Source: Luteolibacter sp. Y139
GTDB taxonomy: Bacteria; Verrucomicrobiota; Verrucomicrobiia; Verrucomicrobiales; Akkermansiaceae
DNA length: 64,000 bases
Reading direction: 5' to 3'
Assembly: GCF_038066715.1 (NCBI RefSeq)
Contig: NZ_JBBUKT010000005.1
Coordinates: 124,001 to 188,000, forward strand
Position numbers and translations under genes: made by a program. Below are positions 1 to 64,000 of this stretch, piece after piece; the stretch's first letter is position 1; the number at the start of each line of letters is the position of its first letter. The notes beneath the pieces are model-generated. The model had not been told where the DNA came from. It did not search any database and saw only the letters and a program-made list of their open reading frames with translations.

Positions 1-2930
1 TTGCGCCAGGCCTTGAGGTTGCCATTGAGGTCGAGGTCGATGAAGAAGTCGGCTTTGCCCGTTGGGTTGGTGGTGCTGCCGCGGAAGCTGTTAGGGCCGG
101 AGATGTCGCTGCCGAGGGAGGCTTCGGTCTTGTTCAGGCCGACGCCGAAGCCGAGGTAGCGGTCGGCGGGCTGGGTGCCAGTGGTGTCGCTGATGGCGCG
201 GATATTCATCTGCACGGAGAAGCCGCCGGCATCGATGATGTCCTGGCCGATGAAGTTATGGCTGATGCCGTTTTCGGCCATGCCAACGCCTACTGCGACT
301 TGCAGCGCGCCTTCCGAGATCTGGATCGAGTCGGCGGTGCCGCTGCCTTCGAAGCCTTCGTAGTAGGCATTGTTCGCGCCGATGGGTGGGACGCGGGAGC
401 CGGACATGCCTTGTGAATCCTCGTCGGCGTCGACGGAGTCGTCGCGGTTGAAATTGTCGACGAAGAGGTCGGTGGAGAGTGGTGCGGGTGTGGCGATGGG
501 GGTGTGGAGGAGGCGGCCGGTGGGGACGCCGACGCGGGTGGCCCAGGCATTCCAGGCGGTGACCATGGCCTTCAGGCGCTCGGGCTCGGTGGCGGCGAGA
601 TTGTGGAGCTCGGTGGGGTCGGTGGTGATGTGGTAGAGCTCGAGGGCATTCGCGGGTGAGGTGCCATCGGTGGAGGCGAAGGTCTTGGTGACGAGCTTCC
701 ACTCGCCATCAACCCAGGCGCGGGTGGACTCGTGCTCGTAGCCGAGTTGGCGCGGGAAGGTGGCTTGGTTCTGGAGGATGGGGAGGAGGCTGGTGCCTTC
801 GGGCGGGAGGACGGTGTGGCCGGCGAAGGTGGTGGGGACGGGCGAGCCCGTGGCGGCGGCGATGGTGGCCATGATGTCGATGAGGTGGCCATTCTGATCC
901 GTCCAGCGGTTCGGCTGCACGATGCCGGCGGGCCAATGTACGATGAGTGGCGTACGTATGCCGCCCTCGTGGGAGAAGCGCTTGTAGTAGCGGAAGGGGA
1001 CATTGCAGACATTGGCCCAGCCGCCGCCTAGCCAGAGGTTGTCATTCATGCCGCGCTGGCCGGCATTGGTGAGTTCATTGCCAGTGAGGGGTGCGCGGTT
1101 ATTGGTGCCGTAGGATTTTCCGAAGACGCCGCCTTCGGCATTGCCGCCATTGTCGGTCATGAGGAGGACGATGGTATTGTCCAAGAGGTTGGCGGTTTGC
1201 AGGCGATCGATGACGCGGCCGATGGAGTAGTCGACGCGATCGATCATGGCGGTGTAGAGGGCCATGCGGCGGACGAGGTCGGCCTTGCGATCGGCATCGA
1301 GCGTGTTCCAGGCGGGGACGGGCTGGATGACGGGGTTGGTATTATACGGGGTGTCGCTGAAGGGGGCTTCGGGGTAGGTGGCATCGATGATGCCGAGGGC
1401 GCGCATGCGATCGTAGCGGGCCTGTCTCACAACGTCCCATCCCTGGGCGTAGGTGGCCATGTAGGTGTCGGCGAGGGCGGCCGGGGCTTGCAGCGAGAAG
1501 TGCGGTGGATTGAAGGGGAGGTAGAGGAAGAACTTGCTGCTGTCCGACTTCGCGAGGTGGTGATCGATGAAGTCGATGGCGTGGTCGGCGATGGCGTCGC
1601 TCTGGTAGAAGGTATTCGCGGGGTAGGTGCGCTGGGGGATCTCGTTGTCGAGGGACTTGAGGGTGTATTGGGATTCATCCCAATAGTCCGCGCCGGAGCC
1701 GCTGGCCTGGGCGCCGAAGCCGAAGACGTGCTGGAAGCCGCGGTCGGTGGTGCGCTCGCCGGGATCGGTGCCGAGGTGCCACTTGCCGGCCATGTAGGTG
1801 CGGTAGCCTTTGTCGCGGAGGAGCTCGGGGATGGTGATGTTGTTATCGGTGCGGAGGTCGGGGAGGGAGGCTCCGGGATTTTGGGCGACCTGGTGGGTGT
1901 AGTTCCCTGTGAGAAGGGCGGCGCGGGTGGTGGAGCAGCGGGCGGTATTGTGAAAGTTGCGGAAGCGGACGCCATTGGCCGCGAGGGCATCGATGCGCGG
2001 GGTGTGGGCTTCGCCGCCGTAGCAGCCGAGGTCGCTCCAGCCGGTGTCATCCATGAGGATGAGGAGGACATTCGGGCGGGTATCGGGGCCGGGTGGGGTG
2101 TAGTTCGTGGTGAGGCTGTACTTCTGGGTGAGGTAGAGGCCGACCTGGTTGGATTCGGTTTCTGTTAGAGCGCGATTGTAGAAGAGGATCTCGGCGATGC
2201 GGCCGTTCATGCGCTCTTCAAGGTTGCCATTGGCGGAGTTGATGCCGGCACCGATGTGGTAGCCTTCGTCGGCGAAGTTCGGGGTGCGGGTGCCGTTGGC
2301 GACGCTGCTCTGGGTGGCGGTGCGGTTGTCGCTGCGGAAGGTGCCGGCGGCGTAGGTTTCGCCGGCGGCCATGCGGAACATGCCGATGTGGTACTTGTTT
2401 GCCTCGAAATTTCCGGTGCCGAAGAGGCGGGAGCCGTCATTGAAGCGGAGGCCGGCGGCGGTGGTGGAGAGGTCGCATTTGAGGGATGCGCCTGCTGCGC
2501 CGTCGGAGATGCCATTGTGGATGTCGCCGATGGAGATGGCGGGGGAGATGGCGGTCTTGTTGTTCGTGGCGACGACGAAGACGGTGAAGGGCTGGGCGGC
2601 TTCGGCGGAGTTCAGGCCGAGGGAGCCGGCGAAGCCGAGGGCATCGGTGCCGGCGAAGGAGACGGCGGGTTTGTTTCCGAGCAGGGGGTCGGATGAGATG
2701 AATTTGGGGGTGCCGAGGCCGTTGGTGAGGGTGGCGTTTTGGGCGGTGTCGCCGGGGATGTAGGTGGTGGCGAGGTCGGGCCAGGAGGTGACGGTGGCGT
2801 TGTTTGGGAGAGAGGATAGGGAGGAGGCGTCGAGGTGGAGTTTTAGGTTGGTGGTGATGGGGAGGGTTTGGGCCGCTAGGGGAAGAGTGAGCGTGAGGAG
2901 GAAAGAGAGATGTAGGGTGAGGCGCGGCAT
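1..2930 (-). CDS. Secreted sulfatase with N-terminal LamG-like domain, 3' end cut by window edge
   Basis: Reading leftward from ATG 2928-2930, the frame stays open to the window edge (about 976 residues). A signal peptide (MPRLTLHLSFLLTLTLPLAAQ) precedes a concanavalin/LamG-like region of about 240 residues, then a sulfatase core opening with NVLLILMDDTGWSDLGCYGG. The metal-binding DD, GKWHLG and GNYTHQ-type motifs are visible. The formylglycine position reads CSTTRAALLTG: cysteine and arginine are present, but the usual Pro/Ala two residues after Cys is Thr. A further beta-rich domain follows and runs off the edge. The family hydrolyses sulfate esters, and Verrucomicrobia use many such enzymes on sulfated polysaccharides. 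The substrate cannot be told. The frame contains the TCTAACA word near 2165. Confidence 0.85.
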   Translation of the reverse strand, partial: MPRLTLHLSFLLTLTLPLAAQTLPITTNLKLHLDASSLSSLPNNATVTSWPDLATTYIPGDTAQNATLTNGLGTPKFISSDPLLGNKPAVSFAGTDALGFAGSLGLNSAEAAQPFTVFVVATNNKTAISPAISIGDIHNGISDGAAGASLKCDLSTTAAGLRFNDGSRLFGTGNFEANKYHIGMFRMAAGETYAAGTFRSDNRTATQSSVANGTRTPNFADEGYHIGAGINSANGNLEERMNGRIAEILFYNRALTETESNQVGLYLTQKYSLTTNYTPPGPDTRPNVLLILMDDTGWSDLGCYGGEAHTPRIDALAANGVRFRNFHNTARCSTTRAALLTGNYTHQVAQNPGASLPDLRTDNNITIPELLRDKGYRTYMAGKWHLGTDPGERTTDRGFQHVFGFGAQASGSGADYWDESQYTLKSLDNEIPQRTYPANTFYQSDAIADHAIDFIDHHLAKSDSSKFFLYLPFNPPHFSLQAPAALADTYMATYAQGWDVVRQARYDRMRALGIIDATYPEAPFSDTPYNTNPVIQPVPAWNTLDADRKADLVRRMALYTAMIDRVDYSIGRVIDRLQTANLLDNTIVLLMTDNGGNAEGGVFGKSYGTNNRAPLTGNELTNAGQRGMNDNLWLGGGWANVCNVPFRYYKRFSHEGGIRTPLIVHWPAGIVQPNRWTDQNGHLIDIMATIAAATGSPVPTTFAGHTVLPPEGTSLLPILQNQATFPRQLGYEHESTRAWVDGEWKLVTKTFASTDGTSPANALELYHITTDPTELHNLAATEPERLKAMVTAWNAWATRVGVPTGRLLHTPIATPAPLSTDLFVDNFNRDDSVDADEDSQGMSGSRVPPIGANNAYYEGFEGSGTADSIQISEGALQVAVGVGMAENGISHNFIGQDIIDAGGFSVQMNIRAISDTTGTQPADRYLGFGVGLNKTEASLGSDISGPNSFRGSTTNPTGKADFFIDLDLNGNLKAWR

Positions 2931-3129
2931 GGTGGGGAAAGTTGCTAGTGTTCAGTGTTCAGTTTTCAGGAACAGCCCTGGAGTGGTGAAGGGAACGAAC
3001 CGCGGAGGCGCAGAGGTCGCGGAGGAGATCGCGGAGGTGGAGAAGGGTGGATGAGGAGAGGTGCTGGATTGGTGGGGGGAACGAAACGCGGAGGTCGCGG
3101 AGGAGAAAGAGGGTGGGTCGTGGCGGGAG
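2931..3129. repeat. R1 dispersed element, two modules
   Basis: Starts with GTTCAG/TTTTCAG heptamers, followed by 9-bp-periodic G-rich units (CGCGGAGGC, CAGAGGTCG). It is repeated in part at 3060-3110. Short open frames here are by-products of the repeat and are not called. Confidence 0.75.
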
Positions 3130-3245
3130 AGGTGGGGCGGTTGCGCGACGCCGTTGGCGTAGGTGATTTGGGTGGGGGATGACCCAGGGTAGCGAGTGCC
3201 TCGCAACCCTGGGCTTCAGGGTGCAGTCCCGTTGGGACAGGGAGG
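3130..3245. repeat. R2 three-hairpin element
   Basis: Contains ACGCC-gtt-GGCGT, a CCCAGGGT...ACCCTGGG stem enclosing GCGAG/CTCGC, and GTCCC-gtt-GGGAC. Near-identical copies lie at about 23245, 24685, 34078, 34797, 44723 and 57862. Confidence 0.85.
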
Positions 3246-3309
3246 CAGGGGATGTTGGGAGGAGGTGGTGGGTGAAGTACGGGGTTTGTGGTAGTTTGGG
3301 GGCTGGCAG

Positions 3310-3470
3310 GTATCGCGCCCTTTCAGGGCGCCGGGGATGGGGAATGGTCAACCCAGGGCGTTGCCCTGGGCTGAGGGATTGCCGCCCCTTTGGGGCTTTG
3401 GAGCTTGGGGTGGTTAGAGGGTGTGTGGGTGGAGTGGGGCTCCATCAGCCGGACCGCTCGGAGAGCGGTT
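3310..3470. repeat. R3 three-hairpin element plus a single hairpin
   Basis: Holds GCGCCCT-ttc-AGGGCGC, CCCAGGGC-gtt-GCCCTGGG and GCCCC-ttt-GGGGC in order. It is followed near 3450 by ACCGCTC-gga-GAGCGGT. It sits between the stops of two minus-strand genes' transcription units and may also end transcription, but no T-run is present. Confidence 0.8.
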
Positions 3471-3485
3471 CCTGCCTTATTGAAA

Positions 3486-6400
3486 TCAGGGGAGGGTGGC
3501 TTTTAGGCGGGCGTAGAGGCGGTTGTTGTTCGCGTTGGTGGCGGGGATGGTGACGGTGACGTTGTCGGGGTCGGGGGTGGGATTGATGGTGACGGTGACG
3601 CCGTTGGCGTCGGGGCCGGTGGTGGTGGCGCCGATGAGGGCGGTGCCGGGCCAGGTGGTGAGGGTGGTGCCGTATTCGACGCTTAACGTGGCGATGCCGA
3701 TGCTGTCTTCCTCACGCTTGAAGGCGAGGGTGAGGCCGCTGGCGGCGTTGGCTGTTAGAGCGGGGGTGATGGAGGCGGCGTCGTTGATGGTGGGGTTTCC
3801 GCCGAGGACCCATTCGAGGCCGGTGGAGAGGCCGTCGTGGTCGAAGTCGAGCTCGAAGGAGGTGTCTGTTAGACCGGCGAAGGTGGCGGCCCAGGTGGTG
3901 TAGGGATTGCCGGTGCTGGTGACGGTGAGGATGAGATCGCTGCCGCTGACGGAGAGTGCGCCATTGAGGCCGGTGCCGACGGTGCCGGTGAGATTGGCGG
4001 GATCGAGTGTGCCGGTGATGCCGCCATTGGCATGGATGAGGGTGTAGGTGCCGGCGGCGAGTCCGCCGGCGTCGGTGAGGACGAGCTCGGTGAGGCCGAT
4101 GGTGCCGCCGCCGAGATTGAGGACGCCGCCGACATTGACGCGGTCATTCGATCCGGCGGGTGCGCCGAGCTGGAAGAGGAGGCGGCCGGTGCCATTGCCA
4201 ATGAGTGCGGCATCGAGCCCGCCCTGGATGGTGAGGGTGGCGCGGGTGTCGGCATTGACGCCGGCGGCGCTGGTGCCACCGGGGGAAAGCCTGCTATTCA
4301 TCTCCAGCTTCACATTTCCCCCGATGGTGCCGGAGCCGGCGAGGGTGCCGGTGAGGATGCCGGTGCCGCCGACGCCTGCGCCTTCGCCGAAGAAGACGCT
4401 GCTGGGGACGCGGCCATCGACGATGAGGGTGCCAGCGTCGACGATGGCGGTGGGGCCGGTGTAGTCGTTTGTTAGATTGGTGATGATGACGGTGCCGGTA
4501 TTCCGCTTCGAGTAGCCGGCGAGGCCGCTGCCGGTCATCTTCCCGGAGATGACGATGGTGCCGGTGGCGGGGCTGATGCGGCTGACACCCGCGCCGGTGC
4601 CGGTGTCGGCATCGAGGTGGATGGTGCCGGAGAGGGCGGCATCGAGCGAGCCGGTGGCGAGATTGATGATCTTGAGGCCGGTGCCGGCATTGGGGAAGTA
4701 GATGTCATTATCAATGGTGCCGCCGGCGATGGAGAGGGTGCTGGTATTCGCGCCGCTGGTGCCGATGGAGACGGGACCGGTGCCGATGGAGGCATCGGTG
4801 GTGAGGAGGATGCCATTGATGATGCTGGTGCCTCCGGAGTAGCTGTTAGACCCGGCGAGGGTGAAGGTGCCGGTGCCGTTCTTAACGACCGAGCCGGTGC
4901 CGGTGATGGTGCCGGTGTAGGTGGTATTGTTAGAACGGGTGAACTGGACGTTGGCATTATTGAGGATGTCACCGGTGATGGAGCCGGTGGTGCCGGTGCC
5001 GACCTGGAGGGTGCCGGCGCTGACGGTGGTGAGGCCGGTGTAGGTATTTTCCCCGGTGAGGAGGGTGGTGCCGGTGCCGGACTGGGTGAAGGTGCCGGGG
5101 CCGCTGATGATGCCGGAGAGGGTGGCGGTATCGGTGCGGGTGGAGGTGATGGCGGTATTATTCACCACGGGTGCGGTGATGGAGCCGGCGAAGAGGCTGC
5201 CGCCGATCTGGAGGGTGCCGGCATTCAGCGTGATGGTGCCGGTGCTGCTGGTGCCGGCGGAGAGGGTGACGATGCCGGTGCCATTCAGCGTGAGGGGTGA
5301 TTGGCCGGTGAGGGGCACATCAAAGGTGAGATTGCCCGTGGTGGCCGGGGTGGTGGTGATGGAGAGGGCATCGATGCTGCCCGCGCCGAGGGTGCTGAAG
5401 GCGATGTCGTGGCCGGCGGTGTTCTTGAAGACGACATTGCCCGGAGTGACGGCGGAGAGGACGGTGATGGTGCCGGTGGCGGCATCGGTGAAGTCGACAT
5501 TGTCACGCGAGTAGAAGTCCTCGTGGGCGTTGCTGGCGGTATTGCGGAAATTCAGTGCTCCATCGGTCTCGAGCCAGTCGTTATTGGTGTAGCCGCGCCA
5601 CTCGAGATTGGCGGCGGGGAAGCTGTAGAGGAGGTCGGAATTTCCGCCTGCGCCGCCGAGGGTGAGGACGCCGCGGCCGGGATTGACGAGGTAGAAATTG
5701 TCGAGGCTGAGGCCGCCATTGTTGTCGTGGAGGACGACGATGTTAGAGCCAGGTGCGGTGACCTTCGGGATGACATTGATGACGGCGCTGTCGGGGAAGA
5801 CGACATCGGCGGCGCGGAGGTATTGATTCGCGCCGGTGGTGCTGGGGTCGAAGACGAGGGTGGCGCCGCTGGAGAGGGAGATGGCGCCGGTGGTGGAGCC
5901 TTCGCCATCGAGCGTGGTGGTGCCGGTGACTACGATGTCACTGGTGAAGGAGCCGGATGCCTGGAAGATGCCGGAGGTGACATTGGTGGGTCCGGTGTAG
6001 GTATTGGTGCCGGCGAGGACGACGCGGCGGGTGCCGGTGATTGTTAGAGAAGCGCCGGGTGCGGACTCGCTGGCGTTTCCGGTGAAGATCATGAGGTCGC
6101 CATCGCCGCCATTGTTCTCGATGCCGGTGGCACCTGACAGGGTGAGGTTTCCGGTGTAGAGATTGCCGGCGGGGAGGGTGCCATTTGAGATGAGCTTGCC
6201 GCCATTGAGGACGATATTCCGGGTGAAGGGATTGACGATCTCGAAGGAGCGGAAGGCGGCACCGCTATTCACGGTGAGGGTGTAGCCGTCGTTATTATAC
6301 TGGGCGACGCCTTCGGTCTGGAGTGCGCCTTCATTGACGATGATATTCCCGATGGTGACCTGGCCGCGGAGGTCGAACTGGCCGGGGCCGACCTTTGTCA

Positions 6401-7289
6401 GGGTGTAAAGTCCGGTGGTGGTGGAGGTGCCATTCGCGCCGATGCCGTAGCGGGTGCCGGTGGCTGCGCCGATGGTGGAGGGACCGGCGAGGACGAGATT
6501 GTCGACGATATTGCCTGCGCCTGCGCTGCCGGTGGATTGGTAGAGGGCACCGATGCCACCCTGGCCTGCGCCATTGATGGTGATGGTTTCGCCGGCGGCG
6601 ATGATCTGGTTGTTTACATCGAGGGTGCCGCCGGAATTGACGATGGTATCGCCGGAGGTGGCACCGAGGCCTGCGGCATTTCCGATGCGGAGGATGCCGG
6701 CATTGATGGTGGTGGTGCCGGTGTAGGTATTCGCGGCGGAGAGGAGGAGGGTGCCGGTGCCGTTCTTTGTTAGAGAGCGGCCGGCGACGCCTTCATTGAT
6801 GGGGCGCGAGATGGTGGCGAGGGCGGAGCCGTTGTGATTGACCTCGAGATCGCTGGAGAGATTGACGGTGCCATTGGCATTGGTGCCGGTGCCCTGGCCG
6901 ATATTGAGCGTCTGGGTGACGGTGGCGGCGATATTGATCTGGGCGGGGCCGCTGGCGGCGGAGAGCTGGAGCTGGCGGGCGGTGGTGCTGTTGTTATTGG
7001 TGCGGATCTCGAGGGGATTGGCGAGGGTGCCATTCAGCGAGATGGAGCGGACCATGCGGGGGCCGTCATTGAGATAGGTGATGTAATTTCCGATGGCGGG
7101 GGTGTCGCCGAAGGTGACGTCGGCGGCATTGTCGAAGACGGGGGTGGCGCCATTCCAATTCGCGGTGACGGTGGGTGTCCATGAGCCGCTGGTGGTGCCG
7201 GTCCAGGCGTAGGTGCCTGCGGTGGCGGTGAGGGGCAGCGCGGGTACAGCCGCGAGCAATGCCAACAGGGAGTTGGTGGGCTTCTTCAT
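3486..7289 (-). CDS. Autotransporter-associated beta-strand repeat exoprotein
   Basis: The open frame begins at 7430. The ATG at 7287-7289 is preferred because it gives a signal peptide (MKKPTNSLLALLAAVPALPLTATAG) and a mature start TYAWTGTTSGSW typical of these proteins. That makes 1267 residues. Repeated units of the form LTKNGTGTLLLSAANTYTG, and variants with TGTNTYTGPT or TGENTYTGLTTVSAG, occur at least eight times and match the passenger-associated beta-strand repeat, which folds as a beta-helix. The C-terminus has the verrucomicrobial block FAGLTDTSFELDFDHDGLSTGLEWVLGG and a final beta region; no classical autotransporter barrel is seen. It is probably a large surface or secreted adhesin-like protein. 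The gene carries eight TCTAACA words, all on its coding strand. Confidence 0.85.
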   Translation of the reverse strand: MKKPTNSLLALLAAVPALPLTATAGTYAWTGTTSGSWTPTVTANWNGATPVFDNAADVTFGDTPAIGNYITYLNDGPRMVRSISLNGTLANPLEIRTNNNSTTARQLQLSAASGPAQINIAATVTQTLNIGQGTGTNANGTVNLSSDLEVNHNGSALATISRPINEGVAGRSLTKNGTGTLLLSAANTYTGTTTINAGILRIGNAAGLGATSGDTIVNSGGTLDVNNQIIAAGETITINGAGQGGIGALYQSTGSAGAGNIVDNLVLAGPSTIGAATGTRYGIGANGTSTTTGLYTLTKVGPGQFDLRGQVTIGNIIVNEGALQTEGVAQYNNDGYTLTVNSGAAFRSFEIVNPFTRNIVLNGGKLISNGTLPAGNLYTGNLTLSGATGIENNGGDGDLMIFTGNASESAPGASLTITGTRRVVLAGTNTYTGPTNVTSGIFQASGSFTSDIVVTGTTTLDGEGSTTGAISLSSGATLVFDPSTTGANQYLRAADVVFPDSAVINVIPKVTAPGSNIVVLHDNNGGLSLDNFYLVNPGRGVLTLGGAGGNSDLLYSFPAANLEWRGYTNNDWLETDGALNFRNTASNAHEDFYSRDNVDFTDAATGTITVLSAVTPGNVVFKNTAGHDIAFSTLGAGSIDALSITTTPATTGNLTFDVPLTGQSPLTLNGTGIVTLSAGTSSTGTITLNAGTLQIGGSLFAGSITAPVVNNTAITSTRTDTATLSGIISGPGTFTQSGTGTTLLTGENTYTGLTTVSAGTLQVGTGTTGSITGDILNNANVQFTRSNNTTYTGTITGTGSVVKNGTGTFTLAGSNSYSGGTSIINGILLTTDASIGTGPVSIGTSGANTSTLSIAGGTIDNDIYFPNAGTGLKIINLATGSLDAALSGTIHLDADTGTGAGVSRISPATGTIVISGKMTGSGLAGYSKRNTGTVIITNLTNDYTGPTAIVDAGTLIVDGRVPSSVFFGEGAGVGGTGILTGTLAGSGTIGGNVKLEMNSRLSPGGTSAAGVNADTRATLTIQGGLDAALIGNGTGRLLFQLGAPAGSNDRVNVGGVLNLGGGTIGLTELVLTDAGGLAAGTYTLIHANGGITGTLDPANLTGTVGTGLNGALSVSGSDLILTVTSTGNPYTTWAATFAGLTDTSFELDFDHDGLSTGLEWVLGGNPTINDAASITPALTANAASGLTLAFKREEDSIGIATLSVEYGTTLTTWPGTALIGATTTGPDANGVTVTINPTPDPDNVTVTIPATNANNNRLYARLKATLP

Positions 7290-8180
7290 GAGTTGGGTTT
7301 TTGGATTTCTCCGGGATGGGTTTTGGGCGGCGGTTTCCGCGGTGACTGGGGTGGTCGATGCGTGGGGCCGCTCCAGATAAGTTTTGGCGAGGGGGAGGAG
7401 TGTTCCGAAAATTCGTGATGAAGGGGTCATGGTGAAGTTTGGTGGTTTGAAGTTTTCAGTTTTCAGGAAGAAGGCGTCGGACTGGTGAAGGAACGAAACG
7501 CGGAGGCGCAGGGGGCGCGGAGGGACGGAGAGATGAGGTGAAGTGCGATCGGCAGGTGGGTGGTGAGGGCGCGCTTGGTGATGGCTGGGCGCGAGGGTGC
7601 GTTGTCGCGTTGTTGGGAACGCGCTTGCGGTGGGTGGGATGGGGCCGCGCGGGGAAGGGCGGGCGGCGGTGCGGTCTAGTCCGATCTGTTAGATCCGTGG
7701 GTCGTCAGGAGCGACGACAACGACAGCGACCCGGCAGCGGATGATGGAATGGAAGAACGCGCATGAGATGAGTTCGTGGAGACAGAGTCTTGTTTCTGCG
7801 TGGGCAAAGGACGATCCGCTCCCCGTGTGGGGTCGCACTCCGCGGCTGACCGGTGTCGGTTGGTCGCGGCGACGGCGGACGAATGCCTACGGGACGGTAG
7901 GCGTTCAAGGAGATTTTCAAGAATCTTCAACCACGCAGCAAATCCACGTAGCTCGCACGGGGGAGCTGGTGGTGGCGTGGGAAAATGGAGGCGGGGGAGG
8001 GAAATGGGTGTAATTCATTCTGGTGAGAATGGATTACGGGGGATTTTTTGGCGCGCGCGCGGGAGGTTGGCGCGGTGGTGGCGCGAGGCTTTGATGGGAG
8101 GTGTGGGCCGCTAGACGCCGGAACGACGCAGTCGTCCCGCTACGAGGGAGGCGCACTCGAAGAGTGCGGACCACGATGGG
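7290..8180. other. Gene-free spacer with R1 and R7 repeat pieces
   Basis: About 890 bases without a convincing gene. 7455-7535 is an R1 copy. 7805-7850 is a GATCCGCTCCCCGTG element with a second copy at 8908-8945. 8113-8175 holds a GCACTC-gaa-GAGTGC mini-hairpin element, also seen near 58215. TGTTAGA occurs near 7687. Confidence 0.6.
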
Positions 8181-8777
8181 TCAGAAGCGTTCGCGGTCGA
8201 CGGCGAGGCGGATGATGTCGTCGCGGACGGTCATGCTGTAGGGGGAGTGGGTGCGGACGAATTTCCAGAGGCGGCCGAGCTTGGGGTAGGAGTCCTTGCC
8301 GACGAAGAGGCGGGCGTCATCGATGAAGATGAGGTGCTCGGAGGAGCCGGTGGCGAAGATCTGGGAGAGCTCTTCTTCGATGGGTGTCTGCTGGCTCCTG
8401 GTGATGCGGCCGGTCTTGGGGCCGGAGTAGTGGGCATCCAGCCAGAAGACGGCGGGGCCGGAGAGTTGATCGAGGATGCGGGGGAGGATGTCCGAGCTAT
8501 TGCCGTGGTGGGTGGTGACGTTTCCGTGCTGGCGGAGGCGTTCGGTGGCATTGTGGTAGAGGTCTTCGTGGATCTCGACGGTGTGGACATTGCGATAGAC
8601 TTTCGCCATGGCGGCGGCGGTTTCGCCGAGGTAGGTGCCGGTCTCGATGAAGTTCTCGAAGCGATTCGCGAAGGCTGCGAGGCGCTCGCGTTTCTCCTCC
8701 GGGAGGAGGTGGGTGAAGATGGCGTGCTCGCGGTTGTTGAGCGCGTAGTGGAGATCGCGGACGAATTGCTTGATCAT
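8181..8777 (-). CDS. Class I SAM methyltransferase-like protein
   Basis: 198 residues. FIETGTYLGETAAAMAK looks like the glycine-rich SAM-binding loop, and VHTVEIHEDLYHNATERL the acidic strand-2 region. VFWLDAHYSG and HLIFIDDARLF are hallmarks of a small methyltransferase-like family often found with surface polysaccharide or secondary-metabolite genes. The substrate is unknown. It stands alone on the minus strand between two copies of the R7 repeat, so no operon partner helps. The length fits a single Rossmann domain. Confidence 0.7.
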   Translation of the reverse strand: MIKQFVRDLHYALNNREHAIFTHLLPEEKRERLAAFANRFENFIETGTYLGETAAAMAKVYRNVHTVEIHEDLYHNATERLRQHGNVTTHHGNSSDILPRILDQLSGPAVFWLDAHYSGPKTGRITRSQQTPIEEELSQIFATGSSEHLIFIDDARLFVGKDSYPKLGRLWKFVRTHSPYSMTVRDDIIRLAVDRERF

Positions 8778-9257
8778 GGCGTGCGTGCGTAAGGGTGCAG
8801 CTTGTTAGAGACGGTGATGCGCGGCACGAGGTGGTGGCCGGCGGCAATCGCGGGTGAAATTTCTGAAGCGCGTGTAGGTCGCTGGAGACGGTGTGATTGT
8901 GTGAACACAAGACGATCCGCTCCCCGTGCGGGGTGGCGCTTCGCGGACTGAAAGCAAGGTCAGCCGCAAACGATGGGAGACTTAATGCCCACTTAACGAT
9001 GGGAGTTCAAGGAATTTTCGATGGCGGGTGGCGCTTTGCATGGAATTGCTTGATTGTGCTTGTTTTACGGTGTTTGGCGCGATGGAAGCGTGTCGGATGG
9101 GGTTGAATTCATTCCGAATGGAAGAAATTGATTGCCGGTTGCGGGTGGGCGCGGTATCGCTGCGGCAGACGAGTTCCCCACGTGGCGGTCCGTCTATCCC
9201 GGGAGTGGCTCTTGTGTGCCCTCGTCGCTTTCTTCTTCTCCTTACTGCTATCTCGCC
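8778..9257. other. Spacer with R7 repeat copy
   Basis: No gene supported. A TGTTAGA word lies near 8803. 8908-8945 repeats the GATCCGCTCCCCGTGYGGGG element also found at about 7805-7850. Sequence after it (AAGGAATTTTC versus AAGGAGATTTTC) also matches, so the two copies bracket the methyltransferase-like gene. Confidence 0.55.
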
Positions 9258-10664
9258 ATGCCTGAGACGCTCGATTTTCCGCAGTCGCTTGCCCGTACGC
9301 CGATTCCTGCGGCGAAGGCCACGCAGACTTTACCGACTCCCGCGCTGACGACGCCGCCGGCGCCGGAGCAGGTGATCCATGGGGTGGATCTGTCGGGGCA
9401 GGTTTACTTCGCGGAGGGCCGGGTGTTCCGGATCATCCGTGCGGAGGGTGCGCCGGTGGTGAGGAGGATCATGGAGTGGAATCTCTTTGAGGCGCTGGAG
9501 AAGATGGGCGTGGTGCGGACGTGGGTGAGCCAGGATGCGGGAAGCGAGATCGTGCTGGAGCATGAGCGGATTCCCTTCGTGACGCATCCGGCGGAGTGGA
9601 CGCCGCAGATGGTGCGGGAGGCGGCTCGGTTTCTGGTGACGCTGAATCTGAAGCTGCGGGCGCACGGGCTGATGCTGAAGGATGCGCATCTGCTGAACGT
9701 GACCTTTCACCGCGGGAAGCCGGTGTTCCTGGACTTCGGGTCGATCGTGAGGTTCGACCGGTGGCTTTCGAAGGCGTGGCTGAAGGGGTTTCGTTCGAGC
9801 GTTCTAACAGCGGTGTGGATCGGCCGCTGGAAGGGGGCGAAGCTGGCGTCGGCGATGCTGCAGAGCGAGCCGCGGGGGATGGGGTATGAGCTTTCGAAGG
9901 TGTTTCCGCTGAATCTGGTGCCGGTATCCGGGCATGTGGCGATCTTCCTCGCGCGGATCGGGAAGTGGGAGGCGGCGTTGCGGTTCCTGGAGAAGCGGCT
10001 GCGGCCTAAAGTACTACGTTCGCCGTATAACTTGTGGAATGATTACGGGACGGCGATCGCGGAGGAGGAGAAGCAGCTGAAGCGGAAGGTGATCTATGAT
10101 GAGGTGCGGCGTTCGCGGCCGGCGAGCCTTCATGAGCTGGCGGGGAACCAGGCGGTGATCGGCGAGCAGATCGTGCGGGAGCTGGGGATCCCGGTGTGCA
10201 GCACGGACTATGTGTCGCACTGCGTGCAGCAGGCTTGGGAGCGGACGCGTGGGGAGGATTTGCCGCTGCAGGTGGGGGTGGTGGATTTGTTGTTCCCGGT
10301 GTCGCCGTGCAGTATTGGTGGTTCATCGCGGCCGGGGGCGATGGAGAGGTTGCAGGCGGAGACGACGCTGGCGACGGCGCTGGTGCATCATCTGGTGGCG
10401 CTGAAGGAGACGAGCATGGATGGGTTTGTGGCGATCCTGGCGGCGTATAGTGAGAAGTCGACGATCGTGGAGTGGGTGGATCCTTCGGACAAGTATCTGA
10501 AGTTCTGGAAGAAGGATGGGAAGCGGTTCCCGGAGGACTATACGGAGGAGGGTTTCCTGGCGGCGTTCGGGAAGGTGTTTCCGTTTGTGAGGGAGCTGCC
10601 GAGGCATCATGAGCATCGGAAGCTGTTTCATTTTTCGAGGGTGCCTTTTGAGGGAGTTTGCTAG
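9258..10664 (+). CDS. Kinase-like plus degenerate methyltransferase-like two-domain protein
   Basis: The frame opens at 9132, but ATG 9258 (MPETLDFPQSL) is the likelier start; 468 residues. Residues about 115-155 (LNLKLRAHGLMLKDAHLLNVTFHRGKPVFLDFGSIVRFD) resemble the catalytic and metal loops of protein-kinase-like folds, as in NoeA-type nodulation proteins. The C-terminal half (VRRSRPASLHELAGNQAVIGE..., then TLATALVHHLVALKETSMDGFVAILAAYSEKSTIVEW) follows the layout of the methyltransferase domain in those proteins, but the glycine-rich SAM loop is poorly kept. Function is unknown. The last residues EGVC and the stop are supplied by a following R1 element (GAGTTTGCTAG). A TCTAACAG word at 9803 encodes Leu-Thr. 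Confidence 0.6.
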   Translation: MPETLDFPQSLARTPIPAAKATQTLPTPALTTPPAPEQVIHGVDLSGQVYFAEGRVFRIIRAEGAPVVRRIMEWNLFEALEKMGVVRTWVSQDAGSEIVLEHERIPFVTHPAEWTPQMVREAARFLVTLNLKLRAHGLMLKDAHLLNVTFHRGKPVFLDFGSIVRFDRWLSKAWLKGFRSSVLTAVWIGRWKGAKLASAMLQSEPRGMGYELSKVFPLNLVPVSGHVAIFLARIGKWEAALRFLEKRLRPKVLRSPYNLWNDYGTAIAEEEKQLKRKVIYDEVRRSRPASLHELAGNQAVIGEQIVRELGIPVCSTDYVSHCVQQAWERTRGEDLPLQVGVVDLLFPVSPCSIGGSSRPGAMERLQAETTLATALVHHLVALKETSMDGFVAILAAYSEKSTIVEWVDPSDKYLKFWKKDGKRFPEDYTEEGFLAAFGKVFPFVRELPRHHEHRKLFHFSRVPFEGVC

Positions 10665-10766
10665 TTTTCAGTTTTCAGTTTGAAGGAAGAGGAACAGCTT
10701 CGGACTGGTGGTTTTACCGCAGTTTCTTGACTTGAAGAAGTGGCTTGGTCGAAGGTGAGAGGAGCG

Positions 10767-11321
10767 ATGACTCTTGGAAGATGGCTTTTGATCGGGCTGC
10801 CGCTGGTGCTGGTGGGCGGGGCTTGGCTTTATTTCGGGATCGATGAGCGGTCGAAGCCGGCGGATGTGATGCTGATGAGGTGCACGGGCTGGGCGTATGT
10901 GCTGATCGGGGTGGTGGCTGTCTCTAACAAGAAATGGAGCCGGGTGGTGGCGAGCCTTGCGTGGTATCCGCTGTTGTTGCTGGTGCCGATCGGGACGGTG
11001 CTGGGGATTCTGGCGCTGAGGTTGCTGAAGGATGCTCCGGGTGAGCGGGAGGAGTTCGTGAAGCGGATGAAGGCGATCCCGCCGGAGGAGGCGGTGCGGA
11101 TCGTGAAAGAGGAGGCGTTGAGGCGCTTCGGGATCAGGGAGGACCAGCTGGGGGTATCGCTGGTGGGAGGCCTGAGGATCGCGCCGGGAGAGGTGAGGGG
11201 TTTTTTGGATGATCTGGAGGTGGACTATGGGTTCTCGCTGGCGGGTGAGGTGAATGCTGGGACGGCATCGGTGCGGGAGATGATGGATGCGGTTTTGCGG
11301 GGGAGGGAAGGTGAGGGGTGA
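10767..11321 (+). CDS. Membrane protein with cytosolic carrier-like tail
   Basis: 184 residues from ATG 10767, chosen because GAGAGGAG lies four bases upstream; an in-frame GTG lies at 10740. Three hydrophobic segments (LLIGLPLVLVGGAWLYFGI, CTGWAYVLIGVVAV, VASLAWYPLLLLVPIGTVLGILAL) are followed by a charged tail. The tail ends in a block (DLEVDYGFSLAGEVNAGTASVREMMDAVL) that loosely resembles the last helices of acyl-carrier-type proteins, but no DSL phosphopantetheine serine is present. I do not recognise the family. It is separated from the previous gene only by an R1 element. Confidence 0.6.
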   Translation: MTLGRWLLIGLPLVLVGGAWLYFGIDERSKPADVMLMRCTGWAYVLIGVVAVSNKKWSRVVASLAWYPLLLLVPIGTVLGILALRLLKDAPGEREEFVKRMKAIPPEEAVRIVKEEALRRFGIREDQLGVSLVGGLRIAPGEVRGFLDDLEVDYGFSLAGEVNAGTASVREMMDAVLRGREGEG

Positions 11322-11459
11322 AGTGCCGAGCGATCGGTGATCAGTGAAACAGCCGCGGACTGGTGGAAGAACGAACCGCGGAGGCGCAGGGGGCGCGGAG
11401 GATGGAGCGGCGGTCTAACAGATTCAATTTCCAAGGATTGACCCATTTGTGGAGCCCTG
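11322..11459. repeat. R1 element with TCTAACAG
   Basis: GCCGAGCGATCGGTGATCAG heptamers followed by the 9-bp G-rich part, ending in a TCTAACAG word at 11414. Lies between converging genes. Confidence 0.65.
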
Positions 11460-11846
11460 TCAGGAGACGATCCCGAGTTCAAAGCCAGTATCGCCACCCA
11501 AGATCAGAGGAATCGCCGTGCGCCAATGCTGGTCTCCCCAGCTTATCAGCAGGTAGTCACAGGAACCGATCAAGCGGCCGGTCTCAGTCAAAAAAAGTGA
11601 GACATCCAGTCGGTGGTAGTCGCCGACGGGAGCGACACGTTGCTGCAGATATTTTGATACCACAACGTATTCTCCGTATTGAGCACCAAGCTCGATGTAG
11701 GAGGATTTGAGAAGGTTGATTTGGTCGGAACCGTCCAGGAAATGCAATTCCCTCCTGGTTCCATATTCTCTAACAAAATCATCAAGCTCGGCACTCCAAT
11801 GAAACCCATGCTTTTCGAAGGCATGCTTCCAGTCGATGTTTGTCAT
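11460..11846 (-). CDS. SUKH-3-like orphan immunity protein
   Basis: 128 residues from ATG 11844-11846. The order of features (FVREYG near residue 25, a beta-rich middle, RVAPVGDYHRLDVSLFLTETGRLIG, and ISWGDQHWRTAIPLILGGD at the end) resembles the SUKH-3 branch of the SMI1/KNR4-type immunity superfamily, which binds and neutralises polymorphic toxins. No toxin gene is adjacent, so it would be an orphan immunity gene. Base composition is balanced in G and C, unlike neighbouring genes, suggesting acquisition. The call rests on motif memory and remains tentative. Confidence 0.5.
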   Translation of the reverse strand: MTNIDWKHAFEKHGFHWSAELDDFVREYGTRRELHFLDGSDQINLLKSSYIELGAQYGEYVVVSKYLQQRVAPVGDYHRLDVSLFLTETGRLIGSCDYLLISWGDQHWRTAIPLILGGDTGFELGIVS

Positions 11847-11983
11847 GGTCGTTTTATGATTCTGACTTTAAGCACTTGAAGCGACGTCGCACAATTCTTG
11901 TGTCGGGCCTTGTGAAGGGGGCTGGCCCTATGGCACGGGATCAAGCCGGTTTTCAAGGAGAATGGAAGGGATGTGCTTTTTAC

Positions 11984-12051
11984 CGCAGAGGCGCAGAGGC
12001 GCAGAGGCGCAGAGGCGCAGAGGCGCGGAGGTCGCGGAGGTCGCGGAGGGA
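11984..12051. repeat. 9-bp tandem repeat (CAGAGGCGC, then GGAGGTCGC)
   Basis: Five or so copies of CAGAGGCGC pass into three of GGAGGTCGC. This is an expanded form of the 9-bp-periodic part of R1. A dispersed ACGGATGGCACGGATGAAAGG unit follows at about 12075-12115, also seen near 43853. Confidence 0.85.
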
Positions 12052-12192
12052 GGCACCTTTGATGTGAGGTGATTGACCACGGATGGCACGGATGAAAGGC
12101 AGGATTTGGGAGGAGGGACCGCGATGGATGGAATGAGGAAGTGAGGTGCGGGGATGGTGGCGGAGAGGAGTGTCCGCCCTCTTTAATGAAGA

Positions 12193-12222
12193 AGTCCCGC
12201 TGCGCGGGAGCGGAGCGGGACT
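12193..12222 (-). terminator. Hairpin downstream of the ferritin-like gene
   Basis: AGTCCCGCT (12193-12201) pairs with AGCGGGACT (12214-12222). On the minus strand it lies 36 bases past the stop of the ferritin-like gene and is followed by TCTTCATT, a weak intrinsic-terminator layout. Confidence 0.55.
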
Positions 12223-12257
12223 GGTGGATGAGGGAATGTTTGTTTGGTGCCGTGGGG

Positions 12258-13193
12258 TCAGGCGATGGCGCCATTGAGGCCGTTCGGGAAGAAGAGGCCG
12301 GCGGTGGCGTCGGGTGCGCCGTAGACGATATTGAGGACCTGGCGGGTGGAACGGCTGAAGGCGATGGAGTTGCCGTCGGCGGGGACGATGTTCGCGACGC
12401 TGTTGACGCGGATGCCTTGGTCGAGCTTGGGTGCGCCGGCGGGTTGGTTATCGAGCGAGGCGCGGACGTCGGAGATGGCGTTGGCGAGGTTCTGTGCGGT
12501 GGTGCCGAGGCCGTAGAGGAGGGTGCGGATGGAGCCGGCGTGGTAGGCTTCGACGCCGAGGATGCCGGCGGCGGCTTCGAGGTAGGTCTTGTTCGTGATG
12601 AGGGGGCTGGCGCCCTTGTAGGCGGTGACGCCGACGTCCTCGAAGATGAAGGCGCCGAGGAGGAAGTTCACTTCATTGGCGAAGGGGTCGAAGTTCGGGA
12701 CGCCGATGAGGTTTCCGAGTGCGAGGAAGCTGTTCTGGAGATCGATCTGGGGACGGGCGACCTGGTCATACTTCGATGCTCCTAGTACTTCGCGGAGGAA
12801 GCGGACGTGATTGGCTTCATCGGTGGCGATCTCGTTGGCGTATTGTTCGACGGCGGGTGTGGTGAAGGCGACCTTCGGGTTCGCCTTGACGATGACATTG
12901 CCTTCGGTGCCGGCGCCATCGGTGCCGATGACGGCGCCTTCGAGGCCTTGGCCGGTGGTGCCACGGAGGTAGTATTCGGCCTCGAGGTATTCGAGATTGA
13001 GGGCGAAGTTCAGGACCGCGGCGTCGGTGCGGGCTTTCTTGTTGAAGGCGGTGGGCTTGGGATCGGCGAATGCCATGGGAGCAGTCGCGAGGGATGCGCC
13101 GCCGACGCCAAGCATGCCGAGGCGGCGGAGGAAGGTCCGGCGTCCGGAGAGAGGTGAGAGGGAGGTGGATTGGGTTTGTTGGTTTGGAGTCAT
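12258..13193 (-). CDS. Exported ferritin-like domain protein with TAT signal
   Basis: 311 residues from ATG 13191-13193; an upstream in-frame ATG at 13220 would add nine. The N-terminus has a twin-arginine signal ([27 protein letters not shown]), so folded export is expected. The body has the ferritin-like helices with paired acidic/His motifs: [14 protein letters not shown] (about residue 60), [19 protein letters not shown] (about residue 120) and [12 protein letters not shown] (about residue 215). This matches the ferritin_2 / desiccation-related protein group. Metal binding is likely from these motifs, but the enzymatic role of the group is not settled. It is monocistronic, followed by a hairpin. 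Confidence 0.8.
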
Positions 13194-13369
13194 GATTTTG
13201 GAATTCCAGATCCGCTCCAAACGGAATGCGTGGAGGGGGTCAGGTCTTTTCGCTCAGGCGATGCCAAGACCCTTCTGAAAGGCAACGCGCGCCGGTGCGC
13301 TTGGGATGCATGAGATCACACCACGCTGCTCGTGAATCGCTGCAGTCCATGTGCGGGTAGGGTTGCGGC

Positions 13370-13543
13370 GAATGCCGAAGCGCGTGGGTGCGAGCGGGAC
13401 GCGAAGGAATAGGCTGATAGACGAGGAGCTTGCGTGCACTGCGCACAGGCTGTGAGGAATGCCGAAGTGTGTGGGAGGGAGCCGGACGCGATGCAATAAG
13501 CTGATAGACGAGGAGCTTGCGTGCATTGCGCACAGGCTGGGGT
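13370..13543. repeat. Two tandem copies of an 87-bp unit
   Basis: Copies begin at 13370 and 13457 with GAATGCCGAAG and end with GAGCTTGCGTGCAYTGCGCA CAGGCTG-type sequence. Divergence between copies is modest. No coding potential is apparent. Confidence 0.8.
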
Positions 13544-13611
13544 GGGTGAGGCGCGACGAGGGCGTGGCGTTCCGTTCGGGAAGGTGTGAGCGGGATTGGT
13601 TGCTCGGGCGT

Positions 13612-13705
13612 TACCCTTCTCGCGCCCCTACAGGGCGCCGTGATTGATGCGTGGGATACCCAGGGCGTTGCCCTGGGCTGAGGGCTTGTCGCCCCTTTGG
13701 GGCTG
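13612..13705. repeat. R3 three-hairpin element
   Basis: GCGCCC-ctaca-GGGCGC, then CCCAGGGC-gtt-GCCCTGGG, then GCCCC-ttt-GGGGC. Confidence 0.8.
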
Positions 13706-13819
13706 AAGAAGGTGGGCTTGCGTCAAGATGAGAACTGTGAAGATGAGGTGAAGTCAGAGTGGATGTGGAGCGAAGGGGGATTGTATTGTATTCATGAGGC
13801 GGGCACGGCACAAAGGGGC

Positions 13820-14338
13820 ATGAATTCGATGGACCCGGTGCGGATGATGAGTGCTGACCCGAAGGTATTGGCGGAGAGGCTGCATCTGCTGGCGGCGCTG
13901 GTGGCGGGGCAGGGCGGGGAGGTGAGGATTCCGCTGGATGAGGTGCGCGGCGGGGAGCGGCTGGAGTTTTACTTCGATAACGAGAGGAACGAGCATGTGG
14001 TGAAGCTGGGGCCGGCGATCGAGACGGTGTATGTGGGGTATGCGCCGCAGCCGGTGTCGGATCCGGAGGTGGCGTGGAGGACGACGATGCCGAATGCGTG
14101 GCGTGGCATCGTGAGCAGGATCGAGGGCGAACTGCTGGCGTTGCGGCCGGGTGCGGATTTGAATATCGCGGGGTGGCTGGATACGGGGGAGCACTTCATC
14201 TTGTGCGCGGACCAGGGGTTGCGCGGGCGGGCATTCGTGGTGGATGGGGTGAGCTTCGTGGTGGCGGATACGGAGATCTCGGGGAGTAGTGATCCGTATC
14301 GGCGGTTGTCGAAGATTGTGGTGAGGCGGAATGGGTGA
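13820..14338 (+). CDS. Conserved-looking hypothetical protein
   Basis: 172 residues from ATG 13820, with AAAGGGG just upstream; the frame is open from 13697 but that part overlaps R3. It is soluble, with no signal peptide or membrane segment. The N-terminal third is helical (KVLAERLHLLAALVAGQGGEVRIPLDEV) and the rest beta-rich, ending SFVVADTEISGSSDPYRRLSKIVVRR. I do not recognise the family. Codon use is strongly G-ending like other plus-strand native genes, which supports it being real. An R1 fragment begins at its stop. Confidence 0.55.
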   Translation: MNSMDPVRMMSADPKVLAERLHLLAALVAGQGGEVRIPLDEVRGGERLEFYFDNERNEHVVKLGPAIETVYVGYAPQPVSDPEVAWRTTMPNAWRGIVSRIEGELLALRPGADLNIAGWLDTGEHFILCADQGLRGRAFVVDGVSFVVADTEISGSSDPYRRLSKIVVRRNG

Positions 14339-14551
14339 GGTGCCGGGTGATCGGTTAGCAGTGATCAGTGGAAAGGCATCGGGGTTGGGGAGATTTATTG
14401 GGTGGTTCTTTTTCTGTGCTCATCCGGGTAGGTTTCGGGGTCTGCTGAAAAAGAGGGGTGAGGGGCGCGTATTTGCACGCGCGGGGAGGCATTGCGGGCT
14501 TTCTTTCGCGCTCTCTTTTCTCATCCTCCGATTGTCACGATTCTGTTGCTC

Positions 14552-16690
14552 ATGATCCGTCATCTTGGTTCTCTCGCGTTGGTTCTGTTTGGGGCGTTCA
14601 CTGGCGGGGTGCGCGCGGAGGATGGGCCGGCGGATCTGGTGAATCCGCTGCTGGGGACGGCGACGATTTGGGAGAAGAGCGATGTGGGGTTTACGCCGAC
14701 GCACCGGACCTGGGGGGCGGAGGTGTTTCCGGGGTCATCGCTGCCGAATGCGATGGTGCAGCTGAGTCCGGTGACGCAGTTTCACAGTGGGTCGGGGTAT
14801 CAGTATGAGGACACGGTGATCCAGGCCTTCACGCATACTTGCAAGGGGCACTGGAATCTCTGCAACGTGCCCTTCCTGCCGGTGACGGGTGAGGTGAAGC
14901 CGAAGGACTATGGCTCGCCGTATAGCCACAAGAATGAGTCGGCGAAGCCGGGATACTATCAGGTGTATCTGGAGCGCTATGGGGTGAATGTGGAGCTGAC
15001 GTCGACGCTGCGCTGTGGCTATCACAAGTACACCTTCAAGGAGGGTGAGGCGAAGAAGCTGCTGGTGGATCTGTCGATGGCGAATGAGCGGGTGCGCGAG
15101 CGGCAGTTGACGCAGGATGGGGAGCGGGCTTTCACGGGGTATCAGCAGACGGGGGAGCGGATCTATTTCTATGCGAGGACGAACCATCGGATCACGGCGA
15201 TGGAGAGCGTGAGGATGGATGAGAAGGAGGTGACGGTGCTGCAGTTCGAGAATGAGGCGAAGCCGCTGGAGATCCAGGTGGGCTTCTCGTATGTGAGCGT
15301 GGAGGGTGCGAAGCAGAACCTGGAGAAGGAGATCGGGGAGAGTGGCTTCAATGAGGTGCGGGAGCGGGCGACGTCGACGTGGAATGAGTTGCTGTCGAAG
15401 ATCAAGGTGACGGGTGGGACGGATCGTCAGAAGGGGCTTTTTTATTCGTGCCTGTATCGGTCGTTCCTGTGGCCGGCGCTGCGGAGTGATGTGAACGGGG
15501 ATTTCCCGGCGGGGCGCGGGGCGGTGGCGAACAAGGGCTTCCACTATTATACGGATCCGTCGCTGTGGGATGACTACCGGAACAAGCTGGTGCTGCTGGG
15601 GATGCTATCGCCGAAGGTGGCGAATGATGTGATCAGCTCGATGATCCAGCGTGGCCAGAGGTTTGGCTTCATGCCGACGTTTTTCCACGGGGATCATGCA
15701 GCGCCTTTCATCGCGGGCTCGTATCTGCGGGGGCTGCGGGATTATGATGTGAAGGAGGCGTATCGGCTGCTGCTGCGGAATGCGACGGTGGAGGGCGGGC
15801 CGCGGCCTTTCATCAAGGAGTATGCGGAGAAGGGGTACATCGCGGACAACGATATCGCGAAGCCGGAGGTGGGGACGAAGGACAAGGCGGGGGTGACGAA
15901 GACGCTGGAGTATGCGTATGATGATTATTCGTTGGCGCTGCTGGCGAAGGAGCTGGGCGATGAGCCGAACCGGGCGATGCTGACGGGGCGGACGGGGAGC
16001 TTTAAGAATGTGTTCGATGCTTCGACGGGCTTCATGCGGGGGAAGCTGGCGGATGGGAGCTGGGTGAAGAATTTCGATCCGCAGTATCCTTACTATGAAT
16101 ACATGTACCGTGAGGCGAATGCCTGGCAGTCGGCATTCTTCGCGCCGCATGATGTGGCGGGATTGATCGGGCTGTATCCGGGCAAGGAGGCGTTTGAGAA
16201 GAAGCTGGATGAGCTTTTCACGATCCCTTGGAACGGGATGGAGGCTTATAATATCTCGGGCTTCATCGGGCAGTATTGCCATGGGAACCAGCCGGATCAT
16301 AGTTACCCGCACCTCTATACTTTCATCGGGAAGCCGGAGAAGTCGCAGGCGATCATCGATCAGTGCCTGGATCGTTTTTATGACATGGGGAAGGACAAGC
16401 TGTCGTATGCGGGGATGGACGATGCGGGGGAGATGTCGTCGTGGTATGTGTTCAATGCGCTGGGGCTGTATACGTTCTCACCGGCGGATCCGGAGTATCT
16501 GGTGAGCGTGCCGATCTTCGACAAGGTGGAGTTCAAGATCGGGGACTCGCCGGCGTTTACGATCCGGAGGGAGGGGAAGGGGAGGAAGCTGACGGGGGTG
16601 AGCTATGATTCACGGAAGGTGGAGGGGCATTTTATTTCGCATGAGGAGTTGAAGAAGGGGAAGGAGCTGGTGATTGAGACGGGGGAGTGA
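14552..16690 (+). CDS. Secreted GH92 alpha-mannosidase
   Basis: 712 residues from ATG 14552, giving a signal peptide ending GVRA before EDGPADLVNPLLGT. The glycoside hydrolase 92 layout is clear: the N-terminal beta-sandwich begins VNPLLGT, with PNAMVQLSP and the catalytic (alpha/alpha)6 region further on. In that region lie SGFIGQYCHGNQPDHSYPHLY (the conserved Asn/His block) and GMDDAGEMSSWYVFNALGLY (the conserved acidic G-N/M-x-D-x-G-x-MSAWY block). GH92 enzymes are calcium-dependent exo-alpha-mannosidases, so action on mannose-containing glycans in the periplasm or outside is expected. The linkage cannot be predicted. The gene is monocistronic, with R1 fragments on both sides. It contains no TCTAACA word in 2.1 kb. 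Confidence 0.9.
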   Translation: MIRHLGSLALVLFGAFTGGVRAEDGPADLVNPLLGTATIWEKSDVGFTPTHRTWGAEVFPGSSLPNAMVQLSPVTQFHSGSGYQYEDTVIQAFTHTCKGHWNLCNVPFLPVTGEVKPKDYGSPYSHKNESAKPGYYQVYLERYGVNVELTSTLRCGYHKYTFKEGEAKKLLVDLSMANERVRERQLTQDGERAFTGYQQTGERIYFYARTNHRITAMESVRMDEKEVTVLQFENEAKPLEIQVGFSYVSVEGAKQNLEKEIGESGFNEVRERATSTWNELLSKIKVTGGTDRQKGLFYSCLYRSFLWPALRSDVNGDFPAGRGAVANKGFHYYTDPSLWDDYRNKLVLLGMLSPKVANDVISSMIQRGQRFGFMPTFFHGDHAAPFIAGSYLRGLRDYDVKEAYRLLLRNATVEGGPRPFIKEYAEKGYIADNDIAKPEVGTKDKAGVTKTLEYAYDDYSLALLAKELGDEPNRAMLTGRTGSFKNVFDASTGFMRGKLADGSWVKNFDPQYPYYEYMYREANAWQSAFFAPHDVAGLIGLYPGKEAFEKKLDELFTIPWNGMEAYNISGFIGQYCHGNQPDHSYPHLYTFIGKPEKSQAIIDQCLDRFYDMGKDKLSYAGMDDAGEMSSWYVFNALGLYTFSPADPEYLVSVPIFDKVEFKIGDSPAFTIRREGKGRKLTGVSYDSRKVEGHFISHEELKKGKELVIETGE

Positions 16691-16843
16691 GGGAGGGGAA
16701 GTTTGCTAGTTTTCGGTGTTCAGTTTTCAGGAGCAGCCTCGGACTGGTGAAGTTCACCGCGGAGACGCAGAGGTCGCAGAGGGACGCAGAGGAAAAAAGG
16801 AAGGCTTTCCCGATCGATGGTGGCTGCGGTAATTCATCGGGCG
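16691..16843. repeat. R1 element
   Basis: TTTGCTAG, TTTTCGGTGTTCAG/TTTTCAG heptamers, GGACTGGTG and 9-bp CAGAGGTCG units. Confidence 0.75.
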
Positions 16844-17434
16844 ATGAGTGACGATGAGTGGCCATTCGATCAGGGGCGGGATGTGGTGACGATGACTTCG
16901 CGGGGGGTGATGCGTGGAGGGGAGGCGATCACGCATGCGTATCACGATGAGTCGGATCATGGGTGGCAGTTTTATTCGGCATCGGGCGCGGTGATGGCGG
17001 AGGCGATGATCGTAGCGATGGAGGAGATCGTGAAGCGGGATGGGAGCGTGCGGGAGATCGCGGATCTGCCGCCGGGGTGGATGGCGGTGCGGACGGGGCC
17101 GGGTGCGCCGTGGGTGCGGACGCTGCAGTATGCGGATGCGCCGGTGGTGAGGGTGGATTGGAGTCTTCTAACAGGTGTGGGCGATTTTTACGATGCGGTG
17201 CTGGTGCAGTGTGATGCGCCCTCATGGCATGGGCGGAATTTGGATGCGCTGAGGGATGCGTGGGTGACGGGCGGGATCAATGGGAAGGGGCCGCCGTATG
17301 CGTTCGAGTTTCTGGGGATGGAGGTGACGCGGGAGGAATTGTTAGAGTTTCGAGATGCGGTGGTGGGGATCGCGGAGGAATCGATGGAGGAAAATGGGGG
17401 GCGGTGGGTGCGTGGGGATCCTTGCGGGAAATGA
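16844..17434 (+). CDS. DUF2185-like plus barstar fused immunity-type protein
   Basis: 196 residues from ATG 16844 (MSDDEWPFDQGRD); the frame is open from 16817. Residues 1-85 (ending VREIADLPPGWMAVRTGPGAPW, with HDESDHGWQFYSASG inside) resemble the DUF2185/Imm33-like fold. Residues about 100-190 match barstar: VDWSLLTGVGDFYDAVL, then SWHGRNLDALRDAW, equivalent to the barstar WYGRNLDALWD segment that plugs the barnase active site. Both halves are inhibitor/immunity types, so a two-headed antitoxin is inferred. No barnase-like gene is adjacent. A TCTAACAGG at 17165 and a TTGTTAGAG at 17341 fall in coding sequence. Confidence 0.65.
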   Translation: MSDDEWPFDQGRDVVTMTSRGVMRGGEAITHAYHDESDHGWQFYSASGAVMAEAMIVAMEEIVKRDGSVREIADLPPGWMAVRTGPGAPWVRTLQYADAPVVRVDWSLLTGVGDFYDAVLVQCDAPSWHGRNLDALRDAWVTGGINGKGPPYAFEFLGMEVTREELLEFRDAVVGIAEESMEENGGRWVRGDPCGK

Positions 17435-17514
17435 GGGGGATCGATGGAGGGCGCGGAATCCATGGAAGGGGTGTGATGGTGGACCGGCTTGAGGGGATTG
17501 GTCCGGGCCGCGGT

Positions 17515-17610
17515 GGTCTTGTGCCCCTTCAGGGCACCGGTGGCTTTGGTTGGGAAACTCAGGGCGATGCCCTGGTCTTAGGGCTGGTCGCCCCTTTGGG
17601 GCTGAAGAGA
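17515..17610. repeat. R3 element with compensated first stem
   Basis: The first hairpin is GTGCCC-cttca-GGGCAC instead of GCGCCC/GGGCGC, so both stem sides changed together. The second is CAGGGC-gat-GCCCTG and the third GCCCC-ttt-GGGGC. Confidence 0.8.
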
Positions 17611-17721
17611 TTGATTGGCGGCGTGTCTGCGTGACGGTGGGACTGGGAGCCTTGCGATGCGGGCCGGGGTGATGTTTCGCGGGCTTGCGGTGGCGTGGTG
17701 GGGGTGATGAGATGGAAGGGT

Positions 17722-18051
17722 ATGAAACATTTCCTTCCTTGGATGGGGGCCATTGCTTTGGCCGTGGCGGTATTGGTCGCGATCGATGAAAAGGCGGCGG
17801 GGCAGAATCCGCGGGTGGCTGCGCCGGTGGTGGCGGCCGCGCCGGTGGTGGCGGTGACGGAGGTGCGCTACCTGGTTCCCCTGGAGCTGCCGGAGCTGGG
17901 GTCGAGCGCAAAGCGGGCTGGCTACAATGCGGACGATGAGACGACGATCCAGCTGAAGGATGGCGAATTCCTGATCCTGTCGAAGGGGAAGGTGGAGTGC
18001 CATGTGCCGATGAGCTCGGTGGCGTGGTACAAGGTGGCGGAGGGGAAGTGA
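17722..18051 (+). CDS. Small exported or membrane-anchored hypothetical protein
   Basis: 109 residues from ATG 17722 (GGAAGGG upstream). An N-terminal hydrophobic segment (HFLPWMGAIALAVAVLVAI) acts as a signal or anchor. An Ala/Val/Pro-rich linker (VAAPVVAAAPVVAV) follows. A small domain ends the protein (TTIQLKDGEFLILSKGKVECHVPMSSVAWYKV). The family is not recognised. The codon style is native. Confidence 0.55.
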   Translation: MKHFLPWMGAIALAVAVLVAIDEKAAGQNPRVAAPVVAAAPVVAVTEVRYLVPLELPELGSSAKRAGYNADDETTIQLKDGEFLILSKGKVECHVPMSSVAWYKVAEGK

Positions 18052-18143
18052 GGGGGGCGCGGGCTTGGCTGCGAATTTCAGGGTGTCTAAAAGCGTCTTG
18101 GGCCCGTGCGATTTGGCACTGAACGTATTTGCAACTTGGGGAG

Positions 18144-18626
18144 ATGAAAAAATCCAAGATAGCTTTGGTTCTCGGGGCTATTGCCATTGTTTGCCTGTGT
18201 GCAGTGGGCCCGTCAGCGCTGCGAGGCCTGCGTGGTCTGGCGATCAGGCCGGTGATTTCTCCCCTTCGCGATCAGCAAGAGTCAGCGTCAAGCGTAGCTC
18301 CCTCTCCTGGCAAAGCGCCCGAGGAGTTTTGCTCTGCGTCGAAGGCTGGGGTCTATTCGTCAGAAACGATCAAGATGAAGGTGACCCTTACTGCCAGTGG
18401 TGATCTCATCTTTGATGAATGTGATCCATGGGTGGAGCTAGGTCGGAAGAAGTACACGCTTGAAAATGTATTTCTTACCTTTGCGACTGAAGGCGGGCAG
18501 TATTATGTCGATTTTTTCGATCCCGATCCGGAGGTCATGACGCTTTCAAGACTGCTGAAGCCGTTTCCACAACCACCCAAAAGAGAGTATCTTCAGCTGC
18601 GGCGGACGAGGGGTGACGCGAAATGA
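18144..18626 (+). CDS. Single-pass hypothetical protein, balanced base composition
   Basis: 160 residues from ATG 18144, preceded by GGGGAG. The N-terminus KKSKIALVLGAIAIVCLCAVG is a signal anchor. A linker and a small beta-rich domain follow (VTLTASGDLIFDECDPWVELG, then KYTLENVFLTFATEGGQYYVDFFDPDP). The family is not recognised. G and C are about balanced on the plus strand here, unlike adjacent genes, and there is no TCTAACA word, so it may be a recent arrival. Confidence 0.55.
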   Translation: MKKSKIALVLGAIAIVCLCAVGPSALRGLRGLAIRPVISPLRDQQESASSVAPSPGKAPEEFCSASKAGVYSSETIKMKVTLTASGDLIFDECDPWVELGRKKYTLENVFLTFATEGGQYYVDFFDPDPEVMTLSRLLKPFPQPPKREYLQLRRTRGDAK

Positions 18627-18762
18627 AACGGTTTTTTGGGGGGGGCGGCGGAGGTCTTTTTTGGGGATGGGGCGCGGAATGCGTGCTTCCCTTTGGGGGT
18701 GGGGATGGGCAAGGGTGAAAGGTATCGTTTGGGACCGATCGTTTTGTCGCTGTTCTTAGGTT

Positions 18763-19950
18763 ATGAAGACGCTGCTTTCATTCACGCTTCCGGTGTTGCT
18801 GCTGCAGGGGCTTTCGGCGGGTGTGGCGGAGGAGGTGAAGTTGCCGGGGGTGGAGGTGTATTTGATCCGGCCGGTGGAGAAGCCGGTGGAGGGTCCGCGG
18901 CGGATGCCGGCGACGGTGCTGGAGGTGTCGAATGGGACGGAGCTGACTTACTTCGTGCGCGGGGTGAATGTGGAGAGCCCGGCGTATGACACGGAGGTGA
19001 AGCGTGGGGACAGGTGGCTGATGAAGCCGCGGTCGGATGGGCGTGCGGGGGTGGAGAGTTTTCCGCTGAAGCCGGGGGCGAAGATGCTCGTGACGGTGAG
19101 TCCGGAGTGGGAGGAGCGGGTGACGCGTTACCGGTTTTATTTCTACACGACGGAGGATGAAAAGTCGGCGAAGGTGGTGTCGGTGAGGAGCCGGGAGATC
19201 GAGCGGAAGGAGCTGGGCGATCTCACAGGAACGACGGGCGAGGAGGATTCGCGGAAGACGGAGGGGATGGAGGAGCCGGTGACGGATGAGGAGATGAACC
19301 GGCCGGAGGTGGAGAGGCGGTTGGAACGCGTGGAGCGGGAGCTGGCGACGCTGAAGGAGGAGATGGCGCGACTGCAGGAAGTGAGGCCGGAGATGGTGGT
19401 GCCTGAAATGGTGATGCCAGAGGAGGTGCAGCCTGAGGAGCTGAAGCCGGAGGAATTGAAACCCGAGGAGCTGAAGCCTGAGATGATCAAGCCGGAGGAA
19501 TTGAAGCCGGAGGAGATGGTGGTGCCGGAGATGGCGGTGCCGGAGGAGTTGAAACCGGAGGTGATCAGGCCGGAGACGATCAAGCAGGAGACGATCAAGC
19601 AGGAGACGATCAAGCAGGAGACGATCAAGCAGGAGACGATCAAGCAGGAGACGATCAAGCAGGAGGTGGAAGAGAAGCTGAGGCTGGAGGATAAGCTGCA
19701 GGATCAGCTGAAGGAGAGGGAGAGGCTGGAGGAGGAGTTGCTGGAGTTGAAGGGGATGAAGTTCGATGGGGTGGGGACGTTGGAGGGGATGGAGTTCAAG
19801 CGGCTGAGGGTGGAGGATCTGAGGCTGGAGGACATTGAGCTGGCGCCTTTGGAGTTTTTTGAGGAGCCGGAGTTTTGGAAGCTGGAGCTTTGGAAGCTGG
19901 AGTTTGAGAAGCCTGAGGTGATCAAGCCTGAGGAGGCGTTGGGGAAGTGA
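18763..19950 (+). CDS. Exported coiled-coil protein with EELKP and ETIKQ pentapeptide repeats
   Basis: 395 residues with a signal peptide (MKTLLSFTLPVLLLQGLSAGVA). Residues about 25-150 form a beta-rich domain (VLEVSNGTELTYFVRGVN...). From about residue 185 it is a coiled coil (VERRLERVERELATLKEEMARLQ), followed by imperfect pentads (EELKP, EMVVP, EVIRP), six exact ETIKQ pentads and a second charged helix. The tail again uses short WKLEL/EFEKP-type repeats. The five-residue period does not fit a heptad coil and recalls elongated repeat spacers. No function is recognised; a periplasmic spacer or scaffold is a guess. Confidence 0.65.
   Translation: MKTLLSFTLPVLLLQGLSAGVAEEVKLPGVEVYLIRPVEKPVEGPRRMPATVLEVSNGTELTYFVRGVNVESPAYDTEVKRGDRWLMKPRSDGRAGVESFPLKPGAKMLVTVSPEWEERVTRYRFYFYTTEDEKSAKVVSVRSREIERKELGDLTGTTGEEDSRKTEGMEEPVTDEEMNRPEVERRLERVERELATLKEEMARLQEVRPEMVVPEMVMPEEVQPEELKPEELKPEELKPEMIKPEELKPEEMVVPEMAVPEELKPEVIRPETIKQETIKQETIKQETIKQETIKQETIKQEVEEKLRLEDKLQDQLKERERLEEELLELKGMKFDGVGTLEGMEFKRLRVEDLRLEDIELAPLEFFEEPEFWKLELWKLEFEKPEVIKPEEALGK
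19573..19662 (+). repeat. Six exact 15-bp tandem copies inside a CDS
   Basis: GAGACGATCAAGCAG repeated six times, encoding ETIKQ. The exactness at DNA level points to recent slippage expansion, so copy number may vary between strains. Confidence 0.95.
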
Positions 19951-19987
19951 AGGTGTGGCGTGCTTGATTTAGGAAAGAGAGGACGCG

Positions 19988-20284
19988 ATGGGCCGGATGC
20001 AATGCTCCAAACATGGCTGGCGAGGGATCGCCCTTGTTTGCAGGCATGTGGAGGCGAAGGTGCTGGGGCCGGATGATGATCCGCCTTTGACGCGGGAGGT
20101 GATTTATCCGGTGAGCATTGGTGAAATCTTTGGGAAGATCTGGGTATGCTTCGAGTGTTTGCAGGAGCAGAAGCCGCCGGTGGAGGGGATTGATTTGGAA
20201 GATGAGGAAAGCCTGATCCGTTTCGAGGAGGCGGTGGGAGTGGAGGCGGTGTGTGTGGGGTGTTTTAAAGAGCGGTGGAGTTGA
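19988..20284 (+). CDS. Small Cys-pair (zinc-ribbon-like) protein
   Basis: 98 residues. Cys/His positions CSKHG near the N-terminus, CRH at about residue 18, CFEC at about 54 and VCVGCF near the C-terminus suggest one metal site built from separated pairs. No membrane segment is present. It follows the repeat protein by 37 bases and could be co-transcribed with it. The family is not recognised. Confidence 0.55.
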   Translation: MGRMQCSKHGWRGIALVCRHVEAKVLGPDDDPPLTREVIYPVSIGEIFGKIWVCFECLQEQKPPVEGIDLEDEESLIRFEEAVGVEAVCVGCFKERWS

Positions 20285-20311
20285 GGTGGTGGGGATGGCT
20301 TTGCGGACGTG

Positions 20312-21013
20312 CTATTCGGCTTCGGGATGGCGGAGGGCGATGCCGAGTTGGCGGTCGGTTTGCCAGGGATCGCCGCCGCCGTTTTTGCCGGTGGGGTTGG
20401 GTTGGAAGGCTTGGCGGTAGGTGACGGTGGGGAAGCTGTTAGATTTGAGGTCGGTGAGGATGAGGTCGCGCTCGGGGTCGATGTCGGGGGAGATGTGATG
20501 GGTGATCTCGCCGGTATCGTGGCTGAGGCCGACGCTGCGGTCGAAGGTGGCGGCACCCCACCAGGCGGTGCGGCCGAGGGTGTCGGTCTGGGGGGCCTTC
20601 CAGAAGCGGACGTGGTGGCGTTCGCGGGGGCTGGTGCCGTGGGGTTTCTCGAAGGCGAGGTCCTGATGGCGGCCGAAGAGGAGGAGCGGGCTGACGGGGG
20701 CATCGGCGTAGGCGCGGCCGAGGACGGCGTCGCCGGCGATGCGGAGGCTGGTCTTGAGGGTGACGGGGTCGGCGGGGTGCCAGCCGGCGTCTAACAGGGC
20801 GGCGGCGAGTTCGGTCTCGGTGGCGATGATGAGGAGATTGAGGGGATCGCCGGGGATGCCTTCGGGGGTGGTGGTGAGGGTGGGTGCGTTTTCGAGGGCG
20901 GGGTGGAGTTTTTCCTCGTGATGATGCCACCAGTGCGGGAGGGCGAGGTAGGCGATGAGGAGCCAGGCGATGAGGAGGAGCGCGGCGAGGGTGATGAGGC
21001 GGCGCGGGGTCAT
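20312..21013 (-). CDS. LssY C-terminal-domain membrane-anchored protein
   Basis: 233 residues. One N-terminal helix (LITLAALLLIAWLLIAYLAL) is followed by a domain with GDPLNLLIIATETELAAALLDAGWHPADPVTL, RHHVRFWKAP, WWGAATFDRSVGLSHDTGEITHHISPDIDPERD. These blocks match the LssY C-terminal family, which elsewhere is fused to PAP2 phosphatase or DedA-type membrane parts. Here it stands alone. The biochemical role of the domain is not established. TCTAACAGG falls at 20790. Confidence 0.7.
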   Translation of the reverse strand: MTPRRLITLAALLLIAWLLIAYLALPHWWHHHEEKLHPALENAPTLTTTPEGIPGDPLNLLIIATETELAAALLDAGWHPADPVTLKTSLRIAGDAVLGRAYADAPVSPLLLFGRHQDLAFEKPHGTSPRERHHVRFWKAPQTDTLGRTAWWGAATFDRSVGLSHDTGEITHHISPDIDPERDLILTDLKSNSFPTVTYRQAFQPNPTGKNGGGDPWQTDRQLGIALRHPEAE

Positions 21014-21280
21014 TGGGAGGAGAGTTTGCTAGTTTTGACCTCCGGTCCACGCGGCTTGCCGCTTCGCGGAGGGGTGAGCGTCGCTATCGTGACTGCTGCG
21101 TTCAGTTTTCAGTTTTTAGGAAGAGAAGAGGCATTGTGCCGGGTGATCGGTGATCGGTGGAAAGGCACGGGACTGGTGCAGGGAACGAACCGCGGAGGCG
21201 CAGCGGTCGCAGAGGAAGCGCGGAGAAGAAGAGGAGACGAATGAAGAGCCGGGGATGTGGATGGATGAGTGGCTTTCGAT
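21014..21280. repeat. R5 and R1 elements
   Basis: 21036-21117 is R5 (GACCTCCGGTCCACGCGG ... CTGCTGCGTTCAGTTTTCAG), also at 38956 and 39501. 21118-21235 is an R1 copy with TGATCGG heptamers and the G-rich part. Confidence 0.75.
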
Positions 21281-21778
21281 TCAGGATTCGGAGGTTGTTT
21301 TGAGGCGCTTGATGCGGTGGAAGCGCCAGAGGAGGAAGGTGGCCCAGGGGATGAGGAAGAGGAGGATGAGGAGCCAGTGGGGGAGGAAGATGGCGCGGGA
21401 GCCGAGGGCTGCTCCCGATAAAACGCGTCCAAATTGAAACCCCGCGGACTGGCCTCGCGGTTCCCAAGGGATGGATCGGTGGTAGCCAATCATGCCGGGC
21501 TGGTAACGGAAGGTTTCAGGGGCTTCGAAAAGAACCCGGGTCAATGGTTCCTGTGAGGGCTGTAGCTTCCGGTGCTCCCAGAAGAGCAGCGTGGAGGGCG
21601 AATACGACTCTTCGGCCCAATCTGCGATGCAGATGCCGGAGCCGACGTGGCTCATGTAGTAATGCCGATGGCTTATCGTGGTCCAGAAGTGGGTGGAGTC
21701 CCACCATGCCCATGAGAGGAAGGTGAGAATGAGGATGCCGGCCCAGAAGGATTTCCAGCGGTGGATGGGGCGCGGCAT
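21281..21778 (-). CDS. RWKSFWLG-family two-helix protein, subtype A
   Basis: 165 residues from ATG 21776-21778 (MPRPIHRWKSFWAG). First helix SFWAGILILTFLSWAWWDS; a loop with HVGSGICIADW; second helix PHWLLILLFLIPWATFLLW followed by basic residues. The same signature is seen in the array at 50.5-52.4 kb, in particular GSGIC(V/I/L)AD and PHWL near the second helix. The loop is predicted periplasmic. Function is unknown. Confidence 0.7.
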   Translation of the reverse strand: MPRPIHRWKSFWAGILILTFLSWAWWDSTHFWTTISHRHYYMSHVGSGICIADWAEESYSPSTLLFWEHRKLQPSQEPLTRVLFEAPETFRYQPGMIGYHRSIPWEPRGQSAGFQFGRVLSGAALGSRAIFLPHWLLILLFLIPWATFLLWRFHRIKRLKTTSES

Positions 21779-22214
21779 TGGGGGAAGGGAAGCATCAAGG
21801 GGTAATCTTCCAATCACTAATCGGGGTGTGTGAAGAGAGAGAGCAGCGGGCGTGTGGAGCGGGGTTGTGGGGCTTGCTGGTGTGGAGGGTGAAGGTTTGA
21901 GGGGAGGGCGGGCGGTGCTTCATCGCAGCAGGGCTGCTGGCTTCGGGCGGCAGCAGGGCTGCGGGCACCGGGACGACAGGAGTGTCGTCCCTCCTCAGGG
22001 GCCAGGGGTGTGGTGGGCTGGCTTCGACGGTAGTCGGGGTGTCGGGAGCGCTTTGGAGGGCGGTGCGGGGTGATGGGTATTGCGAAATGAGACGCGGGTG
22101 GAGGCGTGGGAATGGGTAGGGGGCGATTGGGATGCTGCGAATTCATGGGTGCGGGGAGGCGCGGGTGGGAGGTGGAATTGTTTTTGCTGGATGTGAGGCT
22201 GTCCCATCCCATCC
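21779..22214. other. Spacer with mini-hairpins
   Basis: No gene seen. It contains GCAGCAGGGCTGC-type repeats (also near 48480) and a GGACGACA-ggag-TGTCGTCC hairpin near 21972. A compensated version, GGCGACA-ggag-TGTCGCC, lies near 23495. Confidence 0.55.
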
Positions 22215-22391
22215 ATGAAGAAGCACCTTTCCTCCAAGGCCGAGTTTCACCCGAGCATGCCAATGCGGACGCCGGATCCGTATGCGAACCGGCGGAGCCA
22301 GCAGTTCGCGAGTTCGAACTTTGCGTGGTGGATGGCGGGGTTGATCGCGACGGGGATTTTGGCGGCGGTGGTTTTGGCGGCGAGGATGTAG
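22215..22391 (+). CDS. 58-residue single-helix membrane protein
   Basis: ATG 22215 to TAG 22389-22391. The N-terminal half is polar (KKHLSSKAEFHPSMPMRTPD PYANRR) and the C-terminal half hydrophobic (FAWWMAGLIATGILAAVVLAA), an N-in tail-anchored layout. Codons are G/C-rich and the GC3 pattern fits native plus-strand genes. The family is not recognised. An R1 element starts immediately at its stop. Confidence 0.5.
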   Translation: MKKHLSSKAEFHPSMPMRTPDPYANRRSQQFASSNFAWWMAGLIATGILAAVVLAARM

Positions 22392-22540
22392 GGTAGGAGT
22401 TTGCTAGTTTTCAGTGTTCAGTTTTCAGGGAACAGCCTCGGACTGGTGGAGGGATTCACCGCGGAGGGCGCAGAGGTCGCAGAGACGCGGAGGGTTGCGG
22501 AGAGGAAGAGGAACCGCGAGGGCGCGGATGGCGCGGATGA
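22392..22540. repeat. R1 element
   Basis: TTTGCTAG, TTTTCAGTGTTCAGTTTTCAG, GGACTGGTGGAGG and 9-bp units, then a GCGCGGATGGCGCGGATG unit. Confidence 0.75.
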
Positions 22541-22667
22541 GATTCTGAAGGAGGGGGTTGAGGAAGGACCGCGGAAGGAACAGGCGGTGTGCTTCGGGAG
22601 AGGCGAGGGTGAAGTGGGCGGTGATGGGGCTTTACCGGGCTGGGATCATTTGGCGTATTCGATCGTC

Positions 22668-23174
22668 ATGAGAAGGTTCCTCAGGTCGCTGGCTTGGATT
22701 CTTGCGCTTTCACTGGGTGGGCTGACGGCTTCCGCGCACGAGGATGTGGTGCTGGAGCTGAAGGAGGGGAAGCTGGTGGTGTCGGCAGAGGATGCTGCGG
22801 ACATGAAGGTGCCAGCGGAGTATCTGCCGATGGAGTACGATGCGGCAACGCACCGGGTGAGGATCGGGAAGCACGTGATGAAGATGATTCCGTATTTCAC
22901 GAGTCTGTTTCCGGAGAACGGGAAGTACAAGATTCATTTCAGCGCATCCTGGTATCACGATTTGGATACTCTGCCTCCGTATCTGCTGATTCGCATCGAG
23001 CCCGAGGGGCGCCAATATAATTACCACCTGCTTTTGAACATGAAGGATCTCAGCGTCATCCAGATGGAAGTGGCTCTGGAGCTGGGTGATGGAGGCACGC
23101 GCTACTTGCCCGTGGACCTGAGCATGGTGGAGAAGGAGATGAAGGAATCGATCAAGCCGGTGGAGGAGAAGTGA
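22668..23174 (+). CDS. Secreted hypothetical protein
   Basis: 168 residues from ATG 22668; the frame is open from 22401 only because of R1. The signal peptide RRFLRSLAWILALSLGGLTASA is followed by HEDVVLELKEGKLVV. The mature part has alternating short strands, THRVRIGKHVMKMIPYFTSLFPENGKYKIHFSASWY and YHLLLNMKDLSVIQMEVALEL, ending in a lysine/glutamate tail. The family is not recognised. The ATG carries no strong ribosome site. Confidence 0.6.
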   Translation: MRRFLRSLAWILALSLGGLTASAHEDVVLELKEGKLVVSAEDAADMKVPAEYLPMEYDAATHRVRIGKHVMKMIPYFTSLFPENGKYKIHFSASWYHDLDTLPPYLLIRIEPEGRQYNYHLLLNMKDLSVIQMEVALELGDGGTRYLPVDLSMVEKEMKESIKPVEEK

Positions 23175-23244
23175 TGCGTGACGATGAGGTGCCAAGGAAA
23201 GGCACGCGTTCTCGCGAATGCGTCTCCGGATGGAGATGCGGGGT

Positions 23245-23362
23245 GGTGAGGTGGGGCGGCGGTTGCGCAACGCCTTTGGCGTAGATCGATTGATCGTGAG
23301 ATCACCCAGGGTAGCGAGTGCCTCGCAACCCTGGGCTTCAGGGTGGAGTCCCGTTGGGACAG
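23245..23362. repeat. R2 three-hairpin element
   Basis: First hairpin ACGCC-ttt-GGCGT (loop TTT rather than GTT), then the CCCAGGGT/ACCCTGGG stem and GTCCC-gtt-GGGAC. Confidence 0.85.
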
Positions 23363-23400
23363 GGAGGCGGGTAGATGTTGGAACAGGGTGGCAAAGAAGC

Positions 23401-23425
23401 GGCCCGTGGAGGTTGTCCACGGGCC
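23401..23425. terminator. Strong 10-bp hairpin
   Basis: GGCCCGTGGA-ggttg-TCCACGGGCC. No T-run on the plus strand; on the minus strand GCTTCTTTG follows. It could end transcripts or be another dispersed hairpin. Confidence 0.45.
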
Positions 23426-23569
23426 GGGTTGATTTGGACCTGTTAGATCGAGTGGTTTTCGGTGTGTGATTTTCCGGGAGATCGATGACGGGGCGACAGG
23501 AGTGTCGCCGCTCCTCAGGGGTGGGAGGGTGATGCGGCGGGGTGAGGGTGATGCGGGGCTCGATCGGGT

Positions 23570-23672
23570 GGTGCCCCTTCAGGGCACGGATGATCTTGTC
23601 GGGAGGACCCAGGGCGACGCTGCGCTTGCCCTGGGCTTAGGGCTTGCCGCCCCTTTGGGGCTGAAGAGGAGC
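23570..23672. repeat. R3 element with enlarged second loop
   Basis: GTGCCC-cttca-GGGCAC, a CCCAGGGC/GCCCTGGG stem with a longer loop, then GCCCC-ttt-GGGGC. Confidence 0.75.
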
Positions 23673-23723
23673 GGGTGCGCCGCTGTATGAGTTGGGTCCG
23701 CTTGAAGGCGGGGGTGGCTACTA

Positions 23724-24545
23724 TTAGGATAGTAGTTGGTCGACGGCGCGGGCGAAGGCGGTGTGGGGTGGGCCGGCGGGGGCGGTGCGGGTGGCGCTGG
23801 TGAGGGCATTTGGCCAGCCGTGGGGCATGGCGTAGGAGAGGCCGGCCCAGTGGAACATGGGGATGTCGTTTTCGGCGTCGCCGAAGGCTACGACTTCCTG
23901 GGGGGTGATGCGGAGGTTTTGGGTGAGGATCCGGAGGCCCCAGGCCTTGGTGGTTTCGAGGGGCATGAATTCGTAGAGGTGGTCCATGGTTTGGACGCCC
24001 TGGAGTTGCTGGTGGAGGGTGGTGAGGGTGGGATCGGTGCGGAGGGAGGCGATGGGTGCGGGGTCGCCGAGCCAGATGACTTTCTGGACTTGCATGGGGA
24101 GGAGTTGGTCGGGGGTGATGCGGGCGGGCATGCGGCCGGAGACGAGGGCGTAGTCGTAGACGTGGTCGTTCGGCGGGGTGACGGTGAAGACTTCGTCGGC
24201 GGTGTAGTAGATGGGGGTGAAGGTTTCGCGGCGCTGGTGGGCGGCGTGGATGAGGGTGTGGAGGTGGGCGGGGCGGAGGAAATTGCTGGCGACGATGGCG
24301 GTGCGGTCGGCGGTGGCGACTTCGGCGCCTTGGGAGGAGACGATCCAGCGGACTTGGGGGAGCTGGCGGGCGTAGGGTGCGGTGGAGCGGTGGTGGCGGC
24401 CGGTGGCGAGGACGATCTCAAGCCCGGCGCGGGCGAGGCGGTCGATGGCAGCGTGGTTCTCGGGGGAGATGTGGTGGTCGGGGCCGAGGAGGGTGCCATC
24501 GAGGTCGATGGCGGCGAGGCGGAGGGTGGTGGTGTTGTTTGTCAT
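23724..24545 (-). CDS. Cof-type HAD phosphatase
   Basis: 273 residues. Motif I AAIDLDGTLLGPD (nucleophile Asp), motif II ATGRHHRS, motif III Lys near AWGLRILTQNL and motif IV VVAFGDAENDIPMF are all present in order. The cap lies between motifs II and III, which is subclass IIB (Cof family). Such enzymes hydrolyse sugar phosphates, nucleotides or pyridoxal phosphate; the substrate cannot be inferred. The gene is monocistronic on the minus strand. Confidence 0.85.
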   Translation of the reverse strand: MTNNTTTLRLAAIDLDGTLLGPDHHISPENHAAIDRLARAGLEIVLATGRHHRSTAPYARQLPQVRWIVSSQGAEVATADRTAIVASNFLRPAHLHTLIHAAHQRRETFTPIYYTADEVFTVTPPNDHVYDYALVSGRMPARITPDQLLPMQVQKVIWLGDPAPIASLRTDPTLTTLHQQLQGVQTMDHLYEFMPLETTKAWGLRILTQNLRITPQEVVAFGDAENDIPMFHWAGLSYAMPHGWPNALTSATRTAPAGPPHTAFARAVDQLLS

Positions 24546-25002
24546 GGCCTGAGCTTAGAGCGGGTGGGCTGATAAGGCTCATGGTGAGTTTTCATGGTGG
24601 TGATAATGTGGGGGAATGAGAGTTTGCTAGTTTTAAGTGTTCAGTTTTCAGGGGAAGGCAGGGTGCCGGGTAGGTAATGCGGCGTGAGAGGTGGGGCGGT
24701 TGCGCAACGCCGTTGGCGTAGGTGATGGGGTGGCGGAGGAACCCAGGGTAGCGAGTGCCTCGCAACCCTGGGCTGTGTTGTGAAGTCCCGTTGGGACAGG
24801 AGAGAGACGGGGAGGTGGCGGATGATGGGTGGAGAGGCGTCGGGGCTGTGCACGCGTTCTCACGAACGCGCCTACGGTGGGAGAAGCGGAGTGGCGGTCC
24901 GGATTGTGGGCGCGCACAGCCGGAATGGCACAGCCATTCCGCTAGGAAGAGGGAAAGCGTTGGGTTGCGGGGGTGTTGGGTTTTTGTTGGGATGGGGGAG
25001 AG
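24546..25002. repeat. R1, R2 and R4 elements in one spacer
   Basis: 24618-24660 R1; 24685-24802 R2; 24845-24945 R4. R4 holds CGCGTTC-tcac-GAACGCG (24853-24870) and GGAATGG-caca-CCATTCC (near 24923). No gene is seen. Confidence 0.8.
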
Positions 25003-25437
25003 ATGGGTTCGCGGGGCTTACGTTTTCCTTTTTACCGGTCGGGTTTGTTTTGGCTGGGGGTGCCGGGGTTGGTGTTTTTGATGTGGGTGTGGTGGGACTC
25101 GAGCTGGCATCAGTCGGCGGTGGCGTTTACGGCGATGCGGAGGGATCATCAGGTGGCGGTGGTGGGGGCGCTGGTGACGTGGAATGTGTGGGAGTCGCCG
25201 GTGGGGAAGAGGGCGGGGCAGTTTGTGGCGGGGCGGGATGAGGTGGTGGAGGAGAAGTGGGAGGGGAAGCCGGGGTTTTATTTTGTGCGGGCGCTCACGT
25301 GGGATTCGTATCCGCGGCCGGGGTTCTGGAGCGTGGCGGTGGGGTTGTGGGTGGTGGTGCTGGGGTATGTTTTGATTTGGCTGGGGATGGTGGGGTGGGT
25401 GCAGTGGTGGAGGGGAAGGGCGCTTGTTAGTTCCTAG
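25003..25437 (+). CDS. RWKSFWLG-family two-helix protein, divergent subtype C
   Basis: 144 residues from ATG 25003 (GGGGGAGAG upstream). The N-terminal FPFYRSGLFWLGVPGLVFLMWVWWDSSWH keeps the FYR..FWLG and WAWWDS pattern. The C-terminal helix (FWSVAVGLWVVVLGYVLIWL) is followed by WWRGR, as in the 50-52 kb array. The loop differs and lacks GSGIC. The stop is given by an R1 element (TTGTTAGTTCCTAG). Confidence 0.6.
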   Translation: MGSRGLRFPFYRSGLFWLGVPGLVFLMWVWWDSSWHQSAVAFTAMRRDHQVAVVGALVTWNVWESPVGKRAGQFVAGRDEVVEEKWEGKPGFYFVRALTWDSYPRPGFWSVAVGLWVVVLGYVLIWLGMVGWVQWWRGRALVSS

Positions 25438-25528
25438 TTTTCAGTTTTCAGGAAGAGGGAAGGCATGAGAGATCGAGCAGAGAGGGAAAGTGGCTGGATG
25501 ATGTGAATTGAAACTGGAGACGTAGTAG

Positions 25529-25945
25529 ATGGATGAGCCGATCAAGATCGAGGAGTGGAGCGTGAGGCGGTTTTATCACGACCGGAGGCGGGTGGCTGTG
25601 CTTTCGGGCGGAGAGGCACCTGGGCCGTGGCTGGCGAAGCTGCGGCGGGTCTTGCCGGTGCTGGAGGGTAGGTCCCCGGCGGAGCTGCTGGCGGAGGTGC
25701 GGCGGAGCGGGAGGATCGAGCTGGGAATGGTGGATGGGCGTGAGGCGTGGAAGATGGGCGAGGTTTTGAGGGAGGCGGGGTATGAGGTGGAGGTGGTGGA
25801 TGCGTCGAGGGTGGGTCATCTGGCGATTCACCATGTGGGGCCGCATGCGCCGATGGCCTTGGTCATGGAGGATGATGAGGAGGCGGAGGCGTTTTGTTTG
25901 GATTTGATCGCGAGGGGTGCGCGGGTGGAGGAGGTGGAGGGTTGA
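25529..25945 (+). CDS. Hypothetical soluble protein
   Basis: 138 residues, acidic, no signal or membrane segment. It has two alpha/beta-like halves: LAKLRRVLPVLEGRSPAELLAEVRRSG, then GREAWKMGEVLREAGYEVEVVD, and AEAFCLDLIARGARVEEVEG at the end. The last two suggest paired helix-strand units of ferredoxin-like type. The family is not recognised. Its upstream 30 bases (GAATTGAAACTGGAGACGTA) recur right after its stop at 25949-25980. Confidence 0.55.
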   Translation: MDEPIKIEEWSVRRFYHDRRRVAVLSGGEAPGPWLAKLRRVLPVLEGRSPAELLAEVRRSGRIELGMVDGREAWKMGEVLREAGYEVEVVDASRVGHLAIHHVGPHAPMALVMEDDEEAEAFCLDLIARGARVEEVEG

Positions 25946-26411
25946 TGGGAATTGATACTGGGAGTGTAGTAGATGGGTGAGGGGTGGGCGGGCTCGGTCG
26001 TGGACTCGAGAGCTGGGAATGATCGCAGCAGTCCAAGGGCGGCTGCGCCGCGGTTATGGGGCGGAGCTGTTAGAGTGGGGCGGGAGGGTTCCCGTCTCGC
26101 TCCCCTTCAGGGCGCCGTGGGTATGATGCGAAAAACCCAGGGCGATGCCCTGGGCTGAGGGATTTCGCCCCTTTGGGGCTGTTAGAATTGCCGGGGTGGG
26201 GTGCGCTGTTAGAGGGCTTCGGGCGCGCGCACGCTTGGGGGCGGGCGGTGAGGGACCATTCGGCCGGCCTGGAGATTGACTCGGGGGCTCCGCCAGCCCC
26301 CTCGGGCCTGCGGCCCCGACCTATGGTCGGTCCAGATTGGCTACAAGCCTTCGCCAATCTTGGCGCTCTTGGCGCTCTTGGCGGTCCCGGGGGTCCCGGG
26401 GGTCCCGGGGG
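25946..26411. repeat. Spacer with R3, mini-hairpins and 9-bp tandem repeats
   Basis: 26095-26190 is R3. TGTTAGA occurs three times (about 26068, 26182, 26209). A CGGCCGGCCTGGAGA element near 26260 also occurs near 38300. 26366-26411 has CTCTTGGCG repeated, then CGGGGGTCC repeated up to the stop of the AraC gene. Confidence 0.75.
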
Positions 26412-27263
26412 TCAGCGGGAGAGCCAGTCGGAGGGGCGGCAGCCTTTTTCGGCGATGAAGGCCTTGGTGAAATGGCTGAGGCTGCGGTAGCCGACTTTGT
26501 AGGCGGCTTCGCTGACGTTGTCGGAGCCGCCGCTGAGGAGGGTGGCGGCGGAGGAGACGCGGATTTCGCGGAGCTTTTGGCTGAGGGTCTTGCCGGTGTG
26601 CTGCTTGAAGAGGCGGCTGAGGTAGGCGGGGGTGCAGCCGACGTGGCCGGCGATGGCGGTGAGGTCGAGGTCTTCGCGGAAGTGCTCGTCCATCCATTGG
26701 GTGGCGGCTTCGACGCGGCGCTGGAGGGGATCGTGGACGGTGGCGGGTGGGGCGCCGGGTTCGGCGATGGCGCCGAAGAGGCAGAGGGACTCGAGGATCT
26801 TTCCCTCGAACCAGGCGGGGCGGAGGCCGCGGAGGACGGGCGGGGTGAGGAGGGATTCGCCGAGGATTTTTTCGGTGAGGGCGAGGGGGCGGAGTTCGAC
26901 GCAGCGCTGGGTGTTTTCCTTTTCGATGAGGAGGGAGTGGAGGGCGGCGCAGGAGTCTCCGCAGTGCTCGATGACCCAGGCGGGGGTGGCGGAGAGGATG
27001 GCGAAGCGGTGGCGGCCGCTGGGGCTCTCCATGCGGCTGGTGTGGGCGGTGCCGCGGGCGGAGGGGCGGAAGAGGGCGACCATGCCGGGGAGGATGCGCC
27101 AGCGCTCGGCATCCTGGGTGACGAGGCCGGGGCCTTCGAGATTGAGGATGATGTGGCCCATGCCGGGCTCGAGGGGCCAAGCTTCTTCAGGGGTGCCGGT
27201 GGCTTTGCCTTCCAGTCCGCGGAGGACTGCGCCTGATCCCTGATAGAGTGTGGGGAGGAACAT
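26412..27263 (-). CDS. AraC-family transcriptional regulator
   Basis: 283 residues. The N-terminal half is a cupin-like sensor region (WRILPGMVALFRPSARGTAHTSRM). The C-terminal about 100 residues hold the two helix-turn-helix motifs: DLDLTAIAGHVGCTPAYLSRLFKQHTGKTLSQKL and DNVSEAAYKVGYRSLSHFTKAFIAEKGCRPSDWL, the AraC signature. The ligand and targets are unknown, and no sugar or transport gene adjoins. The stop abuts 9-bp tandem repeats. Confidence 0.85.
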   Translation of the reverse strand: MFLPTLYQGSGAVLRGLEGKATGTPEEAWPLEPGMGHIILNLEGPGLVTQDAERWRILPGMVALFRPSARGTAHTSRMESPSGRHRFAILSATPAWVIEHCGDSCAALHSLLIEKENTQRCVELRPLALTEKILGESLLTPPVLRGLRPAWFEGKILESLCLFGAIAEPGAPPATVHDPLQRRVEAATQWMDEHFREDLDLTAIAGHVGCTPAYLSRLFKQHTGKTLSQKLREIRVSSAATLLSGGSDNVSEAAYKVGYRSLSHFTKAFIAEKGCRPSDWLSR

Positions 27264-27537
27264 GGCTGGCCTCTATTCCTTTTCTTTTTAAGGTGGGGGG
27301 ATAATCCCCGGATCGAAGGCGGGGTCAAGCATACGGGTGGAATTGGGGGGTAGGTTTAGGGGAGGTGGTGATTTGCATGGGGGAAGTGCCGGGTGATCGG
27401 TGATCAGTGAAAGGCACGGGACTGGTGGAGGAACGAAACGCGGAGGCGTGGGGGTCGCGGGGGAAAGCGCGGAGAAGAGCCAGGACGCGAAGTTCGTGAA
27501 GGGGAGGCGGGTTGATCGGAAGGGTGAGTGGACGGGG

Positions 27538-27861
27538 CTAGCTGAGGACGTGGTCGAAGAAGGCGAAGATGAAGGCGGCGATGAGGAGGGCGATGAAGAG
27601 GTAGAGCTGCCAGGCGCGGTGCCAGTGGCGGAAGGCGAGGCGGCCGCAGAGGAAGGCGACGAGGGTCATGAGCCAGGCGGAGGCGTCGGCGATGCGGAGG
27701 ATGCGGAAGCCTGCGATGACGGCGGGGTGGGTGTGGGGTACGTGGGCGGCGGAGAGGGCATCGAGCTTGGCCCAGGCGATGGAGCGGATGACGGCGGAGA
27801 TGGCGGCGAGGGCGATGGTGAGGCCGGCGAGGGCGAGGGAGATGGCCTGGGGCTTGGTCAT
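27538..27861 (-). CDS. Small membrane protein, about three helices
   Basis: 107 residues. Hydrophobic segments AISLALAGLTIALAAISAVI, ADASAWLMTLVAFLCGRLAF and WQLYLFIALLIAAFIFAFF. A His-rich stretch (AAHVPHTHPAV) lies in the first loop. The family is not recognised. R1 copies lie on both sides (27385-27465 and 27868-27955). Confidence 0.55.
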   Translation of the reverse strand: MTKPQAISLALAGLTIALAAISAVIRSIAWAKLDALSAAHVPHTHPAVIAGFRILRIADASAWLMTLVAFLCGRLAFRHWHRAWQLYLFIALLIAAFIFAFFDHVLS

Positions 27862-28015
27862 GGGAAGAGGAGTGCCGGGTGATCAGTGATCAGTGGAAAA
27901 ACATCGGACTGGTGAGGGACTTGCCGCAAAGAACACAAAGATCGCAGAGGACGGGGTGTTCCGTTTTCAGGAGTAGCCAAAGGCACGGGGCGGTGCAAGA
28001 GGGGTGGTGCTTGTT

Positions 28016-28342
28016 CTATCGGAAGGCGTGCCCCATGCCGAAGAAGAAGCGGAGGAATAAGAAGCCGATGCCGGCGACGGGCATGAAAAGGGCGATGATG
28101 GCGGGGAGGCGCTCGTGGGTGAACCAGGCGACGGCAACGAAGGTGAAGAAGATGCCGAGGGGGAGCACGAGGTGGATGGACCACTGGCCGGGGTAGTCCA
28201 TGGGGAGGTAACCCCAGATGGGGATGACGAAGGGGAAGAAGGGGAAGAGAATGCCTGGCAGCCAGAAGATGGCGGCAGAGATGAGGGCGGCACGGGCGAG
28301 GGGACGGGCTTCTTTGTCGATGGGCTTGATGCGTTTGGTCAT
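28016..28342 (-). CDS. Small membrane protein, three helices
   Basis: 108 residues from ATG 28340-28342 (MTKRIKPIDKEARPLARAAL); the frame extends to 28396. Helices LISAAIFWLPGILFPFFPFVI, HLVLPLGIFFTFVAVAWF and LPAIIALFMPVAGIGFLFLRFFF. Loops are short and charged. The family is not recognised; it resembles minor inner-membrane proteins without known role. Confidence 0.55.
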   Translation of the reverse strand: MTKRIKPIDKEARPLARAALISAAIFWLPGILFPFFPFVIPIWGYLPMDYPGQWSIHLVLPLGIFFTFVAVAWFTHERLPAIIALFMPVAGIGFLFLRFFFGMGHAFR

Positions 28343-28545
28343 GGCTTTGTGGCTTTGTTTGATGGTTGACCGGGGGAGCTTGCCATGAAATGCCATGATG
28401 GAGGGATTCGATAGATTGATGTGGTGTATTGAGGGAATCGATGGTTGGGAAAAGTGCGTAGATGGGCGCGAGAGACAAGGAAGGGTGGTGGTGGGTTTAT
28501 GTGGGGAAAGATGGGGAAGAAACGTCAGGTCGGGAGGTGGTGGGG

Positions 28546-28890
28546 ATGATGAGGATTTTCACGATGGCGCTGCTGGCGCTGAATGTGGGGGTGATGGGTT
28601 GGTTGATCGCGGGGGCGAACATGGAGAACCCGAATGGGTGGGAGGAGTACTACGAGCTGGCGATGGACCGGCTGGATCGCCTGGATGAGAAGAGGGCGGG
28701 GACGGTGGTTTCGCCGGCGTTCCGAGCAGCGCTGCTAGAGGAAGCGAGGTCGAAATTGAGAATGGCGGGGGGCGAGACGAGGTGGAGGATGGAGGAATAC
28801 AAGAGGTCGGATTTGGCGTTGGGGCTGCTTTCGCTGTGCAATATCGTGGGGCTGGCGGTGATTGCGTTCGGGAGGCGGAAGGGGGCGTGA
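28546..28890 (+). CDS. Small protein with two terminal helices
   Basis: 114 residues from ATG 28546 (MMRIFTMALLALNVGVMGW). An N-terminal helix, a charged central coiled coil (WEEYYELAMDRLDRLDEKRAG, EEARSKLRMAGGETRWRMEEYK) and a C-terminal helix (ALGLLSLCNIVGLAVIAFG). Both ends in the membrane with a coiled coil between is the deduced topology. The family is not recognised. Confidence 0.5.
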   Translation: MMRIFTMALLALNVGVMGWLIAGANMENPNGWEEYYELAMDRLDRLDEKRAGTVVSPAFRAALLEEARSKLRMAGGETRWRMEEYKRSDLALGLLSLCNIVGLAVIAFGRRKGA

Positions 28891-28910
28891 TGGTGGTGGT
28901 GCGGGGGATG

Positions 28911-28974
28911 TGGGTGAAGGTTTGGCTCGCTGGTGTGTGGTGATGTGGGTAGAGAGTGCGGGATAGGAGGAGAG
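28911..28974 (+). repeat. Upstream element shared with the 31075 gene
   Basis: TGAAGGTTTGGCTCGCTGGT and GTGTGGTGATGTGGGTAGAG match 31021-31074 with few changes. Each copy ends at the start of a signal-peptide gene, so it may be a common promoter/leader. Confidence 0.65.
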
Positions 28975-29805
28975 ATGATGAAGGTGAAGAGATGGCCGAT
29001 GGTGATTGGACGCGTGCTGGCGTGCGCGCTGATGCTGGCTGGCATTCCGGGGGTGGATGCGGAGGGTGAGGGTGATCCATTTGCAGAGGCGGGTGCGAAG
29101 GAGGAGGTGCGGCCGGTGCGGGTGATTGCGAAGTTGCCGGGAGCGGTGACGCACCGGGCGATCGCGGAGGGTAAGCATGAGTATGGGATTGCGGGGATCT
29201 ATGCGGCGTCGGTGAGGAACGGGATGGCGGAGAAGGTGGAGGGGATGTACGAGGTCTTGATTCCGGATGCGGTGGAGATGCGGGTGGATTTCAAGGAGAG
29301 GAGGGCGACGTTTGTGACGTCGAGGGAGCTATCGCTATCCGAGCTGGCGTATGCGGTGGATGACATGGCGAAGATGGGCGGGGACATTCCGTACTGGGCG
29401 GAGCTGGAGGCTCGGGATTTGAAGGGGAGCGAGGATTTCAAGCAGCTGACCTATGTAGTGGAGGCAACGAGTGGGGAGGCGCCGGCGGGATTGGCGTGGT
29501 TTGCGGTGCCGCGTGACGAGGAGTTCCGGATGCCGCTGGGATTCGGCGGGCCGAGTGTGGGGTCGGTGGTGGTGACTCCGGCGACGGCGTATTGCATGTG
29601 CCACTCGCAGTTTCACCTGAGGATCCTGGATCCGAAGGGGAAGGTGATCTGGGAAGACGAGGGGACGGCGTATGGGAGCGTGAGAATCGCGCTAGCGGAG
29701 GAGAAGGATCCGGAGGCGGCGGCTCCGCTGCATGAGATCCGGCTGGTGCGGGATGATCACGGGGAGACGAAGAGTTTCGTGATCCGAGGGAAGTGGGGGA
29801 AGTGA
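28975..29805 (+). CDS. Secreted hypothetical protein
   Basis: 276 residues from ATG 28975 (GGAGGAGAG upstream). Signal peptide KRWPMVIGRVLACALMLAGIPGVDA. The mature part shows a heavy-metal-associated-like beta-alpha-beta stretch (YEVLIPDAVEMRVDFKERRATFVTSRELSLSELAYAVDDMAK) but without CxxC. A beta-rich C-terminal domain follows, with CMCHSQFHLRILDPKGKVIWEDEG. A metal role is possible from the CMCH motif but is not shown. Confidence 0.55.
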   Translation: MMKVKRWPMVIGRVLACALMLAGIPGVDAEGEGDPFAEAGAKEEVRPVRVIAKLPGAVTHRAIAEGKHEYGIAGIYAASVRNGMAEKVEGMYEVLIPDAVEMRVDFKERRATFVTSRELSLSELAYAVDDMAKMGGDIPYWAELEARDLKGSEDFKQLTYVVEATSGEAPAGLAWFAVPRDEEFRMPLGFGGPSVGSVVVTPATAYCMCHSQFHLRILDPKGKVIWEDEGTAYGSVRIALAEEKDPEAAAPLHEIRLVRDDHGETKSFVIRGKWGK

Positions 29806-30196
29806 AGGAGGAAGTGCCGGGGCTGTGGGTGAAGTGATGAAGGACCGGGACTGGTGGAGGATAACCACGGAATACGCGGAATACACGGAAGGTGGGAGAA
29901 GTGCCGGGTGATCAGTGGAAAGGCACGGGGCTGGTGGAGGAACGAACCGCGGAGGCGCAGAGGTCGCGGAGGAAGCGCGGAGGAACAGCCCGGGACTGGT
30001 GATGGAATGAACCGCCAAGAGGCGAAGGACGGCAAGGGAAGGCTGCGGGGTTGGTGGAGGAACGAACCGCGGAGGAAGGTGCCTTTGGTGTTGGAGAGTT
30101 TGACCGCGGATGGCGCGGATTTCGTGGATGAAAGGCGGGGGATGAATGGGGGCTTTTCGGGTGGGGCGGGATGGGGTAGGGATTGGGTTAACGATT
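29806..30196. repeat. Cluster of R1-type modules
   Basis: At least four modules in a row: AACCACGGAATACGCGGAAT, TGATCAGTGG with the 9-bp G-rich part, CCGCCAAGAGGCGAAGGACG and ACCGCGGATGGCGCGGATTT. No gene is seen before 30197. Confidence 0.7.
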
Positions 30197-30553
30197 ATGA
30201 TTCATGAGGTGCATGTGTCGGTGAGGTTGGCGCTGTTCCAGATGATGGTGGTGGTGCTGGGGGTGTTCATGACGCGGGCTGCGTTCCTGGCGGCGGGGTA
30301 TCCGGAGCAGAGTCTGGGTTGGAATGCGGGGGCGCTATTGGTCCGGAACCATGGGTTCGTGCTGATGCTAGTGCCGGTGGGGTGGACGGCGGCGGCGATG
30401 TATTTCGAGAATTATGGGACGGGATGGTGGTCGCGGCGGTGGACGCTGGTGAGCGGGATGACGTTGCTGGTGGGGCTGGGTTTTTTGTTTTTCTGGAGTT
30501 TTTCGAATCCGTATGACGGGAGGATGCGGATCACGGAGATGGGGAATATGTGA
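30197..30553 (+). CDS. Membrane protein, three helices
   Basis: 118 residues from ATG 30197 (MIHEVHVSVRLALFQMMVVV). Helices ALFQMMVVVLGVFMTRAAFLAAG, FVLMLVPVGWTAAAMYF and WTLVSGMTLLVGLGFLFFWSF. The layout resembles small proteins of unknown role in Verrucomicrobia and Planctomycetes; no catalytic motif is seen. Confidence 0.55.
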   Translation: MIHEVHVSVRLALFQMMVVVLGVFMTRAAFLAAGYPEQSLGWNAGALLVRNHGFVLMLVPVGWTAAAMYFENYGTGWWSRRWTLVSGMTLLVGLGFLFFWSFSNPYDGRMRITEMGNM

Positions 30554-30678
30554 GGGGGGTGGTGGTGGATGAACCGGAGGGACGAGGAGACGAGAAGGGA
30601 CGCGGAGAAGCGAATGCTCGCGAATGAGAGGGAGGGATGATTGTATTCCGACGGTGCCGTTGGTTTCCCAAGCCGTGA

Positions 30679-31023
30679 TTGAGTGATGTGAAGATTCCCT
30701 TTCCTTATGCGGTGGCAGCGGAGTTGGTTCTCTTCCGGGAATCGGCGCGGATGACCTTGCCGCATTTGCTGACGGGTTGTGTGGGTGCGTTGGCGGGTGC
30801 GATTGGATTTGTGGGGACGGTGAGGGGATGGGGTGTGGTGTTGGCTTTCGTTTTCGCGGTGATGGTTTGTGCGGTGGCGGGGTATGGGGCGTTCCGGATG
30901 TTTCGACTGGTATTGCCGGCGCTGCGGGTGCTGGTGAGGCTGGGTGTGGTGGCGATTCCGAACCGGCAGCGGATGAGGGCGAAGGTGCGATCCTATTGTG
31001 GAGGGATGGCGGGTGGTGGATGA
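30679..31023 (+). CDS. Membrane protein, two helices, non-ATG start
   Basis: 114 residues. The only in-frame starts are TTG 30679 and GTG 30688 (ATG at 30686 is out of frame). A helical N-terminus (AVAAELVLFRESARMTLPHLLTG), helix pair VGALAGAIGFVGTVRGWGVVLAFVFAVMVCAVAGYGAF and a basic C-terminus. The family is not recognised. Its stop coincides with the first base of the shared upstream element of the next gene. Confidence 0.5.
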   Translation: MSDVKIPFPYAVAAELVLFRESARMTLPHLLTGCVGALAGAIGFVGTVRGWGVVLAFVFAVMVCAVAGYGAFRMFRLVLPALRVLVRLGVVAIPNRQRMRAKVRSYCGGMAGGG

Positions 31024-31074
31024 AGGTTTGTCTGGCGGGTGTGTGGTGATGCGGGTAGAGGGTGGGGAATTGTG
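31021..31074 (+). repeat. Upstream element shared with the 28975 gene
   Basis: Second copy of the element described at 28911; it reads TGAAGGTTTGTCTGGCGGGT then GTGTGGTGATGCGGGTAGAG. Confidence 0.65.
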
Positions 31075-32112
31075 ATGAAGATGAATCGCCGGGCTGTGCT
31101 TGCGGTTTTCGCCGTGTTGATGGCGGGGATTGTTTGTGCCGCTCGAGGAGAGGTGGCGGTGAGGGTGAAGGCGGACTTCAAGGTGGCGGGGAAGGCGGGG
31201 GATGGCTCGGGCGGGCACTATGATAAGGTGGTGTGGGTGCCGACGGAGGATGATCGGGTGGTGATCGTGACCGCGGGGAACAAGATGGTGCAGGCCTTCG
31301 ATGTGGTGTCAGGGAAGGAGCGGTGGAGGGCGGTGTATGACCGGAGCATCGTGGCGATGACGAGCAACATGGCTCATGTGTATGTGGCACTGGAGGCCGG
31401 GGCGGGTGATGGTGTGGAGTCGATCCGGCGGGTGGATGTGGCGACGGGGAAGGATGCGACGCCGAAGGGGATGCTGCAGCCCTTCCTGCCGAGGGCGATG
31501 CTGTGGATGCCTATGGCGGGCGGGCTGTGCGTGGTGACGCAGGCGGAGGTGTGGATCTATTCGCAGGATCTAACAGGTGTGGAGGCGCGAATCCCTTACG
31601 AGGGGAGCGGCTATCCGGAGGTGACCAGTGATGGGAAGACGATCCTGCTGTGGGAGCGTGGCGGGCGCTGCCGTGTGATCTGGCCCGGTGCGGGTGGGAG
31701 CGCGACAGCGGCTCTAACAGGAAAGTGGAGGGAGGTCGCGGATGATAAGATCGTGACGGATGCGCCTTTTCTGAGCAATGCCTTCTACGAGACGGGAGGC
31801 GGGATGGTGCGGGTGATCGACAACAGTTGGTCGACGGGGAGGATTTATTTCCATGCGTCGCCGGTGAAGGAGGCGAGGGAGGAGCCCTCGGAGAATGGCC
31901 ATGCGATCGCGGCGGTGGATTGGTCGCGGAAGCGGGTGGCGGTTTCGGGGACTTCGAAGAATCTGCTGCTGTTCACCACTGCGGGGGAGCGGCAGTTGGA
32001 GATGAGGGATGCGGTGAGGTCGCGGACTTACTCGATGGCGTTTTCGCCGGGGGGGAAGTGGCTGGCGGCGCTGGGAGAGGATGGGAGTGTGAGGGTATTC
32101 GAGATGGAGTGA
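31075..32112 (+). CDS. Exported beta-propeller-like protein
   Basis: 345 residues from ATG 31075. Signal peptide KMNRRAVLAVFAVLMAGIVCAARG. Repeated blade-like strands are visible: DDRVVIVTAGNKMVQAFDVVSGKERW near the N-terminus, and YSMAFSPGGKWLAALGEDGSVRVFEME at the C-terminus, the latter a clear WD40/YVTN-type blade. Between these the repeats are weak. It probably acts as a periplasmic or surface binding scaffold; no partner can be named. Two TCTAACAGG words (31569, 31712) encode Leu-Thr-Gly. Confidence 0.65.
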   Translation: MKMNRRAVLAVFAVLMAGIVCAARGEVAVRVKADFKVAGKAGDGSGGHYDKVVWVPTEDDRVVIVTAGNKMVQAFDVVSGKERWRAVYDRSIVAMTSNMAHVYVALEAGAGDGVESIRRVDVATGKDATPKGMLQPFLPRAMLWMPMAGGLCVVTQAEVWIYSQDLTGVEARIPYEGSGYPEVTSDGKTILLWERGGRCRVIWPGAGGSATAALTGKWREVADDKIVTDAPFLSNAFYETGGGMVRVIDNSWSTGRIYFHASPVKEAREEPSENGHAIAAVDWSRKRVAVSGTSKNLLLFTTAGERQLEMRDAVRSRTYSMAFSPGGKWLAALGEDGSVRVFEME

Positions 32113-32303
32113 GGGAAAGTTTGTTAGTGTTCAGTTTTCAGTTTTCAGATTTGGGGGGAGGCACTGTGGCTGGTGATCGGTGAAACAGCCCTGGACTGGT
32201 GAAGAACGAATCGCGGAGGACGCGGAGAGAAGGATGCCAGGTTGCGGGGGCTGACGCCATTTGAGGTGGAGACAAATGGGGTGGGCGGCGGGTTTATGAG
32301 GCA
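32113..32303. repeat. R1 element
   Basis: TTTGTTAGTGTTCAGTTTTCAGTTTTCAG, GGACTGGTGAAG and CGCGGAGGA units. Confidence 0.7.
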
Positions 32304-32825
32304 ATGGCGATGAGGGTGATGAGCGCCATGGGAACGGTGGTGGATGCGCGGGAGATGATGGAGGCGGGGCTGGTGCTGGCGGTGCCGGTGGCTCTAACAG
32401 GTGTGGCTTGCTGGTGCGTGTGGCGGTGGCGTGCGCGGTGGTGGGGATGGGCGATCGCGGTGGCGTGCGTGGGGGCGATGGTGTGGATGGTGGCGCGATT
32501 CCGTGAAGAGGGGGAGCGTGCGGCGAACGTGCAGCGCGAGGTGGATACGGAATTCGAGATCATGACGCTGACGACGCGGCTTCGCTCGATGAGGCTTTTG
32601 CGTGAGGAGCTACGGTCGGCGGATGGGGAGGCGCTGGTGAAGGCGATGTTGCCGGATGTGACGAATGGGTATCGGAGCAGGGTGGACGATGAGGGGAGGA
32701 TCGTGGACCTGTGGGGGAATGCGTTCCGGATCGAGGTGGGGAAGGAGACGGGGGATGTGGGGATTTTTTCGGCGGGAGTGGATGAGGTATTCGGGACGGC
32801 GGATGATTTGCCGCGGGTGGAGTGA
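32304..32825 (+). CDS. Membrane protein with pseudopilin GspG-like C-terminus
   Basis: 173 residues. Two N-terminal helices (MEAGLVLAVPVALTGVACWCVW and WWGWAIAVACVGAMVWMVA), a helical linker, then VDLWGNAFRIEVGKETGDVGIFSAGVDEVFGTADDLPRVE. This last block matches the calcium-binding C-terminal loop of type II secretion major pseudopilins (DPWGNPY...SAGPDG..GTDDDI). It lacks the prepilin peptidase site and N-terminal phenylalanine, so it is not a true pseudopilin; the motif is reused on another membrane anchor. Confidence 0.6.
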   Translation: MAMRVMSAMGTVVDAREMMEAGLVLAVPVALTGVACWCVWRWRARWWGWAIAVACVGAMVWMVARFREEGERAANVQREVDTEFEIMTLTTRLRSMRLLREELRSADGEALVKAMLPDVTNGYRSRVDDEGRIVDLWGNAFRIEVGKETGDVGIFSAGVDEVFGTADDLPRVE

Positions 32826-32889
32826 GGTGGTGTGGAAGGCTCGCGTCCGTTGGAATGGAGTGGCTTCGAGGGGCGCGGGTGATTCCCTT

Positions 32890-33909
32890 TCAGGGGGCGT
32901 CAAGATGCTGCTCGGCGAGACGCTGATGTCGCTGGGCGGGAGTGAGCTTGTCGAAGGCGGTGGCACGCTTGAAGCCGGCGATGAATTCGGCGTCGAGCTC
33001 GCGATTCAGGCGGTCGATCTCGAAGGTGGCGTTGGTGATGGTGTTGTCCGAATTCATCGCGGCGATGGCGGAGCGGACGGACATCATGACCTCATTGCGC
33101 CGCCTGTCTTCGTCGAAGCCGATGTCGCGGTAGTAGTCGTCCATCGTCTGGAGCAGGAGCGTTGCATCGGCCTTGCCATCGTGAATGAAGGCGGCGGGGT
33201 CGAGCGAGGTGATGTAGGCGTGTGCGGTCTGATGGCCGAGATTGACCGCGTAGTCGTACCAGTGGAGCTCGAGCATCTGGTAGCCGCGATCTTCGCCGAG
33301 GATGTCGCAGGCGGCCTTGAATTCGGCGGCGATGTCATCCCGGCTGGAGTGGATGTCGGAAGTGGATGAGGAGTTCCGGAGTGCTGCGGCGGCTTCGTCG
33401 GCGAGGTCGAGTTCGGAGAGCGTGTGGCTGAGCATGAGGTGCGCGAGCTTGTTGCCGGGATCGGTCTCGAGGTATTTGCGGGCCATGGCCAGGCGCTCGT
33501 TCTTATCGGTGGTGTAGGTGGCGAGGATCTGGAACTTGAGCGGGGAATCGGGCAGGGCGGCGATGTCGTCGAGCTTGCGGCCTTCGGTGCAGAGGAGGAC
33601 GAAATAGAGGGAGGCGGCGGTGTGGCCGCGTGCCTGGAGGAATTTCTCTACCTCGGCGGGGCTGAGAGCGTAGGGCGCGGCATCGGAGTAATTCGGGCGC
33701 TCGGACTTCTTGTATTCCGCGATGGCCTGCTTGATGCGCTCATTGATGTCGTCCTTGGGACGCGGGCTGCTTGGGCCGTGATCCGGCGTGGCGGGGTGTG
33801 ACGTGGCTTGGTCCTGCTTGTGGCCGGGGTGGCCGGTGAGGAAGAGGCAGAGGATGCCCGCCAGGAGGGCGATGAGGAGAAGTAGTGCGAGCTTTGGCTT
33901 GGCGGTCAC
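32890..33909 (-). CDS. Membrane-anchored helical-repeat (TPR-like) protein
   Basis: 339 residues from GTG 33907-33909 with GGGAGA upstream. An N-terminal helix (KLALLLLIALLAGILCLFLTG) is followed by a polar linker and about 260 residues of paired helices. Among them are NERLAMARKYLETDPGNKLAHLMLSHTLSELDLADEAAAAL, a recognisable TPR pair. It is likely a periplasmic protein-interaction scaffold. CCTAACAGG, a near-match of the TCTAACA word, lies just before the start codon at 33914. Confidence 0.6.
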   Translation of the reverse strand: MTAKPKLALLLLIALLAGILCLFLTGHPGHKQDQATSHPATPDHGPSSPRPKDDINERIKQAIAEYKKSERPNYSDAAPYALSPAEVEKFLQARGHTAASLYFVLLCTEGRKLDDIAALPDSPLKFQILATYTTDKNERLAMARKYLETDPGNKLAHLMLSHTLSELDLADEAAAALRNSSSTSDIHSSRDDIAAEFKAACDILGEDRGYQMLELHWYDYAVNLGHQTAHAYITSLDPAAFIHDGKADATLLLQTMDDYYRDIGFDEDRRRNEVMMSVRSAIAAMNSDNTITNATFEIDRLNRELDAEFIAGFKRATAFDKLTPAQRHQRLAEQHLDAP

Positions 33910-34273
33910 GAGCGCTTTCTCCCTAACAGGATGGTGGCGAGACGGGAAGCCGCTTTCGATTTACCCGGCTGGTGGAGTGAGGTGGGGAGAAGTGCCGAGT
34001 GATCGGTGATCGGTGGAAAGGCATCGGATTGGTGGAGGAACGAGACGCGGGGGAGTGGGATGGAGGCGACGTGAGAGGTGGGGCGGTTTCGCAACGCCGT
34101 TGGCGTAGGGTGATGGATCGTGAGATCACCCAGGGTAGCGAGTGCCTCGCAACCCTGGGCTTCAGGGTGGAGTCCCTTTGGGACAAGGGGAGGTGATAGG
34201 AGGAGTGTTGCGGTGATGCGGCTTAACTCTGGCTTCACATGGGGGTGTGGGGGTGGTAGGAGTTTCAGTCTGT
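33910..34273. repeat. R1 and R2 elements
   Basis: 33985-34060 R1; 34078-34193 R2. The third R2 hairpin is GTCCC-ttt-GGGAC (loop changed from GTT). Confidence 0.8.
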
Positions 34274-34756
34274 ATGAAAGGCGTGCTTTTGACTGGATGG
34301 GTTTGGGCGGCGGCGGTGGGGATGATGATGCCGATGGGGGCGAGGGCGGGGGAGCGGGTGGAGTGGATTCACTCGGTGACGATGGAGGAGGTGAAGACGG
34401 CGGATGTGGCGGTGGAGTTTGTGGGGGGGAAGGATGGGCGCTATGTGGTGAAGCAGGCGTGGCGGGGGAATGGGAAGGGGCTGGAGTTGCTATTCGAAGT
34501 GATGTGGCGGCTGGGGATGAGGAGCGATGGGTATGGGCGGTCGTTCTTGTATTTGCATTGGGAGGGGACGCCGCTGCTGGGGGCGCTGCGGACGAAGCGG
34601 ATGCCGGAGATTTCATATGGCATGCCGCGGGGGCTGGATCGCAGACAGTACGTGCTGATGGCGGGGACGGGGAAGGAGCGATACTTTTTCGACTATCGGG
34701 TGATGCTGGTGGGGAAGGATGAGTGGAAGCCGACTCCGGGGAGGGCGTTTTGGTGA
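34274..34756 (+). CDS. Secreted hypothetical protein
   Basis: 160 residues from ATG 34274. Signal peptide KGVLLTGWVWAAAVGMMMPMGARA before GERVEWIHSVTMEEV. A single small alpha/beta domain ends YFFDYRVMLVGKDEWKPTPGRAFW. The family is not recognised. Confidence 0.55.
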   Translation: MKGVLLTGWVWAAAVGMMMPMGARAGERVEWIHSVTMEEVKTADVAVEFVGGKDGRYVVKQAWRGNGKGLELLFEVMWRLGMRSDGYGRSFLYLHWEGTPLLGALRTKRMPEISYGMPRGLDRRQYVLMAGTGKERYFFDYRVMLVGKDEWKPTPGRAFW

Positions 34757-34796
34757 TGGGGGATGAAGTGCGGGGTGTAGCGTGAGGATGGTGCAG

Positions 34797-34900
34797 GTGT
34801 GCAACGCCGTTGGCGTAGGTGAATTGGCGGGGTGAAGACCCAGGGTAGCTCGTGCCTCGCAACCCTGGGCTCGGTTGTGGAGTCCCGTTGGGACACGGGA
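34797..34900. repeat. R2 three-hairpin element
   Basis: ACGCC-gtt-GGCGT; CCCAGGGT/ACCCTGGG; GTCCC-gtt-GGGAC. It lies directly before the terminase genes. Confidence 0.8.
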
Positions 34901-34973
34901 TACGGGGTGATGGATGGGGGCCAGTGGTGGGTATTGTCAGGCGGGGTGGGGAGTGGGAGGATGGCGGGTGGGT

Positions 34974-35549
34974 ATGGGGGTGAAGAAGATGATGAAGGTG
35001 AAGAAGAAGATGATGAAGGGTGGTGGTGGGACGAGGGGAGTATCGGCGCGCGTCAGGGTGCGGTATCGGGAGGAGTATGCGGGGTGGGTGGAGAAGCTGT
35101 ATAAGCTGGGGGCGGGGGATGAGGAGGTGGCGGGGTTTTTCGGGGTGAGGGTGGAGGTGTTAGAGAGGTGGATGCGGAGGCATGGGGAGTTTGCGGAGGG
35201 TGTGAGACGGGGGAGGATGTGGGCGGATGCGGAGGTGGCGGAGCGGCTTTTCCAGCGGGCGATGGGGTATTCGCGGGAGGTGGTGAAGGTGATGTCGCGC
35301 GGGGGGAAGGAGGAGCCGGTGAGGGTGCCGTATGAGGAGCACTATCCGCCGGATGTGCGGGCGTGTATTTTCTGGCTGAGGAACCGGAGGCCGGATTTGT
35401 GGAGGGAGAGGGTTTTGTTAGAGAGCGGGGATGGTGAGGGGACGATGTTGTTAGAGGTGAGTGAGGAGGTTTTGGAGGAGATGCGGGGAATGGTTAAGGT
35501 CGCGGAGGGTGTGGTGGGGCCCGGTGGGGAAGTGCCGAGTGATCAGTGA
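34974..35549 (+). CDS. Phage terminase small subunit-like protein
   Basis: 191 residues from ATG 34974; ATG 34989 is possible. A Lys-rich N-terminus is followed by a helix-turn-helix region (YAGWVEKLYKLGAGDEEVAGFFGVRVEVLERWMRRH). GYSREVVKVMSRGG, HYPPDVRACIFWLRNRRPDLWRER then follows, the last being a hallmark of small terminase proteins. These recognise phage DNA ends and load the large subunit, which is encoded next. The final GEVPSDQ and stop come from an R1 element (AAGTGCCGAGTGATCAGTGA), so the original C-terminus may be lost. Three TGTTAGA words lie inside. Confidence 0.75.
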   Translation: MGVKKMMKVKKKMMKGGGGTRGVSARVRVRYREEYAGWVEKLYKLGAGDEEVAGFFGVRVEVLERWMRRHGEFAEGVRRGRMWADAEVAERLFQRAMGYSREVVKVMSRGGKEEPVRVPYEEHYPPDVRACIFWLRNRRPDLWRERVLLESGDGEGTMLLEVSEEVLEEMRGMVKVAEGVVGPGGEVPSDQ

Positions 35550-35569
35550 AAGGCATCGGGGATGGGGGC

Positions 35570-35680
35570 GCGTTGCCACGAACGCGCCTATGAAGGGCTG
35601 GGAGAGGTGTGTGGAGAATCGGGGTGGCGAATTGGGTGGTGGGCGCGAGCAGCCGGAATGGCGCAGCCATTCCGCTACGA
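35570..35680. repeat. R4 element
   Basis: GCGTT-gccacg-AACGC near 35572 and GGAATGG-cgca-CCATTCC near 35655, between the two terminase genes. Confidence 0.75.
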
Positions 35681-35689
35681 TGGTGAGTG

Positions 35690-37051
35690 ATGACGGAGGA
35701 TCTAACAGCTTGGCAGTGGGCGATGGTGCGGGGGCGGAGGCTTTATCCTTGGCAGGTGGAGGCGCTGGAGGCGTTTGGGCGGGGGTATCCTACGGCGGTG
35801 GCGACTTGTAATGGGGCGGGGAAGACTACTGTTGTCGCTGGATCGGCGGTGGATTGGTTTTTCATGAGGCATCCGCGGGGGAAGCTGGTGGCGACTTCAT
35901 CGAGCTTTAACCAACTTCAGAATCAGACTTGGCCGGCGCTGGAGGCGGGGTTGCCGGGGTTTGTTTCTGTTAGGCGCGGGGGTTCGCCTTTGAGGATTGC
36001 GACGCCGCAGGGGGGGACGGGGATTGGGTTTTCTTCGCGGGAGGCGGGGCGGGCGGAGGGGTGGCATCCTACGGTGTCGAGTGATGTGGATCCGGTGATG
36101 CTGCTGATGGATGAGGCGAAGACGGTGCCGGATGCGATTTGGGCGGCGTTTGATCGATGCACGCTGAGGTATCAGCTTTTGATTTCATCGCCGGGGCCGG
36201 CGTGTGGGAGGTTCTTTGAGTGCTTTCATTCGTTGAAGAAGTTCTATTGGTCGCGGCGGGTGGGGAGTGTGGAGTGTCCGCATTTGCCGGGGTGGAAGAG
36301 GGAACGCGACAGGGAGATTCATGGGGTGGAGAGCGAGGTGTATCGGTCGATGCACTTGGGGGAGTTCACGGAGGGTGGGGAGTTTTTGATTGTGTCGCCC
36401 GGGTCGTTGCGGGCGGCGTTGGATTTGCAGCCGCGGTGGCCGCATGGGGGTGAGGTGGTGGCGTTTTGTGACTTCGCTCGTGGTCGGGATGAGAATGTGT
36501 TGGCGATCCGGAGGGGGAATGAGGTGCGGATCATCGATGCGTGGCGGGAGAGGGACGGGGTGCAGGCTGTTAGACGGTTTATCCGGTTGCTGAAGGAGAA
36601 CTCTTTTTGCCCGGTGGCACCGGGTGGTACTTGGGGGGATGCGGATGGCTTGGGGGGGCCGATGGTGGATATTTTCCGGGATGAGGGGTTTCCGATTCAT
36701 GAGTTCCATGGGGGGCAGGCGGCGTGTGATGGGGTGAACTATGCGAACTTGATTTCGGAGGTGTGGCTGCAGGGTGTTAGAAGGATCGAGCGGGGAAGGG
36801 TGCATGTGGGGGAGCTGGATGCGGAGACTTTCCGGCAGTTGACGACGAGGCGGCTGGGGTATGCGGCGAACGGGAAGAAGCGGGTGGAGGGGAAGGAGGA
36901 GATGCGGCGGCGGGGGCTGGGTTCGCCGGATCGGGCGGATGCGTTGCTGGGGGCGCTGATGGTGGGGAGTTTTCTAACAGGGGCGGTGTCGGATGCGGGT
37001 GATGTGATGGGAGGGGTGAGTGAGTTTGCGACGGGGGCGGAGAGGTTTTGA
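35690..37051 (+). CDS. Phage terminase large subunit
   Basis: 453 residues from ATG 35690 (GTG 35687 is the alternative). Walker A ATCNGAGKTT at residues about 38-47 and Walker B MLLMDEAK at about 137-144 form the packaging ATPase. The C-terminal RNase H-like nuclease shows FCDFARGRDEN (about 260) and GTWGDADGLGG (about 313), plus a final Asp near SPDRADALLGAL. All catalytic motifs are present, so it is not obviously dead. It matches the terminase type paired with Mu/B3-like or GTA-like small subunits. Base skew and three to four TCTAACA words show it is ameliorated to the host. Confidence 0.85.
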   Translation: MTEDLTAWQWAMVRGRRLYPWQVEALEAFGRGYPTAVATCNGAGKTTVVAGSAVDWFFMRHPRGKLVATSSSFNQLQNQTWPALEAGLPGFVSVRRGGSPLRIATPQGGTGIGFSSREAGRAEGWHPTVSSDVDPVMLLMDEAKTVPDAIWAAFDRCTLRYQLLISSPGPACGRFFECFHSLKKFYWSRRVGSVECPHLPGWKRERDREIHGVESEVYRSMHLGEFTEGGEFLIVSPGSLRAALDLQPRWPHGGEVVAFCDFARGRDENVLAIRRGNEVRIIDAWRERDGVQAVRRFIRLLKENSFCPVAPGGTWGDADGLGGPMVDIFRDEGFPIHEFHGGQAACDGVNYANLISEVWLQGVRRIERGRVHVGELDAETFRQLTTRRLGYAANGKKRVEGKEEMRRRGLGSPDRADALLGALMVGSFLTGAVSDAGDVMGGVSEFATGAERF

Positions 37052-37550
37052 AAAGTGCCGAGTGATCGGTGATCAGTGGAAAGGCATCGGGGCTGGTGGA
37101 GGAGGAACCACGGAATACACGGAACACACGGAAGGTGGATGGAGTGTGATGGTAGCCGGTGGAAAGGCGTCGGACTGGTGGAGGAACGAACCGCGGAGGC
37201 GCGGAGGTCGCGGAGGAAGTCGCGGAGAAGAAGTGCCGGGTGATCGGTGGAGGGGCGTCGGGGCTGTGGACGCGTTCTCACGAACGCGCCTACGGTGGGT
37301 GGGGCGGAGTGGCGACTTGGGTTGCGAGCTCGCACTGCCTGAATGGCGCAGCCATTCAGCTACTGGGAGGGGAAGGCACCGGGGCTGGGCACGCGTTGTC
37401 ACCAACGCGCCTACGGTTGGAGAGGGGTGGGCGCGGGGATGCGGCTGATGCCGCGAGTTTCCGACGGTCATAGACCGCCGCTACATGGGAGGAGGTGGGG
37501 GCCAGTCGATGAGGTGGTGTGGGGTGGGTATCGGGGGCAGGATGGGGGTG
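37052..37550. repeat. R1, R4 and hairpin-rich spacer
   Basis: 37055-37245 R1 modules; 37255-37385 R4, with CTGAATGG-cgca-CCATTCAG, a compensated form of the GGAATGG/CCATTCC stem. At 37392-37409 CGCGTTG-tcac-CAACGCG is a compensated form of CGCGTTC/GAACGCG. No gene is seen. Confidence 0.8.
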
Positions 37551-37763
37551 ATGAATGTGAGCGTGAACTTGAAGGTGTTGAGGGGGTGGTTGGCGGCGGC
37601 GGCGGCGCTGGGGGAGTCGCTGGCGATTTTGGATTTGAAGGGGGTGTTGCCTTTGCTGCCGGAGGGTTGGGCGGTGTGGGTGGCAGGGGTGCCGACGTTT
37701 GCGGCTCTGGTGGTGCATGTGGTGAAGGCGGTGGGTGAGTCGCTGGGGAAGGTGGGGGATTGA
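37551..37763 (+). CDS. Small holin-like membrane protein
   Basis: 70 residues from ATG 37551; ATG 37542 is also possible. A helical N-terminus (LKVLRGWLAAAAALGESLAIL) and a hydrophobic C-terminal helix (GWAVWVAGVPTFAALVVHVV) end in polar residues. Its position between terminase and endolysin suggests a holin or an accessory of phage lysis. There is no diagnostic motif. Confidence 0.45.
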   Translation: MNVSVNLKVLRGWLAAAAALGESLAILDLKGVLPLLPEGWAVWVAGVPTFAALVVHVVKAVGESLGKVGD

Positions 37764-37997
37764 AGAGTTTGCTAGTTTTCAGTTTTGAGTTTTCAGGAAA
37801 GGCATTGTGCCGGGTGATCGGTGAAAGGCGTCGGACTGGTGGAGGGAACGAACCGCAGAGGCGCGGAGGTCGCGGAGGAAGCGCGGAGACGAGGGGAAGG
37901 ATGAACCGCGAAGGCGCGAGGGGCGCGATGGTTTGAGGCTGAGGTGAATTGGGGTCTGGAGTTGGAGAACTGAACTGAATTGATGGAGGTGAGGCTT

Positions 37998-38195
37998 ATG
38001 AAGAGGATGAGGTGTAACGGGTTGATGTTGGTGGCTGCGGGGGTGGCGGTGGGGGTGGGCTTGGTTTCTTGTGAGGGGCTGAGTGTTTCGGTGGGGCCGG
38101 ATGGGAAGTTTGCGGTGAGCGGGGTGGTGCCGCAGGGGAAGGTGGTGGTGATGGATGAGAAGGGGAAGGTGGTGGATGAGAAGGGGGTGAAGTGA
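37998..38195 (+). CDS. Small lipoprotein
   Basis: 65 residues from ATG 37998. The N-terminus KRMRCNGLMLVAAGVAVGVGLVSC ends in a lipobox (LVSC), with mature EGLSVSVGPDGKFAVSG. The C-terminal part KVVVMDEKGKVVDEKGVK is short and charged. In a lysis cassette an outer-membrane lipoprotein could serve as an o-spanin, but the family is not recognised and no i-spanin partner is clear. Confidence 0.5.
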   Translation: MKRMRCNGLMLVAAGVAVGVGLVSCEGLSVSVGPDGKFAVSGVVPQGKVVVMDEKGKVVDEKGVK

Positions 38196-38366
38196 GGGGG
38201 GATCACCCATCATCAATCCTCCATCGAAGTGTGTGGGGAATGAGGTGGGTTGATTCGGGGCTTGGTTGTTGAGGCGGGCAGTGGGGGACCGTTCTGCCGG
38301 CCTGGAGACCGGCGCTCGCAGGGGGGCGCTGGGATGAGGGGAAATCTAACAGAAATTTGACGAGGT

Positions 38367-38927
38367 ATGAATGCGGAGAAGATTAAGGCGATACAGGGGA
38401 AGGTGGGGGCTTCGGTGGATGGGTTCTGGGGGCCGCGGTCGATCGAGGCTTGCCAGGGGTATTTGCGGGGGCTGATGGAGCGCTCGTCTAACAGGTGGCC
38501 GGGGACGGATCAGGCGAGCCTGACGAGGTTCTATGGGGAGGCGGGGGATGAGAGCCGGCTGGTGATGATCGAGCTGCCGGGGTGCATGCGGTATGAGGGG
38601 ATTCCGGTGCGGAGGGCGCGGGTGAATGGGCGGTGTGCGGAGAGTTTGTCGCGGGTGTTAGAGGCGTTGGCTTTGTCGCATGCGGAGGTGTTGGGGGAGT
38701 TTGCGGGGGTATTCAATGACCGGGCGATGAGAGGGGGCTCAACGCCATCGCTGCATGCGCGGGGGGCGGCGATCGATCTGATGCCGGACTCGAATGGGAA
38801 CCGGATGCATTGGCCGGTGGCGGCGGAGATGCCATTCGAGGTGATGGAGGCGTTTGCGAGGGAGGGGTGGTTGAGTGCGGGGGCGTTCTGGGGGAGGGAT
38901 GCGATGCACTTTCAGGCGACGAGGTGA
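38367..38927 (+). CDS. Endolysin-type M15 D-Ala-D-Ala peptidase
   Basis: 186 residues. The N-terminal AEKIKAIQGKVGASVDGFWGPRSIEACQ is a peptidoglycan-binding-like helix repeat. The catalytic domain carries SLHARGAAIDLMP (the SxHxxGxAxD zinc motif, His and Asp) and the distal DAMHFQ (third zinc ligand). Such enzymes cleave peptidoglycan stem peptides and act as phage endolysins. No signal peptide, so release would need the nearby holin-like proteins. Two TCTAACA-type words lie within. Confidence 0.8.
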   Translation: MNAEKIKAIQGKVGASVDGFWGPRSIEACQGYLRGLMERSSNRWPGTDQASLTRFYGEAGDESRLVMIELPGCMRYEGIPVRRARVNGRCAESLSRVLEALALSHAEVLGEFAGVFNDRAMRGGSTPSLHARGAAIDLMPDSNGNRMHWPVAAEMPFEVMEAFAREGWLSAGAFWGRDAMHFQATR

Positions 38928-39252
38928 ATTGTGGGAGTTTGCTAGTTTTCAGTGTTGACCTCCGGTCCACGCGGTTTGCCGCTTCGCGGAAGGGTGGTCG
39001 TCGCCATCGCGACTGCTGCGTTCAGTTTTCAGGGAAAGGCGTTGTGCCGGGTGATCGGTGATTTGAGCCGGGTGGATCAGGAATAGTCTGCGGCTCCACT
39101 TCGCTTCGCGAAGTGGTGGAAAGGCATCGGAATGATGAAGGGATGAACCGCGGAGGCGCGGAGGAACGGCCCCGGACTGGTGATGAAATGAACCGCCAAG
39201 ACGCCAAGTGCGCCAAGGGAAGAGAGATCTAACAGAATTATTTGAAGGACTG
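38928..39252. repeat. R5 and R1 elements
   Basis: 38932-38955 R1 start; 38956-39030 R5; 39115-39215 R1 with CCGCCAAGACGCCAAGTGCG. A TCTAACAG word at 39228 precedes the next gene. Confidence 0.75.
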
Positions 39253-39486
39253 ATGAATGCTTTGGCGGATGGGCTGGAGAGTGCGGCGAGGGTGGAGCTG
39301 CCGATCGTGTGGGTGCTGGGGATCGTGGGGTCGCTGGCGACGGTGGTGACCGTGCTGGCGAAGCTGATTTATAGCATGATGAACCGGCAGATCGATGCGA
39401 TGGGGAGGCAGATCGAGAGATTGCAGGCGCGGGTGGACCGGCTGCAGAAGGGATGCGGGGTGCAGGGGTGTGCTTGGAAGAGTTGA
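39253..39486 (+). CDS. Holin-like single-helix coiled-coil protein
   Basis: 77 residues from ATG 39253 (GAAGGA five bases upstream); the frame to 39208 is repeat sequence. An amphipathic N-terminus, one helix (LPIVWVLGIVGSLATVVTVLAKLIY) and a coiled coil (MMNRQIDAMGRQIERLQARVDRLQ). It resembles small phage holin-type or XhlA-like proteins in size and layout. This placement beside an endolysin supports the idea. Confidence 0.45.
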   Translation: MNALADGLESAARVELPIVWVLGIVGSLATVVTVLAKLIYSMMNRQIDAMGRQIERLQARVDRLQKGCGVQGCAWKS

Positions 39487-39500
39487 AGTTTTTTGGTTTT

Positions 39501-39577
39501 GACCTCCGGTCCATGCGGTTTGCCGCTTTGCGGGGGGATGATCGTCGCTATCGCGACTGCTGCGTTCAGTTTTCAGG
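39501..39577. repeat. R5 element
   Basis: Third copy of GACCTCCGGTCCATGCGG ... CTGCTGCGTTCAGTTTTCAG. The foreign ATPase gene begins about 230 bases on. Confidence 0.7.
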
Positions 39578-39898
39578 AAAGGCGGGGAAGTGCCGAGTGA
39601 TCAGTGATCAATGAAACAGCCTTGGTCCGGTGGAGGGGCGAACTGCGGAGGTGAATGTTTCGATGCGGGGCTGACCCCATGTGCCGAGCTTGCCGCGAGG
39701 GCGATGGAGTCCGCCGGGACGAAAGAGGTGCATGCCACTCGGGAGGTGAGGGAGGCGAAGCAAAAGTGATCGGAAGGGCGTCGAACATACCGCTGTAAAA
39801 TGGAGACAACGGTTCCCAATGCCGGATTCGGCTTGTCGAACGGGGCTATGGAGGCGAAAGAACGCGAGGCTCAAGCACTCCGATCAGGACGAGAATCC

Positions 39899-41851
39899 AT
39901 GAACATCGAAACTTCCAGCGCAGTTAAACTGTTCTTCCCGAATCCGTCGTTGGTGCAAGTGTATTTTGAAGCTCTCGCCAACTCACTCGACGCCGGAGCC
40001 ACAGATGTTTCTGTCAAGATTGAGATCGACGGGTTTACCGCCGCCAGCACACTTAAAATAACCATCACGGACAACGGAACCGGGTTCGACGAGGAGAGCT
40101 GGGAGCGCTTCTATACCATCATGAATCCTCGCGATACCTTTCACAAAGGGGTGGGGCGGCTCGTATATTTGAGGTATTTCGATCGGGTTCATTACGACAG
40201 CGTCCACTCGAACGGGGCGATGCATCGAACATTCCTTTTCGAGCATGAGTTCGAAGGTGCGTGTGACAATCGTCCGTTAGAGTCAGCGCGCCCCAATCGG
40301 ACAAAGCTGATCTTTACCTCCTTCAACGGTGCCAAGATCAAGTCATACGATGACCTTCGTCCCGGTGCACTGAAGCCCCGAATAATTGAACAGTTTCTGC
40401 CGACTCTGTACGACCGCCACCGGAGAGGCGTTGACTTCCGGATCTCGCTTTCGTTGGAAACTGTGGAGAGCAAGGAACAGAAGGACTTTACCTCCACCGA
40501 AGAAGTCATCACGGCGGACGACCTTCCTAAATTCACTTCGGTAATGATAAACGCCACGTCTCTAGACGCTTACCGAGGTGATGTAGAGATGCTCTACAGC
40601 GTGCGCCCCGGAATGGGACAGCGGGCTCAGGTCGTCATCGCTGCAAGCATTGACGGAAGAACGATTCCCATCAATCTGCTCGCTCCTGGAGCTATTCCGG
40701 CGGGATACTCAGTTACCTGTCTTTTTGTATCCGACCTCTTCGATGGGTCGGCGGATCATTCTCGGCAGAAATTGGTGCTGCCGGAAACCGTAAAAGAGCA
40801 TGAGCTTTTTCAAGTTTTGCAGCGAGAGCTGGGTTCCATGCTGTCCCAGGAGGTGAAGCAAATCGAAACGAAAAACGTTGAAACCAAGACGCAATTCGAA
40901 AGGAGATTTCCCCATTTATCGGGACTCTTCGATGATTCTTCAGTTGGACTTATAGATCGAGATCAGGCTCTGGAGATCGCGCAAAAGCGATTTTTCGAGG
41001 CTCAAAAGGAAGTGTTGCAGTCTGACGAGCTTGACGACGAAACCTATGCGAAGTCCCTAGAATTGTCTTCGCGGTCGCTCACGGAATACGTGTTGTACCG
41101 AGAGAAAATCATTGGCCGCATGAAGGAGATGACGCCGGATAATTCGGAGGCGGACATCCATAACCTGATCGCCCCTCGCTGGGAGCGTTTTCACGAGAAC
41201 GGCTTCATCAACGATATTTACAGGAACAACGCTTGGCTATTGGACGACAAGTTCATGAGCTTCCGGACCATTTTGAGCGAAGGCCAGATGGACGACGTTA
41301 TTGAGGCCATAACCCTGCAGGAATCGCCTATCAAGGACGAGGGTAGGCCGGATATCACCATGATCTTTTCAGCCGATCCTGCTGAAGCGCCCGCTGTGGA
41401 CGTCGTGGTCGTGGAATTGAAGAAGATTACCGATGAGGAGAAGGATAATCAATTTGTGATTAATCAACTCCTTTCTCGTGCGCGCAAGCTTGCTGCCCAT
41501 TGCCCAAATATTCAGCATATTTGGTACTACGCGATCATTCATATAAATCTGGAGATGGAGCAGGTGCTCCTTCAGTACGAGTTTGTCCCATTGTTCTCAA
41601 AAGGTCGGGTGTTCTACCGTGAGTTCCCGACTCGCCGACCCAACGGTGAGACTGTGCTGACCCCCACCTTCGTCATGTCGCTCGATGCCGTTGTTGCCGA
41701 CGCTCAATGCCGGAATCACACATTCCTAGAGATCTTGCGAGCTGGGATGCGGCAACTTGATAAGACCCCTACAGCCGAGTCCCGCCCTTCTAAGGCAGCA
41801 GCACCCGCCGCCGGTAACACGGTGCCATTCGCGACTTCTCTTGAAAACTAG
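39899..41851 (+). CDS. GHKL ATPase fused to a PD-(D/E)XK-like nuclease, candidate defence protein
   Basis: 650 residues from ATG 39899 (AGGACGAGA upstream); the frame extends to 39800. The N-terminal GHKL ATPase has the N-box EALANSLDAGA (residues 24-34), DNGTGF (58-63) and GVGRLVYLRYF. A middle linker region is helical. The C-terminal region holds GRPDITMIF, 20-odd residues, then VVVVELKKI, spacing as in PD-(D/E)XK nucleases (acidic about 485, E about 508, K about 510), and recalls Shedu/DUF4263 nucleases. ATP-gated DNA or RNA cleavage in anti-phage defence is inferred from the fold pairing. Plus-strand G and C are balanced, codons differ from neighbours and no TCTAACA word occurs, so it was acquired. 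Confidence 0.7.
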   Translation: MNIETSSAVKLFFPNPSLVQVYFEALANSLDAGATDVSVKIEIDGFTAASTLKITITDNGTGFDEESWERFYTIMNPRDTFHKGVGRLVYLRYFDRVHYDSVHSNGAMHRTFLFEHEFEGACDNRPLESARPNRTKLIFTSFNGAKIKSYDDLRPGALKPRIIEQFLPTLYDRHRRGVDFRISLSLETVESKEQKDFTSTEEVITADDLPKFTSVMINATSLDAYRGDVEMLYSVRPGMGQRAQVVIAASIDGRTIPINLLAPGAIPAGYSVTCLFVSDLFDGSADHSRQKLVLPETVKEHELFQVLQRELGSMLSQEVKQIETKNVETKTQFERRFPHLSGLFDDSSVGLIDRDQALEIAQKRFFEAQKEVLQSDELDDETYAKSLELSSRSLTEYVLYREKIIGRMKEMTPDNSEADIHNLIAPRWERFHENGFINDIYRNNAWLLDDKFMSFRTILSEGQMDDVIEAITLQESPIKDEGRPDITMIFSADPAEAPAVDVVVVELKKITDEEKDNQFVINQLLSRARKLAAHCPNIQHIWYYAIIHINLEMEQVLLQYEFVPLFSKGRVFYREFPTRRPNGETVLTPTFVMSLDAVVADAQCRNHTFLEILRAGMRQLDKTPTAESRPSKAAAPAAGNTVPFATSLEN

Positions 41852-41994
41852 ACTGGCGCATTTGACCCTGCGTCATCCCGGCCCCATGAGACGGCGTCCG
41901 GATTAGGAGCGGGCGCCGTCGTCCATTTCGAGTCCTGGCTTTTCGCATTAGGGAGGATATGGACTGTCAGTGAGTGACACTGCCTTTTCAGTTT
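41852..41994. other. Short spacer after the ATPase gene
   Basis: GGCGCCGTCGTCC and related self-complementary pieces near 41890-41930 could form a hairpin. The TTTTCAG heptamer of R1 follows at 41983. Nothing else is seen. Confidence 0.4.
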
Positions 41995-42111
41995 TCAGTG
42001 GAGCGCGAGCTTGCCGTAGCGGGCTTCGCACTGGGCCGTGGTCTCGCCGAGGCGGGCGAAGGTGGGGAGGGCGGTGAAGAGGAGGAGGGCGACGGTGGGG
42101 AGGAGTTTCAT
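41995..42111 (-). pseudogene. Truncated first copy of the tandem ARLGE(T/S) family
   Basis: From ATG 42109-42111 it reads MKLLPTVALLLFTALPTFAR then LGETTAQCEARYGKLALH and stops within an R1 heptamer (GTTTTCAGTG). It equals the signal peptide and first 18 mature residues of the next gene's product. The remainder was lost where R1 sits. Confidence 0.7.
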
Positions 42112-42158
42112 GAATGGTGGAGGAGGGAGGACGAATGATGAATGGTGGGGGATGTGGT

Positions 42159-43115
42159 TCAGAAGCCGTCGAGGTCCTTGGCTTCTTGTTTCTGGTGCTC
42201 CTCGACCTGATGGGCGGCGAATTCCTGGTCAGTGATGTTTAGCAATGCCTTGTCCATGGCGTAGGTGGCGGAGGCCTTTTGGTCGGAGCGCGTCCATTTG
42301 ATGGTGATGCCGGGTTCCTTTTCCCAGGTGGAGCTGGCACTGCTTGCATTGACTATGGCATCGAGCGCGTTCTCGGAGATGACGGTGCGGTTTTCGAGGC
42401 CGAGCGGGTCAGGTAGGCCGGCGAATGGGTCGGAGGAATCTTCCTTCCCGGCCTCTTTGAAGATGATGAGGTGGACGGCTTTTTCCTTCCAGAAGGTGGC
42501 GGTTATCTTGAGTCCTGCCTTTTGGTAGAGGAGGGTGCCGTCGGGATTGGTTTTGACGGGCTTGCCGCAGCGCTTCTCGAACTGGTCCTTTGATTCGCCA
42601 AGGCGGGCGAAGTCCTTGAAGGGCTCGGCTTCCTTTTTCTTGTCCTCTTCTTCCTTCGCGGCGAGGTAGGCGTCGTCCGCTATTTTCAGGACATGGTTTG
42701 AATATTGAGCGGATGCCTTGCCATCGTCGCGCTGCCACCAGGTTCCTTCCTGGTCGAATTCGGAACCGGATGTCCAGTTGGAAGCTCCCTTGCTTGCCTG
42801 GAGGAGGACATCGATTTGGACTTTCGAGATCTCGCCGCGTTTGTCGGCGTCGGCATCGAAAGCGCCGACGTCGTGCTCGGTGACGCCCGGGGTGGTCTTG
42901 GCGATGAAGAGGACGACGGCTTTGTCACTTGAGAAGGTGATGGTGAGATCGAGGTCGGCCTTTCGATAGACGGTGTTTCCCAGCTGGCTGGTGCGGACGG
43001 GTTTGCCGTAGCGGGCTTCGCACTCGGCCTTGGTTTCGCCGAGGCGGGCGAAGGTGGGGAGGGCGGTGAGGAGTGAGAGGGCGAGGGTGGTGATGGGGAG
43101 GAGTTTTGGTATCAT
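42159..43115 (-). CDS. Secreted protein with two ARLGE(T/S) repeat units
   Basis: 318 residues. Signal peptide IPKLLPITTLALSLLTALPTFA. Two units start ARLGETKAECEARYGKPVRT and ARLGESKDQFEKRCGKPVKT; each continues with a YRKA/YQKA strand and a TFSSDKAVVLFI/TFWKEKAVHLII strand, then a helical and aromatic block (NWTSGSEFDQEGTWWQRDD). The unit resembles bacterial small beta-lactamase-inhibitor-like or SmpA-type folds in order, but I cannot name it. It lies in tandem with a truncated copy and a related lipoprotein. Confidence 0.6.
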   Translation of the reverse strand: MIPKLLPITTLALSLLTALPTFARLGETKAECEARYGKPVRTSQLGNTVYRKADLDLTITFSSDKAVVLFIAKTTPGVTEHDVGAFDADADKRGEISKVQIDVLLQASKGASNWTSGSEFDQEGTWWQRDDGKASAQYSNHVLKIADDAYLAAKEEEDKKKEAEPFKDFARLGESKDQFEKRCGKPVKTNPDGTLLYQKAGLKITATFWKEKAVHLIIFKEAGKEDSSDPFAGLPDPLGLENRTVISENALDAIVNASSASSTWEKEPGITIKWTRSDQKASATYAMDKALLNITDQEFAAHQVEEHQKQEAKDLDGF

Positions 43116-43193
43116 GAGGGGGATATATTCGATCGATGGGGTGGGTGACGGGAGGGGAGGGCGATTTGTTAGACGGGGTGGAGGTTCGGGGGA

Positions 43194-43679
43194 TTATTCC
43201 CTTTCTTGCTTCTTCTGCTCGTGGAGGAATTCCTGGTAGGCGGTAGCCGTGACGAGGAGGATTCCGCTCTTGGGCATGTAGGAGGCTTCGGCCTTGTCGT
43301 CTGCGCGTGACCATGTGGTCATTTCGTCGTCGGAATCCTTGTCCTTGCTCCAGGTGGAGCCTGCGTCGTTGGCCTTGAGGAGGGTTTCTTGCTCGGCCGA
43401 GGTGAGCGGGGTGTGGCTGATGGCGGTGCCGCCGGGCTTGCCTTTGGCAGAGGAGACGGTGGCTGCCTGGCCGTTCCAGAAGGTGACGTGGATGATGTAG
43501 TCGCCATTGCGGTAGTAGGCTTCGGTTCCGGTGGGGGGCTTGACGGGCTTGCCGCAGCGTTTTTCGCACTCGGCCATGGTTTCGCCGAGGTGGGCGAAGT
43601 CGGAGCGGGTGGAGGAGCGGGAACAGGCGGTGATGAGGAGAAGGAGGGGGATGATGATGGAAAGGAGGATGGTTTTCAT
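43194..43679 (-). CDS. Lipoprotein with one ARLGE-type repeat unit
   Basis: 161 residues. The N-terminus KTILLSIIIPLLLLITAC gives a lipobox (LITAC). The mature part has FAHLGETMAECEKRCGKPVK, YYRNGDYIIHVTFWNGQA, and a block ending STWSKDKDSDDEMTTWSRADDKAEASY, matching one unit of the neighbouring 318-residue protein. Gene duplication with different export types is apparent. Function is unknown. Confidence 0.6.
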   Translation of the reverse strand: MKTILLSIIIPLLLLITACSRSSTRSDFAHLGETMAECEKRCGKPVKPPTGTEAYYRNGDYIIHVTFWNGQAATVSSAKGKPGGTAISHTPLTSAEQETLLKANDAGSTWSKDKDSDDEMTTWSRADDKAEASYMPKSGILLVTATAYQEFLHEQKKQERE

Positions 43680-43956
43680 TTCAGTTCAATGATGGAGGGA
43701 GAGATTTTGAGGGGAGTTGATGCAGGATGGACGGGGTTTGGCGAGGGGTATTCATTTGAACTGTGGATTTTTTTTGGGGGGGAGGAGAAGAAGTGCCGGG
43801 TGATCAGGGATTCAGTGATCAGTGAAAGGCACGGGGATGGATGGGATGTTTGACCGCGGATGGCGCGGATGGCGCGGATGAAAGGCAGGATTTGGGGGAG
43901 AGGGGTCAGGATGGATGGCTTGGCTTGGTGGGCGGGTGTGTTAGAAGGGGGGAACG
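43680..43956. repeat. R1 module and ACGGATGG module
   Basis: 43790-43830 R1 (GTGATCAGGGATTCAGTGATCAG); 43850-43905 ACCGCGGATGGCGCGGATGG, also near 12075. TGTTAGA occurs near 43939. Confidence 0.65.
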
Positions 43957-43984
43957 TTGAACTCTGAACTCTGAACTCTGAATG
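43957..43984. repeat. Heptamer repeat GAACTCT x3
   Basis: GAACTCTGAACTCTGAACTC TGAA directly before a start codon. A degenerate copy lies inside the portal-toxin gene at about 46537-46565. Confidence 0.85.
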
Positions 43985-44386
43985 ATGGGGGTGCGGGCGA
44001 TTTATCGGAGGGTTTCGTTTTGGCTGGGGTTGTTCGTGGCGTGTTTCATTGTGTGGGGGTGGTGGGATTCGGGGCGCTATCTAACATCGCTGACGTGGAG
44101 GGCGGGGAATGGGATGATGGGTGGGGTTCGCCATGAGGGGGCGACTCATTTGTTTTATGGGATCACGGCTCCGGCGGGGTATTGGCATGTGCCGGTGCGT
44201 GATCCGGAGCAGGTGGATCTGAACCGGTTTTTCGCTCCGTATCAGTATAACGGGGTGATGGAGTCGGGGCATGTGAAGGTGGGGGATGGGGTGGTGCTGT
44301 TCGTTTGGCTGGGGGTGTGGGGATGGTGGATGGTGAGGCGGTGGAGGGTGGAACGTGATGGGATGGAGAGGGCGATGGGGCGATGA
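43982..44386 (+). CDS. RWKSFWLG-family two-helix protein, subtype C
   Basis: 134 residues; start ATG 43982 or 43985. AIYRRVSFWLGLFVACFIVWGWWDSGRY keeps the YR..SFWLG..W.WWDS pattern. The loop is Gly/Met/His-rich; the second helix (VVLFVWLGVWGWWMV) is followed by RRWRVERD. It overlaps the next gene by four bases, implying coupled translation. The start sits in a GAACTCT heptamer array. Confidence 0.6.
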   Translation: MMGVRAIYRRVSFWLGLFVACFIVWGWWDSGRYLTSLTWRAGNGMMGGVRHEGATHLFYGITAPAGYWHVPVRDPEQVDLNRFFAPYQYNGVMESGHVKVGDGVVLFVWLGVWGWWMVRRWRVERDGMERAMGR

Positions 44387-44694
44387 GGAGGGAACAGGTC
44401 AGGGTGTTTTTGTTCGCGGGGGCGATGGTGGTCTTCGCGGTGGTGAGGTGGTGCTTGGGCTATGTGGCGGTGCAGGGTTTTTCGGGTTTTGGGATGGGTG
44501 TGGGGTTTGGCTATGGGCAGACGGGGTGGCTGAGGATGGGGGAGAAGGTGGCGGGTGGCGGGGCGATGATGATGGCGCTGGTTTTCATGTGGGCGGCGAC
44601 GCGGGTGTCGTGGATGGAGGCGGGGAGCTATCGGTTGCTGGTGGCGGCGGTGGTGCTGATGCTTTTCACGATGACGCTGGTGATGTATGGGTGA
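44383..44694 (+). CDS. Small membrane protein, three helices
   Basis: 103 residues starting in an ATGA overlap with the preceding family member. Helices VRVFLFAGAMVVFAVVRWCLGYVAV, GGGAMMMALVFMWAATRV and YRLLVAAVVLMLFTMTLVMYG. The family is not recognised. Translational coupling suggests it works with the two-helix protein. Confidence 0.55.
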   Translation: MRREQVRVFLFAGAMVVFAVVRWCLGYVAVQGFSGFGMGVGFGYGQTGWLRMGEKVAGGGAMMMALVFMWAATRVSWMEAGSYRLLVAAVVLMLFTMTLVMYG

Positions 44695-44722
44695 TGTTTG
44701 AATTCGGGGACTGGCCCGAGGG

Positions 44723-44885
44723 TGTGGGGCGGTGCGCAACGCCGTTGGCGTAGGTGAGGTGGTCGGGCGTTACCCAGGGTAGCGAGTGCCTCGCAACCCT
44801 GGGCTTCAGGACGTAGCCCCTTTGGGGCAGTTGGAGGGAAGATTGCCTCGCAACGCTGGGCTGTGTTGTGAAGTCCCGTTGGGAC
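44723..44885. repeat. R2 element with duplicated 3' half
   Basis: ACGCC-gtt-GGCGT; CCCAGGGT/ACCCTGGG; then GCCCC-ttt-GGGGC (the R3-type third hairpin) and a second GTCCC-gtt-GGGAC. It is a chimera of R2 and R3, showing the hairpins are exchangeable modules. Confidence 0.8.
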
Positions 44886-44987
44886 AAGGGAAGGAGGGGA
44901 AGGCGGGGGATGAAGAGGATGGTAGGGATGGTGGGGGCCAGTCGATGTGGTTCACGGGGGTGGTGGGGGCGTGGGAAGATGGGGGGT

Positions 44988-47141
44988 ATGGGAAATGGGT
45001 GTGGGTTGGGAGTTGGTGGTGGGTTCGTGCCGGTGGGGGCGGGGCTGCCGAGGCGGAGGGATGGTGGTGTTGGCGTGAACGCCGCGTCGACCGAAGGTCG
45101 ACACCCCTCAATGGGGTTGAGGGCGAGGCCGGCGGGGTTGTTAGAGGATGATGGGTCGATCATCGTGCCGATGGCGCGGGATCGCTTGCTGGAGATTTTC
45201 GAGCGGGTGCAGCGGCCGGGTGAGGTGGCTTCCACCTTGGAGGGGGCTCTAACAGGTCAGCTGTGGCAGCAGCAGATGCTGTTTCAGGCGATGGTGGATA
45301 CTTGGCCTCGTCTGCAGAAGGCGCTGCGTGAGGTGAAGCTGGCGGCGCGGAAGGCGCCGTGGCGGGTGGAGGCGTATGCGCGGCGCGGGGAGAAGGCGAA
45401 GGCGGGGGCGGAGAAACTGGCGCGTGAGGTGGAGGAGATGGTGTGGGGGATGAAGCCGGATCCGGTGCGGGGCTTGAAGGGCTTCGAGGGGACGGTGGAG
45501 GAGCTGGCGATGGGGTATTTCATGGGGCACCATGTGCTGGAGCCGCATTGGAAGAGGAACGCTGAGGGGATGGTGGCTCCTGTTTCGACGTTGCCGGTGC
45601 CGCCGCGGTTTTATGGGTATCCGCTGTTAGAGGATGGGGTGGATCGTTTGATGCTGGACCGGAGTGGTTCGATGGCGGGTGTGGGTGGTGCGGCGTTGGA
45701 GGATTTCCCGCGGCACCGGTTTTTGATCGCGGTGAATGGGGGGCATAGTGGGCATCCGGCACAGGCGGCTCCGCTGCGGGTGCTGACGGGTTACTGGTTG
45801 GCGGCGGTGTACGGGCTGAAGTGGTTCATGCAGTTCGCGCAGTTGTTCGGGATTCCGTTCCGGTGGGCGACTTATCCGGAGGGGGATGCGAAGGCGAAGG
45901 CGGAGCTGGCGGCGATGATGGGGAACCTGGGGAGCCAGGGGTGGGCGGCCTTCAAGCAGGGGGTGGAGATGAATTTCCTGGAGAGCGGGAAGGGCGGGGG
46001 GAACCTGGCGCAGGCGGAGCTGCTGAGGCTGGCGGATGAGCAGTGCGATGTCTTCGTGCTGGGGCAGACTCTAACAAGTTCGCAGGGGGATAGCGGGAGC
46101 CAGGCGCTGGGGAATGTGCACATGGAGGTGCGGCGGGAGGTGGTGGAGGGGGTGTGCGATTTCGTGGGGGAGATCCTGACGCACCAGCTGATCCCGGCGA
46201 TGGTGGCGGCGAACTACGGTGAGTCTCGTACTGATCTGCCGGGGCTGTGGGCGAAGTGGCCGGAGCCGCGGGATGAGGCGGCGATGGCGCAGCGTGACCG
46301 GGAGCTGGGGCTGCTGGATGGGAAGATGCCGGTGGAGCGGGCGTGGCTGTACGAGCGGCACGGGGTGCCGGTGCCGGCGAGTGATGCGGAGCTTTTCAAG
46401 GCTGAGAAGCCTGAGGCGAGAGACCAGAGGCCGGAGGGGGAGCCGGGTGCTGGAGGGCGCGGGCTGGTGGAGGAACGAACCGCGGAGGCGCAGAGGTCGC
46501 AGAGGAAGCGCGGAGAAGAGGGTGATGGAACTCTGAAGGATGAAGGTGGAACTCTGAACTCCGAATGGGAAGAGGAAGAAGGGGAGGATGAGCCAGGGAG
46601 GGAGGATGACGATGATGATGCTACGGGGTATGTAGTAGAAGCGGCATTCAATCCGGATCAGCCGCGGGTCCCGAAGGGGGCGCCGGGTGGGAAAGGTGGC
46701 GAGTGGACGAAGTCAGGGGGTGGCGGTGGCTTGGGTGAGGTGCCATCGACTCGACAAGGAGCATCGGGAGCGGATGCCAGGAAGAACCGGGGAGGAGGAA
46801 ATGATGGAAACGGCAAACAGCCGAGGGGAGGTGCTCATGGAAAGGTCAAGGGCGTGCCTGGCCGTGAGTCGCATCATATGCCGGCGGATTCGGTGAGCCC
46901 GATTCCCCGGGAGCAGGGTCCCTCAATTTCCATGAAGGAGGAGCATCATTGGGTGACGGAGAGCAATGGCAGTTCAAAAAAAGCCAAAGCCTATCGCGCG
47001 AGGCAGAAAGCCCTGATTGAGCAGGGTAGATTCAGGGAAGCGCAGCAAATGGACATCGATGATGTCCGATCGAAATTCGGCGACGAATATGATGGCCTGA
47101 TGCAGGAGATGCAGGGCTACACTACAAAAATTGGATTCTGA
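44988..47141 (+). CDS. Mu gp29-like portal protein (DUF935) fused to a C-terminal nuclease-type toxin domain
   Basis: 717 residues from ATG 44988; ATG 45111 is an alternative after an R6 hairpin, and the frame is open from 44868. The DUF935 portal region has FEGTVEELAMGYFMGHHVLE, LAAVYGLKWFMQFAQLFGIP and VFVLGQTLTSSQ..GSQALG. It is followed by a low-complexity acidic linker that contains an R1 element in frame (46459-46520) and GGAACTCTGAA heptamers. Then comes FNPDQPRVPKGAPGGKGGEW, a phage head-protein linker motif. The last about 80 residues (ESHHMPADSVSPIP, MKEEHHWVT, YRARQKALIEQGRF, MDIDDVRSKFGDEYDG) match a HH-type toxin tip found on polymorphic toxins. A toxin delivered on or with phage-like particles is inferred. 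Confidence 0.7.
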   Translation: MGNGCGLGVGGGFVPVGAGLPRRRDGGVGVNAASTEGRHPSMGLRARPAGLLEDDGSIIVPMARDRLLEIFERVQRPGEVASTLEGALTGQLWQQQMLFQAMVDTWPRLQKALREVKLAARKAPWRVEAYARRGEKAKAGAEKLAREVEEMVWGMKPDPVRGLKGFEGTVEELAMGYFMGHHVLEPHWKRNAEGMVAPVSTLPVPPRFYGYPLLEDGVDRLMLDRSGSMAGVGGAALEDFPRHRFLIAVNGGHSGHPAQAAPLRVLTGYWLAAVYGLKWFMQFAQLFGIPFRWATYPEGDAKAKAELAAMMGNLGSQGWAAFKQGVEMNFLESGKGGGNLAQAELLRLADEQCDVFVLGQTLTSSQGDSGSQALGNVHMEVRREVVEGVCDFVGEILTHQLIPAMVAANYGESRTDLPGLWAKWPEPRDEAAMAQRDRELGLLDGKMPVERAWLYERHGVPVPASDAELFKAEKPEARDQRPEGEPGAGGRGLVEERTAEAQRSQRKRGEEGDGTLKDEGGTLNSEWEEEEGEDEPGREDDDDDATGYVVEAAFNPDQPRVPKGAPGGKGGEWTKSGGGGGLGEVPSTRQGASGADARKNRGGGNDGNGKQPRGGAHGKVKGVPGRESHHMPADSVSPIPREQGPSISMKEEHHWVTESNGSSKKAKAYRARQKALIEQGRFREAQQMDIDDVRSKFGDEYDGLMQEMQGYTTKIGF

Positions 47142-47149
47142 TTACGCGG

Positions 47150-47572
47150 ATGAAATTTGAAATACACAGCCACGAGGGAGCCGGGCCGATCAGGTTTGGC
47201 ATGACGGCCGACGAAGCCCGGGAAGCAATTGGGGGGGAATTCAAGAGTGTGCAGAAACATGCCGATTCTCATCCGACGGATGTTTTCGGGGAGTTTGAGT
47301 GCATGGTTTTCTACGATGATGACGGCAGGGTGGAGGCAATTGAGTTCGTCGAGCCCGGCAGGGCTATGCTTGGAGGGGTGGATCTGCTGGGGATGAGCTA
47401 TGCGGATCTGGTGAAGCTGATCACCGAGCAAGATCCGGAGGTGATGATCGAGAATGATGGCTTCACTTCGGAGAAGCTGGGAATTGGAAGCTATGCGCCA
47501 GGTGGCATCGGAGAACCGGAGGATCCGGCTGAGACGGTGATCGTATTTCCGCCCGGCTATTACGATGGCTGA
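47150..47572 (+). CDS. Putative immunity protein 1
   Basis: 140 residues, eight bases after the portal-toxin stop. EIHSHEGAGPIRFGMTADEAREAIGGEF, FEFVEPGRAMLGGVDLLGMSYADLVKLI and GIGSYAPGG...AETVIVFPPGYYDG define a small soluble alpha/beta protein. It is acidic, as many immunity proteins are. Its position directly after the toxin tip and its paralogue at 47828 support an immunity role for the HH-type toxin. The family is seen beside toxins elsewhere but has no name I can give with certainty. Confidence 0.65.
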   Translation: MKFEIHSHEGAGPIRFGMTADEAREAIGGEFKSVQKHADSHPTDVFGEFECMVFYDDDGRVEAIEFVEPGRAMLGGVDLLGMSYADLVKLITEQDPEVMIENDGFTSEKLGIGSYAPGGIGEPEDPAETVIVFPPGYYDG

Positions 47573-47698
47573 CGGGTGCCGGCCGCCCACGTGAAGGTGT
47601 GGCCGGGTTCTTGGGATGCGAAGGGGCTGTGCCTTGTTGGCTGAACCTGTTGAAGGTGGGGTTGCTTTCTAACAGATATAACTTTCAAGGAGTGCCCC

Positions 47699-47818
47699 AT
47701 GGTGAATAGGGATCTGCGGACTTTATTCCTGGGGAAATACGAGCGCCAGATCAAGGAGATGAGGGAGTATACGAACTGGCTTTACAACCATTCGGATCAC
47801 AGGAATCTGCTGAAATAG
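47699..47818 (+). pseudogene. Orphan toxin-tip remnant, 39 residues
   Basis: ATG 47699 to TAG 47816-47818, with AAGGAG upstream. RDLRTLFLGKYERQIKEMREYT aligns without gaps to the portal's toxin tip DDVRSKFGDEYDGLMQEMQGYT (D, R, F, Y, E, M, Y, T identical). It lacks the ESHHMP part, so it is the end of a displaced toxin cassette, as seen in polymorphic toxin loci. TCTAACAG lies 30 bases upstream. Confidence 0.6.
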
Positions 47819-47827
47819 ATAATCACG

Positions 47828-48274
47828 ATGGGAATGAAATTCGTAATCAACAGTTACAAGGGAGCGGAGCCGCTCGAGTTCGGGATGTCGCATGCCGAAG
47901 TTCGCGAGGCGGTGGGGGGAAAATTCAAGAGCTTCAAGAGGGATCCCGATGATGAGGATGATCCTCCGCTGGACTACTTCGAGAAGAAGGGGTGCTTCGC
48001 GTACTATAGCAAGACGGGGGAGCTGAGGGCGATCGAGTTTTGCAAGCCGGCGGAGCCGATGCTGGATGGGGTGAATCTGCTGGGGCTGAAGTTCGTGGAG
48101 CTGATGAAGCTGATGAAGAAGAAGGATGCGACGATGAAGGATACGGGGGCGGGCTTCAAGTCGATCAAGCTGGGGATCGGTGCGTGGGCTCCGGGGGGTA
48201 AGCATGAGCCGAATATCCCGGCGGAGACGGTGATTGTGTTCCGGGAGGGGTATTATGAGGAGACGGATGGGTGA
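47828..48274 (+). CDS. Putative immunity protein 2 (paralogue)
   Basis: 148 residues, nine bases after the orphan tip. VINSYKGAEPLEFGMSHAEVREAVGGKF, IEFCKPAEPMLDGVNLLGLKFVELMKLM and GIGAWAPGG...AETVIVFREGYYEE follow the same order as the 47150 product. It should protect against the variant toxin represented by the 47699 remnant. The codon style is more native than in the first copy. The two immunity genes with an active and a relic toxin tip form a standard polymorphic-toxin cassette array. Confidence 0.65.
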   Translation: MGMKFVINSYKGAEPLEFGMSHAEVREAVGGKFKSFKRDPDDEDDPPLDYFEKKGCFAYYSKTGELRAIEFCKPAEPMLDGVNLLGLKFVELMKLMKKKDATMKDTGAGFKSIKLGIGAWAPGGKHEPNIPAETVIVFREGYYEETDG

Positions 48275-48668
48275 TGATGTGGAGGTGCCGTCCGGTCTTT
48301 GTTTTGGGGCCGGGCGGAGTTTTTTTGGTGGAGGTGAGTGGTGGGCTGGCTGATGCGCTACTCCTCCACCGGGATTGCCTTTAGAACCGGGGTGGTGGTG
48401 TTAGAGGATGCGGAGGCGGGTGAGGGAGGTGATGAGCGGAGTGATCAGGTCTGCGGGGGATCACAGGGTGCTTCCCCGCAGCAGGGCTGCTGGCTTCGAG
48501 CGGCAGCAGGGCTGCCGCAGTCCGGGTCTCCGACGGCTGGGGCGGAGGTGGCAGGCGGGGTGAGGGCTGTTAGGTAAGTGGAATGGGGCCAGTGGGAAGG
48601 GTGGTGGTGAGGTGGGTGAGGGTGTTTGATGGGGGGATGATTTTTGGAGATCGAGAAGGAGGTGGGCG
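48275..48668. other. Spacer with GCAGCAGGGCTGC repeats
   Basis: A 79-codon frame at 48338 spans GCAGCAGGGCTGC repeats (also near 21910) and is not called. TGTTAGA lies near 48399 and TGTTAGG near 48568. Confidence 0.5.
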
Positions 48669-49271
48669 ATGATTGGGGTGTCGGTTTCGGCGGAGGGATT
48701 GGTGGAGATGGAGCGGGTGGTGGGTGAGCTGGGGGATGGGAGGAAATTGTTAGAGGCTGCGGCGGCGGGGGTGGAGAGGCGTTGGCGGGGGCATCTGGAG
48801 GAGAGGTATGTGCCGAGGGACAGGGATGGGGTGGATTTCTGGGGGCGGGTGGTGAGGTCGATGCGGGGTGAGGTGAGTGAGTCGGGGGCGGTGGTGAGGG
48901 TGGAGGAGGTGGGTGTTCGATTGCGGTATGAGGGCGGGGTGGTGGTGCCGGGGAAGGGGATCTCGAGCTATACGGGGCGGGCGACGCGGGCGCTGGCGAT
49001 TCCGAGTGGTGCGGTGCCTGTTAGAGAGGGGCGGAGGATTTCGCCGAGGGAGGCGGGGCCGCTGGTGTTTGTGAAGGGGCGCGGGGGTGAGACGGTGGGG
49101 TGTTTGTTAGAGGGTGAGGTGAGCGGGGTGATTTCGCGGGGGAAGAACAAGGGGAGGCCGCGGGTGAGGAGGAAGGGTGGGGTGATGTTTACGCTGGTGA
49201 TGAGGCAGGTGATCCGGGGGGATGCGGGGATTTTGCCTAGTGGGGAGGTGTTGTTAGAGGGAGTTTGCTAG
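48669..49271 (+). CDS. Phage virion morphogenesis (Mu gpG/tail completion-like) protein
   Basis: 200 residues. The N-terminus MIGVSVSAEGLVEMERVVGE and the sequence LLEAAAAGVERRWRGHLEERY... VVRSMRGEVSESGAVVRV...GVRLRYEGGVVVPG fit phage virion morphogenesis/tail completion proteins. A Lys/Arg-rich module (KNKGRPRVRRKGGVMFTLVMRQV) ends the protein. The last residues EGVC and the stop derive from an R1 element. Four TGTTAGA words lie inside, the densest in the window. No neighbouring tail or capsid gene is present. Confidence 0.6.
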   Translation: MIGVSVSAEGLVEMERVVGELGDGRKLLEAAAAGVERRWRGHLEERYVPRDRDGVDFWGRVVRSMRGEVSESGAVVRVEEVGVRLRYEGGVVVPGKGISSYTGRATRALAIPSGAVPVREGRRISPREAGPLVFVKGRGGETVGCLLEGEVSGVISRGKNKGRPRVRRKGGVMFTLVMRQVIRGDAGILPSGEVLLEGVC

Positions 49272-49537
49272 TGTTCAGTTTTCAGTTCTCAGGAAAGGCA
49301 GAAGAAGTGCCGAGTGATCAGTGAAACAGCCCGGACTGGTGGAGGAACCGTAGAGACGCGGAGGTCGCGGAGGGACGCAGAGAAGCAGCCCGGGACTGGT
49401 GATGGAATGAACCGCCAAGACGCCAAGTGCGCCAAGGATGGAGAGGGATTCAAATTTCAAGGGCTGACCCCCGGGACGCGCGCAGTCGTTCCGCTACAAA
49501 GAGGGAAGGCGGAAGGAAGGCGTGACGTTTGATGGGG
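49262..49537. repeat. R1 element cluster
   Basis: TTTGCTAGTGTTCAGTTTTCAG, AGTGATCAGTG, the 9-bp part, a CCGCCAAGACGCCAAGTGCG unit and a mini-hairpin unit with GCGCAGTCGTTCCGCTAC. Confidence 0.75.
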
Positions 49538-50062
49538 TCAGTTTGATGGCTGATCGGCTCGGGATGAACCGGCTTGTCCGGCCTGCTGATCCTTGATCAG
49601 CTTTTGATGATATCGTTGCACGGCGGTCACGAGGTCCAATGCTTCCTTTCGGGAAAGGACAATCACATCTGAACCGCTGGACCCGGCATCAAATCGCAAC
49701 TCTACATCTCCGGACTTCAAGAAACTGATCCTGACGTGGGGAACTGGCTCAACTACATGGACTGCCTTGACGGCCAATCCCTCTTCGATGATGCCCGCAA
49801 TGCCGCCCATGCAGCTGGGATAGAGGGTGCTGGTAGCCCGGGCATCCGAGTATTTGAAGTAGAGCGCATTCCCCTCTGATCCTCCTCCTTGCGGCTTCTC
49901 TCCCCATTGAGGTGTGAAGGACGATTCCCTTATCGCCAAGGTGAGGCCGGCTTTTTCAATCTTCCATACGACTCCTTCCTCTTCCTCACCGCTCGCCAAC
50001 TGCGCCGAGCAAAGAGAGAAGAGCAGGGGGAGGATCAGCCTTAAGATGCCAAATCTGATCAT
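49538..50062 (-). CDS. Secreted hypothetical protein, balanced base composition
   Basis: 174 residues from ATG 50060-50062. Signal peptide IRFGILRLILPLLFSLCSAQLASG. Mature chain VWKIEKAGLTLAIRESSFTPQWG, then a beta-rich middle and a helical C-terminus (SRKEALDLVTAVQRYHQKLIKDQQ). The family is not recognised. No strand skew and no TCTAACA word, so it may be transferred. Confidence 0.55.
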   Translation of the reverse strand: MIRFGILRLILPLLFSLCSAQLASGEEEEGVVWKIEKAGLTLAIRESSFTPQWGEKPQGGGSEGNALYFKYSDARATSTLYPSCMGGIAGIIEEGLAVKAVHVVEPVPHVRISFLKSGDVELRFDAGSSGSDVIVLSRKEALDLVTAVQRYHQKLIKDQQAGQAGSSRADQPSN

Positions 50063-50165
50063 GAGACGAACAGATTAGCCGATGCGGAGCGGAATGGAAT
50101 CTTGAAACCGGCGGGATGGGTGAAGCGCGGAGAGAGAATGTCGGGGGCCATGACCGAGTGGGCGG

Positions 50166-50396
50166 TCAGTAGCGGGTGAGGTCATCGGTGAGGCGGGTTC
50201 TCACGTAGTGGAAGACGATGGCCTGGGCGAAGCAGACGATGGCGGTGGGGATGCAACTGAGGAGGCTCCAGAGGTCGGTCCTGACGATGGAATAGATGGA
50301 GCCGGCAATTGCGGCGATGCCGGCGAGGGCGACGATCCAAGTCGCGAGGTGAAGGAGCGAGAGGATGAATTTATCGGATGCGGAGAGAGGGCGCAT
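50166..50396 (-). CDS. Small membrane protein, two helices
   Basis: 76 residues from ATG 50394-50396; the longer open frame to 50945 is antisense to the next gene. Helices LLHLATWIVALAGIAAIAGSIYSI and LLSCIPTAIVCFAQAIVFHYV. Not recognised. Confidence 0.5.
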   Translation of the reverse strand: MRPLSASDKFILSLLHLATWIVALAGIAAIAGSIYSIVRTDLWSLLSCIPTAIVCFAQAIVFHYVRTRLTDDLTRY

Positions 50397-50531
50397 GGTT
50401 TGGGTTTTCGCAGGGCGGCGGGGTGATTTCAAGGAGGGAGGATGGCGAGAGGAGGCGCGGGGAAGAAAGATATGAGGATGCGGGATTGGCTTTTTCTTTT
50501 CTGCGGGGTGGCGGTGTCTATGGTGGATGAG

Positions 50532-51029
50532 ATGGGTCGGCGCTCGGTGATTCGGTGGAAGTCGTTTTGGTTCGGGATCCTGGTGTTGGGGTTCTTGGGT
50601 TGGGCGTGGGGGGATTCGTTGCATTGGAAGATTCGCTTTCGTTATGGGCAGAAGAGCGTGTGCCATGCGGGGTCGGGGATTTGCGTGGCGGATCTGGGGC
50701 GGCTGTTGAGCGAGTCGCCGAGCTGGAGTCGTGGTGAGGTCTCGCCGGATGATGCGCGATGGAGGGAGGTGCGGTTCGATGGGCCGGAGGTGCTTCGTGT
50801 GAGCGGGGACTCGCGGCAGGTCCATGACTACTATGTGGTGTCCAAGGGGGAGAGGGTTTCGAAGGCGCGCAATGCGGCGGCGGTTCACTTCAATGAGGCG
50901 TTGTTTTTCCCGGTGGCTGGGGCGTGGGCGATTTACATTCCGCACTGGGTGGTGATGGTGTGTTTTGCGGTGGTGTGGTCGGTGTTCCTGGCTTGGCGGT
51001 GGCGAAGGGAGAAGAGATTGAATCGATGA
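50532..51029 (+). CDS. RWKSFWLG-family protein, subtype A, array member 1
   Basis: 165 residues from ATG 50532 (MGRRSVIRWKSFWFGILVLG). First helix with WAWGDS, then RYGQKSVCHAGSGICVADLG, a DGPEVLRVSG strand, AVHFNEALFFPVAGAWAIYI and second helix PHWVVMVCFAVVWSVFLAWRWR. The same blocks recur in array member 3. The two conserved Cys and the GSGIC motif invite a disulphide or metal-binding idea, but nothing is known. Confidence 0.65.
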   Translation: MGRRSVIRWKSFWFGILVLGFLGWAWGDSLHWKIRFRYGQKSVCHAGSGICVADLGRLLSESPSWSRGEVSPDDARWREVRFDGPEVLRVSGDSRQVHDYYVVSKGERVSKARNAAAVHFNEALFFPVAGAWAIYIPHWVVMVCFAVVWSVFLAWRWRREKRLNR

Positions 51030-51030
51030 G

Positions 51031-51474
51031 ATGAAGGTGCGGTCGTTTTACCGGTGGAAGAGCTTTTGGCTCGGGGTGGTGGTGCTCGGATTTCTGGGAT
51101 GGGCGTGGAGTCGATCGGTAGGTTTGCGCGATCAGGTTGCTTGGACGACATCGGACCAGAAGAGGAGCTACATGGCGTGGAGTTGGAACGGAGAGCTTGG
51201 GTGGGAGGTTCGCTCTTGGGGCTGGGAAGTTCCATTGGCGATCGGCTTCAGCCATGATTCCGCGTCCGAGCGTTTCGGAAGTTTGGACTATGGAGGATTG
51301 CAGGAGACGGCGTGGTGGGAACCGTTACTCCGAGTGCCGCGGGTGGGGATCGACAGGAGTAGCGAGCGCTTTTTGGTGACGGTTGATTACCGGTTGGTGG
51401 TTGCGGGATTCCTGGTGCCGTGGGTGGTGTTTCTTTTCTGGCGTGGTAGAAGGGTGAGGAAGGGATGTCCGTGA
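51031..51474 (+). CDS. RWKSFWLG-family protein, subtype B, array member 2
   Basis: 147 residues, starting one base after the previous stop. FYRWKSFWLGVVVLGFLGWAWSRSVGLRDQVAWTTSDQ, then RSYMAWSWNGELGWEVRSWGWE and FRVPRVGIDRSSERFLVTVDYRLVVAGFLVPWVVFLFWRGRRV-like end. The loop differs from subtype A (no GSGIC), and the last helix carries WRGRR. It overlaps the next gene by ten bases. Confidence 0.65.
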   Translation: MKVRSFYRWKSFWLGVVVLGFLGWAWSRSVGLRDQVAWTTSDQKRSYMAWSWNGELGWEVRSWGWEVPLAIGFSHDSASERFGSLDYGGLQETAWWEPLLRVPRVGIDRSSERFLVTVDYRLVVAGFLVPWVVFLFWRGRRVRKGCP

Positions 51475-51992
51475 AACCGCGCGCTTTTTATCGGTGGAAG
51501 AGTTTTTGGCTCGGGGTGATGGTGCTTGGGTTTCTGACGTGGGCGTGGTGGGATTCGATCCATTGGGAGAGCTATTTCTGCTATGGGCAGAAATACTTCC
51601 GGCAGGCGGGCTCGGGAATTTGCCTAGCGGATCGGGGATACTCGATGGGTCTGCCGCCCGAGGGGTATCGGCTCCCGCTTGACGGGCAGCGATTCTCACT
51701 ATGGTCCACCGAGGGTGTTCTATGGAGGGAAGTCAGGTTTGATGCGCCGGAGATGCTGCATGTCAGCGGAGATCCCGAGCCGCTGCACAAGTACCGCATC
51801 GTGCCGAAGGGCGGAGACGCGTCCGTGCCACGCAATGCAGCGGCGGTTCATTTCGGTGGGGTGCTGTCGATTCCTGTGAGGGGCGCATGGGCGATCTACA
51901 TTCCTCACTGGTTGGTGATGGTATGTTTCGCTGTGCCGTGGGTGGGGTTTATTTGGTGGCGTGGTAGAAGGGAGAGGAAGGCATGTCCGTGA
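51465..51992 (+). CDS. RWKSFWLG-family protein, subtype A, array member 3
   Basis: 175 residues from ATG 51465 (MSVKPRAFYRWKSFWLGVMV). Subtype A loop (CYGQKYFRQAGSGICLADRG, FDAPEMLHVSGDPEPLHKY) and AVHFGGVLSIPVRGAWAIYI PHWLVMVCFAVPWVGFIWWRGRRERK end. It overlaps both neighbours by ten bases, so the array is a translationally coupled operon alternating A-B-A-B. Confidence 0.7.
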   Translation: MSVKPRAFYRWKSFWLGVMVLGFLTWAWWDSIHWESYFCYGQKYFRQAGSGICLADRGYSMGLPPEGYRLPLDGQRFSLWSTEGVLWREVRFDAPEMLHVSGDPEPLHKYRIVPKGGDASVPRNAAAVHFGGVLSIPVRGAWAIYIPHWLVMVCFAVPWVGFIWWRGRRERKACP

Positions 51993-52444
51993 AACCGCGC
52001 GCTTTTTATCGGTGGAAGAGCTTTTGGCTGGGGACGGTGGTGCTGGTTTTCCTGGGGTGGGCGTGGGCGCGATCCATGGATGTGCACGATCAGGTTGCTT
52101 GGACGACGTCGGGGCGGGACAGGAGCTATATGGCGTGGAGTTCCAATGGGGCGCTGGGGCTGGAGGTGCAGATTTGGACTGGGAATGGATATGAAACTCC
52201 GCCGGCGATCGGCTTCAGCCATGAGAGCCTGTTCCAGCATTTCGGACTTTTGTATCATGGAATATCGGGGGGAACGAGGTGGCTGGCGCCGGGATTCAGA
52301 ATGCCGGCGTTGGTGTGGCTTCACAGGAGCAGCGAGCGCTCGTTGTTGACTGTGGGTTATCCATTGGTGGTTGCGGGGTTCATGGGGCCGTGGGTGGCGT
52401 TTCTTTTCTGGCGTGGTAGAAGGGAGCGGAAAGGAATCGCATGA
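51983..52444 (+). CDS. RWKSFWLG-family protein, subtype B, array member 4
   Basis: 153 residues from ATG 51983 (MSVKPRAFYRWKSFWLGTVV). Subtype B loop (DQVAWTTSGRDRSYMAWSSNGALGLEVQ) and C-terminal WRGRRERKGIA. The N-termini of members 3 and 4 are identical for 17 residues, while the loops follow the subtype, implying unequal crossing-over or conversion within the array. ATGA overlap with the following remnant. Confidence 0.7.
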   Translation: MSVKPRAFYRWKSFWLGTVVLVFLGWAWARSMDVHDQVAWTTSGRDRSYMAWSSNGALGLEVQIWTGNGYETPPAIGFSHESLFQHFGLLYHGISGGTRWLAPGFRMPALVWLHRSSERSLLTVGYPLVVAGFMGPWVAFLFWRGRRERKGIA

Positions 52445-52699
52445 GGGCGCGGCCGTTTTATCGATGGAAGGGCTTTTGGCTTGGGGGTGGTGGTGTTGGT
52501 TCTGATGGGGCTGGCGGCGGTGATTGATCTTGTTCCGAGCAGGGCGGCGTTCCAGCGGCGGGTGAAGAGTCCGGGTGGCGAGTTTGTGGTGTTCTCGTTG
52601 CCGTTTCATGGGGAGGCTTCGCGTGGGTATGAGGGTGGGTTGATTCTTTATCTGAGTGGCTCGAATCAGCCACAACGGAAGACGTGGATGTTTTCGTGA
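52441..52699 (+). pseudogene. Frameshifted fifth array member joined to foreign DNA
   Basis: MRARPFYRWKGFWLGG runs from ATG 52441 into an early TGA. Removing one G from the GGGGG run near 52485 restores VVVLVLMGLAAVIDLVPSRAAFQ in phase. The reading frame then ends about 52699, after a junction near 52668, beyond which the sequence belongs to a nucleotidyltransferase. A single-base slip plus truncation killed it. Confidence 0.7.
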
Positions 52700-53088
52700 T
52701 TTTCAAGCCCGGCTCCGGCATCATTCTGGACCCGAGGCCGGTACTAAATTACTTCAAAAGCAAGGGCTACAAGGAGAGTGACGACCGGATTTTAATTGGC
52801 GGATGGCCAGTTCAGTTCCTCCCGCCTCGCGGAAAGCTTGAGGAAGAAGCGATGCGAAACGCCATTACGTTGGAAGATGACGCCGGCCCCCCGCTTCGGG
52901 TTTTCTCGGCGGAATACATTGCGGCTGTGGCACTCAAAACCGGAAGAGCCAAGGACTTTTCAAGACTTTTGCAATTTTGGGAAAGCGCCGCACTGGACAG
53001 GAGCCAATTCAAAGAGATAGTCTCGCGGCACGAACTCACTGAAAAGTGGCTTGTGTTCAAAAAGAAATTCGACCTAACGGAACCATGA
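52684..53088 (+). pseudogene. 5'-truncated nucleotidyltransferase (AbiEii/MNT-like)
   Basis: 134 codons from ATG 52684; upstream in the same phase ATTEDVDVFVIF continues to the junction at about 52668. EDVDVFV is the catalytic strand Asp pair of the nucleotidyltransferase fold. The C-terminal half is intact: GWPVQFLPPRGKLEEEAM, RVFSAEYIAAVALKTGRAKDFSRLLQFW. The N-terminal GG/GS motif region is absent, so activity is doubtful. Balanced composition marks it foreign. It overlaps the small next gene by four bases (ATGA), an intact toxin/antitoxin-like pair layout. Confidence 0.65.
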
Positions 53089-53258
53089 ATCGTGATGTGG
53101 TATGGACTGCGATCACGGCTAAAAAGCAGGCCGCTCGGCGGAAACTAATGGATTTACCTTGGCGCGAAAAACTGCATCGCCTCGATGCCATGAAGGAGAG
53201 ACAGGAACTCCTCCGGGCAAAAATGAAACGAACTCCGAGCCCTTCAGCTAGCTGCTGA
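53085..53258 (+). CDS. Small basic partner of the nucleotidyltransferase
   Basis: 57 residues from ATG 53085. NRDVVWTAITAKKQAARRKLMDLPWREKLHRLDAMKERQELLRAKMKR is almost wholly helical and basic. In this gene pair type the small protein travels with the nucleotidyltransferase. A toxin-antitoxin role is inferred only from the pairing. An intrinsic terminator follows. Confidence 0.55.
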   Translation: MNRDVVWTAITAKKQAARRKLMDLPWREKLHRLDAMKERQELLRAKMKRTPSPSASC

Positions 53259-53271
53259 CGTGAAAAAATTC

Positions 53272-53306
53272 AAAACCGCCAGTCTCACGGCTGGCGGTTT
53301 TTTTAG
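53272..53306 (+). terminator. Rho-independent terminator
   Basis: AACCGCCAG-tctcacg-CTGGCGGTT followed by T7. It closes the nucleotidyltransferase pair, and is the clearest terminator in the window. Confidence 0.85.
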
Positions 53307-53408
53307 TCTATCAGCAGGGCCACCACTTGTGGCCGCTAGGTTGCGACGGTCGCAGACTGACGCTACATTTTTTGGGAAGGGCTTCGCCGGGGGCTGGCTG
53401 GCGTGCCG

Positions 53409-54983
53409 TCAGGGGGTGGTGCGGGTGGCGGGGGTGAAGGTGGTGGCTTCGATTTTTCCCCAGCGGGTGGTGGTGACTTCGGTCCAGTCGAGGGTGACGG
53501 CTTGGCGGCGGATTTGGGTGGCGGCGGATTTGAGGGTTTCGTCGTGGGGGAAGTAGGCGACGGCGAGTTCGAGGCCGTCTAACAGCATGCGGACGCCGCG
53601 GGTGAAGAGGGGGAGACCGCGGTCGGCGGCTTCGATGAGGCGGGCGCAGGCTTCGATTAGGAAGGGGGAGGTGGCGATGGAATTGGCGGAGGCTTCGGCG
53701 AGGTCGGGGGAGGTGGTGATGGGAGCGTGGGAAGCGTCGGTGAGGTTGCCGGATGCTTCGCTGGAGTTGGCGGAGGCTTCGGTGTTGGGGGATGCTTTGA
53801 TCGAGTCGGGAGATGTTTCGCCGGAGTTGGGGGAGTCGCTGTCGCTGTCGGTCTGGTGCTGGGAGAGGAGGTGCCAGGCGTGGATGACGGTGCCGTCGGA
53901 GTAGGCGGGGAAGGCTTCGTCGAGATTGCGGAGCCAATTGGGCCACCAGGTGTGGTCGGTGCCTTCGGTGTAGCCGAACTGGTGGGTGAAGTAGGCGGCG
54001 ATGATGGCGCTGGTGAAGTCGTCGAACTTGCCCTGGATGAGTTGGCGGGCGCGACTTGTTAGATCGGTGCCGACGGCGCGGGCGGATTCATTGTCGCCGC
54101 GGTGGAGGTAGGCGAGGAGGACGGCGGCGGCTTCGCTGCCGGTTTCCTGGATGATATTGATGGGGTCGGTGTCGCGGGCGTCGATGGCATCGAGCTGGAG
54201 GAGGATGCGGGTGGGCTCGCCGGTGCGTGAGGGGCAGAGGAGGGCGAACTTGGAGAAGGTGCCGCCGCGGTGGTTTTCGAGCTGGAGCCAGAGGCGGGTG
54301 GTGACGGGGACGGGCCCTTTCCAACGGACGAGGGCGTCGGGGTCATTGTAGGGATGAGGGTGCTGGTCCCAGTCGGTGGCGGGATCGCGGGTCCAGGTGC
54401 CCTTGTCCTCTTTCCAGAAGATGACGTCGGGCGGGATGTTCTTGTTAGAGTGATCGAGGGTGAGGCTCTTCCCGCGGATGATGTAGGCGCCGATCTTGTC
54501 CTTGGGGTCGGAGAGGTTCCTGGAATCGGAGGCGAAGTCCTTGGCGCGGCCGACGGCGACGGACTTGATCTGGTGGGCGGCGTCGGTGAGGAGGTCGGCC
54601 TGGCGGCTGACTTCGCGGCGGGTTTCATTCAGCAAGTAGGCCCAGCCGCTGTTTTCATTCGGTGCACTGTAGGGGGCGTGCAGCGTGATGGTCTGCTGCG
54701 ATGCGGTGGCGGTGACTTCGACGGTCTCGCTGATGCTATCGCCATTCGGGAGGGTGGCGCGGAGGTGATAGGTGCCGGGGTCGAGGTCGAGGGACCTGGT
54801 GCCGCCGCGAAGGGGGACGAGTGCGGTGGTGGATGAGCTGCCACGGGAGGGATTGGCATTCACGGACTCATCGAGTGCGCGGCGGACCTGGACGGGGATG
54901 AGGGCTTCGGTGCCCATGCGCTGCTCACTTGATGAAGGGAGCATCATGGGGAGCTGGAAGCCGATGGAGACTTGGGTGCTCAT
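53409..54983 (-). CDS. Caspase-partner protein of unknown fold
   Basis: 524 residues from ATG 54981-54983, overlapping the caspase gene stop by four bases (ATGA). The N-terminal part has LDLDPGTYHLRATLPNGDSISETVEV, a beta-sandwich strand pattern also found at the caspase's C-terminus (TDLPPGEYDL). A middle region (VIFWKEDKGTWTRDP, LVRWKGPVPVTTRLWLQLENH) is followed by SRARQLIQGKFDDFTSAIIAAYF and LRNLDEAFPAYSDGTVIHAWHLL. There is a low-complexity serine/alanine stretch of repeated EAS/EASANS words before the end. No enzyme motif is seen. It is likely a caspase substrate, adaptor or effector; none is proven. Confidence 0.6.
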   Translation of the reverse strand: MSTQVSIGFQLPMMLPSSSEQRMGTEALIPVQVRRALDESVNANPSRGSSSTTALVPLRGGTRSLDLDPGTYHLRATLPNGDSISETVEVTATASQQTITLHAPYSAPNENSGWAYLLNETRREVSRQADLLTDAAHQIKSVAVGRAKDFASDSRNLSDPKDKIGAYIIRGKSLTLDHSNKNIPPDVIFWKEDKGTWTRDPATDWDQHPHPYNDPDALVRWKGPVPVTTRLWLQLENHRGGTFSKFALLCPSRTGEPTRILLQLDAIDARDTDPINIIQETGSEAAAVLLAYLHRGDNESARAVGTDLTSRARQLIQGKFDDFTSAIIAAYFTHQFGYTEGTDHTWWPNWLRNLDEAFPAYSDGTVIHAWHLLSQHQTDSDSDSPNSGETSPDSIKASPNTEASANSSEASGNLTDASHAPITTSPDLAEASANSIATSPFLIEACARLIEAADRGLPLFTRGVRMLLDGLELAVAYFPHDETLKSAATQIRRQAVTLDWTEVTTTRWGKIEATTFTPATRTTP

Positions 54984-56194
54984 GGGACGGGAAGTTTGCA
55001 GTGATCGACGGGCATGCGGAATTCCTTCCTGCGGGTGGCGATGAGCTGGCCGGGATTGCTGAAGGTGGAGAGATCGTATTCGCCGGGTGGCAAGTCGGTG
55101 TCCCAGGTGGTGAGTGTGGGGGGTGGTGGCGGGCCACCGGTGGGCGGATGGGCCTGGGTGATGCCATTTCCGGCGATGCTGAAGAAGGTGGTGGGGAAGA
55201 CTTCCGCGGGGACGGTGCTGACGCGGGCGAGGACGCGGCAATCGGCAGCGGGGATCTCGTGGAGATCGAGGGGGATGGCGGGCATGGTCTGCGACATGTC
55301 CTTGCAGTCGCAATTGAGCGGGAGGCTTTTCTCGGCGGTCATGCGCTTCATGCGTTCGTCGAGGGCGGCGCGGAGGGAGTCGGCGGTGACCTGGAAGGCG
55401 CCGGCGCCGCCATTGTCGCTGGCGCCGTGGTGATTGAAGCAATCTAACAGGCCCTCGGTGAAGAAGGTGTGCATGCCGGTGCGTCCGAGTGCGGGCTGGC
55501 CCTTTGCGAGGGCGGCGCGGTAGAGCGGGACGTGGCGGGGATGGAGGGATGGCTGGGGGCTGAGGAAGGGGGCGCAGAAGTCTTCGCCGGCCTCCTCCTG
55601 TGACTGGAGCTGTGCGCCGAGGTGGGAGCGGCAGGCATCGACGAAGAACATCTGGATGCCGGCGCGGCAGGAGCCCATGCGGGTGATGAGGGTATTCAGC
55701 TTGATGAGGTTTTCGCCGGGGGCATTCGCATCGCTGAAGGCATCCGATGGGAGGAGGTAGTGATCGGTGCCCTCCATGCCGTGGCCGACGAAGAAGAGCA
55801 TGGCGCGATTTTCCTGATGGCCGTGGGCGCGGGTGCGCCACTCGTGGGCGGCGGTGCGGATATTCCTGAAGGTGGCCTCGGGGACGGCGGTGGTGGTGCC
55901 ATCGCTGCGGGTGAACTGGCCGGGCGAGAGCAGGATATCGAGCGACGCGAGCGGGAAGCGGGCCGAGCTGAAGCCCTTGTTCCCGCTCGCGCCGTCGATA
56001 AACCAATTCGCGAGCCTCTCGATGGAGGGGACGGAGGTGCTGAGGCGCTTGAGGCCGGGGGCGTGTCTATCGCCATTTCCACCACCACCGGTGCCGTCTT
56101 CGGCGGGGAGTTCCGTGTAGTGATTCACGCCGATGAGGAGCACGTGTGTGCCGCCGCCGGCGGGAGGTGCTGCTGCCTGGAAGAAGGGTGGCAT
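54980..56194 (-). CDS. Caspase-like (peptidase C14) protease
   Basis: 404 residues. HVLLIGVNHY opens the p20-like fold; the catalytic dyad is His138 in LFFVGHGMEG and Cys188 in FFVDACRS, both present. The fold continues through GMHTFFTEGLLDCFNHHG. A C-terminal beta-rich region (TTWDTDLPPGEYDLSTFSNP) follows. Bacterial caspases of this kind (metacaspase-like) act in regulated proteolysis and, in several defence systems, cell suicide. It lies between an SGNH hydrolase and a partner gene on the same strand. Confidence 0.75.
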   Translation of the reverse strand: MPPFFQAAAPPAGGGTHVLLIGVNHYTELPAEDGTGGGGNGDRHAPGLKRLSTSVPSIERLANWFIDGASGNKGFSSARFPLASLDILLSPGQFTRSDGTTTAVPEATFRNIRTAAHEWRTRAHGHQENRAMLFFVGHGMEGTDHYLLPSDAFSDANAPGENLIKLNTLITRMGSCRAGIQMFFVDACRSHLGAQLQSQEEAGEDFCAPFLSPQPSLHPRHVPLYRAALAKGQPALGRTGMHTFFTEGLLDCFNHHGASDNGGAGAFQVTADSLRAALDERMKRMTAEKSLPLNCDCKDMSQTMPAIPLDLHEIPAADCRVLARVSTVPAEVFPTTFFSIAGNGITQAHPPTGGPPPPPTLTTWDTDLPPGEYDLSTFSNPGQLIATRRKEFRMPVDHCKLPVP

Positions 56195-56235
56195 GCGCGG
56201 GTGGAGTGGTGGAGATCGAGGCCGTGGATGCGGCT

Positions 56236-56278
56236 TATTCAGCGGATGTTAGACTCACTCAAGGAGTGTTAGATTCAC
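56236..56278. repeat. Duplicated 20-bp unit containing TGTTAGA
   Basis: Two copies of TGTTAGAYTCACTCAWGGAG in tandem, between the SGNH stop and the caspase start. Confidence 0.7.
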
Positions 56279-57211
56279 TCATGGAGTGACGCCCTCGACG
56301 TGGAGCTCGACGGCGAAATTTGCGGCGACGATGGCGAAGCCTTCACTGGTGGGGTGGATCTCATCATCCCAGGAGCCATCGGGCACATTGGTCTTGCGGC
56401 CGATGTAGAAGACGCGGCCGGCATTGGCGGCGGCGAGTTGTTCGAGGCGCTTGGTGAAGCGAGTGACGACTTCCTTGATGATGGCGCGCTGGTCGCTCTT
56501 TTCGGTGATGCCTGCCTTGATCATGGCGACGCCGAGCCAGGGGCCCTTTGGCCGGGGGATGGCGAAGTCGTAGCTGTGGACGAAGACCTTGACGCCGGGG
56601 AAGTCGTTTTCGACCTGGAGGATGATGGTATTGTAGTGCTTGAGGACGCGATTGAGGGCGTCATCGAAGGCGGAGTTCAGGTAGTCGCCGGGAGGCGTGC
56701 CGGCGGGGAGGCCGGTATTGAGATAGTCGCCGAAGTGATCGCCCATGAGGTCATTGCCGCCGCCGCTGACGAGGAGGGTGCGGGAGTTTTCGGCCCTGAG
56801 GGCGGTGGCCCATTTGCCGGACTGGACGACTTCGCTGAGCTCGGCGCCGGCGGCATCGAGGCTGAGGATGGCGTAACCGTGATTGTCGCCGAGGTGATTG
56901 ATGACATCGCGCAGGAGGGGATGGCTGAACCATGAGTCGCCGGCGGAGACGATGGGCTTGAGGGCGGGGTTGTTCTTGATCTTGCGGCGGTAGGCGCGCT
57001 GGCGATTGCTATGGGTGAAGAAGTTCGCGATATCGAGGCCGAGGCCGAGCTGGACGGGTTGTCCGGGGTCGGGCTTGATGATGACGCCGGGCTTGGGCGT
57101 GAACTTGGGGGAGTAGGGATTGGTCTGGTCGATATCGAAGTATTCGAAGAGTGCTTCGCCATTGGTGGCTTCGAGTTCGGCGAGGATTTCCTGGTTGGTG
57201 AATTCGGGCAT
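56279..57211 (-). CDS. SGNH/GDSL hydrolase
   Basis: 310 residues. Block I SAGDSWFSHP (Ser93), block III SGGGNDLMGD (Asn about 153) and block V DDEIHPTSEGF (Asp about 283, His about 286) give the complete SGNH catalytic set. No signal peptide, so a cytosolic esterase/lipase is expected. Its location directly upstream of a caspase and partner suggests a common system, with phospholipid or acyl hydrolysis as a possible effector step. Between it and the caspase is a short duplicated TGTTAGAYTCACTCA unit. Confidence 0.7.
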   Translation of the reverse strand: MPEFTNQEILAELEATNGEALFEYFDIDQTNPYSPKFTPKPGVIIKPDPGQPVQLGLGLDIANFFTHSNRQRAYRRKIKNNPALKPIVSAGDSWFSHPLLRDVINHLGDNHGYAILSLDAAGAELSEVVQSGKWATALRAENSRTLLVSGGGNDLMGDHFGDYLNTGLPAGTPPGDYLNSAFDDALNRVLKHYNTIILQVENDFPGVKVFVHSYDFAIPRPKGPWLGVAMIKAGITEKSDQRAIIKEVVTRFTKRLEQLAAANAGRVFYIGRKTNVPDGSWDDEIHPTSEGFAIVAANFAVELHVEGVTP

Positions 57212-57244
57212 GGAGGTGGGTGGTTGGGGAGGGAGGTGTTAGGT

Positions 57245-57861
57245 GGGGAGTGACGGGTGATCGGTGAGGGAAGCGCCGAGTGATCGGTGATCAGTGATCA
57301 GTGGAAAGGCATCGGGGTTGGGAAGGATTTACCGCAGAGACGCGGAGGTCGCGGAGGGACGCAGAGAGGAGACGCAGGGTGATCTTTCTTTGCCGAGGCT
57401 ATGGAGGATGGGCGGGTGAAAGACACGAGGGTGACCGCGGATGAGAGGATGGTGGTTTTATCTAACCGCGGATTTCACGGATGGCGCGGATGAAGAGAGG
57501 GGAAGGTGTTAACCGCGGATGGGCGCGGATGAAGAAGGGCGGTGATGGCGGGGCCGCGGTGATGGCGGTCCCGGTGGATGATGTTTCCGGATCTCATGGG
57601 GAGGGATTTCCGTATCTATGGAGGATCATGAGTGCGGGGGAAATGAGGGCAAGATGGAAGTGAGTGGCGGGTATGGGAGATGCTCCCATGCGGGTGGTGG
57701 AGTTTTGGTGATGATGTGGGTAGGTGGGTGCGGTGGAGGTGTGGTGTATGTTATGGGGTGGTATGGTGAAGGGTTGGGTGGGGGTGTGAGGGGACGTTCC
57801 GGTTTAGCGGAAGTCACAGCTGGGCCATCCCGGGAAGCATTGAAGGGGGATGAGGATTGTC
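57245..57861. repeat. R1 and CGCGGATG-module cluster
   Basis: 57245-57365 R1, with TGATCAGTGATCAG; 57430-57540 four ACCGCGGATG modules; 57720 TGTTATGGGG. No gene is seen to 57862. Confidence 0.6.
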
Positions 57862-57972
57862 CGTGCCCTTCCGCAACGCCGTTGGCGTAGGGACTCGGGT
57901 ATGGACTGACCCGGGGTAGCCTCCTGCGTCGGCAACCCCGGGCTTTGTTGCGGAGTCCCGTTGGGACAAAGA
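57862..57972. repeat. R2 element with compensated stem
   Basis: The second stem is CCCGGGGT...ACCCCGGG instead of CCCAGGGT/ACCCTGGG, so both sides changed. First ACGCC-gtt-GGCGT and third GTCCC-gtt-GGGAC are the usual. Confidence 0.85.
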
Positions 57973-58095
57973 GTTCCCGGTTTGTGGATAAAGGTCGGCC
58001 CGCAAGGTGCGGGAAAATGAAGTGACGACCGCCGGGGACTGAAGGCCCGGGCTATAGAGGGAGCGTTCCGATTCGTTGGAAGTCTCCCGGGATGG

Positions 58096-58175
58096 ATCGG
58101 GCCTTTGGCCCTCGAAGACCTTCGTATCCATCACCTAGGCCTGGCGGCCTAGGCTGGTATGGGGCGGGCCGTTGG
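58096..58175. repeat. Run of four mini-hairpins
   Basis: GGGCC-ttt-GGCCC (58099-58111), CCTAGGCC-tggc-GGCCTAGG (58134-58153) and GGGCC-gtt-GGCCC near 58166, again with GTT/TTT loops. The following 58200-58275 region is the GCACTC-gga-GAGTGT element. Confidence 0.8.
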
Positions 58176-58291
58176 CCCTGAAGGAGGGCGCAGGGGGATG
58201 GGAGCTGTTAGAGCGGGTTCGACAGCACTCGGAGAGTGTGGACCACGATGGGGGACTGATGCAGTCGCGCTGTTAGGGGAGGTGGACCTTA

Positions 58292-61027
58292 TTAGGGGAG
58301 GTCTACGGAGTAGAGTTCGCGGCCGATGGTGCGGCGGTTGGCGGTGAAGTAGAGTTTGCTGCCGAGGACGCGGAGGGCCTGGGGGTTGGAGCTTTCGGGG
58401 CCGGGGTCGATGTCGGAGACGAGGACGGTGCCGGCTTCGGTGCCGTCGCTGCGCCAGAGTTCGGTGCCGTGTTCTTCATCGGTGGCGGTGAAGTAGACGA
58501 GATTGCCGGCGGCGACGAGGTGGGCGGGATTGGAGCTCTGGGCGCTGGTGCTGGCGGTGCCAGGGTAGATGTTCTTTACGAGGCGGGTGCCATTGGCGGT
58601 GCCGTCGGTGGCCCAGAGTTCGGCATCGCCGTCCTGGATGCCGCAGTAGAAGAACTGATTGCCGGCGACGACCTGGCGGTCGGAGTAGGTGATCCAGTAG
58701 TTGACGCGGCGGCCGATGACGTAGGGCGCGACGGGGGCGGTGCCGGTGGCATCGAGGCGCCAGAGGAAGGGGGCGGGCTGGATGCGGTCGCCCTGGAAGA
58801 TGGCGGCGCCGCCGAGGTCGAAGGCGGGGCCCATGGAGCCGGCGTCGAAGTCGACGGCGGGGGTGACGGCGACGGTGCCGGCAGCGGTGCCATCGCTCTG
58901 CCAGAGGTACTGGAGGGTGCCGGTCTTGACGGTGAAGTGGAGCTTGCCAGCGACGACGGAGAGGTAGGCGGCGGCATCGGTGGACTGGCCGTACCAATCG
59001 CTCTTCAGGGCGACGGTGCCGGCGGCGGTGCCATCGCTGCGCCAGAGGGTGGGGCCGGTGAGGGCGTAGGCGACGTCGCCGAGGGCGACGAGTTCGCCGG
59101 GCTTCGGGCGCGGGGTGGTGCCGTCGGTGGAGGCGACCTTCGAGGTGCCGGCGGGGGTGCCGTTGGTTTTCCAGAGGCCGGTGGTGGCGGCTTCGTCGTT
59201 GTAGTTCACGGCGAAGTAGTAGTTGCTGCCGGCCTTGACGAAGTCGGCGGCGTAGCCACTGCCGGTGTCGGCGAGCTGGAGGGTGCCTTTCTTGGTGCCA
59301 TCGGTGATCCAGACCTGGTGCTTGGCGCCGGGATTATCGACGGTGAAGAGGAGGCTGCTGCCGAGGTGGCCGCGGAAGGAGACGGAGCCCTGGATGCCGA
59401 GCTGGGTGGTGGGGACTTTCCAGATGGCCTTCGACTTGCTGCCGTCGGGATTCATCTGCCAGAGCTCGTGGGTGAGTCCGGTTTTGACGAAGGCGAGGAG
59501 GAGGCCATTCAGCATGTCGAAGGGTGCGCCTTCGGCCGGGTGGAGGGGGACGCCGGAGGAGTTCGACTTTTCGGACTTGGTGAGCTGGGTGGCGCCGCCA
59601 TTCGAGCGGACCATGGAGAGGGCGATGGCGGACTGGACCTGGCCGGTGATGAAGAAGGCCGCGGTGTCGGTATTCGTGAGGAGGGGATCGAGGCCGTAGG
59701 GGTTATTGAAGGCGGGGGACTTGCCGACGACCTGGGTGGAGCCGCTGGTGCCGCGGGTGCGCCAGAGGTGCTCGAAGCCGTAGGGGTCGGTGAGGTCGAA
59801 GTAGAGGGAATCGCCGAATTCCCGCATATCCGTATAGACGGGCAGGCTGTCCGGCGGCGGGAAGGCGCGGAAGGGGAAGGTGCCGGCGGTGGTGCCATCG
59901 GTGCGCCAGAGCTCGTAGCCGATGTCATTGTGATAGGTGGAGAAGTAGATGGCGTCCTTCCACGAATTCAGCGCGAGGGTGATCTTGGACTCGGTGGTCT
60001 GGTCCGGCGACATCAGGGTGATGCGGCGGGTGCCGGCGGCAGTGCCATCGCTGGTCCAGAGGGTGCGATTTGACGAGCCATCGACGGCGATGAAGAAGGC
60101 GTCATCATGCAGTGCGATGACGAGCATCTGATTCCAGGTGGTGGCGTCGGGTGGTCCGACCTTCACGGGATCGCCACCGGCGATGGGGCAGACGAAGAGC
60201 TGGAGGCCGCCTGCGGAGAGCTGGCTGGTGATGAAGAGGCGATCTGCGGCGACGGTGATGGAGATGGGGGTGCCGGTGGTGAAGGTGGTGATCTTCGTGG
60301 TGCCGGCGACGGTGCCATTGCTGCGCCAGACTTCCTTGTCATTCGCGACGAAGTAGCACCATGAGTCGCCAGTGGCGGTGGCGTAGGCGGAGGGATCGGA
60401 GATGGGGGTGTGGTGATCGCTGGCGAGGGGATTCAGGGAGCGGGTGCCGGCGACGGTGCCATCGCTGAAGAAGAGCTCGTGGGAGTCATCGGTGCGGGAG
60501 GAGTTGATTTCCTCGAAGAAGAAGCCGGCGGGGGTGCCGACGAGGAGATTGGTGGAGGACTGGTAGCCGGGGAGGGAATTTTCCAACAGGCGGGTGGTGC
60601 CGGCCTCGGTGCCATCGGTGATCCAGATCTGGTCGCCGGTGGAGACGCGATTGACGAGGAGGGCGGTCTTCTTGGTGGTGCCGGTGCCGAAGGAGGTGGG
60701 CTGCTGCGGGGAGGAGCTGCCGGGGCCGGGGATGAGGTCCTTGAGGAGGCGGGTGCCCTTGGCCTTGCCATCGGTGACCCAGAGCTCGGTGCCATTGGCG
60801 AAGGTCTGCATGGGGAAGACGACGCGCTGGCTGCCGGTGGCGCTGGCCCAGGTGATGTTGGGATTGTAGGCGGTATTCGGCGAGAGGGTGTTGGCGTCCT
60901 TGATGAGGCGGGCGGTCTGCAATTGCGCGCGGGCCTGATCGGGTGTGGCGGTGATGGCGAGCGCGAGCGCGGAGGTGAGCAGGGCGGACCGATGGAGGTA
61001 GGAAAGCGGAAGTCGTGAGCGCATCAT
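58292..61027 (-). CDS. Secreted ELWxTDGT-repeat protein
   Basis: 911 residues from ATG 61025-61027 (MMRSRLPLSYLHRS; the frame extends to 61141). Signal peptide ALLTSALALAITATPDQARA. About 18 copies of ELWxTDGTxxGTxxL / LWRSDGTAAGTVAL (for example NGTELWVTDGKAKGTRLLKD) fill the mature chain, the beta-propeller-like ELWxTDGT repeat typical of secreted proteins in Verrucomicrobia, Planctomycetes and Bacteroidetes. It is probably a large surface or extracellular beta-propeller. No enzymatic motif or sorting signal is seen. The gene carries no TCTAACA word in 2.7 kb. Confidence 0.8.
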   Translation of the reverse strand: MMRSRLPLSYLHRSALLTSALALAITATPDQARAQLQTARLIKDANTLSPNTAYNPNITWASATGSQRVVFPMQTFANGTELWVTDGKAKGTRLLKDLIPGPGSSSPQQPTSFGTGTTKKTALLVNRVSTGDQIWITDGTEAGTTRLLENSLPGYQSSTNLLVGTPAGFFFEEINSSRTDDSHELFFSDGTVAGTRSLNPLASDHHTPISDPSAYATATGDSWCYFVANDKEVWRSNGTVAGTTKITTFTTGTPISITVAADRLFITSQLSAGGLQLFVCPIAGGDPVKVGPPDATTWNQMLVIALHDDAFFIAVDGSSNRTLWTSDGTAAGTRRITLMSPDQTTESKITLALNSWKDAIYFSTYHNDIGYELWRTDGTTAGTFPFRAFPPPDSLPVYTDMREFGDSLYFDLTDPYGFEHLWRTRGTSGSTQVVGKSPAFNNPYGLDPLLTNTDTAAFFITGQVQSAIALSMVRSNGGATQLTKSEKSNSSGVPLHPAEGAPFDMLNGLLLAFVKTGLTHELWQMNPDGSKSKAIWKVPTTQLGIQGSVSFRGHLGSSLLFTVDNPGAKHQVWITDGTKKGTLQLADTGSGYAADFVKAGSNYYFAVNYNDEAATTGLWKTNGTPAGTSKVASTDGTTPRPKPGELVALGDVAYALTGPTLWRSDGTAAGTVALKSDWYGQSTDAAAYLSVVAGKLHFTVKTGTLQYLWQSDGTAAGTVAVTPAVDFDAGSMGPAFDLGGAAIFQGDRIQPAPFLWRLDATGTAPVAPYVIGRRVNYWITYSDRQVVAGNQFFYCGIQDGDAELWATDGTANGTRLVKNIYPGTASTSAQSSNPAHLVAAGNLVYFTATDEEHGTELWRSDGTEAGTVLVSDIDPGPESSNPQALRVLGSKLYFTANRRTIGRELYSVDLP

Positions 61028-61141
61028 CGAGTGGAGCGTGAAGGGGGTGGATGAAAGAGGTGGCTGTCCCTGGGGTCGAAGGTGTTGCTTTTTCGAGGGG
61101 CCTGTTGCGGGGACAGCTAGAGGGATCTGGCGGGATGGCAA

Positions 61142-61629
61142 GCACGCTCGTGCGACAGGAGCGGATGACGCGAAGATGGTGGGGAAATGCGCGGTGGGGT
61201 GAAACCGGGCGGGGTTTTCGGGCGGATATGGGGGAGGCGAGCTGATGGATCGTGCGGTTTGCAGGAAAGGCGGGGGAGGGCCGAGTGATCGGTGATCGGT
61301 GGAAAGGCATCGGTCTGGTGGAGGGAGCGAACCGCGGAGGTTGCGGCTTGCAAGCAGCGGGTCGACGCGCTGGCGGCTACGGCGGCGAAGTAAGATGGTG
61401 GACGGCGGCCCGAATCTTGGTCGGGGCGACTGAGTCGTCCCGGCGGGGTTCGGGCTGCGTGATGGAGTGGGGCTCGTGTCGACGGAACGTCGACACCCCT
61501 TATGGTGGATGTGAAGCGGGAGTCGGACGATGCGGCTGGTGGACGCTGGTTGGCGAGGGTCGTGGACGCGGTGCTACAGGGTGATGGAGGGACGACTGCG
61601 TCGTTGTGTCGACGTAACCCATCCTCCGC
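61142..61629. repeat. Spacer with R1 and R6 elements
   Basis: 61275-61345 R1; TGTCGACG-gaa-CGTCGACA (61477-61495) is R6, a compensated form of GTCGACC-gaa-GGTCGAC at 45086-45102. Confidence 0.75.
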
Positions 61630-61668
61630 TTGACATGCATAGAGGTGCAATGTATAGAGATTCTATGC
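61630..61668 (+). promoter_or_regulatory. Consensus promoter and palindromic operator of the PadR operon
   Basis: TTGACA (61630-61635), 17-base spacer, TATAGA (61653-61658). Expected start is about 61665, the ATG itself, so a leaderless mRNA. Inverted repeat GCATAGA (61637-61643) and TCTATGC (61662-61668) overlaps the -10 box and start, the place a PadR autorepressor would bind. Confidence 0.7.
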
Positions 61669-61997
61669 TAACCAAAGAGCTGGTTGCCGCTTCCTCCGAG
61701 CCGATGGTTCTTTGCCTTCTGGAAAAGGGCGAAAGCTATGGCTACGCACTGATCCAGGAAATCCGGCGGTTGTCCGGCGAGCGCATCGAGTGGACGGATG
61801 GGATGCTCTACCCGGTGCTGCACCGGATGGAGGCGCGGGGTCTGATCAAGGCGCGCTGGGCCAAAAGTGAGACTGGCCGAAAACGGAAGTACTACCGGCT
61901 TCTGGAAGAGGGCAGGACCGCCATGGCCGGGCATCACGAACAGTGGTCGCTGGTCGCCGGTGTCCTGGCTGCCTTGAGAAAGGAGGCGCATGTTTGA
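61665..61997 (+). CDS. PadR-family regulator
   Basis: 110 residues from ATG 61665; ATG 61650 is an alternative but lies in the -10 region. TKELVAASSEPMVLCLLEKGESYGYALIQEIRRLSGERIEWTDGMLYPVLHRMEARGLIKARW is the PadR winged helix, with YYRLLEEGRTAM at the wing. It is followed by a short C-terminal helix. Overlaps the next gene by eight bases. The leaderless start and the palindrome suggest autoregulation. Confidence 0.85.
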   Translation: MLTKELVAASSEPMVLCLLEKGESYGYALIQEIRRLSGERIEWTDGMLYPVLHRMEARGLIKARWAKSETGRKRKYYRLLEEGRTAMAGHHEQWSLVAGVLAALRKEAHV

Positions 61998-62634
61998 TCT
62001 GAAGTCAGCGCTGAAAGTCTGGCGACGCGATCTGCGCGCGGCAGGCCTCAAGGAAAACGCGTTGTTAGGCGAGCTGGAGTGCCATCTGATAGACGCGATG
62101 GAAGAGCTGGTCGCCGGGGGCATGACGGCAGAGGAAGCATTCCTTTCCGCCTCCCGGAGCATTGGCACAGTCCAAGTGTTAGGGGCCGAATTTGGAAAGA
62201 TCGAGTGGGTCCATGATGAGCGGAAACGCCGCGAGGCGAAGATCTGTTTTCTGACGCTTCTGGCTTTATTCACGCTCGGGATGAGTGTGGCGATGCTGGT
62301 TGCTCCGGAGATTTCGGATGGCCAGCGGGCTTCCGGGATGATGGCCATCATGAGCCTGCCGGGTCTTGTTTTCGCGGGGCGGGCTTTGTTTGCGGCGATG
62401 CCTGTGCGCCGTTTCAAAACCGCGATCCTAAGCGGGGCCGGGATGCTGGCGCTCGCGTGGAGTTGTCACGAGGCATGGCTGCTGAGGGCGGACGAGATCT
62501 TGTTTGGAGAATCCATGGCAGTGCTGTTGTGGGCGGTCTGCCCGGCCTGGGGGTTGATGGCCGGTGTTCACTGGGGAATTCAAGCCGCCGTGCAGAAGCA
62601 CGCGGGGAATGCGGCGAATCCCGTCCTTCACTGA
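61990..62634 (+). CDS. Membrane protein with permease-prefix-like N-terminus
   Basis: 214 residues. The N-terminal helical block (LKVWRRDLRAAGLKENALLGELECHLIDAMEELVAGGMTAEEAFLSA) matches the HAAS/permease-prefix domain that often travels with PadR regulators. Five hydrophobic helices follow (KICFLTLLALFTLGMSVAMLV, MMAIMSLPGLVFAGRALF, AILSGAGMLALAW, AVLLWAVCPAWGLMAGV). Probably regulated by the PadR; its substrate is unknown. Confidence 0.7.
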   Translation: MFDLKSALKVWRRDLRAAGLKENALLGELECHLIDAMEELVAGGMTAEEAFLSASRSIGTVQVLGAEFGKIEWVHDERKRREAKICFLTLLALFTLGMSVAMLVAPEISDGQRASGMMAIMSLPGLVFAGRALFAAMPVRRFKTAILSGAGMLALAWSCHEAWLLRADEILFGESMAVLLWAVCPAWGLMAGVHWGIQAAVQKHAGNAANPVLH

Positions 62635-62635
62635 G

Positions 62636-64000
62636 ATGATCAACATCAAGCGTCCGCCATTCGCACTGCTGGTTCTTCTCGGTCTTGCTACGGTATCCAT
62701 CGTAGTTGCCGCAGGGGATCCGCCGGGCAGTGAAGCCCTGCAAAAAGTCCTGGATGAACGCCTCAGTACCGATGGGGCGGGTGGCGCGATGCTGGTGGCG
62801 CGGGAGGGGAAGATCCTGTTTTCCCGCGGCTACGGTCTCGCGGATCGGGAGGGAAAGGCGGCGGCTACTCCGGATACCCGCTTTCGCATCGGGTCAGTGA
62901 CCAAGCAATTCACGGCGGCTGCGATTCTCCATCTCGCGGAGCAGGGATGTCTCTCGATCGAAGATCCGCTCTCGAAGTATTTTCCAAGCTACCCGGGTGG
63001 CGAGAAGATCACGCTGCGCCAGCTGCTCAACCATACCTCGGGACTTCACAGCTATACGGAGCAGGAGGGCTTTGCAGAGAAAGTCGGCAAGCCGATCAAG
63101 CCGGCCGACCTGATCGCGTGGTTTCAGAATGCGCCGCCGGATTTCCCGCCGGGAGAACAGTTCCGCTACTCTAACAGCGGCTACTTCTTGCTCGGCGAGA
63201 TCGTGGCAAAAGTTTCCGGCCAGTCCTTCGGTGACTATCTGGATCACACGTTCTTCGGCCCGCTGGGGATGCACGATACCGGCCTGTGGCTGAACGCGAC
63301 TCCGCCGGCGAATGCAGCGAAGGGCTACAGCTTCGACGGAAAGGAATTCAAGCCGGCACCCGAGTGGGACATGAGCTGGGCAGGGGGCGCGGGCGAACTT
63401 TATTCGACGACGTCCGATCTGTGGCGATGGACCGAAGCGCTCCAGGGGGGCAAGGTGCTGGATGCCGGAAGCCTGAAGGCCGCGCGGAGTGAGTTCACCG
63501 TGCCGAAGAAAGAGACGCAGGTGCTTCGCTACGGGATGGGTCTTTTTCATACCGAGATCGAATGGATGCCAGCGATCGGGCATACCGGCGGGCTACCGGG
63601 TTATCTCAGTTCGGTGATGTGGCTGCCGGATTCGCAGGTGACCCTGGTGGTTCTGAGCAATGCGATGCCGCCGCGGCCGGGTTCGAGTCCGGATGAGCTT
63701 CTGGCGCTTGCGGCGCGGAGTTTTCTCCAGGGTGAGATCGCGGCTCACGCTCCCAAGGTGGACGCGGCGATCCTTCCCGCGATCTATCCGAGTTACGCGG
63801 GCCGCTATCAGTATCCCGGCGGAGTTCAGAACATCACCGTGGAGCAGGGGAAGATCTTCGCGCAGCTAGGGGAGCAGCCGCGTTTTGAAATCCTGCCATG
63901 CGGGCCTGACGCGTTCTTCTATCCGTCTGTGGCGGCGCGGATTGTTTTCGAGCATGATCCGAAAACCCATGCGGTGATCTCGCTGGCTCACACGCAGAAC
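62636..64000 (+). CDS. Serine beta-lactamase-family hydrolase, 3' end cut by window edge
   Basis: 455 residues from ATG 62636, one base after the previous stop. N-terminal INIKRPPFALLVLLGLATVSIVVAAG is a signal or anchor. SVTK (about residue 92) is the SxxK nucleophile, YSN (about 178) the second motif and HTGG (about 316) the third, so the catalytic set of the class C/penicillin-binding fold is complete. A C-terminal DUF3471-type domain begins (AGRYQYPGGVQNITVEQGK). TCTAACAG encodes part of the YSNS active site. Third member of the PadR operon. Confidence 0.85.
   Translation, partial: MINIKRPPFALLVLLGLATVSIVVAAGDPPGSEALQKVLDERLSTDGAGGAMLVAREGKILFSRGYGLADREGKAAATPDTRFRIGSVTKQFTAAAILHLAEQGCLSIEDPLSKYFPSYPGGEKITLRQLLNHTSGLHSYTEQEGFAEKVGKPIKPADLIAWFQNAPPDFPPGEQFRYSNSGYFLLGEIVAKVSGQSFGDYLDHTFFGPLGMHDTGLWLNATPPANAAKGYSFDGKEFKPAPEWDMSWAGGAGELYSTTSDLWRWTEALQGGKVLDAGSLKAARSEFTVPKKETQVLRYGMGLFHTEIEWMPAIGHTGGLPGYLSSVMWLPDSQVTLVVLSNAMPPRPGSSPDELLALAARSFLQGEIAAHAPKVDAAILPAIYPSYAGRYQYPGGVQNITVEQGKIFAQLGEQPRFEILPCGPDAFFYPSVAARIVFEHDPKTHAVISLAHTQN

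What the first reader, a model, noticed from the sequence alone, without database searches (positions are those of the whole stretch)
52441..53088. A recombination scar: frameshifted array member joined to truncated nucleotidyltransferase
At about 52668 the native G-skewed sequence of the fifth array member changes to balanced sequence in which ATTEDVDVFV starts mid-domain. The nucleotidyltransferase lost its N-terminus and the family member lost its C-terminus, and a GGGGG run adds a frameshift. The small partner at 53085 and the terminator remain.
Basis: seen in the sequence. Interest (0 to 1): 0.5.

Follow-up and report, generated by a model that had tools for sequence, protein, structure and literature searches.

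The report
Broken toxin gene beside intact partner
A bacterial genome carries the back four fifths of a gene for a toxin-like enzyme, fused by recombination to a broken neighbour, while the small protein that normally accompanies and probably neutralises it is intact, and related bacteria show the same one-sided loss many times.

Summary
The junction is real. Array member five starts at 52441, is frameshifted in a G run near 52483, and stops being family-like by about 52655-52668. From 52660 a nucleotidyltransferase (NTase) is read that lacks residues 1-33 of a 175-residue family, including its glycine motif; its stop overlaps an intact 57-residue partner gene (53085-53258), followed by a terminator-like stem. 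GC skew drops from about 0.45 to about 0.05 at the join and recovers after 53300. No intact copy was found in this genome. The intact family is a conserved two-gene operon. The predicted NTase fold is closest to the tRNA-modifying toxin MenT1 (Z 16.1), so a toxin-antitoxin pair is likely. Unexpectedly, the damage is one-sided: in the order and phylum samples 22 loci keep an intact-looking partner beside a deleted, truncated, frameshifted or replaced NTase, against one partner-clade NTase without a partner (five if a partnerless sister clade counts). In two pairs of corresponding loci an unrelated gene stands in place of the NTase while the partner stays. I read the window as an orphaned antitoxin-like gene behind a dead toxin remnant. 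The scar is ordinary gene decay; the uncatalogued operon and recurrent loss or exchange of its first gene are the interesting part. No function was tested.

The parts
52441..52659 (+). 5' part of array member five (RWK[SG]FWLG family), frameshifted in the G run near 52483, 3' part missing
52654..52668 (.). junction zone between array gene and NTase remnant; near it a short inverted repeat GTGGCT/AGCCAC that may be chance
   Evidence: inverted repeat read by eye
52660..53088 (+). NTase remnant, residues 34-175 of the family (stop 53086-53088); residues 1-33 with the AIGGA motif lost, T39-x-D41-x-D43 and GRAKD kept
53085..53258 (+). intact small partner gene, 57 aa, two predicted helices; its ATG overlaps the NTase stop (ATGA)
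53272..53301 (+). terminator-like stem of 13 pairs followed by a T run
53326..53371 (+). diverged copy of an intergenic repeat found at nine other places of the same genome; marks the return to native sequence

Best explanation
The stretch is what is left of a patchily distributed, probably horizontally spread two-gene operon: a MenT1-like nucleotidyltransferase, probably a toxin that modifies tRNA, followed by a small two-helix partner, probably its antitoxin. A recombination event, most simply one deletion by illegitimate recombination, removed the start of the NTase gene (33 codons with the start codon and upstream signals) together with the end of the fifth array gene and fused the two. 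The NTase remnant has lost its glycine motif and should be dead. The partner is intact and survives as an orphan. Losing the toxin is harmless but losing the antitoxin while keeping the toxin is not, which would explain why related genomes show the same one-sided loss repeatedly. Shown: the junction, the truncation, the conserved operon, the predicted fold, and the one-sided pattern. Inferred: toxin and antitoxin roles, the deletion mechanism, and that the partner is still expressed.
For: Truncation at residue 33/34 against intact relatives. Operon: by a motif regex a partner-like gene lies directly downstream, often with the 4-base ATGA overlap, in 35 of 44 order loci and 57 of 81 loci of a second, partly overlapping set; by profile, 35 of 40 near-full NTases in the order sample have it. 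Fold: model of an intact relative, mean pLDDT 91.5; best PDB matches MenT1, Foldseek E 9.7e-7 (8an5), Z 16.1, rmsd 3.0 over 162 residues (8an4); MenT1 is also the only PDB sequence hit of the family profile at E <= 10, though weak (E 0.16). One-sided decay: 22 loci with intact-looking partner and broken or absent NTase against one NTase of the partner clade without partner (G192). Corresponding loci show the loss directly: G082 versus G102 (deletion leaving an NTase 3' end before the partner) and G049 versus G021 (Bro-N gene in place of the NTase, 23 bases of the NTase 3' end left before the partner's ATG). For 11 of the 13 partners without an NTase beside them, compared with the closest NTase-linked partner, dN/dS is 0.04-0.27. 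The window remnant keeps 14 of the 17 columns that are invariant in 39 intact relatives from residue 39 on, and 17 of 18 near-invariant ones, so the loss is recent or the rest still constrained.
Against: No toxicity or neutralisation was measured. The partner has no match to a known antitoxin or family in the libraries searched (one sub-threshold Pfam hit). In MenAT1 the small antitoxin gene lies upstream of the toxin, here downstream. A sister clade of the NTase (G064, G117, G140, G403) has no partner, so the NTase is not always dangerous alone. The pairwise dN/dS values include time before the NTase was lost, and in four of the 11 pairs dS is above 1. Some loci share one ancestral event, so 22 is not 22 independent events. 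The family reads Q, not D or E, at position 86 in nearly all rows, which may be where a third carboxylate would be expected (my recall of the superfamily), so catalysis is not certain even in intact copies.
Confidence: 0.68

Rival explanations
1. The partner is a portable gene with its own use, or a hyperpromiscuous antitoxin domain, that stays in place while different upstream genes are exchanged through recombination; the window is one such exchange, with the array gene as the accidental new neighbour.
For: In G025 versus G102 the sequences part at the NTase start codon and rejoin 2 bases before the partner's start codon, flanks 93-94% identical, and G025 has a four-helix-bundle-like gene there. 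Other partners without NTase sit behind a Bro-N gene (G049, 32 bases away), HepT plus an MntA-like nucleotidyltransferase (G168, overlapping), a DUF2971-like gene (G093, 11 bases), a GIY-YIG gene (G142, 108 bases), a D12 methylase (G136, 363 bases), and in G544 an ORF6N-like gene (by eye) with an NTase remnant between.
Against: Several upstream genes look like housekeeping or unrelated ones (ThiC in G122 and an esterase-like gene in G082, by eye; an aminotransferase class V protein overlapping the partner in G004), and most do not overlap or abut the partner, so many may simply be what lies next to a deletion. In the window the new neighbour is a broken, frameshifted gene, not a functional one.
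Confidence: 0.17
2. A fragment of the operon, already truncated, was inserted into the array by transfer (for instance transformation with a DNA fragment), rather than an intact operon being shortened in place.
For: Composition differs from the native sequence on both sides; the nearest relatives found are only 51-53% identical; the array gene's own 3' end was not found downstream, so the array gene lost it in some step.
Against: A simple insertion into the array gene should leave that gene's 3' end on the far side, and none was seen at 53300-53409 (by eye), so a further deletion is needed.
Confidence: 0.12
3. The join is an assembly error between two unrelated loci.
For: Draft genome in 31 contigs; no reads available; no other genome with the join.
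Against: The junction stretch is single copy, so there is no long repeat there to mislead an assembler, and both flanks lie well inside a 451 kb contig.
Confidence: 0.03

Closest known systems
MenAT1 toxin-antitoxin system (MenT1 Rv0078A, MenA1 Rv0078B)
   Same: Single nucleotidyltransferase of about the same size and predicted fold (Z 16.1); the weak profile alignment places MenT1's T-R-D-V-D on the family's T39-x-D41-x-D43, and T39 and D41 of MenT1 were studied as active-site residues (passages of PMC10435456 and PMC11375011); small helical partner (57 aa here, 68 aa in MenA1). In that paper 15 of 21 menA1 genes lay upstream of a menT-like gene and the others did not.
   Different: Partner gene lies downstream, usually overlapping, not upstream; the partner's profile finds only unrelated PDB chains; no Pfam match of the NTase to the MenT or AbiEii families.
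AbiE / AbiEii (DUF1814-type) nucleotidyltransferase toxins
   Same: MenT toxins are assigned to this family (PMC10435456 passage); the profile hit 8an4 is also named AbiEii/AbiGii toxin family.
   Different: About 175 residues against 287-292 for the MenT3 and MenT4 chains; no PADLOC hit; the small partner is far shorter than AbiEi-type antitoxins.
HEPN-MNT (HepT/MntA) toxin-antitoxin systems
   Same: Contain a nucleotidyltransferase; one partner gene follows such a pair directly (L185).
   Different: The NTase family here has no NTP_transf_2 match, and its usual neighbour is not a HEPN protein.
PanAT (hyperpromiscuous Panacea/DUF4065 antitoxin)
   Same: One antitoxin-like gene retained while the neighbouring gene is exchanged (PMC8832971 passages).
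   Different: No DUF4065 match in Pfam for the window partner; the exchanged genes here are not shown to be toxins.

Membership tests
MenAT (MenT-type nucleotidyltransferase toxin-antitoxin) | Nucleotidyltransferase fold like MenT1 | tested here: met
   Predicted model of an intact relative (L105), Z 16.1 to 8an4, Foldseek E 9.7e-7 to 8an5; the window remnant itself was not modelled
MenAT (MenT-type nucleotidyltransferase toxin-antitoxin) | N-terminal glycine motif and T-x-D-x-D motif | tested here: inconclusive
   Both present in intact relatives; the window copy has lost the glycine motif and keeps T-E-D-V-D
MenAT (MenT-type nucleotidyltransferase toxin-antitoxin) | Recognisable DUF1814 / AbiEii domain by profile | tested here: not met
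   No such match in Pfam for three intact relatives at E <= 5 (one of the three had weak Cas_Csm6_CARF and DUF2204 hits, E 0.035 and 0.22); no NCBIfam match for two intact NTases
MenAT (MenT-type nucleotidyltransferase toxin-antitoxin) | Small antitoxin homologous to MenA1, encoded upstream | tested here: not met
   Partner is encoded downstream; its profile does not find the MenA1 chain in PDB at E <= 10
MenAT (MenT-type nucleotidyltransferase toxin-antitoxin) | Toxicity by tRNA modification, neutralised by partner | not testable with these tools
   needs expression and tRNA assays
Orphan antitoxin | Antitoxin gene intact, cognate toxin gene broken or absent | tested here: inconclusive
   Gene state met in the window and 21 other loci, but antitoxin function is inferred
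PanAT | DUF4065 (Panacea) domain in the antitoxin | tested here: not met
   Pfam scan of the window partner gives only a sub-threshold Acb3 hit, E 0.091

The most novel reading that the evidence does not exclude
The small partner defines an uncatalogued, promiscuous antitoxin-like module: a fixed downstream gene into whose upstream slot unrelated, possibly toxic genes (NTase, HepT/MntA, Bro-N, four-helix bundle, DUF2971-like) are swapped by recombination at or near the partner's start codon, and the window junction is one failed or decaying swap.
Probability: 0.2. Interest if true: 0.75.

Novelty: new variant of a known kind. Interest (0 to 1): 0.48.

Why it matters
The junction itself is a common kind of gene decay. 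What it led to is a widespread two-gene operon, seen in records titled Verrucomicrobia, Acidobacteria, Methylomirabilota and others (80 of 155 relatives listed), with no family match in the versions of Pfam, NCBIfam, PHROGs and PADLOC searched (which proteins went to which library is in the full report), a MenT1-like predicted fold, and a built-in natural experiment: one gene is lost or exchanged again and again while the other is kept. That gives a cheap genomic argument for which gene is the toxin, and a set of corresponding loci with and without the NTase for testing it.

Tried and rejected
Integron-cassette idea: the repeat at 53326-53371 lies just after the terminator and looked like a possible attC site; its other copies showed no cassette arrangement on looking at the flanks printed (about 90 and 60 bases), and I dropped it without an attC model or a look at the genes around the copies. 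A direct-repeat search of 52500-53500 gave only short chance-like pairs and no clear target-site duplication. The search for the array fragment's missing 3' half and for an orthologue in the genus gave nothing usable (one E 0.07 match read is not convincing). The neighbouring caspase-like gene was used to look for a syntenic strain; only this genome has it among 18. A first single-sequence scan of genome contigs found no relative; the alignment scan did. Viral contigs held one relative and plasmids one, 43% identical, so these collections give little support for recent mobility. DNA-pattern and RNA-family searches were not run. Rows set apart in the 22-versus-1 count: G020, G048 and G044:C465 (one shared arrangement with both genes cut), G275 (partner also cut), G061 (34-residue piece) and G516 (both damaged) are not counted; G350 is left out as unclear; of the 13 weak or partial NTase-profile places without a partner, G126 and G055 carry N-terminal pieces that resemble the partnerless sister clade and the other 11 (nine of them starting at model position 20-23, one at 16, one at 7) were taken as neighbouring families without a test; none of the 13 is counted on either side.

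Full report
Setting. The window is contig C5:124001-188000 of a 7.1 Mb, 31-contig genome. By matching contig lengths, G242:C56 (42,574 bases) is JANXMQ010000234.1, an Akkermansiaceae record, and G021:C33 (73,171 bases) is NZ_BATQ01000168.1, Verrucomicrobium sp. BvORR034; G242 is in the same family as the window, so the window is probably from the Akkermansiaceae (inference).

The observation. Array member five starts at 52441; its frame breaks in the G run near 52483, and its sequence has no second copy beyond the first 80 or so bases apart from chance-level matches. From 52660 on an NTase is read in another frame. GC skew falls from 0.42-0.52 to 0.02-0.09 at the join and recovers after 53300. 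The NTase ends at 53088, overlapping the ATG of a 57-codon gene by the ATGA arrangement; a 13-pair terminator-like stem follows, then a diverged copy of a repeat seen at nine other places of this genome.

What the NTase is. In a sample of 288 genomes of the order, 41 hold a relative of the remnant and 48 a match to the full-length profile (60 places at E <= 1e-4, some of them weak or partial). Most intact relatives are about 165-177 residues and begin with the pattern ...AIGGA-x-GATFYLEP-x-[AS]-T-x-D-x-D. The window copy aligns from residue 34 and keeps 14 of the 17 columns that are invariant in 39 intact relatives from residue 39 onward, the other three being conservative changes, and 17 of 18 near-invariant ones. 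So residues 1-33, with the glycine motif, are gone and the rest is well kept.

The operon. Loci around relatives were examined for a small downstream gene with the partner's motif: 35 of 44 loci from the order and 57 of 81 loci from the genome and viral scans; the two sets overlap, since some contigs are in both. These regex counts miss divergent partners. I then fetched all 20 near-full NTases that lacked a profile match to the partner: 15 have a short gene in the partner position (read by eye; motif weak in several) and five (G192, G064, G117, G140, G403) do not. The partner profile itself matches in 50 of 288 genomes of the order and 16 of 387 of the phylum sample at a stricter limit. The partner alignment has five invariant columns, and the window partner is predicted to be two helices (mean pLDDT 87.3, pTM 0.49, so the packing of the helices is not certain).

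Fold. A model of the intact relative on L105 (mean pLDDT 91.5, pTM 0.86) is closest to MenT1 (Foldseek E 9.7e-7; Z 16.1, rmsd 3.0 over 162 residues), ahead of a fungal NTase-like protein (5uvd, Z 13.3), the AbiEi chain 6y8q and ANT(2'')-Ia (both Z 11.8), MenT3 (Z about 10) and others. The profile's only PDB sequence hit at E <= 10 is again MenT1, E 0.16. MenT1 is a toxin blocked by a 68-residue antitoxin that binds across two toxin molecules (passages of PMC10435456) and induces autophosphorylation of T39 (abstract and passages of PMC11375011). The alignment places MenT1's T-R-D-V-D on the family's T39-x-D41-x-D43; that its T is T39 is my inference.

No catalogue entry. The window remnant and partner gave nothing in Pfam at E <= 1 except a sub-threshold Acb3 hit, E 0.091, for the partner, and nothing in NCBIfam, PHROGs or PADLOC. 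Of three intact relatives two gave nothing in Pfam at E <= 5 and one gave weak Cas_Csm6_CARF and DUF2204 hits (E 0.035 and 0.22). Two intact NTases and one intact partner gave nothing in PADLOC or NCBIfam. Intact relatives were not run against PHROGs, nor partners other than the window's against Pfam.

One-sided loss. In the order sample, pairs 60 NTase places with 58 partner places: 40 near-full NTases, 35 with a partner by profile; 17 partners without an NTase match beside them; six loci with an NTase fragment and a partner. Looking at the 17: 13 have an intact-looking partner; G020, G048 and G044:C465 share one arrangement with both genes cut (94-97% identical to each other); G061 is a 34-residue piece. 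Of the six fragment loci the partner is intact-looking in five (G000, the window; G105; G044:C322; G216; G259, whose NTase is probably frameshifted near its start) and cut in G275. In the 387-genome phylum sample four more have an intact-looking partner with a broken NTase: G404 and G550 with internal deletions, G601 truncated, and G544 with only about the last 30 residues behind an ORF6N-like gene. That makes 22 loci. Against them stands one NTase of the partner clade without a partner (G192); counting the partnerless sister clade too (G064, G117, G140 and G403) gives five. At least two pairs among the 22 share upstream sequence and may be single events (G052 and G131; G165 and G004). A one-sided sign test on 16 of 17, an arbitrary discount for shared events, gives 1.4e-4, but detection of the two genes differs as well, so this is only a guide.

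Comparisons of corresponding loci. G049 against G021: flanks 86.5% identical over 780 columns and 89.3% over 1033; between them G049 has a Bro-N gene (Pfam E 1e-10) where G021 has the NTase, and 23 bases of the NTase's 3' end remain before the partner's ATG, so the NTase was there first. G025:C28 against G102:C77: 93.9% over 1273 and 93.3% over 313; identity stops at the NTase start codon and resumes 2 bases before the partner's ATG; G025 has a gene with a sub-threshold 23S_rRNA_IVP match (E 5.4e-6, 27.0 bits against a cut-off of 33.8); which state came first is not known. G082 against G102:C184: 88-89% on both sides; the NTase's 5' part and upstream spacer are missing and its 3' end remains. 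G093 against G110: partner and downstream sequence 93% identical, a DUF2971-like gene (sub-threshold) upstream in G093. In one locus (G168) the partner follows, with overlap, a HepT-like plus nucleotidyltransferase pair.

Selection. For 11 of the 13 partners without an NTase beside them, compared with their closest NTase-linked partner, dN/dS is 0.04-0.27. This includes shared history before loss, and four pairs have dS above 1, so it is support for constraint, not proof of a use after loss.

Reading. The most economical account is a toxin-antitoxin pair in which the toxin can be lost but the antitoxin is kept, with the window as one instance. Promiscuous partner exchange as in PanAT (PMC8832971, passages) is the bolder alternative: it is favoured by the precise exchange in G025 and the HepT/MntA locus, and disfavoured by the plainly unrelated neighbours of several partners. 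Five literature searches (listings of the best 4 of 4, 12 of 18, 12 of 22, 10 of 41 and 12 of 28 papers, and passages of three papers) showed no paper describing this operon or its one-sided loss; that says little about papers not listed or not held.

Noticed in passing
44868-47138 (+): Mu-like portal protein (Portal_Mu, E 4.2e-69): a Mu-type prophage remnant lies between two groups of the array family.
   Followed up: no
43982-44386, 50442-52659 and elsewhere in the genome: The array genes belong to a large family with a conserved RWKSFWLG start, variable middle and arginine-rich end: 71 matches in this genome and matches in 15 of 18 same-genus genomes, this one included, at E <= 0.001. No Pfam match above chance for four members.
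   Followed up: partly
54980-56194 (-): Caspase-like peptidase (Peptidase_C14, E 9.7e-10; PADLOC 'caspase'), found in only this one of 18 same-genus genomes.
   Followed up: no
53326-53371 and nine other places in the genome: Intergenic repeat of roughly 45-60 bases; the matches listed and printed all read on the plus strand of their contigs.
   Followed up: partly
L185 (G168:C55): The small partner gene directly follows, with overlap, a HepT-like plus MntA-like pair, a possible third gene of that kind of system.
   Followed up: no
G064, G117, G140, G403: A sister clade of the NTase with GEP in place of LEP has no partner gene; G126 and G055 carry N-terminal pieces that resemble it.
   Followed up: partly
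L129, L130, L131, L137, L138, L155: The NTase reading frame runs on to 196-230 residues, perhaps a fusion with or frameshift into the partner.
   Followed up: no
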